Assembly: GCF_004307425.1 (NCBI RefSeq)
Contig: NZ_SEWZ01000003.1
Span: 372,001 to 436,000 of the forward strand
Direction: 5' to 3'
DNA from: Aquirufa antheringensis
GTDB lineage: Bacteria > Bacteroidota > Bacteroidia > Cytophagales > Spirosomataceae
Length of the DNA stretch: 64,000 nt
Shown: piece after piece, positions 1 to 64,000 of the stretch
How the letters are laid out: the number at the start of each line of letters is the position of its first letter
How positions within the stretch are numbered: position 1 is the first letter of the stretch
Made by a program: the position numbers and the translations under genes
The notes under the pieces: generated by a model
Told to the model about the DNA's origin: nothing
Seen by the model: only the letters and a program-made list of their open reading frames with translations
The model's database searches: none

Positions 1-684
1 GAATACAAGCCAGGTGCCACGATGGCTGCCGTAGACCAATTGGATATCAAAGTCAAAGGAAAACAAGCGCATGGCGCTAGTCCTTGGACAGGTGTGGATC
101 CGATTGTTATTTCATCGCAGATTGTCATGGGATTGCAAACCATCGTTTCACGTTCTGTGAATATTACCGAGGATCCTGCCATCGTAACAGTGGGCGCGAT
201 TCACAGCGGAATTAGACAAAACATCATTCCCGAATCTTCTCATATGATCGGTACGATTCGTACGTTCGGCGTGGCACAACGTGAATTAGTACACCAACGC
301 ATTAAGGATATCGCGACGAACATAGCGGAAAGTGGAGGCGGAAAAGCGGATGTGACCATCGGCACAGGTTATCCTGTGACCTATAACAACCCAGGATTAG
401 TCGAAAAGATGTTACCTACCTTACAAGGGGTGAATGGAAAAGACCGCGTTCGCGTGGTAGCTGCGCATACGGGTGCAGAAGACTTCTCTTTCTTTCAACA
501 AAAAGTGCCTGGCTTCTTCTTCTTTTTAGGAGCGAGACCTGATAACAAGAAAGCAGACGAAGTAGCCGGACACCACACACCGGACTTTCATTTAGATGAA
601 GCCCATTTCCAAGTGGGGGTGAAAGCCTTGAGTAGTTTGGTCGTAGACTATATGGATATGGCGCAACCGAAGAAAAAGAAATAG
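1..684 (+). CDS. M20-family amidohydrolase, 3' part (5' end outside window)
   Basis: This is the C-terminal 227 residues of a metal-dependent amidohydrolase of the M20 (aminoacylase/hippurate hydrolase) family, which cleaves N-acyl amino acids or related amides. The reading frame is open from base 1, so the gene starts upstream; the ATG at 22 is internal. The lid/dimerisation domain begins with KGKQAHGASPWTGVDPI. Near the C-terminus GAEDFSFF supplies a metal-ligand region and GHHTPDFH a conserved histidine cluster. The protein ends in a short lysine-rich tail. Family members are about 400-440 residues, so roughly half is missing. The substrate cannot be told. A strong hairpin terminator follows directly, so it is transcriptionally separate from the rhamnose genes. 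Confidence 0.85.
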   Translation, partial: EYKPGATMAAVDQLDIKVKGKQAHGASPWTGVDPIVISSQIVMGLQTIVSRSVNITEDPAIVTVGAIHSGIRQNIIPESSHMIGTIRTFGVAQRELVHQRIKDIATNIAESGGGKADVTIGTGYPVTYNNPGLVEKMLPTLQGVNGKDRVRVVAAHTGAEDFSFFQQKVPGFFFFLGARPDNKKADEVAGHHTPDFHLDEAHFQVGVKALSSLVVDYMDMAQPKKKK

Positions 685-690
685 ATTTTG

Positions 691-719
691 AGAGACGCGC
701 TTGTCGCGTCTCTTTTTTT
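691..719 (+). terminator. Rho-independent terminator after the amidohydrolase
   Basis: A perfect 9-bp stem (691-699 with 705-713) with a five-base loop is followed by a run of seven T. It lies 7 nt after the stop codon and before the rhamnosidase start at 739. Confidence 0.85.
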
Positions 720-738
720 ACGCATATATTCTAAACCT

Positions 739-3069
739 ATGAAAAAAATCCTCCTATTCCTTTTACTTGTAGGCCCTGCAGCCTATACCCAAAATCTGAA
801 GCCGGAACTTTGGAATAAACCGTGGAAGGCTTCCTGGATTACGTATGCTGAAAATTCAGCGAACGCGTATAATTTAGTCGGGTTGAAAGATTATGGAGTT
901 TATCGCTTTCAACACAAGGTTCCGTTGCTAGCGAAGCCATCCAAATGTATCATTCACGTTTCGGGGGATAATCGCTATAAATTATATGTGAATGGGACCT
1001 GGGTTTCTGCTGGTCCGGCGCGAGGGGATTTGTATTTCTGGAATTTTGAAACGCTTGACATTGCGCCTTACTTGAAGGCAGGGGAGAATACCGTGGAGGC
1101 TTTGGTTTGGAATGAGGGGAAAGGAAAGTCGGAAGCTCAAATATCTTATGCGACTGGATTTATTTTACAGGCTGATGAGGAGGCTTTCGCCGCATTCAAT
1201 ACCAACGTTCGCTGGGAGGTGGCTAAAAATGTAGGAGTCAGTCCGCTGGCCGTTCGCGTCCCAGGCTATTATGTGGCAGGTGCGGGGGAATTACAAGAAT
1301 ATAGTAAAGGTTGGTCGCCTTTTATCGGTGCGAAATCGTTAGGTCCTGGTTTAACGAAAGGAGCGTCCATCGACGCGCGTGGTTGGATGTTGTATCCATC
1401 AGCGATTCCATCGATGGAATTAACCACGCAAAGATTTGCTTCCATTCGCAAAGGAGAGGGCGATTTGATTCACGGAAGTGCCTTGGTGGTGATGCCAAAT
1501 ACTTCGGTGGATCTGTGGATCGATCAAGGGGTCTTAACGAATGCTTATCCACAATTAACCTTTACTGGAGGTAAGGACGCTAAAATCGGTCTTACGTATG
1601 CCGAAGGACTCTATGAAAAGAAAGCGCTAAGCACTACGACGAAAAATGGAAGCCACAAGGGCAATCGGAATGAGATAGATAACAAATATTGGTTAGGCCG
1701 AAAAGACAGTCTGATTGCTGACGGTGCTGCACATACCTTTGAATCGATGACCTACCGAACTTTTCGTTATGTGCGTTTGACGGTAAAGACCGAAGCGGAG
1801 GCATTGACGCTACAGGATTTCAAAAGTGTGTTTACGGGATTCCCGTTTCAGGCAAAAGCATCGCTGAAAACGGATAATCCCTTGATTCCCCAAATGCTTG
1901 ACGTGGGTTTCCGTACCGCGCGTTTGTGTGCGATGGAAACCTACATGGATTGTCCCTATTACGAACAATTGCAGTACATTGGAGACGCACGAATTCAGGC
2001 GCTTGTGAGTCTGTATTATGCAGGAGACGAGCGTTTAGTGCGCCAGGCTTTAGATCACATGGATCATTCGCGCATCGCGGAGGGCATTACATTGAGTCGC
2101 TATCCGACAGATTTGCACCAACAAATTCCAACGTTCTCTTTGTGGTACATAGGGATGTTGCATGACTATTTGCGTTACGGAAAAGACCCTCAATTTTTGA
2201 AAAATAAGTTAGCTGGTATGCGCGGTATTTTGGATTATTTTGCGCGGTTTGAAGGGACAGATGGGACCTTGCAAAACATACCCTATTGGACATTTTCGGA
2301 CTGGGTGAATGCGTGGCCAAGAGGGATTGCACCAGTGGGGCCGTCGGGTCGTTCGGCGGTGATTGATTTTCAGTATATGTGGGTATTGCAAAATGCGGCT
2401 GAAGTAGAACGCTATTTTGGCTATCCAGAAATGGCGGCTAAATACGAGGCGAAAGTGAAAGCCTTAAAACCTGTGTTGCAAAAACTATACTGGGATGCAG
2501 GCCGCGGATTATATGCCGATACCGAGGTGCATGATAAGTATTCGCAGCATGCTAATTCGTTAGCGATTTTAGCTGGAATGCCGGCTGCAGGTGTGGCAGA
2601 TAAATTACTAGCTGATAAAAATATGGCGCAGGCGACGATTTATTTCAAGTATTATCTGCATTTGGCTTTGGCCAAAGCTGGGAAAGGCAACGACTATTTG
2701 AATTGGCTTTCTATTTGGAAAGAAAACATCGATATGGGATTGACGACTTGGGCGGAGACTTCTGACATTTCTACCTCGCGTTCTGATTGCCATGCCTGGG
2801 GCTCTAGTCCTAACATCGAATTCTTTCGCATCGTCTTAGGGGTGGATTCAGATGCACCGGCTTTTGCGAAGGTGAAGATCGAACCACATTTAGGTGAACT
2901 TTCGCAAGCAGAGGGTATTGTGCCGCATCCGCAGGGTGAAATTCAGGTGCAATACAAACCAGGGAGTGCTTCGATTACGTTACCGGGAACAGTAACTGGA
3001 AGTTTTGTTTGGCAAGGAAAAAAATACCCATTGAAAGCCGGAAAAAATTTAGTCACTATCCCTAGGTAG
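739..3069 (+). CDS. Alpha-L-rhamnosidase, GH78 family
   Basis: Predicted secreted or periplasmic glycoside hydrolase of 776 residues that releases L-rhamnose from plant glycosides or polysaccharides. The ATG at 739 was chosen because it begins a signal peptide (MKKILLFLLLVGPAAYTQ); a TTG at 688 would read through the upstream terminator. N-terminal beta-sandwich domains include a carbohydrate-binding-like segment (SGDNRYKLYVNGTWVSAGPARG). The (alpha/alpha)6 catalytic domain holds MDCPYYEQLQYIGDAR, matching the GH78 DCP..E....GDA block with its catalytic acid, then TWAETSD and HAWGSSP near the C-terminus. The rhamnose catabolic operon starts 53 bp downstream, which strongly supports rhamnose as the product. 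The exact glycosidic substrate is unknown. Confidence 0.88.
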   Translation: MKKILLFLLLVGPAAYTQNLKPELWNKPWKASWITYAENSANAYNLVGLKDYGVYRFQHKVPLLAKPSKCIIHVSGDNRYKLYVNGTWVSAGPARGDLYFWNFETLDIAPYLKAGENTVEALVWNEGKGKSEAQISYATGFILQADEEAFAAFNTNVRWEVAKNVGVSPLAVRVPGYYVAGAGELQEYSKGWSPFIGAKSLGPGLTKGASIDARGWMLYPSAIPSMELTTQRFASIRKGEGDLIHGSALVVMPNTSVDLWIDQGVLTNAYPQLTFTGGKDAKIGLTYAEGLYEKKALSTTTKNGSHKGNRNEIDNKYWLGRKDSLIADGAAHTFESMTYRTFRYVRLTVKTEAEALTLQDFKSVFTGFPFQAKASLKTDNPLIPQMLDVGFRTARLCAMETYMDCPYYEQLQYIGDARIQALVSLYYAGDERLVRQALDHMDHSRIAEGITLSRYPTDLHQQIPTFSLWYIGMLHDYLRYGKDPQFLKNKLAGMRGILDYFARFEGTDGTLQNIPYWTFSDWVNAWPRGIAPVGPSGRSAVIDFQYMWVLQNAAEVERYFGYPEMAAKYEAKVKALKPVLQKLYWDAGRGLYADTEVHDKYSQHANSLAILAGMPAAGVADKLLADKNMAQATIYFKYYLHLALAKAGKGNDYLNWLSIWKENIDMGLTTWAETSDISTSRSDCHAWGSSPNIEFFRIVLGVDSDAPAFAKVKIEPHLGELSQAEGIVPHPQGEIQVQYKPGSASITLPGTVTGSFVWQGKKYPLKAGKNLVTIPR

Positions 3070-3122
3070 GATAGGACGGTTGATTGCTTTTGCCTCTGTA
3101 GTTTTAAGAAAAAAATAGAACC

Positions 3123-5201
3123 ATGTACAAACACGTATCTGATCTCTGGGACGACGCTAAAGCAGCGGCACTCGCAGGAAATGAAGTCGACTTATTCATC
3201 TACCGCTCGAATATTTTAGGGGCGGATTTACGCATCACGAATTACGGCGGGGGAAATACCTCGGTGAAATTGCAGGATAAAGATCCTTTAACGGGTTCTG
3301 AAACGGAAGTGATGTGGATCAAAGGTTCCGGTGGTGACATTGGTACCTTGAAGAAGTCAGGCTGCGCGGCTTTGTATGTGGATCGTTTACGTTCGTTGAC
3401 AAATGTCTACCGCGGTTTGGAACACGAAGATGAGATGGTGGAATTATTCAACCATTGTATTTTTGATTTGTCGTCCAAAGCACCTTCCATCGACACGCCT
3501 TTACACGGCTTCTTGCCTTTCAAACACATCGATCACTTGCATCCAGATGCGGCGATTGCAATAGCTGCGTCAAAAGATGGGGAGCAAATTACGAAAGAGC
3601 TTTTCGGCGGATTAATCGGCTGGGTAGGTTGGCAACGTCCAGGCTTCGATTTGGGCTTACAATTAAAAGCCTGTTTAGACGAAGCAGCTTCACGCGGTGT
3701 GCAATTGCGCGGCATCATGTTAGGTTCACACGGCTTGTTTACTTGGGGAGATACCTCGTACGAATGCTACGTGAATACGTTAGAAGTCATTGAAAAATGT
3801 GCGGATTACATTGAATCGAAAACGGCAACCGTTTTTGGCGGTGCTCGGATGTCTTCGTTTTCTGCAGAAGAAAGAGCTGCAAAGGCAGCTGCCTTAGCAC
3901 CTGTTCTTCGCGGATTCTGTTCGTCGCATGTTCAAATGGTCGGACATTTTTCTGACGATGAGCGCGTGTTGCAATTCATTAATTCGAATGATTTAGATCG
4001 TTTGGCACCTTTAGGAACTTCTTGTCCGGATCACTTCTTGCGGACGAAAATTTCGCCTTTGGTCTTGGGGTCGGATGTTTCCGTGGAGGCATTGACTCCT
4101 TTGTTCGAAGATTACCGCATCATGTACGGATCGTATTACGATTCTTGCAAACATGCGAATTCCCCCGCGATGCGTGACCCGAATCCAGTCGTGATTTTAT
4201 ACCCAGGTGTGGGTATGTTTACCTTTGCCAAAGACAAGCAAACGGCCCGCGTTGCCGCTGAATTTTATACCAATGCCATCAACGTAATGCGGGGTGCGGA
4301 GGCGATTTCGTCGTATACTTCCTTGCCTCGTCAGGAGGCTTTTGATATCGAGTATTGGTTATTAGAAGAGGCAAAGCTTCAACGCATGCCTAAGCCAAAA
4401 GCACTTTCAGGACGTGTCGCATTTGTGACTGGATCAGGTGGGGGAATCGGTAAGGCGATTGCCAAAAAGATGGCTCAAGAAGGTGCCTGCGTAATTTTAA
4501 ATGACGTGAACGCGGATCGTTTAGCGGAGGCAAAAGCGGAGTTTATTGGTTTATTCGGGAAAGATGTGGTTTCCACGGTGATTGCTGATGTAACGAATCA
4601 GGAATCGATTGAGGCGGCGATGACGCAGGCTTGTCTGGATTTTGGTGGGGTGGATTTGATCGTGAATAACGCGGGAATATCCATATCAAAAGGAATCCTG
4701 GAACATACGCAGGCCGACTGGGACAAATTATATGACATCTTAGTGAAGGGACAATACTTGGTTTCGCAGGCGGCGATTGCCGTGATGCGCAAGCAGGGAT
4801 TAGGTGGAGACATCGTGAATATTGTGTCGAAAAATGCCTTTGTCGCGGGACCTAATAACGTAGGTTACGGCAGTGCGAAAGCAGCTCAGGCACACATGAC
4901 ACGCTTATTAGCCGCTGAATTAGGACCGGATCATATCCGGGTGAATACGGTGAATCCAGACGCGGTCATCGCGGATTCGAATATCTGGGCAGGCGGATGG
5001 GCCGAAGGTCGCGCGAAAGCCTATGGCATCACCGTGGCTGAATTACCAGCTTATTACGCGAAACGTACCCTATTAAATGAATCTATTTTGCCGGATGATA
5101 TAGCCAATGCATGTTTTTCATTCGTGGGAGGCTTATTGAATAAGTCCACCGGAAATGCGTTAAACGTGGATGGTGGTGTAGCCGCAGGATTTTTAAGATA
5201 A
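3123..5201 (+). CDS. rhaEW: Bifunctional rhamnulose-1-phosphate aldolase / lactaldehyde dehydrogenase (RhaEW type)
   Basis: A 692-residue fusion. Residues about 1-430 are a class II aldolase domain (NYGGGNTSVK; zinc histidines in HGFLPFKHIDHLHPDA; LGSHGLF) that cleaves L-rhamnulose 1-phosphate to dihydroxyacetone phosphate and L-lactaldehyde. Residues about 430-692 are a short-chain dehydrogenase with the nucleotide loop TGSGGGIG, NNAGIS, and the catalytic Ser and YGSAK, expected to oxidise lactaldehyde to lactate. This fused form is known from rhamnose pathways in several phyla. A weak promoter candidate lies between the rhamnosidase and this gene (TTG at 3080, TAGTTTTA at 3099). The stop overlaps the rhaI start by one base. 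Confidence 0.9.
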   Translation: MYKHVSDLWDDAKAAALAGNEVDLFIYRSNILGADLRITNYGGGNTSVKLQDKDPLTGSETEVMWIKGSGGDIGTLKKSGCAALYVDRLRSLTNVYRGLEHEDEMVELFNHCIFDLSSKAPSIDTPLHGFLPFKHIDHLHPDAAIAIAASKDGEQITKELFGGLIGWVGWQRPGFDLGLQLKACLDEAASRGVQLRGIMLGSHGLFTWGDTSYECYVNTLEVIEKCADYIESKTATVFGGARMSSFSAEERAAKAAALAPVLRGFCSSHVQMVGHFSDDERVLQFINSNDLDRLAPLGTSCPDHFLRTKISPLVLGSDVSVEALTPLFEDYRIMYGSYYDSCKHANSPAMRDPNPVVILYPGVGMFTFAKDKQTARVAAEFYTNAINVMRGAEAISSYTSLPRQEAFDIEYWLLEEAKLQRMPKPKALSGRVAFVTGSGGGIGKAIAKKMAQEGACVILNDVNADRLAEAKAEFIGLFGKDVVSTVIADVTNQESIEAAMTQACLDFGGVDLIVNNAGISISKGILEHTQADWDKLYDILVKGQYLVSQAAIAVMRKQGLGGDIVNIVSKNAFVAGPNNVGYGSAKAAQAHMTRLLAAELGPDHIRVNTVNPDAVIADSNIWAGGWAEGRAKAYGITVAELPAYYAKRTLLNESILPDDIANACFSFVGGLLNKSTGNALNVDGGVAAGFLR

Positions 5202-6469
5202 TGATGATGATGAATATATCGAACCATAACGAAGCCTTGTTGGCGCAACACACCCGCCGATTGGATTTTTTGAAATCCGAGGTGAACTTGCCAGCTGGCA
5301 TTTTGCAAAAATTAAAGGATTTTCAAATCGCGATTCCTTCTTGGGCCTTGGGCACGGGAGGAACGCGTTTCGGTCGGTTCTCTGGCGGAGGCGAACCGCG
5401 AAATTTGGAAGAGAAAATCGCTGATGTCGGTTTATTGCATGCCTTGAATCAGTCATCGGGCGCGATTTCTTTGCATATTCCTTGGGATATCCCTACGGAT
5501 CCCGCGGCGATTCGCACGCTAGCTGCTCAACACGGTTTAGCATTCGATGCGGTGAACTCGAATACCTTTCAAGATCAAGCGGATCAAGCGCATTCCTATA
5601 AGTTCGGGTCCTTGCAACACGTTTCTGCGGCGACTCGGAAACAAGCGATTGATCACAACATTGAAGTGATTAAGCAGGGCGTCTCGCTTGGATCTAAGGC
5701 ATTGACCGTTTGGTTATCAGATGGATCTTGTTTTCCAGGTCAATTGAACTTCCGTCACGCTTATGAGCGCACGGTAGATAGTTTACGGGAGATTTATGCG
5801 GCGCTACCTGCCGACTGGTCTTTGTATTTGGAATACAAAGCCTACGAACCGAACTTCTATTCGACGACCGTGGGTGACTGGGGTGCGTCGTATTCGATGG
5901 TGAATAAATTAGGGCCGAAAGCGAAGACCTTGGTCGATTTAGGACACCATTTACCCAATGCCAACATCGAACAAATCGTTTCGATCTTATTGATGGAGGG
6001 TAAATTAGGTGGTTTCCACTTTAATGACTCTAAATACGGCGATGATGATTTGACAGCAGGTTCGATCAAACCGTATCAGTTGTTCTTGATCTTCAGCGAA
6101 TTAGTGGACGGGATGGACGCGAAAGGAATGAATCATGCCAAAGACCTAGGTTGGATGATCGATGCCTCACACAACGTAAAAGATCCCTTAGAAGATTTAT
6201 TGCAATCGGTGGAGGCAATTCAAATTGCCTATGCTCAGGCCTTATTAGTAGATCGTGCAGCCTTAGAAGCAGCGCGCGAAGCCAATGATGTGGTACGTTG
6301 TCAGGAGATTTTACAAGCTGTGTTTCGTACGGATGTGCGGGCATTAGTGGCACAGGCTCGTTTGGAATTAGGCGGAGCCTTGGATCCGATCGCCCTATAC
6401 CGTCAGGAGAAAATGCGGGAACAACTTATCAAGTCTCGCGGTGCAAAAACAGTAGCGACTGGATTGTAA
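5201..6469 (+). CDS. rhaI: L-rhamnose isomerase, RhaI type
   Basis: A 422-residue TIM-barrel sugar isomerase that converts L-rhamnose to L-rhamnulose in the cytoplasm with divalent metal. It resembles the RhaI (Pseudomonas/Streptomyces-like) lineage rather than the E. coli RhaA form. Metal- and substrate-site segments include YLEYKAYEPNFYST, LVDLGHHLPNANIEQI and GFHFNDSKYGDDDLT. It sits between the aldolase and kinase of the same pathway, which fixes the role. The start is four consecutive ATG codons (5201, 5204, 5207, 5210) overlapping the previous stop as TAATG; which is used cannot be told, and the products differ by at most three residues. Confidence 0.92.
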   Translation: MMMMNISNHNEALLAQHTRRLDFLKSEVNLPAGILQKLKDFQIAIPSWALGTGGTRFGRFSGGGEPRNLEEKIADVGLLHALNQSSGAISLHIPWDIPTDPAAIRTLAAQHGLAFDAVNSNTFQDQADQAHSYKFGSLQHVSAATRKQAIDHNIEVIKQGVSLGSKALTVWLSDGSCFPGQLNFRHAYERTVDSLREIYAALPADWSLYLEYKAYEPNFYSTTVGDWGASYSMVNKLGPKAKTLVDLGHHLPNANIEQIVSILLMEGKLGGFHFNDSKYGDDDLTAGSIKPYQLFLIFSELVDGMDAKGMNHAKDLGWMIDASHNVKDPLEDLLQSVEAIQIAYAQALLVDRAALEAAREANDVVRCQEILQAVFRTDVRALVAQARLELGGALDPIALYRQEKMREQLIKSRGAKTVATGL

Positions 6470-6470
6470 T

Positions 6471-7754
6471 ATGAGCGTTAAAACACCTGTCATCGCGGTA
6501 TTTGACATAGGAAAGACGAATAAAAAGGTCTTTCTGTGGGATACTTCGTTTCAGATTGTGTTCGAGAAACAACAGCATTTTGCGGAGATGGTGGATGAAG
6601 ATGGATTTCCTTGCGAGGATTTGCCAGCACTTCAGCAATGGATTGTTTCCACGTTTACAGAAATATGCCAAATACCTGAATTTGAACTCATCGGCTTGAA
6701 TTTTTCTGCCTATGGTGCTTCGTTTGTGTATGTGGATCAAACGGGGGAGCCGGTGGCGCCCATGTATAATTATTTGAAACCAGCTTCCGCGCCTTTTCCC
6801 TATGCAGATTTTGGAGGAGATGCAGAATTTGCCCGTAGAACGGCATCGCCCATTTTAGGTAATCTGAATTCGGGTTTGCAGGTATATGCGGCTCGTTCAA
6901 AGCCTTTTTGGTCGGAGGTATTCAAAGCCTTTCATTTTCCCAATTACCTCGCATCCCTTTTTACGGGTAAGTTTTTATCAGAGATTACATCCATCGGTTG
7001 CCATACAGCTCTATGGGATTTCGACAAGGGTCAATACCATCCTTGGGTCACTTCTTTTGAAGATCGATTAGCTCCTATTTCTGCTGCGGGTTTTATCGAC
7101 ATCGATGGAATTCATTATGGTCTTGGACTGCATGATTCCTCTGCTGCGTTAGTTCCCTATTTGCGCACGGTTTCGGATGAATTTGTACTATTATCCACGG
7201 GGACTTGGTGCATTGCGATGCATCCGTTCAATGAATCTCCCTTAACAGCAGAAGAATTAGCGAATGATGTCTTGTGTTATTTACAGCCAAACGGAAAACC
7301 CGTGAAGGCCTCTCGCTTATTTGGAGGTCATTTTCATGAGGAGCAGGTGGCTCGGATGCAGCAGCATTTTGGGGGATCGTTTACCGATTGTCAGTTTAGC
7401 GATTCCGTTTTTGAATTAAAACCGAAAGCATCTTCCGTTTTTGAATCAGCATTCGCGTCTCGTGATTTGAATGATTTTCCGGATTTGGCTTCGGCATATG
7501 ACCAATTCATGGTAGATTTGGTAGGCCAACAAATCTGTAGTCTGAACTTGTTGCTGAAAGACGCACCGGTCAAACAATTGCTGGTGGATGGAGGTTTTAG
7601 TAAAAACGAATGGTATATGCGCTTACTAGCACGTGCCTTTCCAGATGTAGAAGTGTATGCCGCAGAAGTTGCCCAAGCCAGTGCTTTAGGGGCTGCTTTA
7701 CTGGTTTACGAAGGGGAATTACCCCAAAATTTAATTCAATTGAAACGATATTAG
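6471..7754 (+). CDS. rhaB: Rhamnulokinase (FGGY family)
   Basis: A 427-residue carbohydrate kinase of the FGGY/ASKHA fold that phosphorylates L-rhamnulose at O-1 using ATP. The N-terminal phosphate loop is FDIGKTNKK. The C-terminal lobe has LSTGTWCIAMHPF (second phosphate site) and VDGGFSKNEWYMRLLA followed by ASALGAALL (adenosine site). Position one base after rhaI and two bases before lutA, plus the surrounding enzymes, makes rhamnulose the expected substrate; by sequence alone FGGY specificity is hard to assign. Length is slightly below the usual 450-500 residues, with no obvious missing motif. Confidence 0.88.
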   Translation: MSVKTPVIAVFDIGKTNKKVFLWDTSFQIVFEKQQHFAEMVDEDGFPCEDLPALQQWIVSTFTEICQIPEFELIGLNFSAYGASFVYVDQTGEPVAPMYNYLKPASAPFPYADFGGDAEFARRTASPILGNLNSGLQVYAARSKPFWSEVFKAFHFPNYLASLFTGKFLSEITSIGCHTALWDFDKGQYHPWVTSFEDRLAPISAAGFIDIDGIHYGLGLHDSSAALVPYLRTVSDEFVLLSTGTWCIAMHPFNESPLTAEELANDVLCYLQPNGKPVKASRLFGGHFHEEQVARMQQHFGGSFTDCQFSDSVFELKPKASSVFESAFASRDLNDFPDLASAYDQFMVDLVGQQICSLNLLLKDAPVKQLLVDGGFSKNEWYMRLLARAFPDVEVYAAEVAQASALGAALLVYEGELPQNLIQLKRY

Positions 7755-7755
7755 G

Positions 7756-8469
7756 ATGCGCGTTGCCCTGTTTGTCCCTTGTTACATTGACCAATTCTAT
7801 CCGCAGGTTGCGGTGGCGAGTTTGGAATTGTTAGAGAAACTGGGTTGCGAAGTTGTCGTTCCTGCGGACCAAACTTGTTGTGGCCAACCAATGGCCAATT
7901 CTGGCTTTGCATCCTCTACGGAAGGTTGTGATACTAATTTTACTACCAATTTTGCGGGTTTTGATTACATCGTGGGGCCATCCGGTTCTTGCGTATTACA
8001 TCTAAAAGAGCATCATCCATCGGAGAAAATACGGAATTCGGTTTACGAGATTTGTGAATTTTTGACCGATGTTTTGAAGGTAACTTCCTTGTCTGCAAAA
8101 TTTTCGCATCGGGTAGGTTTGCACCAAAGCTGCCATGGACAACGTGGTTTACGTTTGAGTTCCATGACAGAGCGAAATGAAAAGTCTTTTTCGAAGTTAG
8201 AAGATCTATTGGGACTCGTAGAGGGTGTTGAAATATTAAAACCTGAACGTGCAGATGAATGCTGCGGTTTTGGTGGCACCTTCTGTGTGACTGAAGAAGC
8301 TGTTTCCGTGAAAATGGGACAGGATCGAATCAAAGAACACGATGCGAATGCGGTGGAATATATTGTGGGAGCGGATACTTCGTGCTTGATGCATATGGAA
8401 GGGATTTTGCGCCGGCAAGGTTCTAGTATCCAAGTGAAACACATCGTAGAAATATTGAATCATGCCTAG
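7756..8469 (+). CDS. lutA: Lactate utilization protein LutA (cysteine-rich CCG-domain subunit)
   Basis: A 237-residue protein with the two cysteine-rich CCG-type motifs of the LutA/LldE and GlpC/HdrB-like families: ADQTCCGQPMANSG near residue 40 and ADECCGFGGTFCV near residue 165. With LutB and LutC it forms an iron-sulfur enzyme that oxidises L-lactate to pyruvate. Placement directly after rhamnulokinase fits, because the lactaldehyde dehydrogenase half of RhaEW should yield lactate. It starts two bases after rhaB and overlaps lutB by 8 bp, so translation is probably coupled. Confidence 0.9.
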   Translation: MRVALFVPCYIDQFYPQVAVASLELLEKLGCEVVVPADQTCCGQPMANSGFASSTEGCDTNFTTNFAGFDYIVGPSGSCVLHLKEHHPSEKIRNSVYEICEFLTDVLKVTSLSAKFSHRVGLHQSCHGQRGLRLSSMTERNEKSFSKLEDLLGLVEGVEILKPERADECCGFGGTFCVTEEAVSVKMGQDRIKEHDANAVEYIVGADTSCLMHMEGILRRQGSSIQVKHIVEILNHA

Positions 8470-9805
8470 TCACGCGGAGGCTTCGGAGAAATTTATTGCG
8501 GACGCTCAGCGGACCGACTGGCATGATGAAACCTTGTGGTTTGTGCGTGAAAAGCGCGATAAGGCCGCGATGGTATTGCGCGAATGGGAAGCGCTTCGTG
8601 AACATGCCTCCCAAATCAAAGATCATACCCTAGCGAATTTAGGCAGCTATTTGCAAGCCTTCGAAGCGAAAGCGCAGGCGAATGGAATACATGTGCATTG
8701 GGCGGCTGACGCTGCAGAACATAATGCGATTGTACACCAAATAATTGCCAAACAAGGTTCGAAAGTCCTAGTGAAGAGTAAATCGATGCTAACGGAGGAA
8801 TGCCATTTAAATGATTATTTGGCAAACAAAGGCATCGAAGTAGTCGATACGGATCTAGGTGAACGTATTGTTCAATTTAGAAACGAAGCACCTAGTCACA
8901 TCGTATTACCAGCCATTCACCTGAAAAGAGAGGATGTGGGCGAGACGTTCCATCAGCATTTAGGAACGCCTAAGGGTAATAAAGATCCACAATTTCTAAC
9001 GGAGGCAGCCCGCCAACATCTTCGTGGTCATTTTTTGGCCTCTGAAGTAGCCATCACCGGTGTGAATTTCGCCATTGCTGAAACGGGCGAATTCGTCGTT
9101 TGCACAAATGAGGGTAACGCGGATATGGGAGCACATTTGGCTAAAGTCCATATTGCTTGCATGGGTATTGAAAAGATTATTCCTAAACGGGAAGATTTAG
9201 CTGTGTTTCTACGATTGCTTGCCAGAAGTGCCACAGGACAATTAATCACGACCTATTCCTCGCATTTTCATAAGCCTCGCGAAGGACAAGAAATGCATAT
9301 TGTTCTCTTGGACAACGGCCGTACACGTCAACTCGCTGACCCGAAATACAAGAATTCGTTGAAATGCATCCGCTGTGCGGCGTGCTTTAACACCTGTCCA
9401 GTATACAGAAGAAGTGGGGGACATAGCTACCATCAACCGGTCGCAGGGCCAATTGGATCTATTTTGGCTCCGAATATTGACAAAAAAGCGAATGCGGATT
9501 TACCTTTTGCGAGTACCCTGTGTGGTTCTTGTTCGAATGTGTGTCCGGTGAAGATCAATATTCATGAGCAATTGTGGTTTTGGCGTCAAGACTTGATGGC
9601 GGCTGGATTAGCACCGGTTGGCAAAACGATAGGCATGAAGCTGATGGCGTTCACCTTAGCCCATCCGGCGATTTATCGAATAGGAGGGTCGTTGTTGCGC
9701 AGATTCTCGGGAATGCTAAATACACGTTTAAATCCTTGGTATAAACAGCGGGAGATGCCAGAAGCACCCAAGGTGAGTTTTCAAGAGTGGTATAAAAAAC
9801 GATGA
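8462..9805 (+). CDS. lutB: Lactate utilization protein LutB (iron-sulfur / LUD domain)
   Basis: A 447-residue subunit of the LutABC lactate oxidase. The N-terminal two thirds is a LUD domain (ITGVNFAIAETGEFV, then NEGNADMG). It is followed by a bis-[4Fe-4S] ferredoxin-like domain with CIRCAACFNTCPVYR and CGSCSNVCPVKI. A C-terminal hydrophobic and basic tail ends in FQEWYKKR. It overlaps lutA by 8 bp and lutC by 4 bp (ATGA). The order lutA-lutB-lutC is the conserved one. Electron acceptors are not encoded nearby. Confidence 0.92.
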   Translation: MPSHAEASEKFIADAQRTDWHDETLWFVREKRDKAAMVLREWEALREHASQIKDHTLANLGSYLQAFEAKAQANGIHVHWAADAAEHNAIVHQIIAKQGSKVLVKSKSMLTEECHLNDYLANKGIEVVDTDLGERIVQFRNEAPSHIVLPAIHLKREDVGETFHQHLGTPKGNKDPQFLTEAARQHLRGHFLASEVAITGVNFAIAETGEFVVCTNEGNADMGAHLAKVHIACMGIEKIIPKREDLAVFLRLLARSATGQLITTYSSHFHKPREGQEMHIVLLDNGRTRQLADPKYKNSLKCIRCAACFNTCPVYRRSGGHSYHQPVAGPIGSILAPNIDKKANADLPFASTLCGSCSNVCPVKINIHEQLWFWRQDLMAAGLAPVGKTIGMKLMAFTLAHPAIYRIGGSLLRRFSGMLNTRLNPWYKQREMPEAPKVSFQEWYKKR

Positions 9806-10299
9806 GCGCAAGAGAACAGATTTTAGGAAAAATGGAGGCACTCGAACCAGTGAATCATCCAGGCAACTTTAAAGGGGCATCAGTAGATTTTGATTTCCAA
9901 GCTTCCTTGGAGGTGGTAGGAGCGCGTGTTTTGACCGCCGAAGCATTGGAAATCGAATTTCCACGTAGGCGTAGATATGACAAAACCTTAGATGGTTTGA
10001 GTTTAGCCGAGGTTGAGGTCCTGGAAATCGATGGCGAATTTGGAGTAGCAGAAAATGGGGCGATTTGGTTAACAGAAGAGGCGATGCCGCATCGAGTGGC
10101 GCCGTTTATTTGCCAACATTTAGTGATCAACGTTTCTAAAATTGTTCCGAATATGCACGCTGCTTATGAGGAATTAAAAAAACCGAGCTCTAGCTTCGGT
10201 TTGTTTTTAGCTGGTCCATCCAAGACTGCAGATATTGAGCAATCGCTCGTGATTGGGGCACACGGTGCCCGGAGTTTGACCGTGGTAATCCGCGCTTAA
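9802..10299 (+). CDS. lutC: Lactate utilization protein LutC (LUD domain)
   Basis: A 165-residue LUD-domain protein, the small third subunit of the LutABC lactate oxidation complex. It has the family core (FGVAENGAIWLTEEAMPH, then LFLAGPSKTADIEQSLVIG and HGARSL at the C-terminus). It is somewhat shorter than many LutC proteins (about 190-240), mainly at the N-terminus. The start ATG overlaps the lutB stop (ATGA). It is the last gene of the rhamnose-to-pyruvate operon; the next gene has its own promoter-like element. Confidence 0.88.
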   Translation: MSAREQILGKMEALEPVNHPGNFKGASVDFDFQASLEVVGARVLTAEALEIEFPRRRRYDKTLDGLSLAEVEVLEIDGEFGVAENGAIWLTEEAMPHRVAPFICQHLVINVSKIVPNMHAAYEELKKPSSSFGLFLAGPSKTADIEQSLVIGAHGARSLTVVIRA

Positions 10300-10304
10300 T
10301 TTTG

Positions 10305-10312
10305 TATTTTTG
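10305..10312 (+). promoter_or_regulatory. Bacteroidota -7 promoter element before the glucosaminidase
   Basis: TATTTTTG fits the TAnnTTTG -7 consensus. It lies 7 nt before the ATG at 10319, so the transcript would be nearly leaderless. No clear -33 TTG at normal spacing was seen. Confidence 0.4.
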
Positions 10313-10318
10313 CTTCGT

Positions 10319-10762
10319 ATGAAGCTCATTTTCTTCTTTATTGTCCTGTTTTTCCAGCTTTCAGCGCAAGCCTTTCAAGGCACGCAGGAGAAAATCCAAC
10401 GCTACAAACCCTTCATTGATTCCTTGTCTCAAGTGTATGGGATTCCTCCGAAATTAATTATTGGGGTGGGGATTTGTGAATCCGGTTTTGGTCAGTCTAA
10501 GCAATCCATAAAGCAGAATAATTACTTTGGTTTGCGCGGTAAATATTCGCGTAAAAAGAAGTCTAGTTTCAAACATTATGCGCGCCCAGAGGATAGTATG
10601 GTAGATTTTTGCGAGGTTTTGGCCAGCAAAAAATACTACCTTATGCTAAAAGGAAATCCGGATGCGATGAAGTGGACCCGTGCAATGGCAAAGGCGCATT
10701 ATGCGGCGAACGCGAAACGCTGGATTCGGTTAATGAAAAAATCATTTACGTTGATTAATTAA
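10319..10762 (+). CDS. Secreted glucosaminidase-domain peptidoglycan hydrolase
   Basis: A 147-residue protein with a signal peptide (MKLIFFFIVLFFQLSAQAF) and one glucosaminidase (Flagellar-J/LytG-like) domain. The catalytic-region motif GICESGFGQSKQS carries the conserved Glu and is followed by QNNYFGLRG. Such enzymes cut the glycan chains of peptidoglycan in the periplasm. The ATG at 10319 starts the signal peptide; a TTG three codons upstream is less likely. The next gene begins at the base after its stop, so it is co-transcribed with SGNH and MBOAT genes. That links cell-wall cleavage to O-acetylation by context. Confidence 0.82.
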   Translation: MKLIFFFIVLFFQLSAQAFQGTQEKIQRYKPFIDSLSQVYGIPPKLIIGVGICESGFGQSKQSIKQNNYFGLRGKYSRKKKSSFKHYARPEDSMVDFCEVLASKKYYLMLKGNPDAMKWTRAMAKAHYAANAKRWIRLMKKSFTLIN

Positions 10763-11614
10763 ATGAATAGGCTTTATTTGGTTTGGGCGTCAATATGTTT
10801 CATTTTAGCGTGTTCTGCGCTGTATTTGTACAGTTATATACCTAGTACCTATTTGCTGGCTGATCAAGAAATCAAGAAGTTATTCGAGATAGAAAAAGCC
10901 GCAGAACAGGATGCTAAAATCATCGAGGTGGCTGAAATTGACACGATTCCCACCTATGTAATTCCTGCAGATACAGCCCAAATGGTGTATTCTGCCATTC
11001 CTGAGCCCATTTTGCCGGACTCGAGTGTGGATGATTCTACGCAGCATCGGATTTTGTTAATTGGGGATTCAGAAGCTGGTGGGATGAAGAATGTGTTGAA
11101 TGATTACTGCCAAAGCAACGGCCACAAACTCGTCGCCACCGTCGAATGGGCATCTGCCACTTCCTTGAACTTTGCGAAATCCGATACGATTTCCAAGATT
11201 ATCAAACGCTACCGTCCCAGCTTCGTATTTGTTTTATTTGGCCTAAATGAAGTCTTAGCAAAGGATTATGTGACTCGAAAAACCCTCGCTAAAGGTTTTC
11301 ATAAACGCCTGAGCGGAATCCCCTATGCTTGGATTGGACCTACGAATTGGGGTTATGATTACGTAGTTTCAGATGCATTTCAAGCCGCAGCTGATTCCGC
11401 GGCTTTTTTCTCCTCTAAGCACTTAGTGCTCCCTAAAGCAGTGGATGGTAGACATCCGTCCTTGCCAGGTTACCGAATTTGGATGGGAAATGTGGCGAAT
11501 TGGTTGCAGGAATCGAGTCGTTGGAAGATTCGGATGATGCCTCCAACGCGGTTTGGCTATCCTAAAAAATACAAAGCAATTGTGTTAAATGCAGCAGATT
11601 ATAGAGGTTATTAA
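10763..11614 (+). CDS. Membrane-anchored SGNH/GDSL-hydrolase-like protein
   Basis: A 283-residue protein with one N-terminal transmembrane helix (residues about 5-27) and a periplasmic SGNH-fold domain. Block I is LIGDSEAGG with the nucleophile Ser, block III is FGLNEV, and block V is DGRHPSLPG, which supplies the Asp-His pair. The fold is used by esterases and by acetyltransferases that partner MBOAT proteins (AlgX/AlgJ, PatB types). It is directly downstream of a glucosaminidase and overlaps the MBOAT gene by 26 bp, so a role in acetylating or deacetylating a cell-surface glycan is likely. Direction of the reaction cannot be read from sequence. Confidence 0.72.
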   Translation: MNRLYLVWASICFILACSALYLYSYIPSTYLLADQEIKKLFEIEKAAEQDAKIIEVAEIDTIPTYVIPADTAQMVYSAIPEPILPDSSVDDSTQHRILLIGDSEAGGMKNVLNDYCQSNGHKLVATVEWASATSLNFAKSDTISKIIKRYRPSFVFVLFGLNEVLAKDYVTRKTLAKGFHKRLSGIPYAWIGPTNWGYDYVVSDAFQAAADSAAFFSSKHLVLPKAVDGRHPSLPGYRIWMGNVANWLQESSRWKIRMMPPTRFGYPKKYKAIVLNAADYRGY

Positions 11615-13082
11615 GCAGGCGTTTGGGTCGATCCCATTTGAGCAGCTCCTTCGTGAATTCATGCTGTATTCCACGAAAGAGCCTTGGTTTTTTACGGAGT
11701 TTTCATTCCTGTTTACGTTCGGTATTTTTCTCTTTTTCTATGCGCTCCTTTTTACGCAGAATTCGTTCAGAAAAATTTATTTAATCGCGTTTAGTTTATT
11801 CTTTTATTATAAATCGAGTGGCCCTTTTTTAGCCCTTTTTGTCTTCCAAATTGTGGTAGATTTTCTTTTTGCGCGGAAAATAGAAAATAAAGAAGGCACC
11901 TCAAAGCAAATTTGGCTAGGCGTCGCCATTCTCTTTAGCCTTTCCTTTTTGCTTTATTTTAAGTACCCTAATTTCATTTTAGAGAACACGAATTGGCTTT
12001 TATTGACTCATTTCGAGCCGGTGGATTTGTTTCTGCCCATCGGGATCTCTTTTTATACCTTTCAGTCGATTTCCTATATCGTGGATGTGTATCGCGGCGA
12101 GATTCGGTCTTCTAAAAGTTTCCTCGATTATGCTTTTTACATGACCTTTTTCCCACACTTGGTGGCGGGACCCATCGTCCGGGCGAAGGATTTTTTAGGC
12201 CAAATAAATTCCCCAGAAAACCTGGATGCACGCCGGTTTAAAGAAAGTTTGTTTCGGATTGTGACTGGACTAATCAAAAAATTATTGATCGCGGATTACC
12301 TCGGGAAATACGTGGATATGGTGTTTGACAATCCGGCTTTGTATACGGGTGGGGAGAATCTCTTGGGTGCTTTAGCCTATAGTTTTCAGATCTATTTCGA
12401 CTTTTCTGGGTACTCTGATATCGCCATTGGATTAGCCTTTTTGTTAGGTTATCGGTTGAAGGAGAATTTTGAAAATCCGTATGGATCCACTAATGTGACC
12501 GAATTTTGGCGCAAGTGGCATATTTCCCTCTCTACCTGGTTGCGCGATTACGTCTACATCCCGTTAGGTGGAAATCGAAAAGGGGCATTGAATACTTACC
12601 TTTTTTTGTTGATTACGATGTTAGTGGGTGGTTTTTGGCACGGGGCGAGTTGGCAATTTGTTTGCTGGGGAGCAGCACACGGATTAGCGCTAGCACTTCA
12701 CAAAGCGATTCATAAACACCTTCCTGAGGGTAAGTGGATGGACTTTTTAGGGGGCATTTTTACGTTTAGCTTTGTCACTTTCTGTTGGATTTTCTTCCGG
12801 GCACGTGATTTCGATACGGCTTTGTTGATGCTAAATCAAATGGCTATAGCGACTTCGGAGACTGATTTTATTGGTTTTTGGTTTTCTCGAAATGAATTGG
12901 CTATTTTACTCGTGGCCCTATTATCTTGGACAATAATTCCAGGAAATTGGAAGCGAAAAGCATTTGAATTAACATTTTATGTGCCTTCCTTCTTTTGGTT
13001 TTTCTTCTTATTAGCGGCCCTGCAATTAATTATTCAATTCCGCGACACCTTGGTGCAACCCTTTATCTACTTTCAATTTTGA
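11589..13082 (+). CDS. MBOAT-family membrane O-acyltransferase (AlgI/DltB/PatA-like)
   Basis: A 497-residue polytopic inner-membrane protein with about 10-12 hydrophobic helices. It is expected to move acetyl groups across the membrane for O-acetylation of a glycan. The MBOAT signature is clear: FWRKWHISLSTWLRDYVYIPLGG, then LVGGFWHGASWQF with the conserved active-site His. Amphipathic residues precede the first helix; an internal ATG at 11661 is an alternative start. SGNH proteins on both sides match the two-component MBOAT plus SGNH systems (AlgI-AlgJ/X, PatA-PatB). The glucosaminidase neighbour makes peptidoglycan a plausible acceptor. Confidence 0.88.
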   Translation: MQQIIEVIKQAFGSIPFEQLLREFMLYSTKEPWFFTEFSFLFTFGIFLFFYALLFTQNSFRKIYLIAFSLFFYYKSSGPFLALFVFQIVVDFLFARKIENKEGTSKQIWLGVAILFSLSFLLYFKYPNFILENTNWLLLTHFEPVDLFLPIGISFYTFQSISYIVDVYRGEIRSSKSFLDYAFYMTFFPHLVAGPIVRAKDFLGQINSPENLDARRFKESLFRIVTGLIKKLLIADYLGKYVDMVFDNPALYTGGENLLGALAYSFQIYFDFSGYSDIAIGLAFLLGYRLKENFENPYGSTNVTEFWRKWHISLSTWLRDYVYIPLGGNRKGALNTYLFLLITMLVGGFWHGASWQFVCWGAAHGLALALHKAIHKHLPEGKWMDFLGGIFTFSFVTFCWIFFRARDFDTALLMLNQMAIATSETDFIGFWFSRNELAILLVALLSWTIIPGNWKRKAFELTFYVPSFFWFFFLLAALQLIIQFRDTLVQPFIYFQF

Positions 13083-14269
13083 GGTATGTATTTCTGCTCT
13101 TCTGGGTGTTTGCTTTTCCTCTTTTGGCCAAAGTGGATTCCACCCAAGTCTGCCATTCCTGCAATGTTATTCAGCGGGATGCTGACCTAGCCGCATTAGC
13201 GTCTAAATGGAAGTCTGGAACTTTGAAAGTCCTGCATCTGGGGGATTCACACGTACAAATTGGTCATTTCTCAGGTGAGATTAAACGACTATTGGGAGTG
13301 AAAACGGAAGGAATTCAATTCCCCTACAGTCTCGCGAAAAGTGTGGATGGTCGTGTCCTAAAATCCAAATCGATGGGTCGCTGGGAAGGAACTTCTATTC
13401 TAAAACCTTCTACTGGTTGGAATATCGGTTTAGCAGGTTATGTTGTTTCTACGCGGGATAGTGCTGCACAAATCACCTTTACCTTACGCGATTCCTTGGC
13501 CACACTGAATCAGATTCGGGTTTGGACGAGTGCTGATTCTTATTCAATGGTTCCGGATGTGGGACCGGAATTTATTTTAGAGAAACGTGGTTACCAAGGA
13601 AAAGTGGCCTATTGGGATTTTAAAAGCTACACCAATGTAAGTCAATTTACCCTAGGTCTTCAAAAAAGCGCTTCCAATCAAGATGTATTTACCCTGCACG
13701 GGGTGGAAATTTTGTCTTCAGAAGCTCGTACTGATTACCTGGATTTAGGTGTTGCTGGAGCGCAGTTTACACATCTGAAGTTCCGAGGGAACTTGGTTTT
13801 GGACCAAATTGAACTCCTAAAGCCGGATCTACTGATCTGTTCCTTTGGAACTAATGAAGCCTACAATGCAAACTGGAATCCAGCAACCTTCCGCCAGGCG
13901 GTAGCCGAATTTATGCAAGATGTGAAGTCCAAATCCCCTGAAACGGTATTTCTTTTCACCAGTCCACCCGATACGCGAAGTCAGAAACGCATCCCCAAAT
14001 TTCAGCAGGAGGTTGTTCAAACCTTGTCTGAATTGCCCGCTGCGTACTATGATTTGAATCAGGTGATGGGTGGTTTTGGTTCAAGCGCAGATTGGGTAAA
14101 AAATGGTTGTTTCCTGAAGGATCAATTGCATTTAACGAAAGAGGGATATCAGTTACAGGCTAAATTATTCGTTTTGGCCCTATTTAAATCCTGGGGTGAT
14201 CAATCCTCATTCGAAACGTTGCAAAATCAGGTCACTCAGCACACGTTCAGCATTGGAATTCCTAAATAA
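13079..14269 (+). CDS. Secreted SGNH/GDSL-hydrolase-like protein
   Basis: A protein of about 396 residues with an N-terminal signal peptide and an SGNH domain. Block I is HLGDSHVQIGHF, the GDSH form seen in AlgX/AlgJ-like acetyltransferases. FGTNEAYN is block III and DQLHLTKEGY supplies the Asp and His. The middle (about residues 90-240) is a beta-rich insertion. The start is uncertain: TTG at 13079 overlaps the MBOAT stop (TTGA) and gives a good signal peptide (MRYVFLLFWVFAFPLLAK); an ATG at 12995 would force an 88-bp overlap and an odd N-terminus. It is likely the catalytic partner of the MBOAT protein. Confidence 0.72.
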   Translation: MRYVFLLFWVFAFPLLAKVDSTQVCHSCNVIQRDADLAALASKWKSGTLKVLHLGDSHVQIGHFSGEIKRLLGVKTEGIQFPYSLAKSVDGRVLKSKSMGRWEGTSILKPSTGWNIGLAGYVVSTRDSAAQITFTLRDSLATLNQIRVWTSADSYSMVPDVGPEFILEKRGYQGKVAYWDFKSYTNVSQFTLGLQKSASNQDVFTLHGVEILSSEARTDYLDLGVAGAQFTHLKFRGNLVLDQIELLKPDLLICSFGTNEAYNANWNPATFRQAVAEFMQDVKSKSPETVFLFTSPPDTRSQKRIPKFQQEVVQTLSELPAAYYDLNQVMGGFGSSADWVKNGCFLKDQLHLTKEGYQLQAKLFVLALFKSWGDQSSFETLQNQVTQHTFSIGIPK

Positions 14270-14281
14270 TTCCTATATTTC
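14253..14281 (+). promoter_or_regulatory. Promoter candidate for the molybdenum dehydrogenase genes
   Basis: TTG at 14253-14255, an 18-nt spacer and TATATTTC at 14274-14281 match the Bacteroidota -33/-7 pattern. The gene starts at 14315. Confidence 0.42.
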
Positions 14282-14314
14282 GTACTCATTTCATCCTGCT
14301 TGAATTATAAACCT

Positions 14315-14776
14315 ATGGCCATCAATTGCACAGTTAACAAGAAAAAGGTCTCTTTGGATATCGATCCCAATACTCCCTTATTATGGGCACTCAGAGATCA
14401 TCTGTCCCTTTTAGGAACTAAGTATGGTTGTGGTATCGCACAATGCGGTGCTTGTACGGTATGGGTAAACGGAGAGCCGATGCGTTCTTGCGTTCTGCCT
14501 ATTTCTGCCGTTTCTAATGCGCAAATTACCACGATTGAAGGATTAGATCCAGCTGGTAAACACCCCGTTCAAGTGGCTTGGGATGAGCTAGATGTTCCCC
14601 AATGTGGCTATTGCCAAGCAGGTCAAATTATGACCGCTGCTGGCCTTTTAAAGAAGAATCCGCATCCAACAGATCAAGAAATTGTGGATGGTATGTCCGG
14701 GAATATTTGCCGTTGTGGAACTTATCACCGCATTCAAGAAGCAGTCAAATTAGCCTCTAAAAAAATCAAGAAATGA
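14315..14776 (+). CDS. Small [2Fe-2S] subunit of a xanthine-dehydrogenase-family enzyme (IorA-like)
   Basis: A 153-residue electron-transfer subunit with two [2Fe-2S] clusters: plant-type CGIAQCGACTVW with a later Cys, and the C-terminal helical cluster CGYCQAGQIM with NICRCGTYHRI. It pairs with the molybdopterin subunit encoded next (ATGA overlap). The closest familiar family is isoquinoline 1-oxidoreductase alpha, but many homologues oxidise aldehydes or other N-heterocycles, so the substrate is open. ATG 14315 was chosen because the ferredoxin fold starts there; a TTG at 14300 would only add five residues. Confidence 0.88.
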   Translation: MAINCTVNKKKVSLDIDPNTPLLWALRDHLSLLGTKYGCGIAQCGACTVWVNGEPMRSCVLPISAVSNAQITTIEGLDPAGKHPVQVAWDELDVPQCGYCQAGQIMTAAGLLKKNPHPTDQEIVDGMSGNICRCGTYHRIQEAVKLASKKIKK

Positions 14777-16869
14777 AAACGTCAAGAAGAGATTTTATTC
14801 AAAAAGCCTCCCTATTTACGGGTGTATTTACCTTAGGTTTTGATTGGTTTTCAGCCGAAGCTTCCGCAGAAACTTCCGCGATGGAAGTGGTCACAGGAGC
14901 GGGTCGATTTAATGCCTTTTTGTCGATCGATAGCTTGGGCAAAGTCACCTTATTTTCTCCCAATCCAGAAATTGGACAAGGGATAAAAACGGCTTTCCCC
15001 GTGGTGGTGGCAGAGGAATTAGATGTGGATTGGGCACAAGTTCAAGTGGAACAAGCGAATCTAGATACAAAACAATTCGAACGTCAATTGACAGGAGGGA
15101 GTGGCGCCTTAAAACACTCGTGGGAACGATTAAGAAAGGCGGGTGCTACAGTGCGGAAGATGATGTTGCAAGCGGCAGCGGATCAATGGAAAGTGAATGT
15201 AGCGCAATGCAAAACCTCGAAGGGATTTGTATTAGGTCCAGCAGGCCAAAAAGCCTCCTACGGATCCCTTGCCGAAGCTGCTGCTAAATTACCCGTTCCG
15301 TCCGAAGTTACGTTTAAGGATCGCAAGGATTATAAACTTATTGGAACGCGTGTAAAGGGAGTTGATAATAAAAATGTAGTAACTGGTAAGCCTTTATTTG
15401 GGATCGACATCCGTAAACCAGGGATGGTTTTTGCTCAAATCGTGCGTCCACCTTTTGGGGCAACGTTGAAATCGTTTTCGGCGGAGGATGTAAAGAAAAT
15501 GCCGGGGATCTTAGACGTGGTTTCCTTCAAAAATAAAGTGGCCATCGTGGGAGAGAATACCTACGCCATCTTGCAGGCTCGCGCAAGTTTGACTTGTGAT
15601 TATGGTTCAGAACTTCCTTTGGAAAACAATGAAACCCATGCTAACTGGTTTGACGAAGGAATGAAATCAGAGAAGGCTCAAGTGATGCGTAAAGATGGAG
15701 ATTTCGCCACTGCCATTGCTTCTGCTGCTAAAGTAATCGAAGCCACCTATGAGTGCCCCTTCATTTCTCATTCTCCGATGGAGCCGATGAATTTCTTTGC
15801 AGATGTGAAGGCAGACTCGGTTCTGCTGGCTGGCCCCACGCAAGTTCCGCAACCGGCCCAGAAAGCAGTTTCAGATTTATTGAAAATACCAGTGGATAAG
15901 ATTCAAGTGGAATTGTCCAAAATGGGTGGGGGTTTTGGCCGTCGTTTAAGTAATGATTTTGTGCTAGAAGCGGCTGAATTATCCAGTTTGATCAAGAAAC
16001 CTGTTTTAGTGATGTGGACGAGAGAGGATGATATGATGGGTGGAACCTACCGTCCAGCGGTTCGCTATCGTTTTAAGGCTGGATTAGATTCAAATGGCGA
16101 AATAATTGCCTTTGCTTTGCGTGGAGTGGGATTAAATGCCGGTAACTCCACACGTCAAGATAATTTCCCCGTAGGAGCCATTGAAAATGTGTTGATTGAA
16201 TCGATTGATCAAAAATCTACCGTTACAACAGGTCCATGGCGCGCGCCTATTACGAATTTCTTGGGATTTGCGGAGCAGGCTTTTTTAGATGAGGTGGCAG
16301 AGGCTGCCGGAAAGGATCCGGTGCAGATGCGTTTAGCCCTTTTGGAAAAAGTAAAAACAAAACCTGTCGGTAAAATTACCTATGAACCTGTTCGCTTTGA
16401 GGAAGTGATCAAGCAAGTAGCTGAAAAGGCGCAATGGAAGAAAAAACCAGGTGTTCACCAAGGATTTAGCGTTTATTATTCTCACTTATCCTACGTAGCC
16501 CAAATCGCAGAAGTCAAAGTCGAAAAAGGCAAACCCAGAGTAACGAAAGTGACAGCGGTGACTGATTGTGGGGAGGTTATCAATCTGAGTGGCGCTGAAA
16601 ACCAAGTGAAAGGGGCTATTATTGATGGAATGGGCCACGCTATGTTTGCGAAATTAAATTTTCAAGCCGGCGTTGCCAGTCCTCAAAATTTCAATGTCTA
16701 CCGGATGATCCGCGGAAATGAAATTCCAGTGATCGATGCGCATTTTGTGAATAATGGAATTGCTCCTACCGGATTAGGCGAACCTGCTTTACCACCCACT
16801 GGCGGTTCCATTGCCAATGCCATTTATGCGGCGACTAAGAAACGCCATTACAAGCAGCCGTTTAGCTAG
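14773..16869 (+). CDS. Molybdopterin-binding subunit of a xanthine-dehydrogenase-family enzyme (IorB-like)
   Basis: A 698-residue catalytic subunit. A twin-arginine signal (KTSRRDFIQKAS) with a hydrophobic stretch shows export of the folded enzyme, with the small subunit carried along. The molybdopterin domains include PNPEIGQGIKTAF, GGGFGRRLSNDF and the active-site region GLGEPALPPTGG with the catalytic Glu. It resembles isoquinoline 1-oxidoreductase beta and the periplasmic aldehyde oxidases. No cytochrome c partner or molybdenum-cofactor insertion gene lies beside it. It overlaps the small subunit by 4 bp and abuts an acyltransferase gene. The substrate cannot be assigned. Confidence 0.87.
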   Translation: MKTSRRDFIQKASLFTGVFTLGFDWFSAEASAETSAMEVVTGAGRFNAFLSIDSLGKVTLFSPNPEIGQGIKTAFPVVVAEELDVDWAQVQVEQANLDTKQFERQLTGGSGALKHSWERLRKAGATVRKMMLQAAADQWKVNVAQCKTSKGFVLGPAGQKASYGSLAEAAAKLPVPSEVTFKDRKDYKLIGTRVKGVDNKNVVTGKPLFGIDIRKPGMVFAQIVRPPFGATLKSFSAEDVKKMPGILDVVSFKNKVAIVGENTYAILQARASLTCDYGSELPLENNETHANWFDEGMKSEKAQVMRKDGDFATAIASAAKVIEATYECPFISHSPMEPMNFFADVKADSVLLAGPTQVPQPAQKAVSDLLKIPVDKIQVELSKMGGGFGRRLSNDFVLEAAELSSLIKKPVLVMWTREDDMMGGTYRPAVRYRFKAGLDSNGEIIAFALRGVGLNAGNSTRQDNFPVGAIENVLIESIDQKSTVTTGPWRAPITNFLGFAEQAFLDEVAEAAGKDPVQMRLALLEKVKTKPVGKITYEPVRFEEVIKQVAEKAQWKKKPGVHQGFSVYYSHLSYVAQIAEVKVEKGKPRVTKVTAVTDCGEVINLSGAENQVKGAIIDGMGHAMFAKLNFQAGVASPQNFNVYRMIRGNEIPVIDAHFVNNGIAPTGLGEPALPPTGGSIANAIYAATKKRHYKQPFS

Positions 16870-17889
16870 ATGAAGATAACCTGGCTGGACAATCTTCGTG
16901 TAAATGCAACCATAGGGGTGATATTAATTCACGCCTCGGCAACTATATTATTTCGATTCACGAAGGTTCCGGCTGATTTTTGGTGGTTCGCCAATCTGTA
17001 CAATGGAGGTTATCGCTACGTGGTGCCTATTTTTGTCATGTTATCTGGCGCTTTGTTATTGCCGCGCGAGGAAGCGATTGGACCTTTTTTGAAGAAGAGT
17101 TTTATGCGCATCGTTTTGCCATTTCTCTTCTATAATATGCTCTTTTCGATCTTTAATTGGCAAGTACGATTGCGTGGAAAATCGTTTGGTCTGGCGGAAG
17201 GATTGAACTGGGTAGGGCAGCAATATTTTAATGGCGCTTCCTACCATTTTTGGTACATCTACATGATCATTGGGGTCTATCTGTTTATCCCCATCATTGG
17301 TCGTTGGATTAGATCTGCGCCTGAATCCCATATTCAGTATTTTTTAGGTATTTGGGGCTTGACGATTTTGTTCAATAACCCGCATTTCCCCTACCTTAAA
17401 TTGCCTATTGCGTTAACGGATTTCACTGGTTATGTGGGTTATTTAGTGCTGGGTTATTACCTGAGCACGAAGGAATTTTCCGTAGGGATTAAATGGAAGG
17501 CTTTTGCTGTTTTTGCGCTGGGTACGATATGGACGATGCTAGGGTCTTATTATTTTACCGCGGAGAATGGGAAGTTTTATGGATTATTATATGCTAATTT
17601 TTCGCCCAGTGTTGTATTAGCAACGATTGGTTTGTTTTTATTTTTTCGGTACCAAAACCTTGATATCCGCATCTTATCTCCTTTTCGAGATTGGGTGAGT
17701 TCGCATAGTTATGGAATTTATTTAGTGCACATTATCGTGTTGTTTTATTTAGCCAAAGCGGGTGTTTACGGCGAAATGCTTCACCCAAGTATCGCGGTGC
17801 CATTGACTGCGCTTGCTTGTCTGTTGATTTCGGGAGGAATTGTGTGGATTTTGCGTAAAATACCCCTGATTAAATACGTGGCGGGTTGA
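16870..17889 (+). CDS. Acyltransferase-3 family integral membrane protein
   Basis: A 339-residue protein with about ten transmembrane helices of the acyltransferase-3 (OafA/WecH-like) family, which transfers acetyl or other acyl groups to surface glycans. The N-terminal signature is DNLRVNATIGVILIHAS with the conserved Arg and His. A central segment (GASYHFWYIYMIIGVYLFIPI) is typical. The start codon follows the previous stop directly, suggesting co-transcription with the dehydrogenase genes, though a functional link is not obvious. It may add to the O-acetylation capacity of the cluster upstream. Confidence 0.78.
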   Translation: MKITWLDNLRVNATIGVILIHASATILFRFTKVPADFWWFANLYNGGYRYVVPIFVMLSGALLLPREEAIGPFLKKSFMRIVLPFLFYNMLFSIFNWQVRLRGKSFGLAEGLNWVGQQYFNGASYHFWYIYMIIGVYLFIPIIGRWIRSAPESHIQYFLGIWGLTILFNNPHFPYLKLPIALTDFTGYVGYLVLGYYLSTKEFSVGIKWKAFAVFALGTIWTMLGSYYFTAENGKFYGLLYANFSPSVVLATIGLFLFFRYQNLDIRILSPFRDWVSSHSYGIYLVHIIVLFYLAKAGVYGEMLHPSIAVPLTALACLLISGGIVWILRKIPLIKYVAG

Positions 17890-17954
17890 TTGATTGTGGG
17901 GGTATTTTTGTACATTCGTTAGAATACCTTTAACCACTCATACCTAACCATTTA

Positions 17955-19118
17955 ATGCACGAAATTTATAAGTTTGGCCACAGCCTCGCTGTGTTCATGA
18001 GCTTTTTCATTATCCTGCTTTTACTGTTAAAATCCTCTGGACCTTTCTTTAAGAGTCCGAAGCGATTCCTTTTCTTCTATTTCCTTATTTTTGGTTTATT
18101 CACGCTTCTTCACTACTGCCTATTTGTGGAATGGCACGTGGAAATTGTAGCAGTTCTTTTCGGAAATTTTGACGCTTTTTTTTATTTGCTGTACCCTTTA
18201 GCGTATTTCTATGTGCGAGGTATGCTGAAGGAAAAGGAGGTTTTAAAGCCAAAGGATTTGCTTCATCTAGTTCCATTTTTCATCCAGGTCCTGGACATGT
18301 TGCCTTATTCGCTTACTTCTTTTGCGCACAAGATACTCATCGCAGAATTAATTAAATTCGATATTCATGAAGTAGTGAAACAGCAAGTAGGCTTCTTCTT
18401 TTCTGCTCGTTTCCATTTCTATGTCAAGTTGCTACTCAGTAGTTTCTATATCTTTTATAGCTGCCAACTCTATTTGCTATTCCGTCCTCGAACCGCGAAA
18501 AATTTCATTTTGCATTATTGGATTCCTGGATTTTTACTCGTTCAGATTCTCTTAATTCTCTTTTTAACCTATTTTTTCTTGATTCTTCCTAGTTCGAACC
18601 AATTCAAAATAACCTATCAAGGAAATTCTCCTTGGAATTACTTAGGGCTGGGTTCGTATTTAGTGCTTTCTTTAAGTGTCTTTTATTTTCCGGAATTTTT
18701 GTATGCTCCTTACATTAATGAAGAGCGAGAGGCTAAATTAAAAATACCCAATTACGAATTGTCCGCAGAAAAATTAATTGAAATAGAAACGAAATTGGAT
18801 TTGTATTTAGAAGAGTATAAACCCTTTTTAAAGGCAACTTTTTCTTTAGCTCAATTATCAGCCTCTTTAGATATTCCGGTGCATCATTTTAATTATTACT
18901 TCAGGAAGACACAACAATCTAATTTTCTTGAGCAACGAATGCGCTGGCGCATTCGGCATGCGAAGGAATTAATTGATGCAGGGAAGGATAAAGTAATTAC
19001 GTTAGAAGCCATCGGTCTAGAGTCTGGTTTTCAATCTAGAACGACTTTTTTTGTGAACTTCAAGGAATTAGTCGGCGAATCTCCCTCTGCTTACTCAGAA
19101 AGAAAAAACCGTATGTAA
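17955..19118 (+). CDS. Membrane-anchored AraC-family transcriptional regulator
   Basis: A 387-residue regulator. The first about 250 residues hold six to seven hydrophobic helices, and the last about 100 are an AraC-type double helix-turn-helix (LAQLSASLDIPVHHFNYYFR; then GLESGFQSRTTFFVNFKEL). This architecture is common in Bacteroidota and is thought to sense signals at the membrane. A TATTTTTG -7-like element at 17903-17910 may drive it. It converges on the ABC/fibre operon and has no divergent partner, so its target is unknown; autoregulation or control of a distant locus is possible. Confidence 0.85.
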   Translation: MHEIYKFGHSLAVFMSFFIILLLLLKSSGPFFKSPKRFLFFYFLIFGLFTLLHYCLFVEWHVEIVAVLFGNFDAFFYLLYPLAYFYVRGMLKEKEVLKPKDLLHLVPFFIQVLDMLPYSLTSFAHKILIAELIKFDIHEVVKQQVGFFFSARFHFYVKLLLSSFYIFYSCQLYLLFRPRTAKNFILHYWIPGFLLVQILLILFLTYFFLILPSSNQFKITYQGNSPWNYLGLGSYLVLSLSVFYFPEFLYAPYINEEREAKLKIPNYELSAEKLIEIETKLDLYLEEYKPFLKATFSLAQLSASLDIPVHHFNYYFRKTQQSNFLEQRMRWRIRHAKELIDAGKDKVITLEAIGLESGFQSRTTFFVNFKELVGESPSAYSERKNRM

Positions 19119-19280
19119 GGTCTTTTTTGGGTGTTTCTTTAGGTGATTTGTTCGGATTTTCGAAAATGGAACATGCACTTAGCTAAATTTTCTTTTCTCT
19201 CCAGCTTTAGTGGTATTATTGTTTAAGCGAATTGATAGCGCCTAACCACTAAGAAATAATAATAGAACAGATGAATGCGG

Positions 19281-19314
19281 GGAGCGAGGGTTAATGACCC
19301 TTTGCTCCTTTTTT
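19281..19314 (+). terminator. Terminator hairpin after the AraC regulator
   Basis: Two 5-bp stems (281-285 with 304-308 and 287-291 with 297-301, offsets from 19000) separated by a small internal loop are followed by six T. It lies between two convergent genes. Confidence 0.65.
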
Positions 19315-19987
19315 ATTTGATATGCCCGTCCTCCATCTCGATGATTCGGGTCGTCCTGGCAGCAAATTCATTATCGTGGGTAACAATTAATAGGGTCTGC
19401 TTGTATTCTTCCGCTAACTCTTGAAAGATGTTGAATACGATTTCTGAATTCTTTTTATCGAGGTTTCCAGTAGGCTCATCACCCATAATTAATAGCGGAT
19501 CGTTAATGAGTGCACGAGCAATGGCCACGCGTTGTTTTTGACCACCTGATAATTGGTTGGGGTCTTTTAATGCTTCCTTCTCAATGCCTAGTATTTTTAG
19601 TTTTTCGTAGGCTCGATGTTCGATTTCTTTCTCTGAAAACTGTCCTAGTTTTAGACCAGGAAGCATTACATTGCGTAAGACGGAGAATTCGTTCAAAAGG
19701 TAATGAAATTGAAAAACGAAACCGATTTTTTCATTTCGAACGATAGCCAGTTCGCCCTCTTTTTTGTCCCGCATCGAAACACCATCTATGATTAGATCCC
19801 CTTCGTAGTCCGTATCCATCGTGGATAAGATATACAACAAGGTAGACTTACCGCAGCCAGATCTTCCTATCACAGAGACAAACTCACTTTGCTTCAGTTG
19901 AAAGCTAACCTTATCTAATATTTTCACGGTCACTGGATCGTGAAAGTATTTCGTAATTTCTTTAGCCTCTAGTACAACCTTGTTCAT
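19313..19987 (-). CDS. ABC exporter ATP-binding protein (MacB/LolD type)
   Basis: A 224-residue ATPase with Walker A GRSGCGKST, signature LSGGQKQRVAIARAL, Walker B LLIMGDEPTGNLD and the H-loop VTHD. It is the LolD/MacB-N subclass that powers periplasm-facing mechanotransmission exporters. It is the last of seven minus-strand genes and follows its permease by one base, with the adaptor just before that. The set matches a split MacAB-like or LolCDE-like machine. Lol function is less likely because a membrane-fusion adaptor is encoded in the same operon. Confidence 0.9.
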   Translation of the reverse strand: MNKVVLEAKEITKYFHDPVTVKILDKVSFQLKQSEFVSVIGRSGCGKSTLLYILSTMDTDYEGDLIIDGVSMRDKKEGELAIVRNEKIGFVFQFHYLLNEFSVLRNVMLPGLKLGQFSEKEIEHRAYEKLKILGIEKEALKDPNQLSGGQKQRVAIARALINDPLLIMGDEPTGNLDKKNSEIVFNIFQELAEEYKQTLLIVTHDNEFAARTTRIIEMEDGHIK

Positions 19988-19988
19988 A

Positions 19989-21242
19989 TTATTTCCCTCT
20001 GATGATGATGACAGGATCTATTCCACTCGCTTTTCTAGAAGGGAAGAAACCGGCAAAATAGGTGGTGACAATGGCAAATGTACCCCCGATTAAATAGAAC
20101 CTCGGATTGTAATTGATAGGGTAGGTTTTGATGGTCGGTAATGATTCAGTATTGAAAGGGATTTGATCGATAAGCGAGGATAATCCAAATCCCATCAAAA
20201 GTCCCATCAGTCCACCAAAAATACCAATGCTCAACGCAATCGAGATAAAGATCTGATTGACATCCTTGCCAGAGAATCCTACGGCCTTTAAAATAGCGAT
20301 GGAATCCATTTTCTCGTAAATCATCATATTCAAGATATTGTAAATCCCGAATCCTGCCACTAATAAGAGGGTGATGCCCACGGCATAGGATATGAGTGTT
20401 CTGACTGAACTTCCCGTCTCGAATTGCGAGTTTGCCGTTTGAATATCTACCGCATTTAATTCGTAAATTCGCTGGTATTCCTTTGCTACTTCGGGCGCCC
20501 AAAGGATGTTTTTTAACTTAACCTGAATATCCGTTATGTAATTGCTAGGCTGTCCTAGTAATTTTTGGGTAGTTCCAATGGAGCAATAGCTTTGGACATT
20601 ATCTAAGTCTTGAATGCCAGATTGAAAAATGCCTACCACCCGTAGTGCCACTTGATCCCCTTTGCTAGTGGTCACCTGAATGACATCTCCCACATTCGCC
20701 ATCATTTTTGAGGCGACGCCTTTGCCTAAAATAATGCTATTAGGTATGTTTTTTAAGTCAATGTAATTGCCAGATGTCACATAATCACTAAACTTGAATA
20801 AACGATTTTCCTCTACCGGATCGATTCCAAAAATCGCCCCAGTCAAATCCACTGCTCCCACATTGTAAAATACTTGGGCATTAATTTTAGGGGCAACTCC
20901 CAGGACCCGGTCATCTTTTCTAATTGCCTCTAGGATGGTTTTGCTGTTATTAATTCCTAACAACTCGTTTTTGGGTTTGATCGAAGAAACAAAGTTGTGC
21001 CCTTTCGGATTGATGAAGTCAGCAGGTTGTCTTTCTGAAATTTGAATTTCTTTATAAATGCGAACATGAGCCGTCCGATTCGTGATTAACCCATCTAGCA
21101 TGTCGTTTAGCCCTGACATAAAGCTAAGCACGGTAACAAACATCGTAATACTAATGGTTACCCCAATGGCAGCGATCAACGTTTGTTTCCAGCGGGCAAT
21201 TAACAAAGAAAAAGCAACTTGATAGACGAGTTTGAATTCCAT
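19989..21242 (-). CDS. ABC exporter permease (MacB/LolE type)
   Basis: A 417-residue permease with the type VII ABC layout: an N-terminal helix (about 20-45), a large periplasmic MacB-type domain (about 45-280), then three C-terminal helices separated by a cytoplasmic coupling segment (MIYEKMDSIAILKAVGFSG). It works with the adjacent ATPase and the HlyD-like adaptor. The start ATG overlaps the adaptor stop by one base. Substrate is not readable, but the operon also encodes a large surface fibre, an outer-membrane barrel and a thioredoxin-like protein. Confidence 0.87.
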   Translation of the reverse strand: MEFKLVYQVAFSLLIARWKQTLIAAIGVTISITMFVTVLSFMSGLNDMLDGLITNRTAHVRIYKEIQISERQPADFINPKGHNFVSSIKPKNELLGINNSKTILEAIRKDDRVLGVAPKINAQVFYNVGAVDLTGAIFGIDPVEENRLFKFSDYVTSGNYIDLKNIPNSIILGKGVASKMMANVGDVIQVTTSKGDQVALRVVGIFQSGIQDLDNVQSYCSIGTTQKLLGQPSNYITDIQVKLKNILWAPEVAKEYQRIYELNAVDIQTANSQFETGSSVRTLISYAVGITLLLVAGFGIYNILNMMIYEKMDSIAILKAVGFSGKDVNQIFISIALSIGIFGGLMGLLMGFGLSSLIDQIPFNTESLPTIKTYPINYNPRFYLIGGTFAIVTTYFAGFFPSRKASGIDPVIIIRGK

Positions 21243-22318
21243 TATTTAGGCTTTACGATTTCATCCGTAGCTTTCAGGCCTGAGAGAATCTCTGCTTTTT
21301 GAAAATCCTTTAAACCAATTTTTACCACTCTTTCTTCGCCAGAAGCTAACGTCACGATGGAATCATTCTTCAAGTAATTCCTTGGTATTAAAATGACCTT
21401 TTCTTTTTGATTTAGTAAGATGTTAGCCTCAAATGTGATGTTAGGAAATAATTTAGGGGGCGCTTTAGTGAATGCAGCCTCGACTAAAAACGTTTTACTC
21501 CGTTCGTTCATTATTTCGGAGATTTTGGTCACCTTCGCTTCGAACACTTGTTTTTTATAGCTGTCAAGGGTAACTAATACTTGCTGCCCTTTTTGAACCC
21601 GTAAGATATCATTTTCATCGACTTGCAATTCTAACACGAAATCCTTGAAATTACCTATTACTGCGATAGGCGTTTGTGGACTAACAATCTCGCCTTTTGA
21701 TTTTAATAAGCTGTAGATAATACCGTTTGTTTTAGATCGTAAAGTGAAATCTTGAGCTTGATTGGTGGAAATCTGTAAATTTTTCTTCGCTTGTGAAGAG
21801 GTAAATGCTAAAGCGCGTTTTAACTCTTTGTATTTCTGAATAGCGGATAAATAATTCGACTTAGAGGTCTGGAAGGCTAATTCTTTCAGTTCAAAATCCA
21901 CTTTAGTTCCGATTTGTTGGTTCCAAAGATTTTTTTGTCGGAAATAGAGGGAAGAGTCAACTTTGAATTTGTTTTTCGCGGTCTCAATTAGCAATTGAGC
22001 GTCGTCTAATTTTCCCTGATTCGCAGAGAAGTCATTGAAACTGGCTGCTAAAGCAGCATTTTCTGCACTATATTGTTGAGTTTCGTTTGTGATAGTCAAT
22101 AGTGGGCTTCCCACGTGAACAGAATCACCCTCTTGTACTAAAATTTCATTGATGATACCGTTTACTGTTACAAATGCCTGGTATTGGTCTGCCGCCTTTA
22201 AAACTCCAGAAGCGTAAATGGATTCGGTAATGGGACCTTCTGTGGGGTGGCTAGTTTCTTGTTTCTTTCCACAAGATAAAAGAAGGATCCCTATGGCAAA
22301 AAGGACTATGTGTTTCAT
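21242..22318 (-). CDS. Membrane-fusion (HlyD/MacA-type) adaptor lipoprotein
   Basis: A 358-residue periplasmic adaptor. The chosen start (22318) gives a lipoprotein signal, MKHIVLFAIGILLLSCGKK, with Cys in the lipobox; a longer start at 22345 adds nine residues ahead of it. A biotinyl-lipoyl-like half motif (NGIINEILVQEGDSVHVGSPL) is followed by an alpha-hairpin (about 75-190), the second lipoyl half and beta-barrel domains (GEIVSPQTPIAVIGN; VQKGQQVLVTLDSYKKQ). It should bridge the ABC permease to an outer-membrane channel. No TolC-like channel is in the operon. Confidence 0.87.
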   Translation of the reverse strand: MKHIVLFAIGILLLSCGKKQETSHPTEGPITESIYASGVLKAADQYQAFVTVNGIINEILVQEGDSVHVGSPLLTITNETQQYSAENAALAASFNDFSANQGKLDDAQLLIETAKNKFKVDSSLYFRQKNLWNQQIGTKVDFELKELAFQTSKSNYLSAIQKYKELKRALAFTSSQAKKNLQISTNQAQDFTLRSKTNGIIYSLLKSKGEIVSPQTPIAVIGNFKDFVLELQVDENDILRVQKGQQVLVTLDSYKKQVFEAKVTKISEIMNERSKTFLVEAAFTKAPPKLFPNITFEANILLNQKEKVILIPRNYLKNDSIVTLASGEERVVKIGLKDFQKAEILSGLKATDEIVKPK

Positions 22319-22371
22319 ATTGTAAATTACCCAAAAAAGGAACACATTAGAATGATGCGAATCATTTTATT

Positions 22372-23046
22372 CTAAAATAGATGTTCGAATTCTTTTAATT
22401 CAGTCAAATTTTCTGGAATGGCACTAATTTGCCTACTTTTCCTCTGAATTAGAAATAGGCTAGGGGTAGAAAATACGCCGTATTCTTTTCGCACCTTTTC
22501 GTCAGCTTTTATCATTTTCCAATGAGAAGGAAAGGTCCAGGGATTCATTTCCTCATCGATCTGTATGGCTATGACAGGTAATTTCGACTTTTCTGAATAG
22601 GGAATCAAATCAACTAACAGTTCGGTACAATGAAAGCAAGAGGGACTGTAAAATAGTAATAAAACGGTGGGTTTGTCAGCTATATACTGAGAAAGCTGAA
22701 AGTTGTTTATGTGAATCTCAGGCGCCTTTTCTCCGATTTGTAGTGTTCTAATTCGTTCTATTTGTGCATTGATTTTTGAACGACTCAGAGCTGGGCAAGC
22801 TGGATCCAAGCTGAATTCTTCTAGCTTTTCAATCCACTTTTTTCTGCCTGTTGAAGCGATTTTTCTATAGTAGAAATCGACAGCCTCCCCATATTTACTA
22901 GCGGATTTCGCTTTTACTGTTCGAATGTGAAGGATCACTTGTTCGATCGAAAGATACTTTGCGAGTGGTTGCTCAAATACAGGAAATGTTTTCGCCGTAC
23001 TTTGTCCAAAAAGCGACAACGAAAATAATAAAAAGACGAGTTTCAT
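22372..23046 (-). CDS. Secreted thioredoxin-fold protein
   Basis: A 224-residue protein with a signal peptide (MKLVFLLFSLSLFGQS) and a TlpA/ResA-like thioredoxin domain in its C-terminal half. The active-site segment is FYSPSCFHCTEL (CFHC), followed by the cis-Pro region VFSTPSLFLI. The N-terminal about 90 residues are helical and not recognised. In the periplasm such proteins reduce or isomerise disulfides or act in thiol-based maturation. It lies 6 bp from the FISUMP gene and 53 bp from the adaptor gene in the same operon; that gap holds a small 6-bp hairpin (22351-22366). Confidence 0.75.
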   Translation of the reverse strand: MKLVFLLFSLSLFGQSTAKTFPVFEQPLAKYLSIEQVILHIRTVKAKSASKYGEAVDFYYRKIASTGRKKWIEKLEEFSLDPACPALSRSKINAQIERIRTLQIGEKAPEIHINNFQLSQYIADKPTVLLLFYSPSCFHCTELLVDLIPYSEKSKLPVIAIQIDEEMNPWTFPSHWKMIKADEKVRKEYGVFSTPSLFLIQRKSRQISAIPENLTELKEFEHLF

Positions 23047-23052
23047 AGGCAG

Positions 23053-23823
23053 TTAATCCCGAATGCAGCGTACTGAAAGTCCCGCATCCTTATCATTATT
23101 GGATATTTGATTGTAGGTCTGCGTGGTATAAATGACTAAGCCTTTTGCGTAGGTAATATCAGAAGAAGTGGAGCTCCAATAAAAAAATTTCGATCCCCTA
23201 TCAGTTAAAGAAGTCGTACTTCCAGTACTGATAAAACCTGCGGCATGCATTTTTAAAGGGCCGGCATATGCTTGAGCTCTCAAGTTTGCATTATTGACAT
23301 TTGTCCATTCTGTAACGGTGGGAATGCGCCACCCAGCTCCTAATTCAAGTGTGCAAGGGTCTTTTGCGGCTTCCCAATTTGTCGTTTCCGTATTCGTGTT
23401 GGTGGTAGGGAAGCTAGGGGTGGTCGATGTTCCATTGTTTTTATACCCTTTTTTCTTGTTGAATTGCCAATACCAACCTGCAGCGGCCTCCGTTGCATCT
23501 GTTTCAGAAATGGCTTGATTAGTTGATCCTAAATTTTGAGTAATCCAGCATTTTGGAGAACCACTCAATGACGAGCTAACAGTGCCGTAGGTGACTGTTT
23601 TGTTTACAGGTGCTACTCCATTTACCGTTGTGTGGATAATCGTGATGTTGTTTCCGCACACAAATGTGATTGTTTTTTTACCAAAACGCTCTAAACCTTT
23701 CCCGCTCCCAATTTTTCCACTAAAGTCTACGTATAAATTGGGATTCGAATGGCGAAATCCTGTTTTAGTTAATTGCGCAAAACTCAAAAAAGGTATAACA
23801 AGTAATAATAGGGTTCTTTTCAT
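23053..23823 (-). CDS. FISUMP-domain secreted protein
   Basis: A 256-residue protein with a signal peptide (start chosen at 23823: MKRTLLLLVIPFLSFAQ; an upstream start would overlap the fibre gene). The body is a Fibrobacter-succinogenes-major-paralogous (FISUMP) domain: CWITQNLGS, WYWQFNKKKGY, GAGWRIPTVTEW, FFYWSSTSS and the ending AGLSVRCIRD. FISUMP modules are common at the ends of large Bacteroidota surface proteins; the function is unknown but probably binding or structural. Here it is a free-standing protein four bases after the fibre gene, so it may be a fibre tip or accessory subunit. Confidence 0.78.
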   Translation of the reverse strand: MKRTLLLLVIPFLSFAQLTKTGFRHSNPNLYVDFSGKIGSGKGLERFGKKTITFVCGNNITIIHTTVNGVAPVNKTVTYGTVSSSLSGSPKCWITQNLGSTNQAISETDATEAAAGWYWQFNKKKGYKNNGTSTTPSFPTTNTNTETTNWEAAKDPCTLELGAGWRIPTVTEWTNVNNANLRAQAYAGPLKMHAAGFISTGSTTSLTDRGSKFFYWSSTSSDITYAKGLVIYTTQTYNQISNNDKDAGLSVRCIRD

Positions 23824-23827
23824 TACA

Positions 23828-26800
23828 TTAATAGAAATAGTCAATTTGAACTCGATCACCCGCAACTAAAGTATATGCGTCGTTATTGGCCGGGATATAG
23901 GTGAATGTAGTTCCGGTGAGACTAAATGCGGTTTTCGAAATGCGAACTCCATTAATGTAAAGTCGTAATAAGGCATTGCTAGATTTAGTCTGGGTCAAGC
24001 TAAAAGTTGTTTGTCCCACAGTCGCCGTATATTCATCTGAAACTTCGCGAACTAAACTGAAATCAGTTCCTTGTACGGCAGCCGTCATGGCAGAAGTCCC
24101 ATTTCCTTTCACGATTCCAGTAATTGAAGTAGCACCTGAACCTCCATTTCCCACAGCTAAAATTCCAGTGACACCGGAAGTCAATGGTAAGCCTGTTAAG
24201 TTCGTGGCTAAACCAGAAGCTGGAGTCCCAAGCACAGGAGAAGTCAGGGTAGGGGCGGTCAATGTTTTATTAGTCAACGTCTCAATCCCAGTCAAGCTAG
24301 CTTTTAGATTTAAGGCAGTTTGTGTAGCTGTGCTGATAGGTTTTAATACATCTGTAGTGTTATCTACAGCAGCTAGGCCCACCATCGCTTTTGTGATGCC
24401 TGAAACGAGACCTGTAAACGTAGGAGAAGCGATAGGTGCTTTTAAGTTTAGATCCGTGATATCAGCTTTAAGTGAAAGATCACTGGTATTAGCTTTTAGA
24501 TTGAGGGCGGATATACTTGCCTTTAGGTCTAATGCAGATTGAGTCGCCGTGCTGATAGGTTTTAAGGCGTCAGTGGTATTATCTGCATTTCCTAGGCCTA
24601 CCATTGTTTTCGTGATTCCAGAGACCGTTCCTGTAAAAGTGGGGGCATCGATTGGGGCTTTTAAAGCTAGTGATGCACTACTTGCTTTCGCATCCAAAGC
24701 GGTTTGTGTGGCCGAGCTAATTGGTTTGAGCAAATCACTCGTATTGTTTACATTACCTAAACCTACTTTTGTAGCGCTAATTCCCGTGGCTATTTTTGCA
24801 TCTGTAATAGCACCAGCTGCTATCGTTGGACTAGAGGCCGTACCCGATAAATCCCCGGCTAACCTAATTTTACCAATTAAGAGTGATGTTGCATCCAACG
24901 TAATTGAAGCGTCTACATAGGCCTTGTTGGCAGCATCTGTATTAAGTGTAGGCAGGTCAGTGAGCGTGATTTTTTTATCAGTTGGGAAAAGCAAATTCCC
25001 TTGCATTGTGCTTCCTGCTAATTGAACATAGCGGGCATCTGTCGTTCCAATATTATTGGTTATTTCATTCCAAATCGTACTCACATAAATAAAGGTTCGA
25101 CCATTGTTCGATCCTGTAGGATCGCCAGAGACGATAAAGATATCACCTTCCACGGGAGTGCCACTTGTAGTAAATGTTCCATTGTTGTATACACCAGTAT
25201 AATTACGACCAAGTGAGATGGCAATTTCTCCTGCAGCGTTAGGAGACACCCCATTTACTTTTTTAACGGTACCTTTTAAATCTAAAGCCGCCTGCGTAGC
25301 GCTACTAATCGGCTTGTTCGCATCTGACGTATTATTCACATTGCCTAAGCCCACCATGCTGGCTGTAATTCCGGAAACGATTCCGGTAAATGTGGGAGAA
25401 GCAGTGCCCGCCTTCGTCGCTAAACCAGCTTCTAAGTCTGTTGTATTAGCTTTTAAATCTAGGGCAGTTTGGGTAGCGGAACTAATTGGTTTAGCTAAAT
25501 CAGTCGTATTATTTACGTTTCCGAGGCCCACCATAGATGAGCTAATCCCTGAAACATTACCTGTAAAGGTAGGTGAAGCGATGGGTGCTTTCAGGTTCAG
25601 ATTAATGATATCTGCCTTTAGTGCTAAGTCAGTCGCATTAGCCTTTAAAGCTAAATCCGTATTCGTTGCTTTTAAATCTAAGGCACTTTGTGTGGCGGTG
25701 CTGATGGCTTTATCTAGGTCAGAGGTGTTATTTACATTCGAAAGGCCTACCATGGCGGATGTAATACCTGAAACAGAGCCAGTAAAGGTAGGTGAAGCGA
25801 TAGGCGCTTTTAAGTTTAGATCTGATAGGTCTGCTTTTAAGGCGAGGTCTGTTGTATTCGCCTTTAAATTGACGGAGGTAATACTTGCCTTTAAATCGAG
25901 TGCTGTTTGAGTCGCTGTGCTGATCGGTTTTGCTAAATCGGCGGTATTATCCACATTCCCTAAACCCACCTTAGTGGCACTAATACCTGATGCGATTTTC
26001 GCATTTGTGATGACACCCACTGCAATTTCTGGACTAGCTGCTGTACCCGTTAGATCTCCGGCTAGTCTGATTTTTCCATTTAGTAAGGACGTGGCGTCGA
26101 GTGTTTTCGATGCATCGACATATTCTTTATTCGCTGCATCTGTCGAAATGGTAGGTAAATCAGTCAGGCTTATTTTTTTTCCAGAGGGGAAAAGTAAATC
26201 ACCTTGCATGGTACTTCCTGCTAATTGCACATACCTTGCATCAGTCGACCCAATGTTATTCGTAATTTCATTCCAATCTGGATGAAGGTAAATGAATGTT
26301 CGTCCATTATTGGCGCCTATGGGATCCGTAGAGACAATGAACACATCCCCATCTACGGGAGGCGCACTCGTGATAAATACACCTCCATTATACAATCCGG
26401 TATAATTTCTTCCCAAGGAAATGACTACATTTCCATTTGCGTCGGGAGAAATACCATTTACTTTTTTGACTGTACCTTTTAAATTAAGTGCTATTTGAGT
26501 GGCTGTACTGATAGGTTTGTCTTGATCTGCTGTGTTGTCCACTAATTCTAAGCCTACTTTAGCTGGATTAATGCCAAAGGCAATCTTTTGATCCACTACA
26601 CTCGAATCGCGTAACTTTGAACTATGAACGGCTCCATTGATAATTTTTTCAGGAGTAATGGCATTTTCCTTAATCAATGGTGCGGTAGCAAGGCCACTTA
26701 AATCACCTGAAAGTTTAATTTTACCTGGTAAAATGGCGGATGCTAATGGGACATCATTCAGGATAATTTGATCAATTTGCTGTTTGATTTCTAGTCTTAA

Positions 26801-27307
26801 AGCCGTTAAATCGGTTTGGTTTAGTAAGCCTGCATCATTCTGAAACGCAGAAAGTTTAGTAGGAGTCCCCTTTACATTGAGGTAATCTACAGACTTCGCA
26901 TATAGTGCATAAGGGCTATATTGGAGGATAGAGCGACTAATCTCCGTGTAAGTGGAGGTCGATGGAAATTTAACCTCTACTTGTAGTGTTTTTAGGGTAT
27001 CAGTCCAAAGGATATCATCAAATGAGGTGTTACCTGTTTTAATTCCCTTGCCTATAATAACATTGATTAGGCCATATTCATCTGTTTGGGTGAGAATTGT
27101 CTCTTGGTAATCAAGGCGGGTAGAAGAGAACAGACTAAATTTTAATTCAATCCCCTTGTTAGCTAGCGGCTGCCCGGTATAATTATTGCCAGGCATGGAG
27201 ATCGGGTTAGGGTCTAAAATTACCGCTTGATAATTAATACCCGTTTTTTGGCCAAAAGAAAACAGGGAAATCCCTATAAATAGGATGGTGTAAAGAATTT
27301 TATACAT
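23828..27307 (-). CDS. Large repetitive tail-fibre-like surface protein
   Basis: A 1159-residue protein. Residues 1-20 are a signal peptide, and about 20-145 form an N-terminal domain (GINYQAVILDP; SPYALYAKSV). The rest is repetitive: eight copies of a VGLxNVxNTxDxxKPISTATQ segment (near 251, 447, 520, 593, 652, 848, 903, 976), five PTFTG motifs (506, 579, 638, 889, 962) as in phage tail fibres, and LKA-type heptads suggesting coiled coil. A module of about 195 residues occurs twice (278-475 and 679-875). A compact C-terminal domain (about 1085-1159) ends in VQIDYFY. No T9SS sorting domain is visible. Probably a trimeric surface fibre or adhesin; ligand unknown. Confidence 0.8.
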   Translation of the reverse strand: MYKILYTILFIGISLFSFGQKTGINYQAVILDPNPISMPGNNYTGQPLANKGIELKFSLFSSTRLDYQETILTQTDEYGLINVIIGKGIKTGNTSFDDILWTDTLKTLQVEVKFPSTSTYTEISRSILQYSPYALYAKSVDYLNVKGTPTKLSAFQNDAGLLNQTDLTALRLEIKQQIDQIILNDVPLASAILPGKIKLSGDLSGLATAPLIKENAITPEKIINGAVHSSKLRDSSVVDQKIAFGINPAKVGLELVDNTADQDKPISTATQIALNLKGTVKKVNGISPDANGNVVISLGRNYTGLYNGGVFITSAPPVDGDVFIVSTDPIGANNGRTFIYLHPDWNEITNNIGSTDARYVQLAGSTMQGDLLFPSGKKISLTDLPTISTDAANKEYVDASKTLDATSLLNGKIRLAGDLTGTAASPEIAVGVITNAKIASGISATKVGLGNVDNTADLAKPISTATQTALDLKASITSVNLKANTTDLALKADLSDLNLKAPIASPTFTGSVSGITSAMVGLSNVNNTSDLDKAISTATQSALDLKATNTDLALKANATDLALKADIINLNLKAPIASPTFTGNVSGISSSMVGLGNVNNTTDLAKPISSATQTALDLKANTTDLEAGLATKAGTASPTFTGIVSGITASMVGLGNVNNTSDANKPISSATQAALDLKGTVKKVNGVSPNAAGEIAISLGRNYTGVYNNGTFTTSGTPVEGDIFIVSGDPTGSNNGRTFIYVSTIWNEITNNIGTTDARYVQLAGSTMQGNLLFPTDKKITLTDLPTLNTDAANKAYVDASITLDATSLLIGKIRLAGDLSGTASSPTIAAGAITDAKIATGISATKVGLGNVNNTSDLLKPISSATQTALDAKASSASLALKAPIDAPTFTGTVSGITKTMVGLGNADNTTDALKPISTATQSALDLKASISALNLKANTSDLSLKADITDLNLKAPIASPTFTGLVSGITKAMVGLAAVDNTTDVLKPISTATQTALNLKASLTGIETLTNKTLTAPTLTSPVLGTPASGLATNLTGLPLTSGVTGILAVGNGGSGATSITGIVKGNGTSAMTAAVQGTDFSLVREVSDEYTATVGQTTFSLTQTKSSNALLRLYINGVRISKTAFSLTGTTFTYIPANNDAYTLVAGDRVQIDYFY

Positions 27308-27309
27308 AG

Positions 27310-27975
27310 CTATTTTAGAAGAGAATATTGAATTCCAAAACCGAATGAAACAGGATTGATAGCGAATTGGCTTCCGTCTTTCTGGTTAGTATTGAGTTGC
27401 CAGTTGTTAGAAAAGAAGGCATAAATAGCTACTTGATCATTCAACTGTTTGGCTAGCTTCACTTGCGCCCCCACATGCCATAAAATTCGGTCAAATTGAG
27501 GGTTGCCTTGTAAATCATAGACTTGATTTCCCATTTTTTGAGCGCCTAAAATGAGTTGCTTAACTTGCAACGTTCCGCCATAAGAAAGACTAATTCCTCT
27601 GCCTAAACGCGATTTTATGCCTAAGCCTGTGTTGAGTCCGACATAAGTTGAAGTATAGGAGAAGGGAGTATTTTGTGTCTCTCCTACCGCATTAAACTGG
27701 TCGATAGCGAGCCCCACTTGGTAATCAAGTTTACGCAGAAAAGCAGACGGTGTTTTAGAGGAATCCAGTAGTTGATGAGTGCGATAAATGGAAAGGTGCA
27801 AACCAGCATCTGGTCGAATGGAATTCTGGGCTATCCCTGCAGGACTTTGGAAGCGAAGATGGGCTGCATTTAAACCCATCTGATAATTCCAATCTTGGGC
27901 AGAAAGCCTTAAGATGGGAATTATGCAGATAAATAGAAAGGTATAAAGTAGGGTTAGGTATTTTCTGGGACTCAT
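27310..27975 (-). CDS. Outer-membrane beta-barrel protein, first gene of the fibre operon
   Basis: A protein of about 221 residues with a signal sequence (SPRKYLTLLYTFLFI... ending near RLSAQ) and alternating hydrophobic strands, ending in VSFGFGIQYSLLK as expected for a barrel. It resembles the PorP/SprF and generic outer-membrane barrel proteins of Bacteroidota but is shorter than typical PorP (about 300). The start at 27975 places the signal peptide at the N-terminus; 28002 is an alternative. It ends two bases before the fibre gene. A role as fibre anchor or translocation pore is a guess from context. Confidence 0.68.
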   Translation of the reverse strand: MSPRKYLTLLYTFLFICIIPILRLSAQDWNYQMGLNAAHLRFQSPAGIAQNSIRPDAGLHLSIYRTHQLLDSSKTPSAFLRKLDYQVGLAIDQFNAVGETQNTPFSYTSTYVGLNTGLGIKSRLGRGISLSYGGTLQVKQLILGAQKMGNQVYDLQGNPQFDRILWHVGAQVKLAKQLNDQVAIYAFFSNNWQLNTNQKDGSQFAINPVSFGFGIQYSLLK

Positions 27976-28126
27976 TATTTTCGTGGTTAGGCATTTATTC
28001 AAAGGCTAAAGCAAGCTACATAAAAGGTTTTAAATGCGTTATAACATAAATTATATAGAAATTGATATTTCCGTAAAATGCATGTTTAGAGTTAATTTAG
28101 GGCATTTATTGGTGTTTCAAAATGGC

Positions 28127-28160
28127 AAATTATCAGTAAACTGATAATTTTATTTATCAA
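28127..28160. promoter_or_regulatory. Palindromic operator-like site between divergent genes
   Basis: A perfect 10-bp inverted repeat (28127-28136 with 28141-28150, core TTATCAG/CTGATAA) with a 4-nt spacer is followed by a third TTATCAA half site at 28154. It lies between the divergent fibre operon and the nagB-like gene, where a regulator could control either side. Confidence 0.4.
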
Positions 28161-28242
28161 TTAGGATACCAATTAATTTATTTGCAAAGAGTTAAAAATG
28201 ATCCCTTCATTTTTTGGTATATTGCCCTTAAAACCAAGCTCA

Positions 28243-28941
28243 ATGAAAATTACCTACCTAGAAAATTATGCTACTTTAAGTGAAAAGGCTGCACAATTGA
28301 TTGCATCAGAAGTTAAAAATAATCCTGAATTACTCTTTTGTGCTGCGACCGGTGGGAGTCCTACGGGGATGTATGCAGAAATGTCAAAACAGAAGTCGAT
28401 TTATGCTAAAATGCGGGTGATGAAAATGGATGAATGGGGAATTATTCCCTTAACTCATTCTGATTCGTGTGAAACGTATCTAAAAAAGCACCTATTGGGC
28501 CCTTTGGAGATCTCAGATGACCGATATACGACTTTTGATACGGCACCCGAAGAAGTGGATGCTGAGTGTAAGCGGATTAGTCAATTTACGATGGAGAATG
28601 GCCCGTTTGATATTTGTATTTTAGGATTAGGTAAAAATGGGCATATTGCCTTTAATGAGCCTGGTGCTACTTTAAATCCTGATTTTCACAAAGCCATTTT
28701 AGCGGACTCTACTATAGCGCATGATCCTGCCTTATCGCAAGGAAATGAACCTGCCTATGGGCTTTGCGTAGGTATGGAGGGGATCATGCAATCAAAGAAA
28801 ATTATTTTCTTGATTACAGGAAAGGGAAAGCAAGAAGCTGTTAAACGGATTATGGAACGTAAAATTGGTACTGATTGTCCCGCATCATTTTTATGGATGC
28901 ATCCTAATGTGGAGTGCTTAATCGATTCTTCTGCGATTTAA
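28243..28941 (+). CDS. nagB: Glucosamine-6-phosphate deaminase family protein
   Basis: A 232-residue enzyme of the NagB/6-phosphogluconolactonase fold, expected to convert glucosamine 6-phosphate to fructose 6-phosphate and ammonia. Motifs are CAATGGSPTGMYAEM (phosphate loop), KMDEWG, and LGKNGHIAFNEPG with the catalytic His. The Asp before it in E. coli NagB is Asn here, as in many bacterial homologues. The segment after it (NPDFHKAILADST) departs from the usual SRTR stretch, so a galactosamine-6-phosphate or other amino-sugar substrate is possible. ATG 28243 matches the family N-terminus; 28198 would add 15 residues. Its end overlaps the convergent next gene by 4 bp. Confidence 0.78.
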   Translation: MKITYLENYATLSEKAAQLIASEVKNNPELLFCAATGGSPTGMYAEMSKQKSIYAKMRVMKMDEWGIIPLTHSDSCETYLKKHLLGPLEISDDRYTTFDTAPEEVDAECKRISQFTMENGPFDICILGLGKNGHIAFNEPGATLNPDFHKAILADSTIAHDPALSQGNEPAYGLCVGMEGIMQSKKIIFLITGKGKQEAVKRIMERKIGTDCPASFLWMHPNVECLIDSSAI

Positions 28942-30056
28942 TCTTTGAAGGGATGGCGTTGAATCCAATTTGTTTTTGGTTCTAAGAAAGGAAAAATCCA
29001 GCTCAGATTTTGGTGTATTAACGTATAGGAATGGCGCATAAAACCGTTCAATTGTACCGGAATAGCTCCTATTGAACTTTTAATTTCAAGTGCTGTTCTT
29101 CCCAAAATGATCCGTTCAAAACCCTGTGAAATACCGCAGTTGATAATGTCATACAACATATTCAAATAGAGCATTTTCTCTCGTTGAATGGAGTCATCAT
29201 AGCCTAAAAAATAAGTTTCTAATTCATTTCCGTGGCGAATAACAGTGGTAAAGCCCACGAGTTGCTCGTTATCATAATAGCCGCGAAGAATAAAGTCATC
29301 AGCCATTTGTTTTTTGAAAACAGAAAAATGTGTTTCTGGTAGAATAAAAGTATTAAATGGGGCATTTGTGGCAACGTGCAGATACAGAGAATAGATCGTT
29401 TCCTCGTTTTGTGCGATTTCTTCTAGACTCAATTCTTTAGTCCGAATAGAAATGCCTTTCTTACGACATCGCTTAAATTGATCCCGGTATTTTTTTGTCA
29501 AATCAGCCACATAATCTTCCTCTGTTTTCCAGGTAGAATTAATCTCGAAAACCATATTGGGTTGAGAGCTAAACGGATAATCAGATGAAAAGGCAGGTAT
29601 TTCAAATGGTTTTGATTGCGCTACTGTAAAGTCTTTGAAAATAGTTAAGTGAGGTTTATTGGGCCAAAGCAGGCAAATCTCCTTCAGTTTTTCCAGTACC
29701 TTTTTTTCATTCGCATCGGGCAAGCAGCTGTAGGCATTTTGGCCACTCAATAAATTGTTTCCAACAATCAATAATTTCGAGGCAAATTGACGGAATAAGA
29801 AATTCCGAACCTGAGTTAAAAAATAATGATCCCTCTCACCAAAACTACTCAGAAGGGCTAAATCTATTTCTTGGAATAAAGCCGTGGCGATTAATTTTTC
29901 ACCTTCAAATACACCAACAAACGTATTGCGCATATTCGCAGGGGCTGATATTTCCAAAACCCCTAAATAGCGGCGCTGCAAGAAAATGCACGAATTCGAT
30001 ACCTGATCCCAAGTTTCAGGTAAATCACTAACGTTTGTGTAAAGTTGATGGATCAA
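28938..30056 (-). CDS. GNAT/FemAB-like acyltransferase-fold protein
   Basis: A 372-residue soluble protein with a GNAT-like fold of the FemAB/BioF2 type common in Bacteroidota. The C-terminal half carries the typical segments YYDNEQLVGFTTVIRHGNELETYFLGYD and INCGISQGFERIILGRTALEIKSSIGA. An Arg/Lys-rich stretch (KKYRDQFKRCRKKGISIR) precedes it. Possible roles are aminoacyl or acyl transfer to cell-wall precursors or a lipid; nothing nearby decides. It runs convergent to nagB with a 4-bp overlap, and its 5' side is the repeat hub. Confidence 0.62.
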   Translation of the reverse strand: MIHQLYTNVSDLPETWDQVSNSCIFLQRRYLGVLEISAPANMRNTFVGVFEGEKLIATALFQEIDLALLSSFGERDHYFLTQVRNFLFRQFASKLLIVGNNLLSGQNAYSCLPDANEKKVLEKLKEICLLWPNKPHLTIFKDFTVAQSKPFEIPAFSSDYPFSSQPNMVFEINSTWKTEEDYVADLTKKYRDQFKRCRKKGISIRTKELSLEEIAQNEETIYSLYLHVATNAPFNTFILPETHFSVFKKQMADDFILRGYYDNEQLVGFTTVIRHGNELETYFLGYDDSIQREKMLYLNMLYDIINCGISQGFERIILGRTALEIKSSIGAIPVQLNGFMRHSYTLIHQNLSWIFPFLEPKTNWIQRHPFKD

Positions 30057-30080
30057 GTAATTTATTATTTACAAAAGAAC

Positions 30081-30318
30081 AAAGAGCAAAGAGCAAAGCA
30101 AAAAGTTCAAAGTTGGAATCCCCTGCGGGGATGACCTCATGAAATGTTTGACGCTGCGCGTCTTCAAAGAACAAATAGCAAAGCAAAAAGTACAAAGTTG
30201 GAATCCCCTGCGGGGATGACTTCGTGAAATATTTGACGCTGCGCGTCTTCAAAGAACAAAGAGCAAAGCAAAAAGTTCAAAGTTGGAATCCCCTGCGGGG
30301 ATGACCTCGTGAAATGTT
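30081..30318. repeat. Tandem 85-bp repeat, three copies (third partial)
   Basis: Units start at 30081, 30166 and 30251. Each has CAAAG heptamers, then a 6-bp stem with a TGC loop (30118-30132 and copies at +85 and +170), and in the first two units a 5-bp stem with a TGC loop (30150-30162 and +85). The copies differ at a few bases; the third diverges after 30318. Confidence 0.92.
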
Positions 30319-30346
30319 CGTCCTCCGGACTCATTCCCTCCGGACT

Positions 30347-30395
30347 GTCCACTGACTACTGTCAACTAGCGACTAGCGACTGTCACGAAGTGACT
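30347..30395. repeat. Heptanucleotide array, GACT family (seven units)
   Basis: Seven consecutive 7-bp units, mostly ending in ACT or GACT: GTCCACT, GACTACT, GTCAACT, AGCGACT, AGCGACT, GTCACGA, AGTGACT. The last two also form a 5-bp stem with a GAA loop (30382-30394). Confidence 0.75.
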
Positions 30396-30397
30396 AT

Positions 30398-30451
30398 GTG
30401 GCCCCGGCGGGAATCGAGTCGAGCGCGACCCCGGCCTCATCTAGCGTTTAG
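30398..30451 (-). pseudogene. Partial, interrupted copy of the adjacent tRNA-Arg gene
   Basis: Two blocks match the functional tRNA gene exactly: 30398-30417 equals 30479-30498 (3' acceptor and T-arm) and 30438-30451 equals 30504-30517 (variable loop and anticodon arm). Between them 5 bp of the tRNA are replaced by 20 bp that include the palindrome GTCGAGCGCGAC. The 5' half is missing, so it cannot make a tRNA. Confidence 0.72.
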
Positions 30452-30479
30452 AAGGGGCGCTCTTCTGCTTCCCTCTGGG

Positions 30480-30551
30480 TGGCCCCGGCGGGAATCGAAC
30501 CCGCATCTAGCGTTTAGGAAACGCCTATTCTATCCGTTGAACTACAGCGCC
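30480..30551 (-). tRNA. tRNA-Arg, anticodon CCU
   Basis: A 72-nt cloverleaf read on the minus strand. The acceptor 5' strand is GGCGCTG (30551-30545). The anticodon arm is GGCGT-TTCCTAA-ACGCT, giving anticodon CCT (AGG codons). The T arm is GCGGG-TTCGATT-CCCGC, the variable loop has 4 nt, and the discriminator is A. CCA is not encoded. The acceptor stem has a G-G mismatch at the fourth pair and a G-T wobble at the sixth. Otherwise the canonical features (TTCGA, D-loop GG) are present. Confidence 0.87.
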
Positions 30552-30553
30552 AA

Positions 30554-30620
30554 TATCTCTACTCTCTACTCTATAATCTATACTCTATAATCTCTACTCT
30601 CTACTCTATTATCTCTACTC
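30554..30620. repeat. Heptanucleotide array, TCTCTAC family
   Basis: Nine to ten 7-bp units of the type TCT(C/A)TA(C/A) fill the space between tRNA-Arg and hflX. The hflX stop codon (30615-30617) lies inside the array. Confidence 0.85.
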
Positions 30621-31892
30621 TGATTCCGGTGTATACCCATCACTATGCCCCATCAAGTGATTTCCCTCCAGCCAGTTCGGGAAAATCTGCATGTGTTTGT
30701 CTTTTAGGGTGTCCATAATCGTCTCGCGAAGTTCGGCTAAATTACTGCGTTGTTCTGCGGAGATGAAAACGGTTTTAGGTGTATTGGTTTGCCAGTGTGT
30801 TCGTTTTAAAAAGGCTGTTACTCGGTCCATTTTACTTAATTCTGGTTCGCCATCTAGACCCACTTCGGATCCTTCAAAGAAAATATCTTCGACAGGGAAG
30901 AGGTCGATTTTGTTAAAGACTAGGATGGTTGGTTTGTCACCTACGCCCATTTCGTTTAGGATTCCTTGAACGACTTCGATTTGCTCCTCAAAATTCGGGT
31001 GGGAAATATCTACCACGTGCAATAAGACATCCGCCTCGCGCACCTCATCTAAGGTCGATTTAAAGGATTCGATTAAGAGGGTAGGGAGCTTGCGAATAAA
31101 ACCTACGGTATCCGTTAATAAGAAAGGAATGCCTTCCCAAACTACTTTGCGGACGGTGGAGTCGACTGTAGCGAATAATTTGTTTTCGGCGAAGACATCC
31201 ACTTTCGCTAATTTTTGCATCAATGTAGACTTGCCAACGTTTGTATAGCCCACAAGTGAAATGCGAACCATTCGGTCCCTATTTTTTCGTTGCGTATACG
31301 ATTGCTTATCTATGTGTTCTAATTTATCTTTCAAAAACGAAATGCGATCGTTTGCGATACGGCGATCCGTTTCTAATTCTTTTTCACCTGGACCACGCAT
31401 ACCTACACCACCTCGTTGTTTCGAAAGGTGAGACCACATACGGGTTAATCGGGGTAACATGTATTGGTATTGTGCGAGTTCTACTTGCGTTTTGGCCTGA
31501 AGTGTTTTTGCTCTTTGGGCAAAAATATTGAGTATGAGTAAACTCCGATCTAATACTTTCATCTCTTTGCCTAAAAGCGAGATTTCATATTCGATATTAC
31601 GGACCTGAGACGGGCTTAGGTCGTCATCAAAAATAAGCATGTCCACATCTTTAGCCACTAGATAGGCAATGATATCATCTAATTTCCCCTTTCCCACGTA
31701 GGTGCGGTTGTCGGGTTTGGCTAAGTTTTGTGTAAACGTGGCTAAGGTCAAAACACCTGAAGTAGAAGCTAGAAATGCTAATTCCGCGAGGTATTCTGCC
31801 GTTTGCTCGGCCGTTTGCTTTTGAGAAGTGACGGCTACTAAGACAGCGGTTTCTTGCTCCTCATCCGTGCTGTGAATTACGTTATTTTTCAT
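30615..31892 (-). CDS. hflX: GTPase HflX
   Basis: A 425-residue ribosome-associated GTPase involved in splitting stalled or stress-inactivated 70S ribosomes. The N-terminal HflX domain (about 1-200) includes YVGKGKLDDI and the Gly-rich motif GVGMRGPGEKELETDRR. The G domain has G1 GYTNVGKST, G3 DTVGF and G4 NKID. The C-terminal tail is acidic and continues into an intergenic heptamer array that supplies the stop codon. It follows the atpG terminator, so it probably has its own promoter. Length and motifs are normal. Confidence 0.95.
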   Translation of the reverse strand: MKNNVIHSTDEEQETAVLVAVTSQKQTAEQTAEYLAELAFLASTSGVLTLATFTQNLAKPDNRTYVGKGKLDDIIAYLVAKDVDMLIFDDDLSPSQVRNIEYEISLLGKEMKVLDRSLLILNIFAQRAKTLQAKTQVELAQYQYMLPRLTRMWSHLSKQRGGVGMRGPGEKELETDRRIANDRISFLKDKLEHIDKQSYTQRKNRDRMVRISLVGYTNVGKSTLMQKLAKVDVFAENKLFATVDSTVRKVVWEGIPFLLTDTVGFIRKLPTLLIESFKSTLDEVREADVLLHVVDISHPNFEEQIEVVQGILNEMGVGDKPTILVFNKIDLFPVEDIFFEGSEVGLDGEPELSKMDRVTAFLKRTHWQTNTPKTVFISAEQRSNLAELRETIMDTLKDKHMQIFPNWLEGNHLMGHSDGYTPESE

Positions 31893-31899
31893 TTTAGCT

Positions 31900-31929
31900 A
31901 AAAAAAGCCTTTCTGCAAAGAAAGGCTTT
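31900..31929 (-). terminator. Terminator after atpG
   Basis: An 11-bp perfect stem (31904-31914 with 31919-31929) with a GCAA/TTGC loop is followed, on the minus strand, by a T run (31906-31900). It sits between atpG and hflX. Confidence 0.85.
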
Positions 31930-31951
31930 CTTGTTAGGTAAGCTGTTATAC

Positions 31952-32830
31952 TTATGCGTTTAGCGCCTCTGCACCCCCTACGATCTCTAAGATTTCCTTC
32001 GTAATGGCTGCTTGACGTGAACGGTTGTACTCTAATTTCAATGCTTTAATTAATTCACCTGCGTTATCAGTCGCTTTATCCATCGCTGTCATACGCGCAC
32101 CGTGTTCAGAAGAATTTGATTCTAATAGGGCACGGAAGATCGATAATTTGATTGACTTTGGAATTAATTCAGAGATGATTTCTTCCTCAGACGGTTCAAA
32201 AATGTAATCCACTGAACTTGCCTTTTCGCCTGATTCTGAGGCTACTAAAGGAAGTAATTGCTCTGTTTGGATGATTTGAGTTGCTACGTTTTTCGAATAG
32301 TTGAAAAGAACTTCTACTACATCGAATTGCTTCTCTATGAAGGAGTTTAAAACCACTTCACCGATTTCGCGTACATTCGTAAAATTCAACCGAGTGAAAA
32401 TGTCAGCGTGAGCCTCATTCACTTTAAATCCACGACGAGAAAGGTATTCTCCTCCTTTTTTTCCTAGTGCCAAAACCTCTACGTTTCCAGCCGCGTTCAA
32501 GTCTGCATATTTCTCTTGTACTAAAGCCATCGTCGCTTTTCCTACGTTCGCATTGAATGCGCCGCAAAGTCCACGATCAGACGTTACTACAATGATTAAT
32601 GCCCGCTTAATCTCACGCACTTCTGTGAAAGGATTCTCTGCGCCTGCCTCTGTTTGAGCAGAAACCGTTGCAATCATTTCCGCTAATTTCTGAGCGTAAG
32701 GGCGCATTTGGTGGATTGCATCCTGAGCACGACGCAACTTCGCAGCGGAAACCATTTTCATAGCTTTCGTGATTTGTTGCGTCGAGTTAACGGATACAAT
32801 TCTATTTCTTACTTCTTTTAAGGAAGCCAT
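31952..32830 (-). CDS. atpG: ATP synthase F1 subunit gamma
   Basis: A 292-residue rotor subunit of F1Fo ATP synthase. The N-terminal coiled coil (SLKEVRNRIVSVNSTQQITKAMKMVSAAKLRRAQ) and the C-terminal coiled coil (NAGELIKALKLEYNRSRQAAITKEI) are clearly present, with a Rossmann-like middle part (TSDRGLCGAFNANV). It follows atpA by 12 bp. A terminator directly after it ends the unit, so atpD and atpC are elsewhere. Confidence 0.97.
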   Translation of the reverse strand: MASLKEVRNRIVSVNSTQQITKAMKMVSAAKLRRAQDAIHQMRPYAQKLAEMIATVSAQTEAGAENPFTEVREIKRALIIVVTSDRGLCGAFNANVGKATMALVQEKYADLNAAGNVEVLALGKKGGEYLSRRGFKVNEAHADIFTRLNFTNVREIGEVVLNSFIEKQFDVVEVLFNYSKNVATQIIQTEQLLPLVASESGEKASSVDYIFEPSEEEIISELIPKSIKLSIFRALLESNSSEHGARMTAMDKATDNAGELIKALKLEYNRSRQAAITKEILEIVGGAEALNA

Positions 32831-32842
32831 AGTATTCTAATT

Positions 32843-34423
32843 TTATGCTTTGTACTTAGCTGCTACTTCATTACCCACACGCTTCAAGGTAGCGGTTAAG
32901 GCATCATCGTATTTCCCTTGACCTAATGCTACTAACGTATCATTTTCTGTCGCACGTAATACTTGAATGAAATCTTGTTCGAATTCACGAACTTTTTCTA
33001 CTGGCACATTATCTAAGTTACCAGTTGTAGCTAAATAAATCATCGCAACTTGTTCCTCTACACGTTGTGGTGCGAATTGAGGTTGCTTTAACATTTCTAA
33101 GTTACGGCGACCACGATCGATCGTTAATTTAGTCGAAGCATCTAAGTCAGATCCGAATTTAGAGAAGGCCTCTAATTCACGGAATTGAGCTTGATCTAAT
33201 TTTAATGTACCCGCTACTTTCTTCATTGACTTGATCTGAGCGTTACCACCCACACGAGATACCGAGATACCTACGTTAATCGCTGGACGAATACCTGCGT
33301 TGAACAAGTTTGTTTCTAAGAAGATTTGACCATCGGTGATCGAAATTACGTTCGTAGGAATGTAAGCCGAAACGTCACCTGCTTGTGTTTCGATGATCGG
33401 AAGAGCTGTTAAGCTACCGCCACCTTTCACTAAGTGTTTGATCGATTCTGGTAAGTCGTTCATATTACGAGCAATCTCATCCGAGTTGTTGATTTTCGCT
33501 GCACGCTCTAATAAACGAGAGTGTAGGTAGAAAACGTCACCTGGATACGCCTCACGTCCTGGTGGACGACGTAATAAAAGGGAAACTTCACGGTAAGCTA
33601 CCGCTTGCTTCGATAAGTCATCATAAACGACTAAAGCTGGACGACCTGTATCACGGAAGAATTCACCGATCGCTGCACCTGTAAAGGGAGCGTAGAATTG
33701 CATCGGAGCTGGATCACCTGCTGAAGCAGAAACAACAACGGTGTAATCCATCGCACCTGCTTTACGCAAAGTTTGCTCAATTTGCTTCACAGTAGAAGCT
33801 TTTTGACCAATCGCTACGTAGATACAGAAAACGGGTTCTCCTTTATCGTAAAATTCTTTTTGATTAATGATTGTATCGATACAAACCGCTGTTTTACCTG
33901 TTTGACGGTCACCGATTACTAGCTCACGTTGTCCGCGACCTACTGGGATCATTGCATCAATCGCTTTGATACCTGATTGTAATGGTTCTGTAACGGGTTG
34001 ACGGAAGATTACTCCGGGTGCTTTACGTTCTAAAGGCATCTCGTATAAATCACCTGTAATAGGACCGTTTCCGTCGATAGGCTCACCCAAGGTGTTTACC
34101 ACACGACCTAAAATACCATCACCTACTTTAACTGAGGCGATTAGGTTTGTTCTTTTTACAGTATCACCCTCCTTAACTGAGCTAGAGTCGCCTAATAATA
34201 CAGCACCTACGTTATCCTCTTCTAAGTTCAAGGCTAACGCTTTTAGACCGTTTTCAAAAACGATCAACTCACCTGCTTGCACGTTAGATAGGCCGTAAAT
34301 ACGTGCCACACCATCACCCACTTGGAGTACGGTACCTACTTCTTCTAGTTCTGCGACAGTTTTAGCTTGGGATAATTGTTCCCTTAAAATTGCTGAAACT
34401 TCATCTGGTCTTACTGATGCCAT
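32843..34423 (-). CDS. atpA: ATP synthase F1 subunit alpha
   Basis: A 526-residue non-catalytic nucleotide-binding subunit of F1. Walker A is GDRQTGKT; the signature [14 protein letters not shown] lies in the C-terminal half. The N-terminus ([16 protein letters not shown]) is complete. Unusually, atpH and atpF do not lie upstream; a 253-bp divergent intergenic region with the FKBP gene on the other side does. A minus-strand -7-like box (TAATTTTG at 34500-34493) about 70 nt upstream may start an atpA-atpG transcript. Confidence 0.97.
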
Positions 34424-34615
34424 ATAAAATGGAGGGGTTTAATAATTTTAAACTGATTTTTAAACTATTTATTTTGAATCAAATTTCGGGTGCAAAATTA
34501 GCTAGGAAATTTCAATATTCCCATAATTTTTACAAAAAAAGACGTTAATCATAAGACTTTTTAAAGATGAACTTTTTGATAACAAAATCCCAACAGTTAA
34601 ATGCCGTTAAAATTC

Positions 34616-34645
34616 TTGAAAAAGAGGCATTTTTGCTTATCTTCG
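34616..34645 (+). promoter_or_regulatory. Promoter of the FKBP-protease operon
   Basis: TTG (34616-34618), a 19-nt spacer and TATCTTCG (34638-34645) match the Bacteroidota vegetative promoter pattern. It lies 31 nt before the start codon at 34677. Confidence 0.55.
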
Positions 34646-34676
34646 AACCTTTGTTTTTAAATCAATTCTCTATTTT

Positions 34677-35420
34677 ATGAAAATTAAATTATTAGCCATT
34701 TTTGCTTGTCTTGTTTCGTTGAGTTCTGTAGCACAGACTAAAAAGAAGCCCACAACTAAACCTAAGTTGACTATTTCGGTAACGAAAGTACCCGTGAAAG
34801 AATTCGCAAATCAAGTGGATTCTGTTTCTTATGCCGTGGGCGTGCTTGTGGCTCAGAATTTTAAGTCTCAAAAAGTGACCTTAAATCCAGCGATGGTGGC
34901 CAAAGGCTTCGAGGCAGCTACCCAAGGTGGCGCTTTGAAAATGACAGAACAAGAATGTCAAAATGTGGTTTCGGCTTACATGATGAAAAATCAAGAGGCG
35001 CTTGCCTTAGAAAAATCGAAAGAGTTTTTACCTAACAAGGAGGCTGGAGAGAAGTTTTTGGCAGAAAATAAAAAGAAAGACTCCATCGTGGTGACTTCTT
35101 CTGGCTTACAATATAAAATCATCAAATTAGGATCAGGTCCTAAGCCGGTTTCAACTGATAAAGTGAAAACCCATTACCATGGTACTTTGATCGATGGAAC
35201 GGTATTTGATTCCTCAGTTCAACGTGGCGAACCTATTTCATTTCCGGTGACAGGAGTTATTCCTGGCTGGGTTGAGGCTTTGCAATTAATGCCGGTAGGG
35301 TCTAAATTTAAATTATTTGTACCTGAATATCTCGCTTACGGCGTTCGTGGTGGTGGTCAAACCATCAAACCTTATTCTGCTTTAGTTTTTGAAGTGGAAT
35401 TATTAGAGATTGAAAAATAA
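34677..35420 (+). CDS. Periplasmic FKBP-type peptidyl-prolyl isomerase
   Basis: A 247-residue protein with a signal peptide (MKIKLLAIFACLVSLSSVAQ), an N-terminal Mip/FkpA-like dimerisation segment (DSVSYAVGVLVAQNFK...) and a C-terminal FKBP domain (about 130-245). The FKBP core has KVKTHYHGTLIDGTVFDSS, PVTGVIPGWVEALQLM and PEYLAYGVRGGG. It catalyses proline isomerisation and chaperones exported proteins. The C-terminal processing protease starts 4 bp after its stop, so both likely act in envelope protein quality control. Confidence 0.92.
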   Translation: MKIKLLAIFACLVSLSSVAQTKKKPTTKPKLTISVTKVPVKEFANQVDSVSYAVGVLVAQNFKSQKVTLNPAMVAKGFEAATQGGALKMTEQECQNVVSAYMMKNQEALALEKSKEFLPNKEAGEKFLAENKKKDSIVVTSSGLQYKIIKLGSGPKPVSTDKVKTHYHGTLIDGTVFDSSVQRGEPISFPVTGVIPGWVEALQLMPVGSKFKLFVPEYLAYGVRGGGQTIKPYSALVFEVELLEIEK

Positions 35421-35424
35421 ATCT

Positions 35425-37518
35425 ATGAAGAAGATACTTCCTATTTTCATCCCGCTTTCCTTATTGGTTGTTTGGTTTATGCACGGTTCAGACCTGCAAA
35501 ATCAGATCAATTACCAAGAAGGTGATTTGCAACCCTCTGCTTTGCAACGCAAGGTAGAGAGTAAGGTATTTGAGATTTTGAGCAATTACCATTACCGCAA
35601 AGTGCCGGTAAATGATTCCTTGTCCTCGAAGATTTTCGATTCGTATATCAAGCAATTGGATCCGAATAAGGTGTTCTTCTTGGCATCGGATATAGATGAA
35701 TTAGAAAAGTATCGTTTTACGATTGATGAGGCCCTAAACTTAGGGGATTTAACTTCAGCCTTTCAGATTTATAATGTGTACCAAAGTCGCATGAAAGCAC
35801 GTTACGCTTTCATTACGGCACAATTGGATAAGCCAACGGATTTTACCGTTGATGAAACCTACCAGCCAAACCGAGAGAAAGCGACATGGGCGAAATCGGA
35901 GTCGGAGTTGGATGATTTTTGGCGTAAGGATTTAAAACGTCAATTATTAGACTGGAAAATCGGTGGTAAAGCGGATACAACTTCTGTGCGCGAATTAAAA
36001 GAGCGTTACAAGCGGACGGAAAAGTACATGGCGAAAACGAAGTCAGAAGACGTTTTCCAAGTCTTTATGAACGCCTACACGGAAAGCATTGATCCGCACA
36101 CAACCTACATGATTCCCAAGGCGGCGGAAGAATTCAATAAGGATATGTCCCAAAGTTTCGAAGGAATCGGTGCTACACTTCGTCTAGAAGGCGATTACGT
36201 AAGTATTGTAGACTTAGTTCCGGGTGGCCCCGCATATCGCAGCAAGCAAGTGAACCCGAAAGACCGAATCGTGGGAGTAGCACAGGGAGAGGATGGAAAA
36301 TTCGTCGACATCATCGGTTGGTTTACGGATGATGCGGTGAAATTAATCCGTGGTCCTAAAGGAACCGTCGTTCGCTTAAAGATTTTACCTGCCTCGGGAG
36401 TGACGGGTTCGCCGACCACAGAGGTGCGTATCGTTCGCGAAAAGATTAAACTAGAAGAGCAGACGGCGAAGAAAGAGATTTTGTTCCAAAAGCAAGGAGA
36501 CAAAACCATCAAAATTGGTTTAATCACGATACCCATGTTCTACCGTGACTTCGAAGGTGCTCGCAATAATGAGGCAGGCTTTAAATCTACCTCAGCAGAT
36601 GTGCGCAAGTTTCTTTTGGAGTTCAAGAAAGAAGGAATCGATGCCTTGTTAATTGATTTGCGCAATAATGGTGGTGGATCCTTAATCGAGGCGGTTGATT
36701 TAACAGGCTTGTTTATTACCTCTGGACCGGTGGTGCAGCGTAAAGAATCAACTGGCCAAATCACACAGGAAAATGATGAGAATCCAGAATTAGTCTACGA
36801 TGGTCCCATGGCTGTATTGATTAACCGTTTCTCTGCTTCCGCTTCGGAGATTTTTGCCGGTGCTATTCAAGATTACCAACGAGGAATTATCGTAGGGGAG
36901 CAATCCTACGGTAAAGGGACCGTTCAAAGCGTGTTAGATTTAAGTCGTTTCGTTCGTTCGGAGAAGGAAAATCCAGGTGTATTGAAGATTACTTTGGAAA
37001 AATTCTACCGCATCACAGGAAGTTCTACACAACATAAAGGGGTGAGTCCTGATTTCGCTTTACCATCGGCTTTCTCTGCGGAGGAATTTGGTGAAAGTTC
37101 TCAGCCAAGTGCGTTACCTTGGGATATGATTCGTTCGACTACGTTTACGAAGACAGGAAAAGTGAATCCTGCTACGGTGAAGCAATTACAGGTGGCTTTC
37201 CAAAATCGCTTGAAAACGAAGCCTGAGCTATTGAAATTGAAAGAGGATTTAGAGCGTTGGAAGAAATTAAAGGAAACGAATTCGATTGCATTGCAATATG
37301 ATAAGCGCAAGAAAGAACTAGATGACCAAAAGAAAAAGCCAGATGAGGCTGCGGCTGTGATGGAAGTGTTGGCAGGTGCTGAAGCGGAAGACACGAAGTT
37401 GGTTTCTAAAGAAAAAGACAAGCATGCGAAAGATACGTATTTGAAAGAGACGCAACAGATTATTGCGGATTGGTTGAAAGGACCTTTGGCAAGCGTAAAA
37501 CCTGTGGCTAAAAAATAA
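35425..37518 (+). CDS. prc: C-terminal processing peptidase (Prc/Tsp, S41)
   Basis: A 697-residue periplasmic protease. An N-terminal signal anchor (MKKILPIFIPLSLLVVWFM) is followed by a helical N-domain, a PDZ domain (about 235-320, VSIVDLVPGGPAYRS) and an S41 core. The core carries the catalytic Ser in RFSASASEIFAGAI and the Lys in SYGKGTVQ. A C-terminal Tsp-type domain (about 560-697) is charged and coiled. It trims C-termini of envelope proteins. The ATG at 35425 is preferred over a TTG at 35410 that would overlap the FKBP gene. Its stop overlaps the next start by one base. Confidence 0.93.
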   Translation: MKKILPIFIPLSLLVVWFMHGSDLQNQINYQEGDLQPSALQRKVESKVFEILSNYHYRKVPVNDSLSSKIFDSYIKQLDPNKVFFLASDIDELEKYRFTIDEALNLGDLTSAFQIYNVYQSRMKARYAFITAQLDKPTDFTVDETYQPNREKATWAKSESELDDFWRKDLKRQLLDWKIGGKADTTSVRELKERYKRTEKYMAKTKSEDVFQVFMNAYTESIDPHTTYMIPKAAEEFNKDMSQSFEGIGATLRLEGDYVSIVDLVPGGPAYRSKQVNPKDRIVGVAQGEDGKFVDIIGWFTDDAVKLIRGPKGTVVRLKILPASGVTGSPTTEVRIVREKIKLEEQTAKKEILFQKQGDKTIKIGLITIPMFYRDFEGARNNEAGFKSTSADVRKFLLEFKKEGIDALLIDLRNNGGGSLIEAVDLTGLFITSGPVVQRKESTGQITQENDENPELVYDGPMAVLINRFSASASEIFAGAIQDYQRGIIVGEQSYGKGTVQSVLDLSRFVRSEKENPGVLKITLEKFYRITGSSTQHKGVSPDFALPSAFSAEEFGESSQPSALPWDMIRSTTFTKTGKVNPATVKQLQVAFQNRLKTKPELLKLKEDLERWKKLKETNSIALQYDKRKKELDDQKKKPDEAAAVMEVLAGAEAEDTKLVSKEKDKHAKDTYLKETQQIIADWLKGPLASVKPVAKK

Positions 37519-38318
37519 TGAAAGCGTTAACCGATGTATTGAAAGAATCTTCGAAACTGGTTCGGGAGACCGGCCAATGGATTCTTGCGCAATCATCGCA
37601 GTTTACGAGTTCGGATATTATCTATAAAGGAACGAATGATTTAGTTTCCTTTGTGGATCAGCAGGCCGAAGCGAAATTAAAACAAGGACTTTCAGCTATT
37701 TTTCCAGAGGCGGCCTTTATCGCGGAGGAAACTTCGTCGAATTACGAGGAAGTAGGGGAGGGTTATTATTGGGTGATTGATCCTCTAGATGGAACCACGA
37801 ATTTCCTGCACAAGCTGCCGGTATTCGCCGTTTCGGTGGGTTTGATCCTGAATAAACAGCCCATTCTAGGTTTGATTTATGAGCCTAATCGCGATGAATT
37901 ATTTACCGCGGTGAAGGGACACGGAGCGCATTTGAATGGCAAACCCATTCAGGTTTCTCCTGAAAATTCCTTGTCTAAGTCTTTATTAGCCACCGGATTT
38001 CCCTATTACGATTTCTCCTACCAAGACCGGTATTTAGATTTATTGAAGGAACTAATGCGTTCTTCGCACGGTTTAAGACGCATGGGTGCGGCGGCCATTG
38101 ATTTAGCTTATACGGCCTGCGGTCGTTTTGAAGGCTTTTTTGAGGCTAATCTGAAGCCCTGGGATGTCGCTGCAGGTAAAATCATTATTGAAGAAGCGGG
38201 AGGAATGGTGACCAATTTTTCGGGTGGCCAGGACGTTATTTTTACGGGTGAAATTATTGGTGCAGGTCCCATATTCTCGGAATTTTTAGGAACTTTGCAA
38301 TCTAAGTGGTTTGATTAA
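37518..38318 (+). CDS. suhB: Inositol-monophosphatase family phosphatase
   Basis: A 266-residue Mg-dependent sugar phosphatase. Metal-binding motifs are FIAEETS, IDPLDGTTNFLH and WDVAAGKIIIEEAGG, in the expected order. Members dephosphorylate inositol 1-phosphate and related substrates; the E. coli homologue SuhB also affects rRNA transcription. The substrate here is not known. The start overlaps the protease stop as TAATG, and the small Cys-rich gene follows by one base, so a long operon from 34.7 to 40.2 kb is likely. Confidence 0.9.
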   Translation: MKALTDVLKESSKLVRETGQWILAQSSQFTSSDIIYKGTNDLVSFVDQQAEAKLKQGLSAIFPEAAFIAEETSSNYEEVGEGYYWVIDPLDGTTNFLHKLPVFAVSVGLILNKQPILGLIYEPNRDELFTAVKGHGAHLNGKPIQVSPENSLSKSLLATGFPYYDFSYQDRYLDLLKELMRSSHGLRRMGAAAIDLAYTACGRFEGFFEANLKPWDVAAGKIIIEEAGGMVTNFSGGQDVIFTGEIIGAGPIFSEFLGTLQSKWFD

Positions 38319-38319
38319 T

Positions 38320-38484
38320 ATGGAAAACGGGATCATCTTTTTGGTATTTGCTGCGGCGCTCGTTTATTTAGTTCGCCTGGTATACAATCAGTTTTGGGGT
38401 AAGAATGCAGGGAGCTGTGCCAAAGGCTGTGGTACCTGCGCGGCTTCTTCCTCCATCGAAAAAATGAACAGTGAAAGAAGCTAA
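38320..38484 (+). CDS. Small Cys-rich membrane protein (FeoB-associated type)
   Basis: A 54-residue protein with one N-terminal helix (residues about 5-22, IIFLVFAAALVYLVRLVY) and a Cys cluster SCAKGCGTCAAS. This is the layout of the FeoB-associated Cys-rich membrane protein family found across Bacteroidota, often away from feoB. A role in metal handling is suspected but not established. It starts one base after suhB, and its last 14 bases overlap the start of the ABC transporter in another frame. Cysteine pattern C-x3-C-x2-C and context support it as real. Confidence 0.75.
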   Translation: MENGIIFLVFAAALVYLVRLVYNQFWGKNAGSCAKGCGTCAASSSIEKMNSERS

Positions 38485-40222
38485 TTCCGGTAAAACATTC
38501 GATTTTCAGATCATTAAACGGTTGTATGGCTTTATTCAGCCCTACCGTTTTCGCTTTTGGTTTCTGGTCTTTTTGATTCTTTGTATGGCAGGGATTTCCC
38601 CTGTTGTCCCCCTTTTAATTCGCTATACTTTAGATAATTACCTAGGCTTGACTTTTGCCTCCGATTTAGTTCGTATGCTGGGTTGGATGCTGGGGGCCCT
38701 CTTATTGCAAACAGGTTTGCAGTTTTCTACTTCGTATTTAGCCGGTTATTTAGGCCAAACCGTCATCCGCGACATTCGCATTCAATTGTATGAGAAGATT
38801 GTTCATCTGCGATTAGCTTTCTTTGACGCGACACCTATCGGGCGTTTAGTAACGCGGACGGTGTCGGATATCGAAACATTGAATGACGTTTTTTCAGAAG
38901 GACTAGCCTCTATCGCGGGCGATCTTTTGCAATTATTCCTGATTTTAGGGGTGATGTTTTATGCGGATTGGCGCTTGACCCTGATTATTATTGCGACAGT
39001 CCCTTTTATGATTTTTTCGACTTATGTGTTCAAAGAATACATCAAGAAATCATTCAATGAGGTTCGAACGGCGGTCGCAAATCTAAATTCCTTTGTGCAG
39101 GAACATATTTCTGGGATGTTGATTGTCCAAATGTTCCACGCCGAAAAGCAAGAATTAGCGAAATTCAACCGCATTAACGAGGAACATCGTGACGCTAATA
39201 TTCGTGGTATTTTGGCCTATTCGGTCTTTTTTCCTGTGGCGGACGTCATTGCGGCGATTGGTACGGGGCTAGTTGTCTGGGCAGCATCCACCTACATTGT
39301 GAAGGAAGAGATGGGAGTGGGGACCTTGACCGCATTCATCATGTTTATTAACTTGTTTTATCGTCCCATTCGGATGTTAGCGGATCGTTTCAATACACTA
39401 CAAATGGGGATAGTGTCGACGGAGCGCATTTTAACGCTCTTAGATTCGACGGATTATATCCAAAACAACGGAACCATTCAGGCGGATCACATCGAAGGAA
39501 AAATTGAATTTTCAGATGTCACTTTCGCTTACCAAGAGCCAGAGTGGGTCGTTAAAAACGTGAGTTTTACGGTAGAAGCGGGAAAAACCTGTGCGATTGT
39601 GGGAGCGACTGGAGCTGGAAAATCATCCATTATTGGTTTATTAGGTCGTTTATATGATTGCCAAAGTGGTGAGATCAACATCGATGGCGTTCCTTTGACC
39701 TCTTACGAAATAGGCTCTTTGCGCAAAAACATCGCGGTGGTATTACAAGATGTGTTCTTGTTTAGCTCCTCGATTGCCTATAATATTCATCTAGGTGATG
39801 AGTCGATCACTCAGGATAAAATGGTAGAAGCCGCGAAAGCAGTGGGTGTCCATGATTTTATTCTTTCACTTCCAGGTGGCTATGATTATGAGGTAAAAGA
39901 ACGTGGAGCTACCTTGAGTGTTGGGCAAAGGCAGTTGATTTCGTTTGTGCGTGCTTTGGTCCATAATCCGAAGATTATTGTACTGGATGAAGCCACCTCT
40001 TCCGTGGATTCTGAGACAGAAGTGTTGATTCAGCAGGCGATTTCTACCTTGATGAAAGGGCGTACAGCAGTTGTGATTGCCCATCGCTTGTCTACCATTC
40101 GGAATTCAGATCAAATTTTAGTGATGGATAAAGGGGAAATTAAAGAGCGCGGGACGCAAGATGAATTATTGGCTTTAGATGGTTTATATGCGCAACTCTA
40201 TCACCTACAATTCAGAAAATAA
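38471..40222 (+). CDS. ABC exporter with fused membrane and ATPase domains (MsbA-like)
   Basis: A 583-residue half-transporter: six helices (about 20-320) then an ATPase domain with Walker A GATGAGKSS, signature LSVGQRQL, Walker B IIVLDEATSSVD and the H-loop AHRLST. It acts as a homodimer, probably moving lipid or drug-like substrates outward; MsbA-type lipid flipping is possible but unproven. The start is a GTG at 38471 inside the small Cys-rich gene (14-bp overlap), giving a short N-terminal cytoplasmic stretch. A methionine further in is not available before helix 1. Confidence 0.88.
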   Translation: MKEANSGKTFDFQIIKRLYGFIQPYRFRFWFLVFLILCMAGISPVVPLLIRYTLDNYLGLTFASDLVRMLGWMLGALLLQTGLQFSTSYLAGYLGQTVIRDIRIQLYEKIVHLRLAFFDATPIGRLVTRTVSDIETLNDVFSEGLASIAGDLLQLFLILGVMFYADWRLTLIIIATVPFMIFSTYVFKEYIKKSFNEVRTAVANLNSFVQEHISGMLIVQMFHAEKQELAKFNRINEEHRDANIRGILAYSVFFPVADVIAAIGTGLVVWAASTYIVKEEMGVGTLTAFIMFINLFYRPIRMLADRFNTLQMGIVSTERILTLLDSTDYIQNNGTIQADHIEGKIEFSDVTFAYQEPEWVVKNVSFTVEAGKTCAIVGATGAGKSSIIGLLGRLYDCQSGEINIDGVPLTSYEIGSLRKNIAVVLQDVFLFSSSIAYNIHLGDESITQDKMVEAAKAVGVHDFILSLPGGYDYEVKERGATLSVGQRQLISFVRALVHNPKIIVLDEATSSVDSETEVLIQQAISTLMKGRTAVVIAHRLSTIRNSDQILVMDKGEIKERGTQDELLALDGLYAQLYHLQFRK

Positions 40223-40225
40223 ACG

Positions 40226-40233
40226 TATCTTTG
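40226..40233 (+). promoter_or_regulatory. -7 promoter element before bamD
   Basis: TATCTTTG fits TAnnTTTG and sits in the 18-bp gap between the ABC gene and bamD, 7 nt before the ATG. No matching -33 TTG was seen. Confidence 0.42.
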
Positions 40234-40240
40234 CGGGCTT

Positions 40241-41131
40241 ATGAATTTGAAAAATAAAATACTAGTTTGTTTAATCGCCTTAATCGGTTTAAGTGCGTGT
40301 GGGAAGTTCGAGAAGTTCAGAAAGAGCGCGAGCGTTACGACTAAGTACAAAGCCGCGGTTGATTATTATAAGAAGAAAGAGTTTGATAAGGCTGGGATTC
40401 TTTTTGATGAGGTTTTGCCGCTATTAACGGGTGATTCTACGCAGGAAATGGCCACTTTTTACCAGGCCAAATGTGATTTTGAATTAGCAAACTATACCGT
40501 TGCTAATACGCACTTTAAGCGTTTCTCTGAAGTGTTTTCTCGTTCAGAATATGCAGAAGAGTCGATTTACATGGCTGCCTTTTCGCTTTACAAGGATTCC
40601 CCTAATTTCAATTTAGATCAAACGGGTACTTTAGCGGCTATCAATGAATTGCAGAGCTATTTGAATAATTACCCAGATTCTAAATACCGGGAAGATTGCA
40701 GTTTGATGATCAAGGATTTGCGGAAGAAACTGGAGAAGAAAGCTTATGAAAAGGCTAAATTGTATTACAAAACCTCTCCCTTTAACATCGCTTCTTTGAA
40801 GTCTGCTGTGATTGAGATTACGAATTTCCAACGTGACTTCCCTGATTCTGATTACAATGAGGAGATGGCTTATTTCAAGGTAGTTTCCCAGTTTGATTTG
40901 GCAAAAAGTACAGTCGAATTCAAACAAAAGGAGCGCTACGAAGACGTATTGAAGTTCTATTTAGAATTCATCGATAAGTATCCACAGAGTTCGTTACTGA
41001 AAACAGCTGAAAAATGGTACACGGAGAGCCAAAATGAGGTCACCCGAATCGCCAAATTAGAAGCAGAATACAAGGTATTGCAGGAAAAAGAGAAGTCGAA
41101 TACTTCGAAAATTGCTACGAGCCCTCAATAG
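40241..41131 (+). CDS. bamD: Outer-membrane assembly lipoprotein BamD
   Basis: A 296-residue lipoprotein with lipobox LIGLSACGK and TPR repeats that scaffold the BAM complex for outer-membrane protein insertion. TPR-like segments include AAVDYYKKKEFDKAGILFDEVL and YQAKCDFELANYTVANTHFKRF. The order bamD-rpoZ-DUF4835 is conserved in many Bacteroidota, which supports the assignment. Length is normal for the phylum, and the C-terminal tail is charged and probably disordered. Confidence 0.9.
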   Translation: MNLKNKILVCLIALIGLSACGKFEKFRKSASVTTKYKAAVDYYKKKEFDKAGILFDEVLPLLTGDSTQEMATFYQAKCDFELANYTVANTHFKRFSEVFSRSEYAEESIYMAAFSLYKDSPNFNLDQTGTLAAINELQSYLNNYPDSKYREDCSLMIKDLRKKLEKKAYEKAKLYYKTSPFNIASLKSAVIEITNFQRDFPDSDYNEEMAYFKVVSQFDLAKSTVEFKQKERYEDVLKFYLEFIDKYPQSSLLKTAEKWYTESQNEVTRIAKLEAEYKVLQEKEKSNTSKIATSPQ

Positions 41132-41151
41132 TATTTCTTAAAAATTAACGT

Positions 41152-41159
41152 TAAATTTG
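41152..41159 (+). promoter_or_regulatory. -7 promoter element before rpoZ
   Basis: TAAATTTG fits TAnnTTTG, 20 nt before the rpoZ ATG. No clear -33 element was found. Confidence 0.4.
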
Positions 41160-41179
41160 CAATCTTAAATTATATAGAG

Positions 41180-41506
41180 ATGTCTAAGACTCCAACAAAT
41201 CCATCCATCATTACACGTGATGTAGATAAGATCGCTGCTAAAACTGGTAACGTATACGAATCGATTTCGATCGTAGGACAACGTGCACGTCAGATTTCAA
41301 GCAAGATGAAAGAAGAATTATCAGGTAAATTATCTGAGTTCGCTTCTTCTGTAGATAATTTAGAAGAGATTTTTGAGAACCGCGAGCAAATCGAAATCTC
41401 TAAATACTACGAGCGTATGCCTAAGCCTTCCGCTTTAGCTATCGATGATTTTTTAGCTGATAAAGTAGATTTCAGAAACCGCGAAGAAGGTACAACTGAA
41501 AACTAG
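41180..41506 (+). CDS. rpoZ: RNA polymerase omega subunit (Rpb6-like)
   Basis: A 108-residue protein of the Bacteroidota omega/Rpb6 family, which stabilises the beta-prime subunit during RNA polymerase assembly. The conserved stretch is TGNVYESISIVGQRARQIS, followed by a charged helix and PKPSALAIDDFLADKV. The bamD and DUF4835 neighbours are the usual ones. Length is normal for this phylum and larger than E. coli omega. Confidence 0.88.
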   Translation: MSKTPTNPSIITRDVDKIAAKTGNVYESISIVGQRARQISSKMKEELSGKLSEFASSVDNLEEIFENREQIEISKYYERMPKPSALAIDDFLADKVDFRNREEGTTEN

Positions 41507-41532
41507 TCACCTGTGATTTTAATAGATCGATC

Positions 41533-42435
41533 ATGAAATCAATGCGATTTCTGTTGATATTCCTTTTAAGTTCTTGGGCTGTTCAAGCTCAAGAACTTTT
41601 AACTTCTATTAGTATCAGTACAGAGCAATTACAGCTCGACCAGCAGCGAGGCGGTTCTCAAGTCTATGCTGAATTACAACGAACAATGCAGGAATTTATG
41701 AATGGCCGAAGGTGGTCATCAGATAATTTTGCACCCGAAGAAAAAATCAAATTAACGATTAATTTACTGTTAACGAAGTCCTCCGCCCAGGGAGACATCG
41801 AGGCAACAGCGCGTGTACAAGTTTTGCGTCCCATTTACGGTACCTCCTATGAAACGGTTTTATTGAATTTAGTGGACAAGAATTTCAATTTCAAGTACCA
41901 ATTAGGTACGCCTATTACCTACAATGACAATAGCTTTTCGGATAACTTGAGTTCGATGATGGCATTTTATGCTTATTTGGGACTAAGCTATTCATATGAT
42001 TCTTTTGCCCCAAAAGGAGGAGAACCTTTCGTTCAGAAACTAAATAATCTAACGAATCTAGCCCAAAACGCTGGTTCTGGCTGGGGCGTCATCTCTGATG
42101 TTCGCAGCAGAATGGGTGTATCGGAGAACTTAATTAACCAAAATTTGCAGGGCATGCGAGAGGTGAACTACCAGTACCATCGCCTCTATTTGGATAAAAT
42201 GTCAGAGAATCCGGATGCAGCCAGAAAGGGAATTCTTGATCTATTGAAGTCGATTAGGGAGATGAATACCTTGCGCCCAGGTGCGGCTAGTATTCGCGTC
42301 TTTTTTGATGCCAAATCAGAAGAAATCATTTCCCTTCTGGACGAAGCCCTTCCGGCTGAACGTCAGCAAGCTTTTACATACCTGAGTACGTTGGATCCGA
42401 TTAGGACGGAGGCGTATCGCAGATTATTAAAATAA
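41533..42435 (+). CDS. DUF4835 family periplasmic protein
   Basis: A 300-residue protein with a signal peptide (MKSMRFLLIFLLSSWAVQA). The family is DUF4835, widespread in Bacteroidota beside bamD and rpoZ and linked by annotation to type IX secretion (named PorD in some databases), though a mechanism is not known. Recognisable features are the helical N-terminal segment, an aromatic region FYAYLGLSYSYDSFA and the C-terminal DPIRTEAYRRLLK. Its last 17 bases form part of a 28-bp perfect inverted repeat that likely ends transcription. Confidence 0.8.
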   Translation: MKSMRFLLIFLLSSWAVQAQELLTSISISTEQLQLDQQRGGSQVYAELQRTMQEFMNGRRWSSDNFAPEEKIKLTINLLLTKSSAQGDIEATARVQVLRPIYGTSYETVLLNLVDKNFNFKYQLGTPITYNDNSFSDNLSSMMAFYAYLGLSYSYDSFAPKGGEPFVQKLNNLTNLAQNAGSGWGVISDVRSRMGVSENLINQNLQGMREVNYQYHRLYLDKMSENPDAARKGILDLLKSIREMNTLRPGAASIRVFFDAKSEEIISLLDEALPAERQQAFTYLSTLDPIRTEAYRRLLK

Positions 42436-42476
42436 TAAAGGGCTCACCTGAGCCCTTTATTATTTTAATAATCTGC
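42419..42476. terminator. 28-bp perfect inverted repeat, probable bidirectional terminator
   Basis: Bases 42419-42446 pair perfectly with 42449-42476 around a 2-nt spacer (CC). The arm includes the last codons and stop of the DUF4835 gene. A G+C core (GGGCTCA/TGAGCCC) flanked by A/T-rich arms can act as a terminator in both directions, between the convergent DUF4835 and tilS genes. Confidence 0.8.
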
Positions 42477-42478
42477 TC

Positions 42479-42591
42479 TCAAAGTTCAAAGAGCAAAGTT
42501 CAAAGTTCAAATAGATTTTTTTTCCAATACTATCCCCGCAGGGGATTCCAACATTGATATTTGGTCTTTGCTCTTTAGTATTTGATTTGAA
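42479..42591. repeat. CAAAG-family heptamer arrays with short hairpin
   Basis: Five 7-bp units (42479-42513) of type (T/G)CAAAG(T/A), a hairpin with 6-bp stem and GCA loop (42532-42546), then a second, inverted array (about 42557-42591) that directly abuts the tilS stop codon. The hairpin is the same element as in the 85-bp repeats at 30.1 kb, in opposite orientation. Confidence 0.85.
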
Positions 42592-43920
42592 CTAAAAAGC
42601 TGTGCTTTTTAGTTCAAACACCGCTACCAACTCCGTCTTATCCGTCACCTTATTCCGATTATCAATTCGCTGCCCTAGGATCCAGGCAACAGAACCTTTG
42701 CTTAAAAGGATTTGAGTATTCTTTTTGATAGCCAAGGGCACTTTCTTATCCGTTAGGAAGTCCGAGATAAGCTTCTTTTGGTTCATCCCTAAAGGACAAA
42801 ACCAATCGCCCTCTTGTGCTTTACGTATTTCAAGAGGAAAATCAAGTGTGTCTGCATCAAGACAAGCCACATTCGGATCCGTGATTGCTTTCCAGTCAGC
42901 CGTTCTTTCTTCGATGAAAATATGTAATTCTTGATTTCCCAGTTGAATGACTTCATCTTCCTCCGAGATGACGATGGGTTTGTAATCCGCTTGACTTTTC
43001 TGTGATATGATCCATTGGCCGCGATCGATATTCAAACTATGGCTAGGAGATTCAAAAATGGCACCTACTTTATCCGACTGTAAGATGGCTTCGATGGAGG
43101 TCGAATTGAAGTGGTAGCTGAGTAATAGTTCAGTGAGTAAAACGGTGCTTTTTGGCGTTAATGAAGGTATTTTGACCGTTATATTCCCAGCTGCATCAAT
43201 TGAGCTGTTTTCGCTGATAAAAGCTTGCAATTCTTCTTGCATCCAGGCTTCTATCCCTTTGATTTTTGAACTAGTGGCTGCGAGGGTTTGCTCGAAATGG
43301 GCGTTCAGTTCTTGGAACTTGGGCATTATTTCGTGGCGAATGAAATTGCGTTGGTATTTGGTCGATTCATTCGAAGAATCTTCACGCCAAGCCAATTTGT
43401 GAGCGACTACAAAGTCGAAAATAGCGTCTTGGCTGGCAAATGATAAGGGACGGATTAAATTTCCTGATTTAATGGGAATACCATGAAAACCGGCGATTCC
43501 AGTGCCTCGAACTAGATTAATGAGCATCGTTTCCGCGCTGTCTAATTGGTGGTGACCGGTCGCAATAAAATCATAACCTTCTTTTACACGGATTTCCTCA
43601 AACCATTGGTAGCGCAAAATGCGAGCGGCCATTTGGGTGGAGATCTTTTCCTGTGTGGCGTATGCGTTTGTGTCGAAGCAGATCGTGTGGTAGGGGACTT
43701 TGAGGGTTTTGGCGAATTTCTTCACGAAAACCTCGTCCGCAAGCGATTCTTCACCGCGAAGGCTGAAGTTGACGTGGGCGATTCCAAATTTATATTTGGC
43801 CAAAGAAAACAGTTTACTCAACACAACAGAATCAATTCCGCCACTCACGGCGACTAGAATTTTCTGGTCGGGTTGGAATAAATTCTCTTTTTGGACAAAA
43901 TGGATAAAATCTTCCAGCAT
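42592..43920 (-). CDS. tilS: tRNA(Ile)-lysidine synthase
   Basis: A 442-residue PP-loop ATPase that modifies C34 of tRNA-Ile(CAU) to lysidine so that it reads AUA. The PP-loop is VAVSGGIDSVVL, followed by GIAHVNFSLRGEES and ATGHHQLDSAETMLINLVRGTG. The C-terminal tRNA-binding domain (about 340-442) includes RKAQEGDWFCPLGM. Start 43920 (MLEDFIHFVQKENLF) fits the family; an upstream Met at 43944 is possible. It is divergent from the OstA-like gene with a 56-bp gap. Confidence 0.93.
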   Translation of the reverse strand: MLEDFIHFVQKENLFQPDQKILVAVSGGIDSVVLSKLFSLAKYKFGIAHVNFSLRGEESLADEVFVKKFAKTLKVPYHTICFDTNAYATQEKISTQMAARILRYQWFEEIRVKEGYDFIATGHHQLDSAETMLINLVRGTGIAGFHGIPIKSGNLIRPLSFASQDAIFDFVVAHKLAWREDSSNESTKYQRNFIRHEIMPKFQELNAHFEQTLAATSSKIKGIEAWMQEELQAFISENSSIDAAGNITVKIPSLTPKSTVLLTELLLSYHFNSTSIEAILQSDKVGAIFESPSHSLNIDRGQWIISQKSQADYKPIVISEEDEVIQLGNQELHIFIEERTADWKAITDPNVACLDADTLDFPLEIRKAQEGDWFCPLGMNQKKLISDFLTDKKVPLAIKKNTQILLSKGSVAWILGQRIDNRNKVTDKTELVAVFELKSTAF

Positions 43921-43976
43921 AAAAATGGTAAATTGCGTGTTCAATGGAGCTACGAAATTAGCGATTCAATTTCAAG

Positions 43977-45512
43977 ATGCGTTACAAAGGTTGGATTTTC
44001 CTGGTATTTCTTCTGAGTTTGTCGTTTTTAACACAAGCGCAGGGGCAACTTTTGCAAGTCATTCGAGCGGACAGTTTGAATGGAATGCAACAGGATTTAA
44101 TCATGCGCAAAACCCTGGTAGGTCGCGTATTATTGCAACAAGGAACGACGACACTTTACTGTGATCAGGCCGTTTTGAACTCTACCACGAATAACGTGGA
44201 AGCTTACGGCCACGTGCGCATCATTCAAGCCGATACGGTAACCATTACGGGTGATACGGCTTTATACAATGGCAATATGCGCCAGGCCTATATCAGCGGC
44301 CGGGTGAAATTAGATGATCATACGATTATCTTGAATACGCCCAAATTAGACTATGATTTAAACTCCAAAATGGCCATCTATCATTCAGGAGCTAAGATCA
44401 TCGATAAAAAATCTACCCTGACGAGTCGCGAAGGTTTTTACAATACCACGACTAAGAATTTTTTATTTAAAGAGAAGGTTCGCGTCATCGATAAAGAAGG
44501 AGGCTCCGTAAAAGCAGATTCACTGAAATACAACACGCTCTCCAAGGAAGCCTTTTTCATTGCACCCACGGAAATTGTGACGAAAAAAGATACCGTCATT
44601 ACCAGTCGCGGTTTCTACAATACGATCACGAAGGTGTCGAATTTTACAGGTCGTTCGACGGCAAAAACCGACGAATATATTCTGACAGCAGATACCTTAT
44701 TTTACGATTCTCCTACCCAAATTGGGGTGGCAAAAGGGAAGGTTGAATTCGTTAGCCAAAAAGAAAAAGTAATCCTGAAAGGGGATAATGGCCGTTATGC
44801 GGGTAAAACGGGTATCACTCGGGTTTATGGCCACGCGTGGATGCAAAACATCATGGAGAAAGACACGCTGTATTTGACGGCGGATACTCTCGTTTCTGTT
44901 AACATTAAAAAGGATTCGATTCGAAAGTTATTTGCCTACAAAAATGTCCTCATTTACAAGTCAGATTTATCTGGTAGATGCGATTCGCTAGGGTATAATG
45001 TGCAGGATTCGATTATTCATTTCTACCAAAAACCGATTCTCTGGACCCAGGATTCGCAATCTCAAGCGGATTCCATTTCCTTATTTATGGGAAATCAGAA
45101 GCTAAAGGAAATGCGTTTGCGCGGCAAATCATTCGTTATTTCTATCGATTCTGCGAATCATTATAATCAAATCAAAGGCAGAAAAGTGTGGGTTCATTTC
45201 AAAGAGGATTCTAAGCTGAACCGGGTGAATGTAGAGGGGAATGGGGAGAGTATCTATTATGTCATCGATGATAAGAGAGTAACTACTGGTTTAAATCGAG
45301 TTGAATGTAGTCGAATGAACTTATTTTTTGAAGATAATAAGGTGAAGAAGATTGCTTTTATCACGAAGCCAGAGGCTAAGTTCGTGCCTCCCAAAGAATG
45401 GAAAGGTGATCTGCAAGAATTAGATGGATTCCGCTGGAGAATCTCCGAAAAGCCATCCCTCCAAACCATTCTGAAACGGGTGGAATACCAAGTCCTTGTT
45501 AAAAAACCTTAA
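43977..45512 (+). CDS. OstA-like (LptA/LptD-N domain) periplasmic protein
   Basis: A 511-residue protein with a signal peptide (RYKGWIFLVFLLSLSFLTQAQ) and repeated OstA-type beta-jellyroll strands (DQAVLNSTTNNVEAYGHVRI, DTVTITGDTALYNG, ...), as in LptA and the N-domain of LptD. It may form part of a lipopolysaccharide bridge across the periplasm in this phylum, where OstA-like proteins are longer than E. coli LptA. It has no outer-membrane barrel. It is divergent from tilS and not in an operon with lpt genes here. Confidence 0.82.
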   Translation: MRYKGWIFLVFLLSLSFLTQAQGQLLQVIRADSLNGMQQDLIMRKTLVGRVLLQQGTTTLYCDQAVLNSTTNNVEAYGHVRIIQADTVTITGDTALYNGNMRQAYISGRVKLDDHTIILNTPKLDYDLNSKMAIYHSGAKIIDKKSTLTSREGFYNTTTKNFLFKEKVRVIDKEGGSVKADSLKYNTLSKEAFFIAPTEIVTKKDTVITSRGFYNTITKVSNFTGRSTAKTDEYILTADTLFYDSPTQIGVAKGKVEFVSQKEKVILKGDNGRYAGKTGITRVYGHAWMQNIMEKDTLYLTADTLVSVNIKKDSIRKLFAYKNVLIYKSDLSGRCDSLGYNVQDSIIHFYQKPILWTQDSQSQADSISLFMGNQKLKEMRLRGKSFVISIDSANHYNQIKGRKVWVHFKEDSKLNRVNVEGNGESIYYVIDDKRVTTGLNRVECSRMNLFFEDNKVKKIAFITKPEAKFVPPKEWKGDLQELDGFRWRISEKPSLQTILKRVEYQVLVKKP

Positions 45513-45563
45513 AAAGGACAGAGCCATCAGAAAATGTACTAATTTCGTCTCAACGATTTGAGA

Positions 45564-45914
45564 ATGAAAATAGTATTGCGACATATCACTTTAATTTTAG
45601 TCCTAGTAGCTCTGCTAGGATTCAAAAATGACCCCTATTTATTTCAGGCGGATCGTATTTTCGTTTCCCATTTATATCCTAATCCGGCTGCCGATTATGC
45701 TTTGGTCGATTACCAATTTTCGGGTAATAACCAAGAGGTCAAAATAGCGATTTATAATGTGTTAGGATTAGTGGTAAAGGAAGTCGAACTGGATAAAGAG
45801 GATCGCAGCGCTAAAATATCCTTGCGTGAATTGAATAGTGGACTGTATATGTACCAGCTGCTCGTAGATGGTAAACCTGTCGCCACAAAGAAGTTGATGG
45901 TGCGTAAGCAATAA
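45564..45914 (+). CDS. Short protein consisting mainly of a T9SS type A sorting domain
   Basis: A 116-residue protein with an N-terminal hydrophobic signal (residues about 6-21) and then, almost at once, a T9SS C-terminal sorting domain: LYPNPAADYALVDYQ, IAIYNVLGLVVKEVEL, LNSGLYMYQLLVDG and TKKLMVRK. Such domains normally sit after a large cargo. With fewer than 30 residues between signal and domain there is no cargo, so it may compete for or test the secretion machinery, or be a remnant. ATG 45564 is used; a TTG at 45558 adds two residues. It is followed by a terminator. Confidence 0.85.
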   Translation: MKIVLRHITLILVLVALLGFKNDPYLFQADRIFVSHLYPNPAADYALVDYQFSGNNQEVKIAIYNVLGLVVKEVELDKEDRSAKISLRELNSGLYMYQLLVDGKPVATKKLMVRKQ

Positions 45915-45917
45915 AAA

Positions 45918-45946
45918 AAAGAGCCGCATAATTAGCGGCTCTTTTT
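45918..45946. terminator. Bidirectional terminator between the sorting-domain gene and htpG
   Basis: An 11-bp perfect stem (45918-45928 with 45936-45946) with a 7-nt loop has an A run on the left and a T run on the right, so it can end both convergent transcripts. Confidence 0.85.
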
Positions 45947-45966
45947 ATTTGTCTTAAGGAGATTTC

Positions 45967-47784
45967 TTAAAAACCTCCCACTGTTCTCTTAATGAAGGCT
46001 GTCAAATCAGCCCCCGTTAATAGATTTTGCGATAGTAAAGCTAGGTCTGAGATTTGTTTCGCTAGCGCTTTTTGTTCGCTCTCGTCTTTCAAATCAGCTA
46101 GTTTACTAATCAATGGGTGGTTCGCGTTGATGGTGATGTTATAGGTGTTTGGCATAGCTCCAAACATGCCCATACCGCCACCGCCGGTCTTCGACATGTC
46201 ACTCATTCTGCGCATGAACTCGTTTTGAGTCACGATGGCAGGTAATTCATCCGGTGACATTGCCTCTACGGCCACTACTTTTTGTTTGTCATTTAGGGTT
46301 TCTTCGAAGACTTTCTTCACGCTCTCTTTTTGAGCATCCGATAAAATCGCTTCCAAAGTAATCCCCGTATCAATTAATTTGTCGACTGCATCAGCATCTA
46401 CACGCTTCCATTGCGTCTTTTCTAATTTAGACTCCATCGTGTTAATGAAGTGGCTGTCGATCAGGGTATCCAATTTAATGACTGAGTAACCTTTGTTTTG
46501 GGCGGATTGAATAAAGGCATCTTGTTGCTCGACGTCGGTGGTATACAAGTACACCTTGTTTCCGTCCTTGTCTGTTTGGGCAGCTTGCACCTCTTCACTG
46601 TATTCGTCTAACGTGAAATACTTGTTATTTGTATCTTGAACTAGACAAAAATCTTTTGCTTTCTCTAAGAATTTCTCGTCCGAAATCATTCCGTACTTGA
46701 TGAATAAGCCGATATTTGCGAATTTTTCTTCGAATCCAGGGCGATCCGATTTGAATAATTCAGCTAATTTATCCGCTACTTTCTTCGTGATATACGAATT
46801 GATTTTCTTCACGTTCGAATCTGCTTGTAAGAACGAGCGAGAGACGTTTAATGGAATATCGGGTGAGTCGATGACCCCGTGCAATAACATCAAGAATTCA
46901 GGAACGATGTCTTTTACCTCATCGGTGATGAATACCTGGCGGCTGTAAAGGGAGATTTTTTCGCGTTGCAATTGCATCTCGTTTTTCACTTTTGGGAAAT
47001 ATAAAATACCCGTTAGATTAAACGGATAGTCCACATTTAAGTGAATCCAGAACAAAGGTTTCTCTTGGAAAGGGTATAATTCCTCGTAGAACTTCAAGTA
47101 ATCCTCGTCTGTTAAATCAGATGGAGATTTAGTCCAAATCGGGTTCGGATTATTGATTACCTTATCGCCAAACTCAATCTCAATCGGCAAGAATTTGCCG
47201 TATTTCTCCAAGATCGACTTTAATTTGAACTCCTCTAAAAACTCTTCTGAATCTTCTGCGATATGCAAGATGATATCTGTTCCGCGCGTTTTCTTTTTGG
47301 CTGATCCAATCGTGTATTCGGTAGAACCGTCGCACTTCCAAGTAGCGGCCTCGGAACCCTCTTGGTAGGATTTAGAGATGATCTCGACCTCTTTCGCCAC
47401 CATAAAGGCCGAATAGAAACCCAGACCAAAATGTCCGATAATACCTTTGTCATCTCCTTGGTCCTTGTATTTTTCTACGAATTCCGTAGCTCCAGAGAAG
47501 GCGATTTGGTTGATGTATTTCTTGATTTCTTCTGCGGTCATACCGATACCGTTGTCAGAAATCGTGATGGTCTTTTTGTCTTTGTCAAAACTAACTTTCA
47601 CCTTTAGTTCCCCTAATTCACCGTTAAATTCACCAATGGAACTTAAGCGCTTGATTTTTTGGGACGCATCTACGGCGTTTGAAACTAGCTCACGAAGGAA
47701 AATCTCGTGATCCGAATAGAGAAATTTCTTGATGATGGGAAAAATGTTCTCGGTGTGAATGGAGATGTTACCTGTTTCTTTCAT
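45967..47784 (-). CDS. htpG: Molecular chaperone HtpG (Hsp90)
   Basis: A 605-residue cytoplasmic Hsp90. The ATP site is intact: FLRELVSNAVDASQKIK, DNGIGMT and IGHFGLGFYSAFMV. The middle domain has VSRSFLQADSNVKK. The C-terminal dimerisation domain contains a short glycine/methionine-rich loop (TGGGGMGMFGAMP). Length is normal. Preceded by a divergent gap to the PorP/SprF gene; no heat-shock element was recognised. Confidence 0.96.
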   Translation of the reverse strand: MKETGNISIHTENIFPIIKKFLYSDHEIFLRELVSNAVDASQKIKRLSSIGEFNGELGELKVKVSFDKDKKTITISDNGIGMTAEEIKKYINQIAFSGATEFVEKYKDQGDDKGIIGHFGLGFYSAFMVAKEVEIISKSYQEGSEAATWKCDGSTEYTIGSAKKKTRGTDIILHIAEDSEEFLEEFKLKSILEKYGKFLPIEIEFGDKVINNPNPIWTKSPSDLTDEDYLKFYEELYPFQEKPLFWIHLNVDYPFNLTGILYFPKVKNEMQLQREKISLYSRQVFITDEVKDIVPEFLMLLHGVIDSPDIPLNVSRSFLQADSNVKKINSYITKKVADKLAELFKSDRPGFEEKFANIGLFIKYGMISDEKFLEKAKDFCLVQDTNNKYFTLDEYSEEVQAAQTDKDGNKVYLYTTDVEQQDAFIQSAQNKGYSVIKLDTLIDSHFINTMESKLEKTQWKRVDADAVDKLIDTGITLEAILSDAQKESVKKVFEETLNDKQKVVAVEAMSPDELPAIVTQNEFMRRMSDMSKTGGGGMGMFGAMPNTYNITINANHPLISKLADLKDESEQKALAKQISDLALLSQNLLTGADLTAFIKRTVGGF

Positions 47785-47871
47785 ATTTTTTAAAATTAAT
47801 AATCCTACATTTGGGCATTCTTTTGCAATTTTAATTCCAAGACAGCGAGAGGTGTCACATTGTCAGTTTTT

Positions 47872-48765
47872 ATGAGAAAACTTGCCTTGCTTTTATTCCT
47901 TTCATTCGCAGTTCACGCCCAGCAAGAATCTTTGCGGATGGCTTATCCATTTCTCCCATTAGCTATTAATCCAGCGGATGCAGGAGCGCAGAAGATTTTT
48001 TCTGCCAAAGGGATCTTTCGCAAAAAACCTCTCTTTCAGACGATAGGCGGTGCCTCGTCTTCTCAACAATTGATGAGCATCGATATGCCTTTGCAAAAGG
48101 GGAGCTGGGGCTTGGGGTTTTTGGGATACAATACGGATCAATCCTATGCAACTCCTTCAGGACTGATATCTTCTAACTTAGGATTAGCGGTAGTCGCTTC
48201 TAAGCATGAGCATTGGGGGAGAGGGAATCAATTGAGCTATGGAATTAATGTAGGGGTGAATCAATATCCCATTTTAGGCAAATCGGGTTCTAGTGAGCTT
48301 TTAGGAAGTATCGGGATAGGGGTGACCTATCGAAAAGAAGCCTTGATGGTGGGAATTTCGAAGCCTACTAATCGATTTGATGGCTTGGGTGATGCGCCTC
48401 TATATTTGCAAGCGTCCTATTATTTCCCCGTGGGTGATTTGCATACACTAAAAGTGGGAACCGTTTTACGAAAGGATCTGCAGACGAAAGTGGATTTAAA
48501 TGCTGTTTTTTGGTACCAAGAAAAACTTGGTATTGGGTTGTGGTACCAGCAGACGGGCTCGGAGTTTGGTGATCCAGCTTTATTAGGTTCGTTGGAGGTG
48601 CCGCTAGGTATGAATTTTAGAGTAGGTTATTCGTATGATTTTCTGGGTAAAAATGTATCGACACTTGGTTCGACTACTTCGAGTGAAGCGTCTGGTTTTC
48701 ATCAAATTTTCCTCCGTTATGACCTCGATTTTGGCTTGGGGAAATTAGGTCAATTTAGACCTTAA
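47872..48765 (+). CDS. PorP/SprF-family type IX secretion membrane protein
   Basis: A 297-residue outer-membrane protein with signal peptide MRKLALLLFLSFAVHAQ and the family N-terminus PFLPLAINPADAGA, followed by beta strands ending in IFLRYDLDFGLG. PorP/SprF proteins help secrete or attach T9SS cargo, often paired one-to-one with a large surface protein. No such cargo is adjacent here. ATG 47872 begins the signal peptide; a TTG at 47860 is less likely. A -7-like TACATTTG (47806-47813) lies upstream. Confidence 0.85.
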   Translation: MRKLALLLFLSFAVHAQQESLRMAYPFLPLAINPADAGAQKIFSAKGIFRKKPLFQTIGGASSSQQLMSIDMPLQKGSWGLGFLGYNTDQSYATPSGLISSNLGLAVVASKHEHWGRGNQLSYGINVGVNQYPILGKSGSSELLGSIGIGVTYRKEALMVGISKPTNRFDGLGDAPLYLQASYYFPVGDLHTLKVGTVLRKDLQTKVDLNAVFWYQEKLGIGLWYQQTGSEFGDPALLGSLEVPLGMNFRVGYSYDFLGKNVSTLGSTTSSEASGFHQIFLRYDLDFGLGKLGQFRP

Positions 48766-49016
48766 AAGAACAGGCTAATTATTGGTGATTTTAGAGGAAA
48801 AAATTGAAATTATTAAAGAAATTTTAGAGGGCTTTTACAATGGATAAAATTCCTCAGAAATTTGTGCACTTATAGCTAAAAAACCCAAGAATAAGTAGGG
48901 GTATTTTGCGGAGCAAATAGTAAATTGCGTAGATTTTAGCATTTATAGATTGTTAAGATTGTACTAAACCAAAACATTGAAACATTTCTTTGGCCTAAAG
49001 CCTAGAAAATTAACTT

Positions 49017-51746
49017 ATGGATCCATTTTCCTACGTAGCCAATGCCGACACGCAAGTCATAGCTGACTTGTATGAGGCGTACAAACAAGATCCCAATTCA
49101 GTAGATAGCTCTTGGAGAGATTTCTTCAAAGGTTTCGACTTTTCTCAAACCTGGTTAGGCGAGGGAGCTCCTGCGGGCGCTGTTTCTGCTGATTCAAGCC
49201 ACGTTCAGAAAGAAATGGCGGTTATCTCCTTGATTAAGGCATTCCGTTCAAGAGGCCACTTATTATCTAAAACTAACCCGGTGCGTGAGCGCAAGGATCG
49301 TAAGCCACGTTTAGATTTGGCGGATTATTCTTTGTCTGATGCGGATTTAGATACCGTTTTCCAAGCGGGATCTTTCATGGGTTTAGGTGCAGTGACTTTG
49401 CGCACGATTCAAGCAGCTTTACATAAAATCTATGCAGGTTCAGTGGGTTTCGAATATTCGTATATCCGCGACGTACAGCAAAAAGAGTGGTTACGTAATA
49501 AAATCGAGAAGGAAGCACTTTCATTCAAGCCTACGTTTGAGGAGAAAAAGCACATTCTTCAGAAGATGAACGAGGCCGTTGTTTTTGAGAACTTCTTAGG
49601 TACAAAATATTTAGGCCAAAAGCGTTTCGGCTTAGAAGGTGGAGAATCCACTATCGCCGGTTTAGATGCGATTATCAATGTAGCAGCTGATGCGGGTGTG
49701 AAGGAGGCGATGATCGGGATGGCGCACAGAGGGCGTTTGAACGTTTTGGCAAACATCATGCACAAATCATACGAAGCAATCTTTGATGGTTTCGAAGGAA
49801 ATGTTCCTAATGAAATTCACGGAGATGGTGATGTAAAATACCACTTAGGTTATTCAAGCAAGCATATTTCACCTAAAGGAAGCGAGATTTCGTTGAAATT
49901 AGCTCCTAATCCATCACACTTAGAAGCGGTGAATCCCTTAGTAGAAGGTTTCTGCCGGGCTAGTGCAGATGCGCATTATGCAGGAGATTACGATAAAGTA
50001 TTACCTATTTTAATTCACGGAGATGCGGCGGTAGCTGGTCAAGGTATCGTGTATGAGGTAACTCAGATGGCGAAATTAAAGGGTTACGGTACAGGTGGAA
50101 CCATCCACTTTGTGATCAATAACCAAGTAGGTTTTACGACTGACTTTGAAGATGCTCGTTCGGCGATTTATTGCACGGATGTGGCTAAAATCATCGATGC
50201 ACCGGTATTCCACGTGAATGGAGATGATCCAGAAGCAGTGGTATTTGTGTCTCGTATGGCGGCAGAATACCGTCAAGAATTTAACCGCGATGTATTTGTG
50301 GATATGGTTTGTTACCGTCGTAATGGCCACAACGAATCAGATGAGCCTCGTTTTACGCAGCCTACGTTGTATGCGAACATCACGAATCACCCAAACCCAC
50401 GCGAGGTTTACACACAACAATTAATCAAGAACGGCGAGATCGAGGCTAAATTAGCCGAAGAAATGGATTCCGCTTTCAAAGCTGAATTACAGGCTCGTTT
50501 AGATATGGTGAAGCAAAAAGTAAGCCCACCGTATGTTCCTTTGAAATTAGATAACCGCTGGTCAGCGCTTCGTTTCTCCAACGAAACGGATTTTGATTCG
50601 TCTCCTAAAACGGCGATCTCGAAAGAGGTGATTGATTCAGTAGCGAAAGCGTTGACTTCTTTGCCAAAAGGTTTTACTGCCTTAAAGCAAATCGAAAAAG
50701 TAATCGCAGATCGCAAAGGATATTTCGAAAAAGGCCAATTAAACTGGGCTACGGCTGAATTATTAGCGTATGGTTCACTTCTTTTAGAAGGCAAACCTGT
50801 TCGTTTATCCGGCCAAGATGTCCAACGCGGTACGTTCTCTCACCGTCACGTCGTATTACACGATGCGAACACGAATGAGAACTACAATTCGTTAAACCAC
50901 ATTAAAGAGGGTCAAGAGCAAGCGCAGATTTATAACTCCTTACTTTCTGAGTACGGCGTATTAGGTTTCGAATTTGGTTATGCCTTAGCGAATCCAGATG
51001 CCTTAGTTATTTGGGAAGCACAGTTTGGTGACTTCGCCAATGGCGCTCAAACCATGATTGACCAATTCGTTTCATCTCATGAATCGAAGTGGGGTACTCA
51101 GAATGGTTTGGTGATGTTATTGCCGCACGGTTATGAGGGGCAAGGTCCAGAGCACTCGAATGCACGTCCAGAGCGTTTCTTGCAGTTAGCTGCCGAAAAC
51201 AACATGATCGTGGCGAACTTAACGACGCCAGCGAATATTTTCCACGCTTTACGTCGTCAATTGACTTGGGATTTCCGCAAGCCATTAGTCGTGATGTCGC
51301 CTAAGTCCATCTTCCGTCACCCGAAAGTGGTTTCGCCTATCGAAGAGTTTACGAAGGGTAAATTCCAAGAGGTGATCGGTGATAGCTATGCAGATAAGGC
51401 CAAAGTGAAGAAGGTATTACTTTGCTCTGGTAAAGTATACTTCGATCTATTGGATCGCCAAGAAAAAGATAAGCGCAAGGATGTGGCGATTGTACGTTTG
51501 GAACAATTACACCCATTCCCTACGAAGCAAGTAGACGTAGAATTAGCGAAATACAAAGGCGCAGATGTATTCTTCGTGCAAGAAGAACCGGAAAACATGG
51601 GCTACTGGTCGTATGTGATCCGTGAATTTGGCTGGTCTAAATTCAAAGGTTTAGTCGCGCGTAAAAAATCCGCTTCTCCTGCGACTGGATTCTTGAAAGT
51701 TCACGGCGTAGAGCAAGTAAACCTAATTAACAAAGCATTCGAATAA
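49017..51746 (+). CDS. sucA: 2-oxoglutarate dehydrogenase E1 component
   Basis: A 909-residue thiamine-diphosphate enzyme that decarboxylates 2-oxoglutarate in the TCA cycle. The N-terminal segment ([24 protein letters not shown]) matches the E2/E1-binding arm. Core motifs are [19 protein letters not shown], the thiamine site region [16 protein letters not shown] and [11 protein letters not shown], then [17 protein letters not shown] and [21 protein letters not shown]. sucB follows by 10 bp. A weak promoter candidate is TTG 48906 with TAGATTTT at 48930. Confidence 0.97.
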
Positions 51747-51756
51747 TAGAATTATT

Positions 51757-53283
51757 ATGGCTATAGAAATGAAAGTGCCCGCTGTGGGCGAGTCGATTAC
51801 GGAAGTGACCGTTGCTACTTGGAACAAGAAGGAAGGCGATCACGTGAAATTAGACGAGGTTTTGTGCGAATTAGAATCGGACAAAGCGACCTTTGAATTG
51901 CCTGCAGAGGCGGAAGGTGTGTTGCATATTGTGGCGAAAGAAGGCGATGTTCTTCCGATCGGCGCAATCATCTGTACGATTGAGGCAGGTGGAGCAACCG
52001 CATCAGTGAAAGTGGCAGATGCTCCTGTTGTAGCAGCTGTGGCTGCTCCGGCACCTGCACCTGTTGCAGCACCTGCGGCGGGTCCTACGTCTGTTTTAGA
52101 AGTAAAAGTTCCTGCAGTAGGGGAGTCGATCACGGAAGTGACGGTTTCTGTTTGGAATAAGAAAACGGGGGATAGCGTTTCTTTAGACGAAGTACTTTGC
52201 GAATTGGAATCAGATAAAGCGACGTTCGAATTGCCAGCTGAATCAGCGGGTGTATTAGAAATTGTGGCTGAATCAGGAACGATAGTTCCGATTGGAGGAA
52301 TTTTGGCAAGAATCACTGTAGGTGGTTCTGTAGCTGTGGCAGCTCCTGCCCCAGCAGCAGCGCCATCTGCTCCAGCAGCTCCAGCTTCTTCTGTGGATGC
52401 GACATATGCAGCGGGTCACCCATCTCCAGCAGCAGCAAAAATATTAGATGAAAAAGGAATCTCCGCTGCTTCGGTAGCAGGTTCAGGCGTAGGTGGTCGC
52501 ATCACTAAAGAGGATGCGGTTGCTGCAGTTAAACCAGCTTCGGCATCGGCTCCAGCCGCTTCTGCTCCGGCAGCAGCGACATCAGATCGTACACGTCGCG
52601 AAAAAATGAGCTCATTGCGTAAGACAGTGGCTCGTCGTTTAGTGGCAGTGAAGAATGAAACAGCGATGTTGACGACGTTTAACGAAGTCGATATGAAGCC
52701 AGTGATGGATCTTCGCGGTAAATACAAAGATAAATTCAAGGAGAAACACGGTGTAGGCTTAGGCTTCATGTCGTTCTTCACTAAAGCAGTTTGCGTGGCT
52801 CTAAAAGAGTTTCCATCTGTGAATGCAAAAATCGATGGAGACGAAATTGTATTCCACGACTATTGCGATATTTCTATTGCGGTATCTGCTCCAAAAGGCT
52901 TAGTGGTTCCCGTGATTCGTTCAGCGGAAAACTTATCTTTAGCAGGAATCGAATCAGAAGTGGTTCGTTTAGCAGGTAAGGCACGTGAGAACAAATTGAG
53001 CTTAGAGGAAATGAGTGGCGGTACGTTCACCATTACGAATGGGGGAGTATTTGGTTCGATGTTATCGACTCCGATTATCAACGCACCACAAGTGGCGATC
53101 CTAGGTATGCACAATATCGTAGAGCGTCCAGTGGTGGTAGATGGCCAAATCGTCATCCGTCCTATTATGTACTTAGCTTTATCCTACGATCACCGTATTA
53201 TTGATGGTCGTGAGTCGGTTAGCTTCTTAGTTCGCTTAAAGCAACTTTTAGAGGATCCAGCTCGTTTATTATTAGATATTTAA
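51757..53283 (+). CDS. sucB: Dihydrolipoyl succinyltransferase (E2), two lipoyl domains
   Basis: A 508-residue E2 subunit. It has two lipoyl domains (about 1-77 and 117-190), each with [14 protein letters not shown] and the lipoylated Lys, joined by Ala/Pro-rich linkers. An E3-binding domain (about 225-262, [13 protein letters not shown]) and the catalytic domain (about 285-508) with [13 protein letters not shown] follow. Most SucB proteins carry one lipoyl domain; two occur in several Bacteroidota. E1 and E3 genes flank it. Confidence 0.95.
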
Positions 53284-53290
53284 TCAATTG

Positions 53291-53311
53291 GATAGGCCTT
53301 TAGGGGCCTAT
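53291..53311 (+). promoter_or_regulatory. Hairpin between sucB and lpdA
   Basis: A 7-bp stem ATAGGCC/GGCCTAT (53292-53298 with 53305-53311) and 6-nt loop sit just after the sucB stop and 19 nt before lpdA. There is no T run, so it is more likely a processing or partial-termination site than a full terminator. Confidence 0.5.
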
Positions 53312-53329
53312 TCGCTTTCAATCGCCTAT

Positions 53330-54736
53330 ATGCAAGATTTTGATGTAGTAGTTATTGGTTCTGGCCCTGGTGGATACGTTTCGGCGATCCGTTCGGCTCA
53401 ATTAGGTTTCAAAGTAGCCATCATTGAGAAATACGCCGTGATGGGTGGAACTTGTTTAAATGTGGGATGTATTCCTTCCAAAGCGCTTTTGGACTCGTCT
53501 GAGCATTATTACAATGCCGTTCATAGCTTCGAAGAGCATGGAATCGATATCGCGAAGCCGAAGGTGAACATGGGCCAAATGATCAAGCGTAAAGCGGGGG
53601 TGGTTTCGAATTTGAATGCAGGTATCTCGTATTTGATGAAGAAAAATAAGATCACCACTTTCCATGGTTTGGGTTCATTTGATTCCGCTAAAACGGTGAA
53701 AGTGACCAAAGAAGATGGTTCTTCCGAAGTGATCTCTGCTAAAAATATCATCATCGCGACAGGTTCTAAGCCGACGATCTTGCCTTTTATTCCGGTGGAT
53801 AAAGAGCGTATCATCACTTCGACGGAGGCCTTAAAGATGAAAGAAGTTCCGAAACACTTAATCGTGATCGGTGCGGGAGTAATTGGTGCTGAATTAGGAT
53901 CAGTTTATGCCCGTTTAGGTTCCAAAGTTTCATTCATCGAATTTGCGGATAGCATGATTCCTACGATGGACAAGACGATGGGAAAAGAATTACAGAAGTC
54001 GATTGCCAAAATGGGCGCCGATTTCTACCTTTCACACAAAGTGACTTCTGCAGCCGTTAAAGGCAAAGAAGTAACGGTGAAAGCACAAGATTCCGCTGGA
54101 AAAGAAGTCGAAATCAAAGGTGACTATTGCCTAGTTTGTATCGGTCGTCGTCCTTATACAGATGGTTTAAACTTAGCTGCGGCTGGTTTAACAGCTGATG
54201 AGCGCGGTCGTGTTGCCGTAGATGAGCACACGCTTCAAACTTCGGTTCCAGGCATTTATGCGATTGGTGACGTAGTTCGTGGTGCGATGTTAGCGCACAA
54301 AGCGGAGGAAGAAGGAACCTTTGTAGCGGAAGTCATTGCGGGTCAAAAACCACACATTAACTACAATTTAATTCCAGGTGTTGTCTACACTTGGCCAGAA
54401 GTGGCTGCTGTAGGAAAGACAGAACAAGAATTAAAAGCGGCTGGTATCGCCTACAAAGAGGGTTCATTCCCATTCAAAGCCTTAGGTCGTGCGATTGCAT
54501 CAGGAGATGTGGATGGCGTGTGTAAAGTGTTAGCAGATGCAACGACAGACGAGATCTTAGGTGTTCACATCATCGGAGCTCGTGCTGCTGATATGATTGC
54601 GGAAGCAGTCGTTGCGATGGAATACCGTGCTTCAGCTGAAGATGTAGCTCGCATGTCTCACGCGCACCCGACGTATACGGAGGCGATGAAAGAGGCTTGT
54701 TTAGCGGCTACGGCGAAGAGGTCGATTCATTCGTAA
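53330..54736 (+). CDS. lpdA: Dihydrolipoyl dehydrogenase (E3)
   Basis: A 468-residue flavoprotein disulfide reductase that reoxidises E2-bound dihydrolipoamide. FAD motif VVIGSGPGGYVSAI, redox disulfide GGTCLNVGCIPSK, NAD motif VIGAGVIGAELGSV and the active-site His/Glu pair in SHAHPTYTEAMKEA are all present. ATG 53330 gives the standard N-terminus; a TTG at 53288 would be inside the intercistronic hairpin. It completes the sucA-sucB-lpdA operon. A heptamer array begins at the base after its stop. Confidence 0.96.
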   Translation: MQDFDVVVIGSGPGGYVSAIRSAQLGFKVAIIEKYAVMGGTCLNVGCIPSKALLDSSEHYYNAVHSFEEHGIDIAKPKVNMGQMIKRKAGVVSNLNAGISYLMKKNKITTFHGLGSFDSAKTVKVTKEDGSSEVISAKNIIIATGSKPTILPFIPVDKERIITSTEALKMKEVPKHLIVIGAGVIGAELGSVYARLGSKVSFIEFADSMIPTMDKTMGKELQKSIAKMGADFYLSHKVTSAAVKGKEVTVKAQDSAGKEVEIKGDYCLVCIGRRPYTDGLNLAAAGLTADERGRVAVDEHTLQTSVPGIYAIGDVVRGAMLAHKAEEEGTFVAEVIAGQKPHINYNLIPGVVYTWPEVAAVGKTEQELKAAGIAYKEGSFPFKALGRAIASGDVDGVCKVLADATTDEILGVHIIGARAADMIAEAVVAMEYRASAEDVARMSHAHPTYTEAMKEACLAATAKRSIHS

Positions 54737-54785
54737 GCAAAGAGCAAAGAGCAAAGTTCAAAGAGCAAAGTTCAAAGTTCAAATA
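54737..54785. repeat. CAAAG-family heptamer array, seven units after lpdA
   Basis: Exactly seven 7-bp units: GCAAAGA, GCAAAGA, GCAAAGT, TCAAAGA, GCAAAGT, TCAAAGT, TCAAATA. The first base follows the lpdA stop codon directly. Confidence 0.92.
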
Positions 54786-54791
54786 AGGTAT

Positions 54792-54820
54792 CAAAAAAGG
54801 CGCAAATTGCGCCTTTTTTG
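54792..54820 (+). terminator. Terminator after the sucAB-lpdA operon
   Basis: A 14-bp inverted repeat around a single central A (core GGCGCAA/TTGCGCC) with flanking A and T runs. It lies 55 nt after lpdA, just past the heptamer array. Confidence 0.85.
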
Positions 54821-54907
54821 ATTTTTTAGATTTAATTGATTACTTAAAATCCTAATTGTTGCTATTTTTCTAATTTTAAATTTTTATAAATTAATAGAGT
54901 AATTTGA

Positions 54908-54947
54908 ATTTTAGCGAATAATAAATTTTGTAATTATTCGCTAAAAT
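54908..54947. promoter_or_regulatory. 15-bp perfect inverted repeat upstream of the A+T-rich island
   Basis: Bases 54908-54922 pair perfectly with 54933-54947 (core TTTAGCGAATAAT) around a 10-nt A+T loop, about 70 nt before the lipoprotein gene. There is no T run. It may be a regulator-binding site or a boundary element. Confidence 0.5.
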
Positions 54948-55017
54948 AATATAATTATTTGTGTTTATTTTTTTAAATTGAAGGAATGTAATCATATTTT
55001 AAACGATTTAAGGTTGT

Positions 55018-55545
55018 ATGAAAATAGTAAATTTTCTTCTTTTGATTTTATTTACTTGCCTTGGATGTAGAAAAGGGATATCCTCTTTTGATGAAAGTTT
55101 AAATGATTCGTTAAGTGTCTTTCAAAATTTAAAAATTGTAGGAGATTCCTTAAATCTTGAACTTAAAGTAGGGGAAAAAATAAATATACCTTTAAATGAT
55201 GATTTTCTTGAAATTGAAGTAGTCAGAATTAGTCGTGGTTGCTATTTGGGTGAAACTTCATGTGATATGTCCTCTGATGTTTTACTTAGATTAAGTAGAA
55301 ATGATATAAAGTATACATTACCTTTATTTGATTTAGGTTTAGGCTATGGATATAAAAAATTTCAATTCCCCTCAGTGAATTGTTTGGTCGAAGGCTATGG
55401 CCATTGGTATTATTCATTTAACAATTTAATTTTTGTAATACGAGAGATTACACCTTATCCAACTTCTAGACAGGAGGTATTAAACTTTTACAATCAGAAG
55501 CTTTATAATGTCAGGTTTTCAATTTTAAATAAATGTTCAAAATGA
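55018..55545 (+). CDS. Unrecognised lipoprotein
   Basis: A 175-residue protein with a lipoprotein signal (MKIVNFLLLILFTCLGC, Cys at 17). No family was recognised. The mature part is acidic and beta-rich, with cysteines in RGCYLGETSCDM and FPSVNCLVEG. Codon use is strongly A+T-shifted (ATA, AAT, TTA), unlike the operons around it. Its stop overlaps the start of the metalloprotease gene as ATGA, so the two proteins are made together. It could be a protease inhibitor, anchor or chaperone for its neighbour, but that is a guess from position only. Confidence 0.62.
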   Translation: MKIVNFLLLILFTCLGCRKGISSFDESLNDSLSVFQNLKIVGDSLNLELKVGEKINIPLNDDFLEIEVVRISRGCYLGETSCDMSSDVLLRLSRNDIKYTLPLFDLGLGYGYKKFQFPSVNCLVEGYGHWYYSFNNLIFVIREITPYPTSRQEVLNFYNQKLYNVRFSILNKCSK

Positions 55546-56969
55546 AAATAGTTAAGATTCTATTACTTTTTTCTACCTTATTAGGGAATTCAGTTTTTAT
55601 TTTTGGCCAAAGTTTTTGTTACACCCCTTCACCTTTAAAGGCAATTAATTTAAAATCATTAATATTGTCTCCCACACCTCAACCTTGTAAAATCTATTTT
55701 GTGAATGTTTATATACACAGGATAGATGGAAATTCAGGAAATGGGTATTCTAATTCAATCGATAATACCATAATTTCAAATCTCAATAGTTCATTTAATT
55801 CGTATGGTATATTTTTTAGTCTTTCTGGTTCAAGAAGATGGGCAGATGATTATTTAAGTAATTCAAGCACGCCTAAAGAGGCAATCGCTTCTAATATAAT
55901 TACAAATTCATTAAACTCATTTCAAAACAATTGTATTAATATTTATGTATTGCCATCTAATAGCCAAATGACTGCAGGATTTGTGCCTTCTGAAAATAAA
56001 AAAATGTTAATAATAGGAGGAATTCGGGCGATTACTCATTGTGATCCTAACTCGACAATAAATTATGAATTAGCGTCTGGTAAAGTTGTTGCTCATGAAA
56101 TGGGTCATTGTTTTGGGTTAATTCATACATTTCAGAATAATGGAGATGATGGCCTTTCTGATACTTCAATTGATAATGTACAGAATCAATCATGTATAAA
56201 TCCTATTTCCTGTATTTTTACTTCTTGTTCTTCATGCGGAATTAGTTCTAATCCCACATCACAAATGACAAATTTTATGTCTTATACTACTCCGAATTGT
56301 ATGTCTATTTTTTCTCCAATGCAAGTTGATTTAATGAGATATAATTTAAATACTAGTCAAATTGATGTAGTTTACCAAACGCAAACAACTCCTAATTTGC
56401 AAAGTATGACAAGGGATGGAAGTGTAGTTGTTAATACTTTCAATAGTATTCCTTCGGGATATCATACCATTAATACAAATTTATTTCCAAATCTGTTGAC
56501 AACTAACGTGAGCTGGGTGCCAAATACATCAAGTGTTTGGTGGGGAATTAGTGGTGTCAAAAATATTAATGCATGGATTCAACCAAGCTCTGGACAAAAT
56601 ATGATGTTTACAGTTTCGGCGTCAAATATTTGTGGTTCTTCTACCAGGAATATTACTTTTGCAACGCAATCTGGTTATATGATATATTCAACTGCAAGTA
56701 TTCAAAATCAAATGATTATTGAATTTGACAATACAATAAATGTGGATGTTTTGCCCCAAACCATTTCAATTGTTGATGAAAAAGATTTTGATATTGAAAA
56801 GTCTATTGATGTTAAAACAAGTTTTAAAAATAAACAATTTATAAATGGTAATAAGTTATTTATAGACGTTAAAGGACTAAAGCGAGGTGTTAAAATTATT
56901 CGATTCGAATTTATGAAAGATGGTAAACTTTTAGATTTTAAAACAGAAAGAGTATTTTTTATTGACTAA
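55542..56969 (+). CDS. Secreted M43-type (pappalysin/cytophagalysin-like) metalloprotease
   Basis: A 475-residue protein with a signal peptide (MKIVKILLLFSTLLGNSVFIFGQ) and a zinc-binding HEMGHCFGLIH (HExxHxxGxxH, near residue 185). A Met-turn segment FMSYTTPNCMSIFSPMQ about 60 residues later fits the M43 family. After the protease domain come a beta-rich region (about 290-390) and a C-terminal stretch (GLKRGVKIIRFEFMKDGK) that loosely resembles a T9SS sorting domain, though it does not match well. Start 55542 (ATGA overlap) is preferred over 55533. The A+T-rich composition suggests acquisition by transfer. Confidence 0.78.
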   Translation: MKIVKILLLFSTLLGNSVFIFGQSFCYTPSPLKAINLKSLILSPTPQPCKIYFVNVYIHRIDGNSGNGYSNSIDNTIISNLNSSFNSYGIFFSLSGSRRWADDYLSNSSTPKEAIASNIITNSLNSFQNNCINIYVLPSNSQMTAGFVPSENKKMLIIGGIRAITHCDPNSTINYELASGKVVAHEMGHCFGLIHTFQNNGDDGLSDTSIDNVQNQSCINPISCIFTSCSSCGISSNPTSQMTNFMSYTTPNCMSIFSPMQVDLMRYNLNTSQIDVVYQTQTTPNLQSMTRDGSVVVNTFNSIPSGYHTINTNLFPNLLTTNVSWVPNTSSVWWGISGVKNINAWIQPSSGQNMMFTVSASNICGSSTRNITFATQSGYMIYSTASIQNQMIIEFDNTINVDVLPQTISIVDEKDFDIEKSIDVKTSFKNKQFINGNKLFIDVKGLKRGVKIIRFEFMKDGKLLDFKTERVFFID

Positions 56970-57057
56970 AAAGCCTTAATTAAATGTTAAAGTATTTTCA
57001 GAATATTAGTATTGTTTGAAGAAATAATTCTGCGTATTTATTTTAAATACTAAATCC

Positions 57058-57104
57058 ATCGCCGGAGGCGATACCATCTTTGAACTTTGAACTTTGCTCT
57101 TTGA
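57058..57104. repeat. Short hairpin plus CAAAG-family heptamers after the MATE gene
   Basis: A 6-bp stem ATCGCC/GGCGAT with a GGA loop (57058-57072) is followed by four heptamers (TTTGAAC, TTTGAAC, TTTGCTC, TTTGAAT; about 57078-57105). The array ends about 3 nt from the MATE stop codon. Read on the minus strand the order is stop, heptamers, hairpin. Confidence 0.8.
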
Positions 57105-57107
57105 ATT

Positions 57108-58466
57108 TTATTCTACCTCCAACTCTTCAAAATTAACTTTCTTCGCCCTCGCATAAAAGCGCCATGATAGCAGGGCAGAGGAACAAACTAAACTAGCTGT
57201 TAATCCTACCCAGATGCCCACGGCACCTACTTTCTCGTAAATTCCAATGTAATAACAAAGTGGAATTCCGACTCCCCAATAGGAAATAACGGTAATGGCA
57301 GTGGGGATTTTATAATCTTGTAGTCCACGTAATAATCCAAGTGAAACGGCCTGAATGCCATCAAATAGTTGAAATATGGCGCCCCAAACGACCAACGTAA
57401 CTGCAATCGCTATCACCGGTAATTCTTGTGTATAACCCCGGACCAGGTATTCGCGGCCAAAGAAAAACAAAAGTGCACAGGCACCCATAAATAAGAGGGA
57501 AAGGATTAAGGCAGCTTTGCCAGACTCGATGATTCCTGCGCGGTTTCGTTCGCCAATGGCAGTTCCCACATTAATTCCGCCTGCCACGGCAATTCCGGTG
57601 GCCATCATGTACGTTATCGAGGCCATATTAATAGCCACAATATGAGCTGCTTGAGCCGTAACTGAAATCCAACCCATCATAACAACGGCCATTCCAAAAG
57701 TCGCAATCTCAAAGAAACCTTGCATTCCCGATGGAATTCCGATGCGAAGAATGTTTTTCTCTAAGACATTCTTGACCACATGTACATGTCCTTTACGCAG
57801 GTAAGGTTTGAACTCTTCTCTTGTAAATACATAAATAGCTAATGTTCCGGCCATGAATAAACGGGAGAGCAAGGTAGAAATGCCAGATCCGAATAAACCT
57901 AAGGCTGGTAGTCCCCACAGACCATTGATCAATAAATGGTTGCCAAATACATTTAAAGCCAATGCGATGATGGTAATTGTCATACCAACGGTAGTCCGTT
58001 GCAATCCATCCATAAAGCTTTTCAAAGCGATGAACCAGAATATGGGTAAAACGGATACCGAAATTAAACTTAAGAAGGGTAGGGTCAATGCTTTGTTAGC
58101 CGATGTTTGACCAAATAGATCGTAGTTTAAACTTACGATGTAGGTGATTAGGATGGTGATTAAGCCTAAAAAAGTAGCTACCCGCAGGTTTGCCCGCAAT
58201 AGATTCCCACATTCCGTTTTGTCACCCTCAGCTACGGCTTTCGAGATCATGGGTGATACAATTTGTATGCAAATGATCCCAATGATGGCAATAGTAAAAA
58301 ATATGGACTGCGCCATGCCGGATGCACCGAGGCTTTCGGCGGCACCGGTGGACATTTGGCCTACCTGAATTGTATCTGCAAGGCCCATTAGCATCACGCC
58401 CAATTCGCCTACCACGATAGGTAAGGCCAATTGGACGGTCTGTTTGATTTTAGGAAAAAGGGACAT
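57108..58466 (-). CDS. MATE-family efflux transporter
   Basis: A 452-residue protein with twelve hydrophobic helices in two similar halves, typical of the NorM branch. It should export cationic drugs or metabolites using Na+ or H+. Recognisable segments include LALPIVVGELGVMLMGLADTI in helix 1 and the second-half counterpart IGIPSGMQGFFEIATFGMAVV. It overlaps murA by one base, so the two are probably co-transcribed; this places a drug transporter with a cell-wall enzyme. Confidence 0.9.
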   Translation of the reverse strand: MSLFPKIKQTVQLALPIVVGELGVMLMGLADTIQVGQMSTGAAESLGASGMAQSIFFTIAIIGIICIQIVSPMISKAVAEGDKTECGNLLRANLRVATFLGLITILITYIVSLNYDLFGQTSANKALTLPFLSLISVSVLPIFWFIALKSFMDGLQRTTVGMTITIIALALNVFGNHLLINGLWGLPALGLFGSGISTLLSRLFMAGTLAIYVFTREEFKPYLRKGHVHVVKNVLEKNILRIGIPSGMQGFFEIATFGMAVVMMGWISVTAQAAHIVAINMASITYMMATGIAVAGGINVGTAIGERNRAGIIESGKAALILSLLFMGACALLFFFGREYLVRGYTQELPVIAIAVTLVVWGAIFQLFDGIQAVSLGLLRGLQDYKIPTAITVISYWGVGIPLCYYIGIYEKVGAVGIWVGLTASLVCSSALLSWRFYARAKKVNFEELEVE

Positions 58467-59773
58467 TAGATACGGACGATTTCTGCGCCGATGGCATTTA
58501 GACGTGTATCAATGTTTTGGTAACCACGATCTATTTGTTCAATGTTATCGATGATCGAAGTCCCGTTCGCTGACATCGCTGCGATTAAAAGGGAAACACC
58601 CGCACGGATGTCTGGTGACGACATGCGGATTCCTTTTAATGTTTGCTTGCGGTCGAATCCGACCACCGTAGCACGGTGTGGATCGCAAAGGATGATTTGG
58701 GCACCCATTTCGATCAAACGGTCGACGAAGAATAGACGGGATTCGAACATTTTTTGGTGGATTAAGACCGTTCCTTTGGCTTGAATCGCAGTCACTAAAA
58801 TGATCGATAATAAGTCAGGTGTGAATCCTGGCCACGGGTGGTCTGAGATCGTTAACATCGACCCATCGATGAAGTTTTCTAATTCGTAATGCTCTTGAGA
58901 GGGGATGAAAATGTCATCGCCACGGAATTCCATTTTGATTCCTAGTTTTTTGAAAACCTCAGGAATGATGCCTAATTCAGGAATTTGGCAGTTTTTGATC
59001 GTGATTTCTGATTGTGTCATCACCGCTAAACCGATGAATGAACCGATCTCGATCATATCTGGAAGCATCGTGTGCTCTGTTCCGTGTAATTCATCTACAC
59101 CTTCGATGATCAACATGTTCGAACCGATACCAGAGATTTTCGCTCCCATGCGGTTCAACATCTTGCTCAATTGTTGCAAATAAGGTTCGCAAGCGGCGTT
59201 GTAGATGGTTGTTTTTCCTTTGGCTAAAACGGCAGCCATCAAAATATTCGCTGTACCCGTTACCGACGCTTCGTCTAATAACATGTACGCACCTTGCAAT
59301 TGTGACGCATCCACCTCGTAGATTCCGCCATCTTCTGGGCTATAGTTAAACTTAGCACCTAATTTCATAAAGCCAAAGAAGTGGGTATCCAATCTTCTGC
59401 GGCCGATTTTGTCTCCACCTGGAGAAGGAATACGTCCTTTTTTGAAGCGGGCTAACGTAGGTCCTAAAAGCATCACTGAGCCACGAAGCGCAGCCGCTTT
59501 CTTCTTGTAGGTATCTGAATCTAAGTAATCAATGTTGACTTGTGAGGCATCGAATTCAATGCTGGATTCCGATAAACGACGCATGCTCACACCCATATCG
59601 CCTAATAAATCAATTAATTGATTGACGTCGCGAATGTTCGGGATATTGTGGATGGTTACAGGCTCTGCTGTTAAAACCACGGCACACAAGATCTGTAATG
59701 CTTCGTTTTTTGCTCCTTGAGGAGTAATTTCTCCTTTTAAACGGCGGCCACCGGTTACTTTAAATGATGCCAT
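58466..59773 (-). CDS. murA: UDP-N-acetylglucosamine 1-carboxyvinyltransferase MurA (Cys-to-Asp form)
   Basis: A 435-residue enzyme for the first committed step of peptidoglycan synthesis, adding enolpyruvate to UDP-GlcNAc. The catalytic Lys is in GAKNEAL. The active-site loop reads SPGGDKIGRRRLD: the position of E. coli Cys115, which fosfomycin alkylates, is Asp121 here. Asp at this position supports activity and gives fosfomycin resistance in other MurA enzymes. The C-terminal half has the expected repeats (SSPDIRAGVSLLIAAMSANG). It precedes the MATE gene and follows a DUF4290 gene by 6 bp. Confidence 0.95.
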   Translation of the reverse strand: MASFKVTGGRRLKGEITPQGAKNEALQILCAVVLTAEPVTIHNIPNIRDVNQLIDLLGDMGVSMRRLSESSIEFDASQVNIDYLDSDTYKKKAAALRGSVMLLGPTLARFKKGRIPSPGGDKIGRRRLDTHFFGFMKLGAKFNYSPEDGGIYEVDASQLQGAYMLLDEASVTGTANILMAAVLAKGKTTIYNAACEPYLQQLSKMLNRMGAKISGIGSNMLIIEGVDELHGTEHTMLPDMIEIGSFIGLAVMTQSEITIKNCQIPELGIIPEVFKKLGIKMEFRGDDIFIPSQEHYELENFIDGSMLTISDHPWPGFTPDLLSIILVTAIQAKGTVLIHQKMFESRLFFVDRLIEMGAQIILCDPHRATVVGFDRKQTLKGIRMSSPDIRAGVSLLIAAMSANGTSIIDNIEQIDRGYQNIDTRLNAIGAEIVRI

Positions 59774-59779
59774 AAATGA

Positions 59780-60445
59780 TTACTTATTTTTACGGAAATT
59801 GTTATTTCGGTTGTTGTTATTGTTGCTTCTGAAGTTATTCTTCCGGTAGTTATTGTTTCGGTTATTGTTATTGCTGTTCGGGTATTCTGGTGCGTTATAG
59901 GCGTTTCTAGCGTTATTTGCCACCTTAGCGTGGCCTAATCCCTCTTGCGAAAGCTCGTCCACGATAGTGCCTAACAGGTTTTCTGACATCTCTTTGATGT
60001 TTTGCCAAATCACCGCATCGTCCACCGATTCCTTGTTCCAGGTTACATAAAAACCTTTCATTAGGCGGGCGATGTACGCCACTAAAATCTTCTTGTCTTC
60101 TACTTTTTCTTCAGCGATGGCACGAAGAATTAATAATTCGACGTTGCGGCCATAATGCTTGAAGCGCAAGTTGTGCTGGTTATAAGCCACTTTACGCGGT
60201 GCTTTTCCTAGCGATTCTGGAGATGGAGAAGGGAAGGGGCCTTGAACATTCAATTCGAAATTCGACATGATGTACAAATCATCCCACAATTTCTTCGTGT
60301 AGTCTTGGGTATTGTCCTTCATATTCGGGTGAATTTGTTTCATCACCTCTACCATCAAAAATGCGTATTTTGTCCGTTGCTCTTCATCGGCAATGGTCAA
60401 AATATAATTCACTAATTTTTGAACACTTGATCCGTATTCTTTCAT
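59780..60445 (-). CDS. DUF4290 family protein with Asn/Arg-rich tail
   Basis: A 221-residue cytoplasmic protein of DUF4290, found in Bacteroidota beside murA. The folded part (about 1-170) is helical (VQKLVNYILTIADEEQRTKYAFLMVEV; PRKVAYNQHNLRFKHYGRNVE). The last about 40 residues are low complexity, almost only Asn, Arg, Lys and Phe/Tyr, in a pattern of NNNNR and YRKNNF blocks. Such basic Asn-rich tails often bind RNA or phase separate; that is inference. The function of the family is unknown. Confidence 0.85.
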   Translation of the reverse strand: MKEYGSSVQKLVNYILTIADEEQRTKYAFLMVEVMKQIHPNMKDNTQDYTKKLWDDLYIMSNFELNVQGPFPSPSPESLGKAPRKVAYNQHNLRFKHYGRNVELLILRAIAEEKVEDKKILVAYIARLMKGFYVTWNKESVDDAVIWQNIKEMSENLLGTIVDELSQEGLGHAKVANNARNAYNAPEYPNSNNNNRNNNYRKNNFRSNNNNNRNNNFRKNK

Positions 60446-60457
60446 ATTTCTGTGCTC

Positions 60458-60808
60458 TTAAAGCATTAAACTCAGTATAATACGTGGAACAGCGACGAGT
60501 AAAAAGACGATGACCGCCCAAATAGCCATCACAAGAACCGCTCCAGCGGCATAATCTTTGGCCTTCTTCGCTAATTCACTCTGCTGCGGTGAAACTAAAT
60601 CGGTGATACGCTCTAATGAGGTATTCAACAATTCTGCCACCCAAACGCCCGCCACCGCTAAGGAAATCCATAGCCATTCCGACGCCTCAAAGCCTACCTT
60701 CCAGCCCACATAAATCACGACAGCTGTGCTCACCAAATGAAAACGCGCATTGCGTTCATTCTTGATGAGTTCCACTAGTCCATTGATCGCGTGCTTTAAA
60801 CCAAACAT
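60458..60808 (-). CDS. dgkA: Diacylglycerol/undecaprenol kinase family protein
   Basis: A 116-residue integral membrane kinase with three helices. The family signature is present: NERNARFHLVSTAVVIY, ELLNTSLERITDLV with catalytic Glu and Asn, and AKKAKDYAAGAVLV. It phosphorylates diacylglycerol or undecaprenol; in organisms making lipid-linked wall precursors, undecaprenol is as likely. It lies between DUF4290 and asnS, one base from asnS. Confidence 0.9.
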   Translation of the reverse strand: MFGLKHAINGLVELIKNERNARFHLVSTAVVIYVGWKVGFEASEWLWISLAVAGVWVAELLNTSLERITDLVSPQQSELAKKAKDYAAGAVLVMAIWAVIVFLLVAVPRIILSLML

Positions 60809-60809
60809 C

Positions 60810-62255
60810 TTAGAATTCAGCCGTTTTAGGGGTACGTGGGAAAGGGATCACGTCACGGATATTGCTCATACCCGTCACAAACAGCACTAAACGTTCGAAT
60901 CCAAGTCCAAAACCAGCGTGTGGTGCAGAACCGAATTGACGCGTTTCTAAATACCACCAGATGGATTCTTCTTCGATACCCACCTCTTTTGTGCGTTGCA
61001 ATAATTTCGCATAATCATCTTCACGCTGCGATCCACCAATGATTTCACCAATGCCTGGGAACAAAACGTCCATCGCACGTACCGTTTTTCCATCCTCATC
61101 TAGCTTCATGTAGAAGGCTTTGATGTCTTTAGGATAGTTCGTTAAGATCACCGGTTTTTTGAAGTGTTTCTCCACTAAATAACGCTCGTGCTCTGATTGA
61201 AGGTCGATTCCCCATTCAACTGGATAAACGAATTTGCCATTCTTATGCGCTTTCGAATTCAATAAGATGTCGATCGCTTCTGTGTAGGTCAAGCGTTCGA
61301 ATTCGTTTTCTGTCACGAATCGTAATTTCTCTGACAGGCTTAATTCTGATTGCTCTTCTTTCTTTTTGTTCTTTTCCTCTTCGATTAAGCGCTTTTCTAA
61401 GAACGCAATATCATCAGCGCAGTGATCTAAGGCATATTTGATACAGAATTTAGTGAAGTCTTCCGCTAAATCCATGTTGTCCACTAATTCATTAAAAGCA
61501 ACCTCAGGCTCGATCATCCAGAACTCCGCTAAGTGGCGGGTTGTGTTTGAATTTTCCGCTCGGAAGGTAGGTCCGAAGGTATAGACTTTGGACAAAGCCA
61601 TCGCTCCTAATTCTCCCTCTAATTGCCCTGAAACCGTTAAATTCGTCTCTTTCCCGAAGAAATCTTCTTTGTAATCCACTTTTCCTTCTTCCGTTAATGG
61701 AGGATTAATAGGGTCCAAAGTCGTCACGCGGAACATCTCGCCAGCGCCCTCTGCATCCGATCCCGTAATGATAGGCGTATGTAAATAGAAGAAACCGTTG
61801 TTATTGAAATACGTGTGAATCGCGTAGGCCAAAGCATGGCGAACACGCAATATCGCAGAGAAAGTGTTCGTCCGAGGACGCAAGTGCGCAATCTCGCGCA
61901 AGAACTCTAAGGAGTGTTTCTTAGGCTGTAAAGGGTATTTTTCTGGATCTGCCGTTCCATACACCTCGATGGAAACGACTTCCACCTCTACGTTTTGGCC
62001 TTGTCCTTGTGAGGCAATTAACTTACCCGTAACGGCGATACAAGATCCCGTAGTCACTAATTTCAACGTTTCTTCTGAAACAGTTCCCTCGGATACCACC
62101 GCTTGAATATTATGGATGGTCGACCCATCATTCATCGCAATAAACGCGACAGAAGAGGAAACTCTTTTCGTACGAACCCATCCTTTCACGACGATGCTTT
62201 GCTGCGTGGGTGTTAAACCTAGTATTTCTTTGATTTGCATAAATGACTTGGGCAT
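60810..62255 (-). CDS. asnS: Asparaginyl-tRNA synthetase
   Basis: A class II aminoacyl-tRNA synthetase of about 481 residues that charges tRNA-Asn. An OB-fold anticodon domain ([26 protein letters not shown]) is followed by the catalytic core with motif 2 ([21 protein letters not shown]) and motif 3 ([15 protein letters not shown]). A charged insertion of about 30 residues ([11 protein letters not shown]) lies in the core. The start is MPKSF at 62255; MQIKEIL at 62240 is equally possible. The leader carries a small hairpin (62269-62282). Confidence 0.95.
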
Positions 62256-62262
62256 TATTAAT

Positions 62263-62282
62263 AAAAAGGCCTCAATAGAGGC
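62263..62282 (-). terminator. Terminator-like hairpin in the asnS leader
   Basis: A 5-bp stem GCCTC/GAGGC (62269-62273 with 62278-62282) with a 4-nt loop is followed on the minus strand by five T. It is 8-13 nt upstream of the asnS start. A weak terminator or attenuator is possible. Confidence 0.35.
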
Positions 62283-62328
62283 AATAACCCTCAAAAATAC
62301 GGATAAAAAACCGATTTATTTTATTTAT

Positions 62329-62355
62329 TTGTAATTAAAAATCGGCTTATCTTTG
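62329..62355 (+). promoter_or_regulatory. Promoter candidate for rpoN
   Basis: TTG at 62329-62331, a 16-nt spacer and TATCTTTG at 62348-62355 resemble the Bacteroidota promoter, slightly short in spacing. The ATG is at 62374. Confidence 0.45.
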
Positions 62356-62373
62356 GTGTAGATTATTTAGACA

Positions 62374-63801
62374 ATGCAGGGATTATCTTTAAAACAGAAT
62401 CAACAACAGAACCTCTCGCCGCAACAGATACAGTATATCAAGTTGTTGCAGATTCCTACCGCAGAATTAGCGGCTAGGATTGAGGAGGAATTAGAGGATA
62501 ATCCGGCCTTAGAAGAGGGCTTAGATCATAATGAGGAGCAAGAACCACGTGAAACACTGGATGATCTGGAGCGCGAGGAGATGGAAGTGGGTGATTACCT
62601 GCAAGATGACTATGCTGGTTATAAGATGGCCGGGGATTCCTATGATCCCAATGAGGAGACGCGCGAACGCCCTTTGGCCACTGAATCTAGCACCCAGGAA
62701 TATTTATTAAACCAAATCCGTTACGTCGTTCGTTCCGAGCGAGAAGAAATTCTTGCCCAGCAAATCATCGGTTCTCTAGAAGAGGACGGTTATTTGCGCC
62801 GAAACATTGAAAGCATTGTGAACGACCTTGCCTTCACCCAAGGCTTTGAAACGGATTACGACGAAGTGGAGCAGGTATTGTTCAAAGTGCAGTCCTTAGA
62901 TCCGGCCGGAATCGCCGCTCGTTCCTTGCAAGAATGCCTTTCCTTGCAATTACACCGCAAAGAGTCAGACGCGCCGGCTCATCTAATCGCTATACGTTTA
63001 GTGGATGATTTTTTTGAAGAGTTTTCCAAAAAGCACTTCAGCATTTTATTGGCCAAACTAGCCATCACAGAAGAGGAGCTCAAAAAGGCGATGCAAGTCA
63101 TCACTCATTTGAATCCCAAACCAGGTGGTGGCGATGACGCGTCCATCGCCCCTTACTTACAGCCGGATTTCATCATCACGAATCAAAACGGCAAGATTGA
63201 GATCAAAATCAACGGCAAAAACGCCCCCGAACTTCGGGTTTCCCGCGCTTTCCAAGAGATGTTGCAGACCTACGACAAAGGCGACAAACATCAAAAGGAT
63301 ATCAAAGAGGCTGTTACGTTTATCAAGCATAAATTAGACTCCGCTTCTTGGTTTATTTCTGCCATTCAGCAACGCCAAGGCACCTTGATGAAAACCATGG
63401 AGAGTATCGTAGCGAAGCAATATGATTTCTTTTTAACGGGAGATGAATCCGTTTTAAAGCCAATGAAAATGAAGGAAATCGCCGCGATGATCGAAATGGA
63501 TATTTCCACGGTCTCTCGAGTGGTCTCGGCGAAGTCGGTGCAAGCAGATTTTGGCATCTATCCGCTAAAATACTTCTTCTCTGAAGGTATCACCCACGAA
63601 TCTGGCGAGGATTTCTCTACCCGGGAAGTGAAGAACATCTTACGCGAGATCATCGAACAAGAACCTAGCTCAGAACCGCATTCAGATGAGGATTTAGAGC
63701 AATTATTACTCGAACGCGGTTTCGTCGTGAAGCGCAGAACCGTGGCTAAATACCGCGATCAGCTGGGGATACCGGTGGCGAGGTTGCGGAAACACCTTTA
63801 A
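62374..63801 (+). CDS. rpoN: RNA polymerase sigma-54 factor
   Basis: A 475-residue sigma-54. Region I is Gln-rich (LKQNQQQNLSPQQIQYIKLLQIP), region II acidic (DDLEREEMEVGDYLQDDY), the core-binding domain follows, and a helix-turn-helix (AAMIEMDISTVSRVVSAKS) precedes the RpoN box VKRRTVAKYRDQLGIPVARL. It needs AAA+ activators, none of which lies in the window. A heptamer array starts right after its stop. Confidence 0.96.
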   Translation: MQGLSLKQNQQQNLSPQQIQYIKLLQIPTAELAARIEEELEDNPALEEGLDHNEEQEPRETLDDLEREEMEVGDYLQDDYAGYKMAGDSYDPNEETRERPLATESSTQEYLLNQIRYVVRSEREEILAQQIIGSLEEDGYLRRNIESIVNDLAFTQGFETDYDEVEQVLFKVQSLDPAGIAARSLQECLSLQLHRKESDAPAHLIAIRLVDDFFEEFSKKHFSILLAKLAITEEELKKAMQVITHLNPKPGGGDDASIAPYLQPDFIITNQNGKIEIKINGKNAPELRVSRAFQEMLQTYDKGDKHQKDIKEAVTFIKHKLDSASWFISAIQQRQGTLMKTMESIVAKQYDFFLTGDESVLKPMKMKEIAAMIEMDISTVSRVVSAKSVQADFGIYPLKYFFSEGITHESGEDFSTREVKNILREIIEQEPSSEPHSDEDLEQLLLERGFVVKRRTVAKYRDQLGIPVARLRKHL

Positions 63802-63923
63802 AATGGTTAATGGTAAATGGTGAATGGTAAATGAATGGTAAGTGGTAAATGGTAAATGGTGAACGAATGCTAAGTGGTAAATGGTGAATGGTGAACGAAT
63901 GCTAAGTGGTAAATGGTGAGTGA
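63802..63923. repeat. Heptanucleotide array, AATGGTA family, after rpoN
   Basis: About 122 bp of 7-bp units (AATGGTA, AATGGTG, AGTGGTA, AATGCTA) with 4-nt spacers AATG or AACG that build a higher-order repeat. The first unit begins at the base after the rpoN stop codon. Confidence 0.9.
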
Positions 63924-63951
63924 GGGGCGGTTTTTTTATCATTTTGTTGAT

Positions 63952-64000
63952 ATGAATTGGACCTTAATTTCTCTATTTTTCGTCCAAAAAAAATGGCCAC
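63952..64000 (+). CDS. Possible start of an unidentified gene, cut by the window end
   Basis: ATG at 63952 opens a frame of 16 residues to the window edge (MNWTLISLFFVQKKWP). It is too short to identify, and no clear promoter or ribosome site decides the start. Confidence 0.25.
   Translation, partial: MNWTLISLFFVQKKWP

Follow-up and report, generated by a model that had tools for sequence, protein, structure and literature searches.

Two probably separate units, a barrel-fibre unit and an ABC exporter triad, lie end to end in Aquirufa antheringensis

The seven-gene run described here appears to consist of two separate units placed end to end, a barrel-fibre unit and a triad of HlyD lipoprotein, permease and ATPase genes, each of which was found to occur without the other. 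The explanation that fits best, and which we consider probable, is a barrel-fibre(-FISUMP) unit for a surface fibre, followed by a triad that is independent of it. This removes a misleading link, in which the pump is assigned to the fibre, and sharpens the question of how large fibres that carry no recognisable T9SS signal reach the Bacteroidota surface. A related question is whether the partner barrels and the small T9SS-sorted neighbours carry these fibres. The isolate Sandaracinomonas limnophila is suited to such tests, since it contains three copies of the barrel-fibre unit; its permease match reaches just 28%.

Layout of the gene run

The window, i.e. the whole stretch of DNA analysed, comprises 64,000 nt of Aquirufa antheringensis (GCF_004307425.1, contig NZ_SEWZ01000003.1, positions 372,001-436,000 of the forward strand). 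The bacterium has a small genome. All seven open reading frames are present on the minus strand of the window, with ATG starts at 27975 (barrel), 27307 (fibre), 23823 (FISUMP), 23046 (thioredoxin), 22318 (HlyD), 21242 (permease) and 19987 (ATPase). The listed FISUMP frame begins at a TTG (23865), the ATG at 23823 being the likely start, and for HlyD the ATG was used instead of the listed GTG (22345). The resulting spacers, from barrel to ATPase, are 2, 4, 6, 53, -1 and 1 bp, in agreement with the sequence-only reading, which had described seven minus-strand genes with gaps of -1 to 6 bp and one of 53 bp. Profile matches likewise agree with the family that it had named for each gene; the window barrel gives the weak one (E 0.09 to OMP_b-brl), but seven of 33 members of its family match this model (best 7.6e-9). 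Signal peptides and the HlyD lipobox were read by eye.

Ten other neighbourhoods show the order barrel-fibre-FISUMP-HlyD-permease-ATPase, and one more (L064) shows it up to the contig end. This recurrence indicates that the gene order is not due to chance. A terminator-like hairpin of 12 pairs (19279..19310, a plus-strand match) separates the ATPase gene from a convergent gene, in a region whose total of hairpin matches equals the shuffle level. The convergent gene (17955..19118, plus strand) encodes an AraC-type regulator, a type that also accompanies other barrel-fibre units; at the triad locus it was seen only in neighbourhoods of the window's clade. The flanking genes look housekeeping-like by eye. 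The gene names nagB, hflX, GNAT and acyltransferase were likewise assigned by eye.

The barrel-fibre unit and its possible route to the surface

The first gene of the barrel-fibre unit (27310..27975, minus strand) encodes a small outer-membrane beta-barrel of 221 aa with a by-eye signal peptide. Its family gave 79 matches, after one row, the second piece of the G006:C14 barrel, was dropped, and 70 of them lead directly into a fibre N-terminal domain downstream, with gaps measured between matches and not between gene ends. Seven of the nine unpaired barrels start at most 262 nt from a contig start, with the next gene cut off, and the other two (G006:C5 and G004:C94) were unread. Distances among barrels and among fibres were correlated (r 0.82), a value equalled by 0 of 2000 permutations. 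The link from barrel to fibre, and on to FISUMP, is thus stronger than the window sequence alone could show.

The fibre (23828..27307, minus strand; 1159 aa) begins with a by-eye signal peptide and an N-terminal domain marked by the motif NYQAVILDP, at about residues 20-135, which is predicted to fold as an Ig-like sandwich and belongs to no Pfam family. Phage-tail-fibre-type repeats follow (DUF5907, 2e-31; PHROG tail-fibre repeats, 5.2e-76). The protein shares these repeats with phage tail fibres but differs from them in its signal peptide and N-terminal domain, in having an outer-membrane partner and in belonging to multicopy units of bacterial genomes. It contains no cysteine.

The next gene (23053..23823, minus strand) encodes a FISUMP-like secreted protein. 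Its E-value to Fib_succ_major is significant (4.9e-7) and its bit scores lie under the curated cut-offs (33.6 against 41.65 for TIGR02145, 30.6 against 33.9 for PF09603), so that it is best described as related but divergent. Four cysteines are invariant in 12 of 12 sequences. A weak match to Lcl_C was obtained (3.7e-5), as it was with the C-terminus of another fibre (0.003), both under the Pfam cut-off. Legionella Lcl is a collagen-like adhesin made of a shaft and an Lcl_C head. A repeat shaft and a head of the Lcl_C/Fib_succ_major type are common to both cases, but in the window the putative head is encoded by its own gene, and the shaft resembles phage tail fibres, not collagen. A blastn search of the window with the 3'-terminal 198 nt of the gene for FISUMP, as a search for the template repeat of a diversity-generating retroelement, returned the self-match only. 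The adjoining periplasmic thioredoxin-like protein (22372..23046, minus strand; TraF 3.3e-8, Thioredoxin_2 1.2e-6) carries a CFHC motif.

Based on these features, barrel, fibre and FISUMP, joined in the window's clade by the thioredoxin and probably by the AraC-type regulator, would make up a surface-fibre unit of the Bacteroidota that exists in several copies, of which this is one. The signal peptides suggest that the proteins of the unit are exported by Sec. The small barrel may then hold or assemble the fibre at the outer membrane through the conserved N-terminal domain of the latter, while the repeats would serve as shaft, FISUMP may act as the distal binding head, and the thioredoxin could make or repair the FISUMP disulphides.

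We favour a T9SS-assisted passage of the fibre through the outer membrane, given that some of the sister units code for a small protein sorted by the T9SS and that the T9SS translocon is present in the genome (SprA, 2150 bits). A small protein accompanies barrel and fibre in 17 of 58 units, and the ten of these 17 that were scanned all match Por_Secre_tail, eight of them above the cut-off. The genome also holds 12 T9SS sorting-domain matches. In the window fibre no Por_Secre_tail was detected up to E 0.1, nor in three fibre paralogues up to E 0.01. The sequence-only reading, in which a T9SS sorting domain was absent, is therefore right for the window operon and does not extend to several of the sister barrel-fibre units. 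One may tentatively go further and regard the barrel-fibre unit, with its optional T9SS-sorted small protein, as an undescribed Bacteroidota system of surface-fibre assembly, in which the barrel, or the barrel together with the small protein, carries and anchors large fibres that have no sorting domain. In such a system genomes would have several exchangeable copies, many of them beside AraC-type regulators.

A variant of the surface-fibre unit, rather unlikely in our view, takes the pair as T9SS type B-like. The barrel would then be a remote relative of PorP/SprF-type shuttles, and the fibre would be T9SS cargo whose signal is not recognised. Type B cargo genes have been described as frequently linked with genes for the cognate PorP/SprF-like barrels that secretion requires (PMC12618676), and a role of such barrels in cargo anchorage has been suggested (PMC9143113). 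As in the SprB-SprF pair, a surface-protein gene adjoins its own outer-membrane barrel in a member of the Bacteroidota that possesses a T9SS, and two of 33 barrels of the family match TIGR03519 weakly (best 4.3e-4). The window barrel, however, is not recognisable as PorP/SprF, as it matched no such profile up to E 0.1 and none appeared among its Pfam matches, and no sorting domain was found in the fibre up to E 0.1. Moreover, four of 33 barrels match another barrel model, outer_TDE1717 (best 1.5e-5), and the T9SS-sorted partner, where present, is a third, small protein.

The exporter triad with and without the cassette

The triad consists of an HlyD/MacA-type adaptor lipoprotein (21242..22318), a MacB/LolC-type permease of the type VII ABC kind (19989..21242; 417 aa) and a LolD/MacB-type ABC ATPase (19313..19987; 224 aa), all on the minus strand. 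The adaptor, in which a lipobox is visible, matches HlyD_3 (2.2e-19) and, above the cut-off of 94.9, TIGR01730 (104.7 bits); its match to the MacA model (3e-11) lies under that model's cut-off. The permease matches MacB_PCD (3.5e-16) and FtsX (1.9e-18), both above the Pfam cut-offs, and the ATPase matches ABC_tran (1.8e-30). Against the NCBIfam Lol models the permease reached 136.5 bits (lolCE, 1.2e-39; LolC/E equivalog cut-off 362.45) and the ATPase 247.7 bits (LolD, 8.9e-74; cut-off 307.75), both short of the respective cut-off. The permease also matches LolE of the PDB (3.5e-17), and two LolCE candidates elsewhere in the genome outscore it (175.5 and 142.3 against 125.3 bits), themselves under the cut-off.

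A lipoprotein adaptor, a permease with MacB core and FtsX domain and an ABC ATPase encoded by adjoining genes are shared with MacAB-TolC. In contrast to E. coli MacB, where they are fused, ATPase and permease are separate genes here, they score closer to LolD and LolC/E than to MacB, and a channel gene is lacking from the operon. LolCDE shares the permease and ATPase families but differs from the window triad in the HlyD partner and in the curated cut-offs, under which the triad stays. The triad is probably a type VII ABC exporter that resembles MacAB and LolCDE and functions independently of the fibre. The earlier remark that a TolC-like channel is absent holds for the operon but not for the genome, where 17 OEP domain matches were found, none of them in the operon; a TolC-type channel from another locus is the probable partner of the triad.

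The sequence-only reading had proposed the triad as the fibre's own exporter. In such a scheme the pump would export, load or quality-control the fibre or FISUMP from the periplasm, in the manner of MacAB-TolC with a small disulphide-bonded toxin. The tight spacing is in its favour, as is the order kept in two sister clades. Strong FISUMP orthologues were found at the triad locus only, as far as the contigs allow. In addition, the thioredoxin and the cysteine-bearing FISUMP adjoin the triad, an arrangement that resembles the model described in PMC5985334, where a peptide with two disulphides, delivered by Sec, is the substrate that MacAB-TolC exports.

The distribution of the genes argues against this scheme. 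Judged by the permease, the triad is present in 36 of the 37 genomes from this genus, and in the 27 genus neighbourhoods that were read the barrel-fibre-FISUMP cassette lies beside it in 11, is absent from 15 and could not be classed in one. A full triad without the cassette occurs also in four genomes of other families, and six triad genomes, each 99% complete, gave no barrel or fibre match. From the side of the fibre, just 11 of the 70 barrel-fibre pairs have the permease gene at a distance of 15 kb or less. Another 57 pairs are on other contigs, at least four of which represent the same site split by contig ends (G002, G011, G023 and G030), and two are on the same contig as the permease at distances of 0.77 and 0.89 Mb. 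In G007, a genome consisting of a single contig, the triad adjoins one of three pairs. Of the 58 units in named records, 53 have no permease in the fetched locus; in 20 of these 53 the fibre is complete and the sequence read extends 3 kb or more downstream. On the tree all 14 linked genomes fall in one clade (support 0.947), which also holds the unread G003, so that one gain of the linked arrangement suffices. Triads occurring always without fibre, barrel and FISUMP had been named as the finding that would speak against a dedicated pump; this is not literally the case, as the 11 linked neighbourhoods keep the arrangement.

A pair of boxes, ATCATT-N21-TAATTT (22324..22356, minus strand), lies in the only long spacer of the run, the 53-bp one, and may serve the triad as promoter or regulatory element. 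The pair was found upstream of HlyD in 16 of the 33 neighbourhoods with this gene (linked, 10 of 12; unlinked, 6 of 21); within the genus, 6 of 15 cassette-free neighbourhoods have it. Altogether 24 matches, the 16 before HlyD included, were obtained in 1.19 million strand-bases. This suggests a separate transcription start for the triad, which would then have its own promoter, and lends some support, at the level of sequence, to a split of the cluster by separate promoters, the other finding named as adverse to a dedicated pump. A fibre of 1159 residues would, besides, be an implausible TolC substrate. The triad is thus probably not the fibre's own exporter, and a dedicated role for it appears distinctly improbable.

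The barrel as a possible pore and the neighbours of the fibre

The barrel could instead be the secretion pore for the fibre, a two-gene counterpart of autotransporters or two-partner secretion. This is a further variant of the surface-fibre unit, compatible with an independent triad, and we regard it as very doubtful. The near-obligate pairing as seen from the barrel's side, the correlated divergence and a fibre with no detected sorting domain would fit, and three of 33 barrels match an Autotransporter beta-domain weakly (best 0.0019). On the other hand, about 200 mature residues suggest a barrel of 8-10 strands, which would be too narrow for a pore, some units have a T9SS-sorted partner, and fibres without a barrel exist. 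An anchoring or assembling barrel, followed by an independent triad, remains the preferred explanation.

That FISUMP and thioredoxin are chance neighbours only, unrelated to the fibre, is highly improbable. In favour of chance, the thioredoxin has a clade-limited distribution, being found in 9 of 59 genomes, and a FISUMP-like gene was not seen in most barrel-fibre units. Against it, FISUMP comes after the window-type fibre in both linked clades, and in one further unit (L157) a Fib_succ_major-type gene lies directly 3' of the fibre.

The seven-gene run and its protein families

The window (G000:C3:372001-436000) belongs to a genome of 2.5 Mb that is 99.55% complete. The GC content of the window is 42.3%, and the relatives fall into two size classes, all of which is consistent with the two Aquirufa branches described in the available part of the published account (PMC10821818). 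The sequence-only reading of seven tightly spaced minus-strand genes at 19313-28002 was borne out, all the ORFs being present in the window. With ATG starts, the spacers in run order were 2, 4, 6, 53, -1 and 1 bp, and the sole long gap (53 bp) separates the thioredoxin-like gene from the HlyD gene. A tRNA-Arg (cct) was found at 30476-30552 on the minus strand, with no other tRNA gene in the window.

The ATPase, permease and adaptor (the triad) form a type VII ABC set, matching ABC_tran, MacB_PCD plus FtsX, and HlyD, respectively. The nearest NCBIfam models were LolD, LolC/E and RND_mfp, with the cut-off passed by RND_mfp only; a PDB search placed LolE on top and MacB weaker. The fibre displayed DUF5907 repeats, seven copies of the motif VGLxxV[DN]NTxD, numerous PHROG tail-fibre matches and zero cysteines. 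Four long plus-strand ORFs within its gene (23976-26285) mirror the fibre repeats and are probably shadow frames. The barrel was recognisable at the family level, OMP_b-brl being matched by 7 of 33 members (best 7.6e-9). The FISUMP protein scored under the curated cut-offs, yet it is clearly related to its family.

The barrel-fibre unit and its partners

In the 59 genomes searched, 96 fibre-domain matches were found in 30 genomes and 79 barrel matches in 28, one barrel row having been dropped before the count. A fibre lay directly downstream on the same strand for 70 of the 79 barrels, at no more than 141 nt in 61 pairs and at 547-712 nt in 9. Seven of the nine unpaired barrels stand at contig starts. 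As 26 of the 96 fibre matches were unpaired, the fibre can occur without a barrel match. The window's own genome contains two unpaired fibres in tandem, close to a paired unit (locus L136), and an unpaired fibre whose immediate upstream neighbour is a small protein that matches a T9SS sorting domain below the threshold (L138). Directly 3' of fibre genes, large proteins with passenger-associated-transport repeats (PATR) were observed at L136:6-3485 and L163:5178-10646, and one with IgGFc-binding (1.2e-34) and DUF11 domains at L142:795-4991.

A fibre-domain search of named records yielded 68 loci with 58 barrel-fibre pairs, of which 49 are immediately adjacent and 9 have a single gene in between; Aureitalea is among the hosts, as are MAGs of Flavobacteriales and Flavobacteriaceae. 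Distance matrices computed for barrel and fibre were correlated (r 0.82, reached by none of 2000 permutations), with r 0.64 for unit pairs whose barrels are <60% identical. An AraC-type regulator was located within three genes of the unit in 30 of the 58. Where the regulator was usable (29 units), r was 0.86 for barrel-fibre, 0.73 for barrel-AraC and 0.64 for fibre-AraC; part of these correlations is due to shared descent alone. The AraC-type regulator of the window (17955-19118, plus strand) is of the kind that accompanies these units but is separated from the window's unit by the triad, and it was observed at this site in the window's clade only.

Seventeen of the 58 units include a protein of 159-182 residues, encoded either immediately ahead of the barrel or in the space separating it from the fibre. 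The 17 proteins align; they share an RQGFxQP-like stretch, and their C-terminal halves are of the sorting-domain type. All 10 that were scanned matched Por_Secre_tail, 8 of them over the cut-off. Four of the 17 lie at L217:7252-7776, L218:8901-9398, L221:3085-3633 and L249:5595-6092, each adjoining a barrel-fibre unit. This partner is absent from the window's unit; the window genome carries SprA and 12 sorting-domain matches (10 over the cut-off), and it encodes two relatives of the small protein at other sites. A literature search found no description of such a recurring barrel-fibre unit with an optional T9SS-sorted partner, which is the point of interest here.

Judging from the gene anatomy, the barrel would be an outer-membrane anchor or assembly factor of the fibre. 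In T9SS type B, according to the available portions of two papers, the cargo requires, or attaches to, a PorP/SprF-like barrel of its own (PMC12618676, PMC9143113). The parallel is a surface cargo with a cognate barrel. However, PorP/SprF was not matched by the window barrel and weakly by 2 of 33 relatives, and in contrast to type B cargo the window fibre had no T9SS sorting domain detectable by domain search.

The triad with and without the cassette

A permease search covered 59 genomes, 37 of them of the genus, and found it in 36 of these 37, in some only as pieces at contig ends; the one without it is 62% complete. Four genomes of other families also contain it (46-64% identity). Among 34 neighbourhoods read, the cassette (barrel-fibre-FISUMP) lay between a nagB-like gene and HlyD in 11, including L064, where the contig stops within the fibre. 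It was absent in 22, seven of which come from outside the genus (in one, L053, the permease alone was found), and L063 ends inside the permease. Excluding the window, the 27 genus neighbourhoods comprised 11 with the cassette, 15 without it and 1 ending inside the permease. In nine of these 15, HlyD and the nagB-like gene are immediate neighbours: the same site in its empty form. The remaining six, from genomes each 99% complete (G005, G016, G018, G020, G024 and G033), yielded neither a fibre N-terminal domain (E 1e-8) nor a barrel (E 1e-5).

Retention of the triad without the cassette in 15 of 27 genus neighbourhoods counters the proposal that it is the fibre's dedicated exporter, as do the 70 pairs themselves: the permease is no more than 15 kb away for 11, on the same contig but at 0.77 and 0.89 Mb for 2, and on a different contig for 57. 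At least four of the 57 (G002:C151, G011:C73, G023:C148, G030:C114) represent the linked site split by contig ends. Three good assemblies, G000, G007 and G013, contain three pairs apiece, one of the three beside the triad. HlyD or permease was found within the fetched locus in 5 of the 58 named pairs, every one at the window's site; the 58 under-represent the linked form because the search patterns missed the second subclade's linked units. Three of the other 53 (L182, L188, L189) are the window's site cut off by a contig end; in 20 the fibre is complete and at least 3 kb was read beyond it. Of 12 named genomes checked, four have a close permease (G060, G064, G068 and G070, the last giving the same hit as G004 of the genus), and a fifth gave a partial match. 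The best permease match in Sandaracinomonas limnophila was 28% identical. The triad is probably independent of the barrel-fibre unit. An isolate of S. limnophila has three units (L205, L212, L197); the one at L212 again has a nagB-like gene at a distance of a few kb, with the triad absent in the fetched locus.

The linked form also occurs in G011 (L168), and the match coordinates in G002 and G030 fit it. On a tree from the three triad proteins, some rows being permease only, the 14 linked genomes form one clade (support 0.947) comprising two subclades; G003, whose contig ends near HlyD, also falls in one of them. One gain followed by vertical inheritance would explain this pattern; the cassette may also have been lost elsewhere.

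The neighbourhood alignment revealed a box pair upstream of HlyD, counted as ATC[AG]TT-N19-23-TAA[AT]TT near the HlyD start. It was present in 16 of 33 neighbourhoods, with a spacing of 21 in 15 and 22 in one: 10 of 12 linked (window included; both subclades), 6 of 15 cassette-free in the genus and 0 of 6 from outside it. The whole set (1.19 million strand-bases) gave 24 matches, including these 16. The box pair may mark a start of the triad's own, and counts as support rather than proof since the pattern was defined post hoc and is absent from 17 neighbourhoods.

The triad is most likely a MacAB-type exporter, with a substrate that would probably be small. It may handle FISUMP, because MacB-type pumps act on periplasmic substrates, as stated in the available part of the source (PMC5985334). 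FISUMP orthologues (E <=3.5e-48) were found in 16 genomes, beside this fibre as far as the contigs permit reading, and three further weak matches elsewhere. All 12 FISUMP sequences aligned share four invariant cysteines, and 5 of these sequences come from genomes without the thioredoxin. We infer that the thioredoxin serves the FISUMP disulphides, although the relatives do without it. It was found in 9 of 59 genomes, eight constituting the window's subclade on the triad tree and the ninth (G030) being off the tree.
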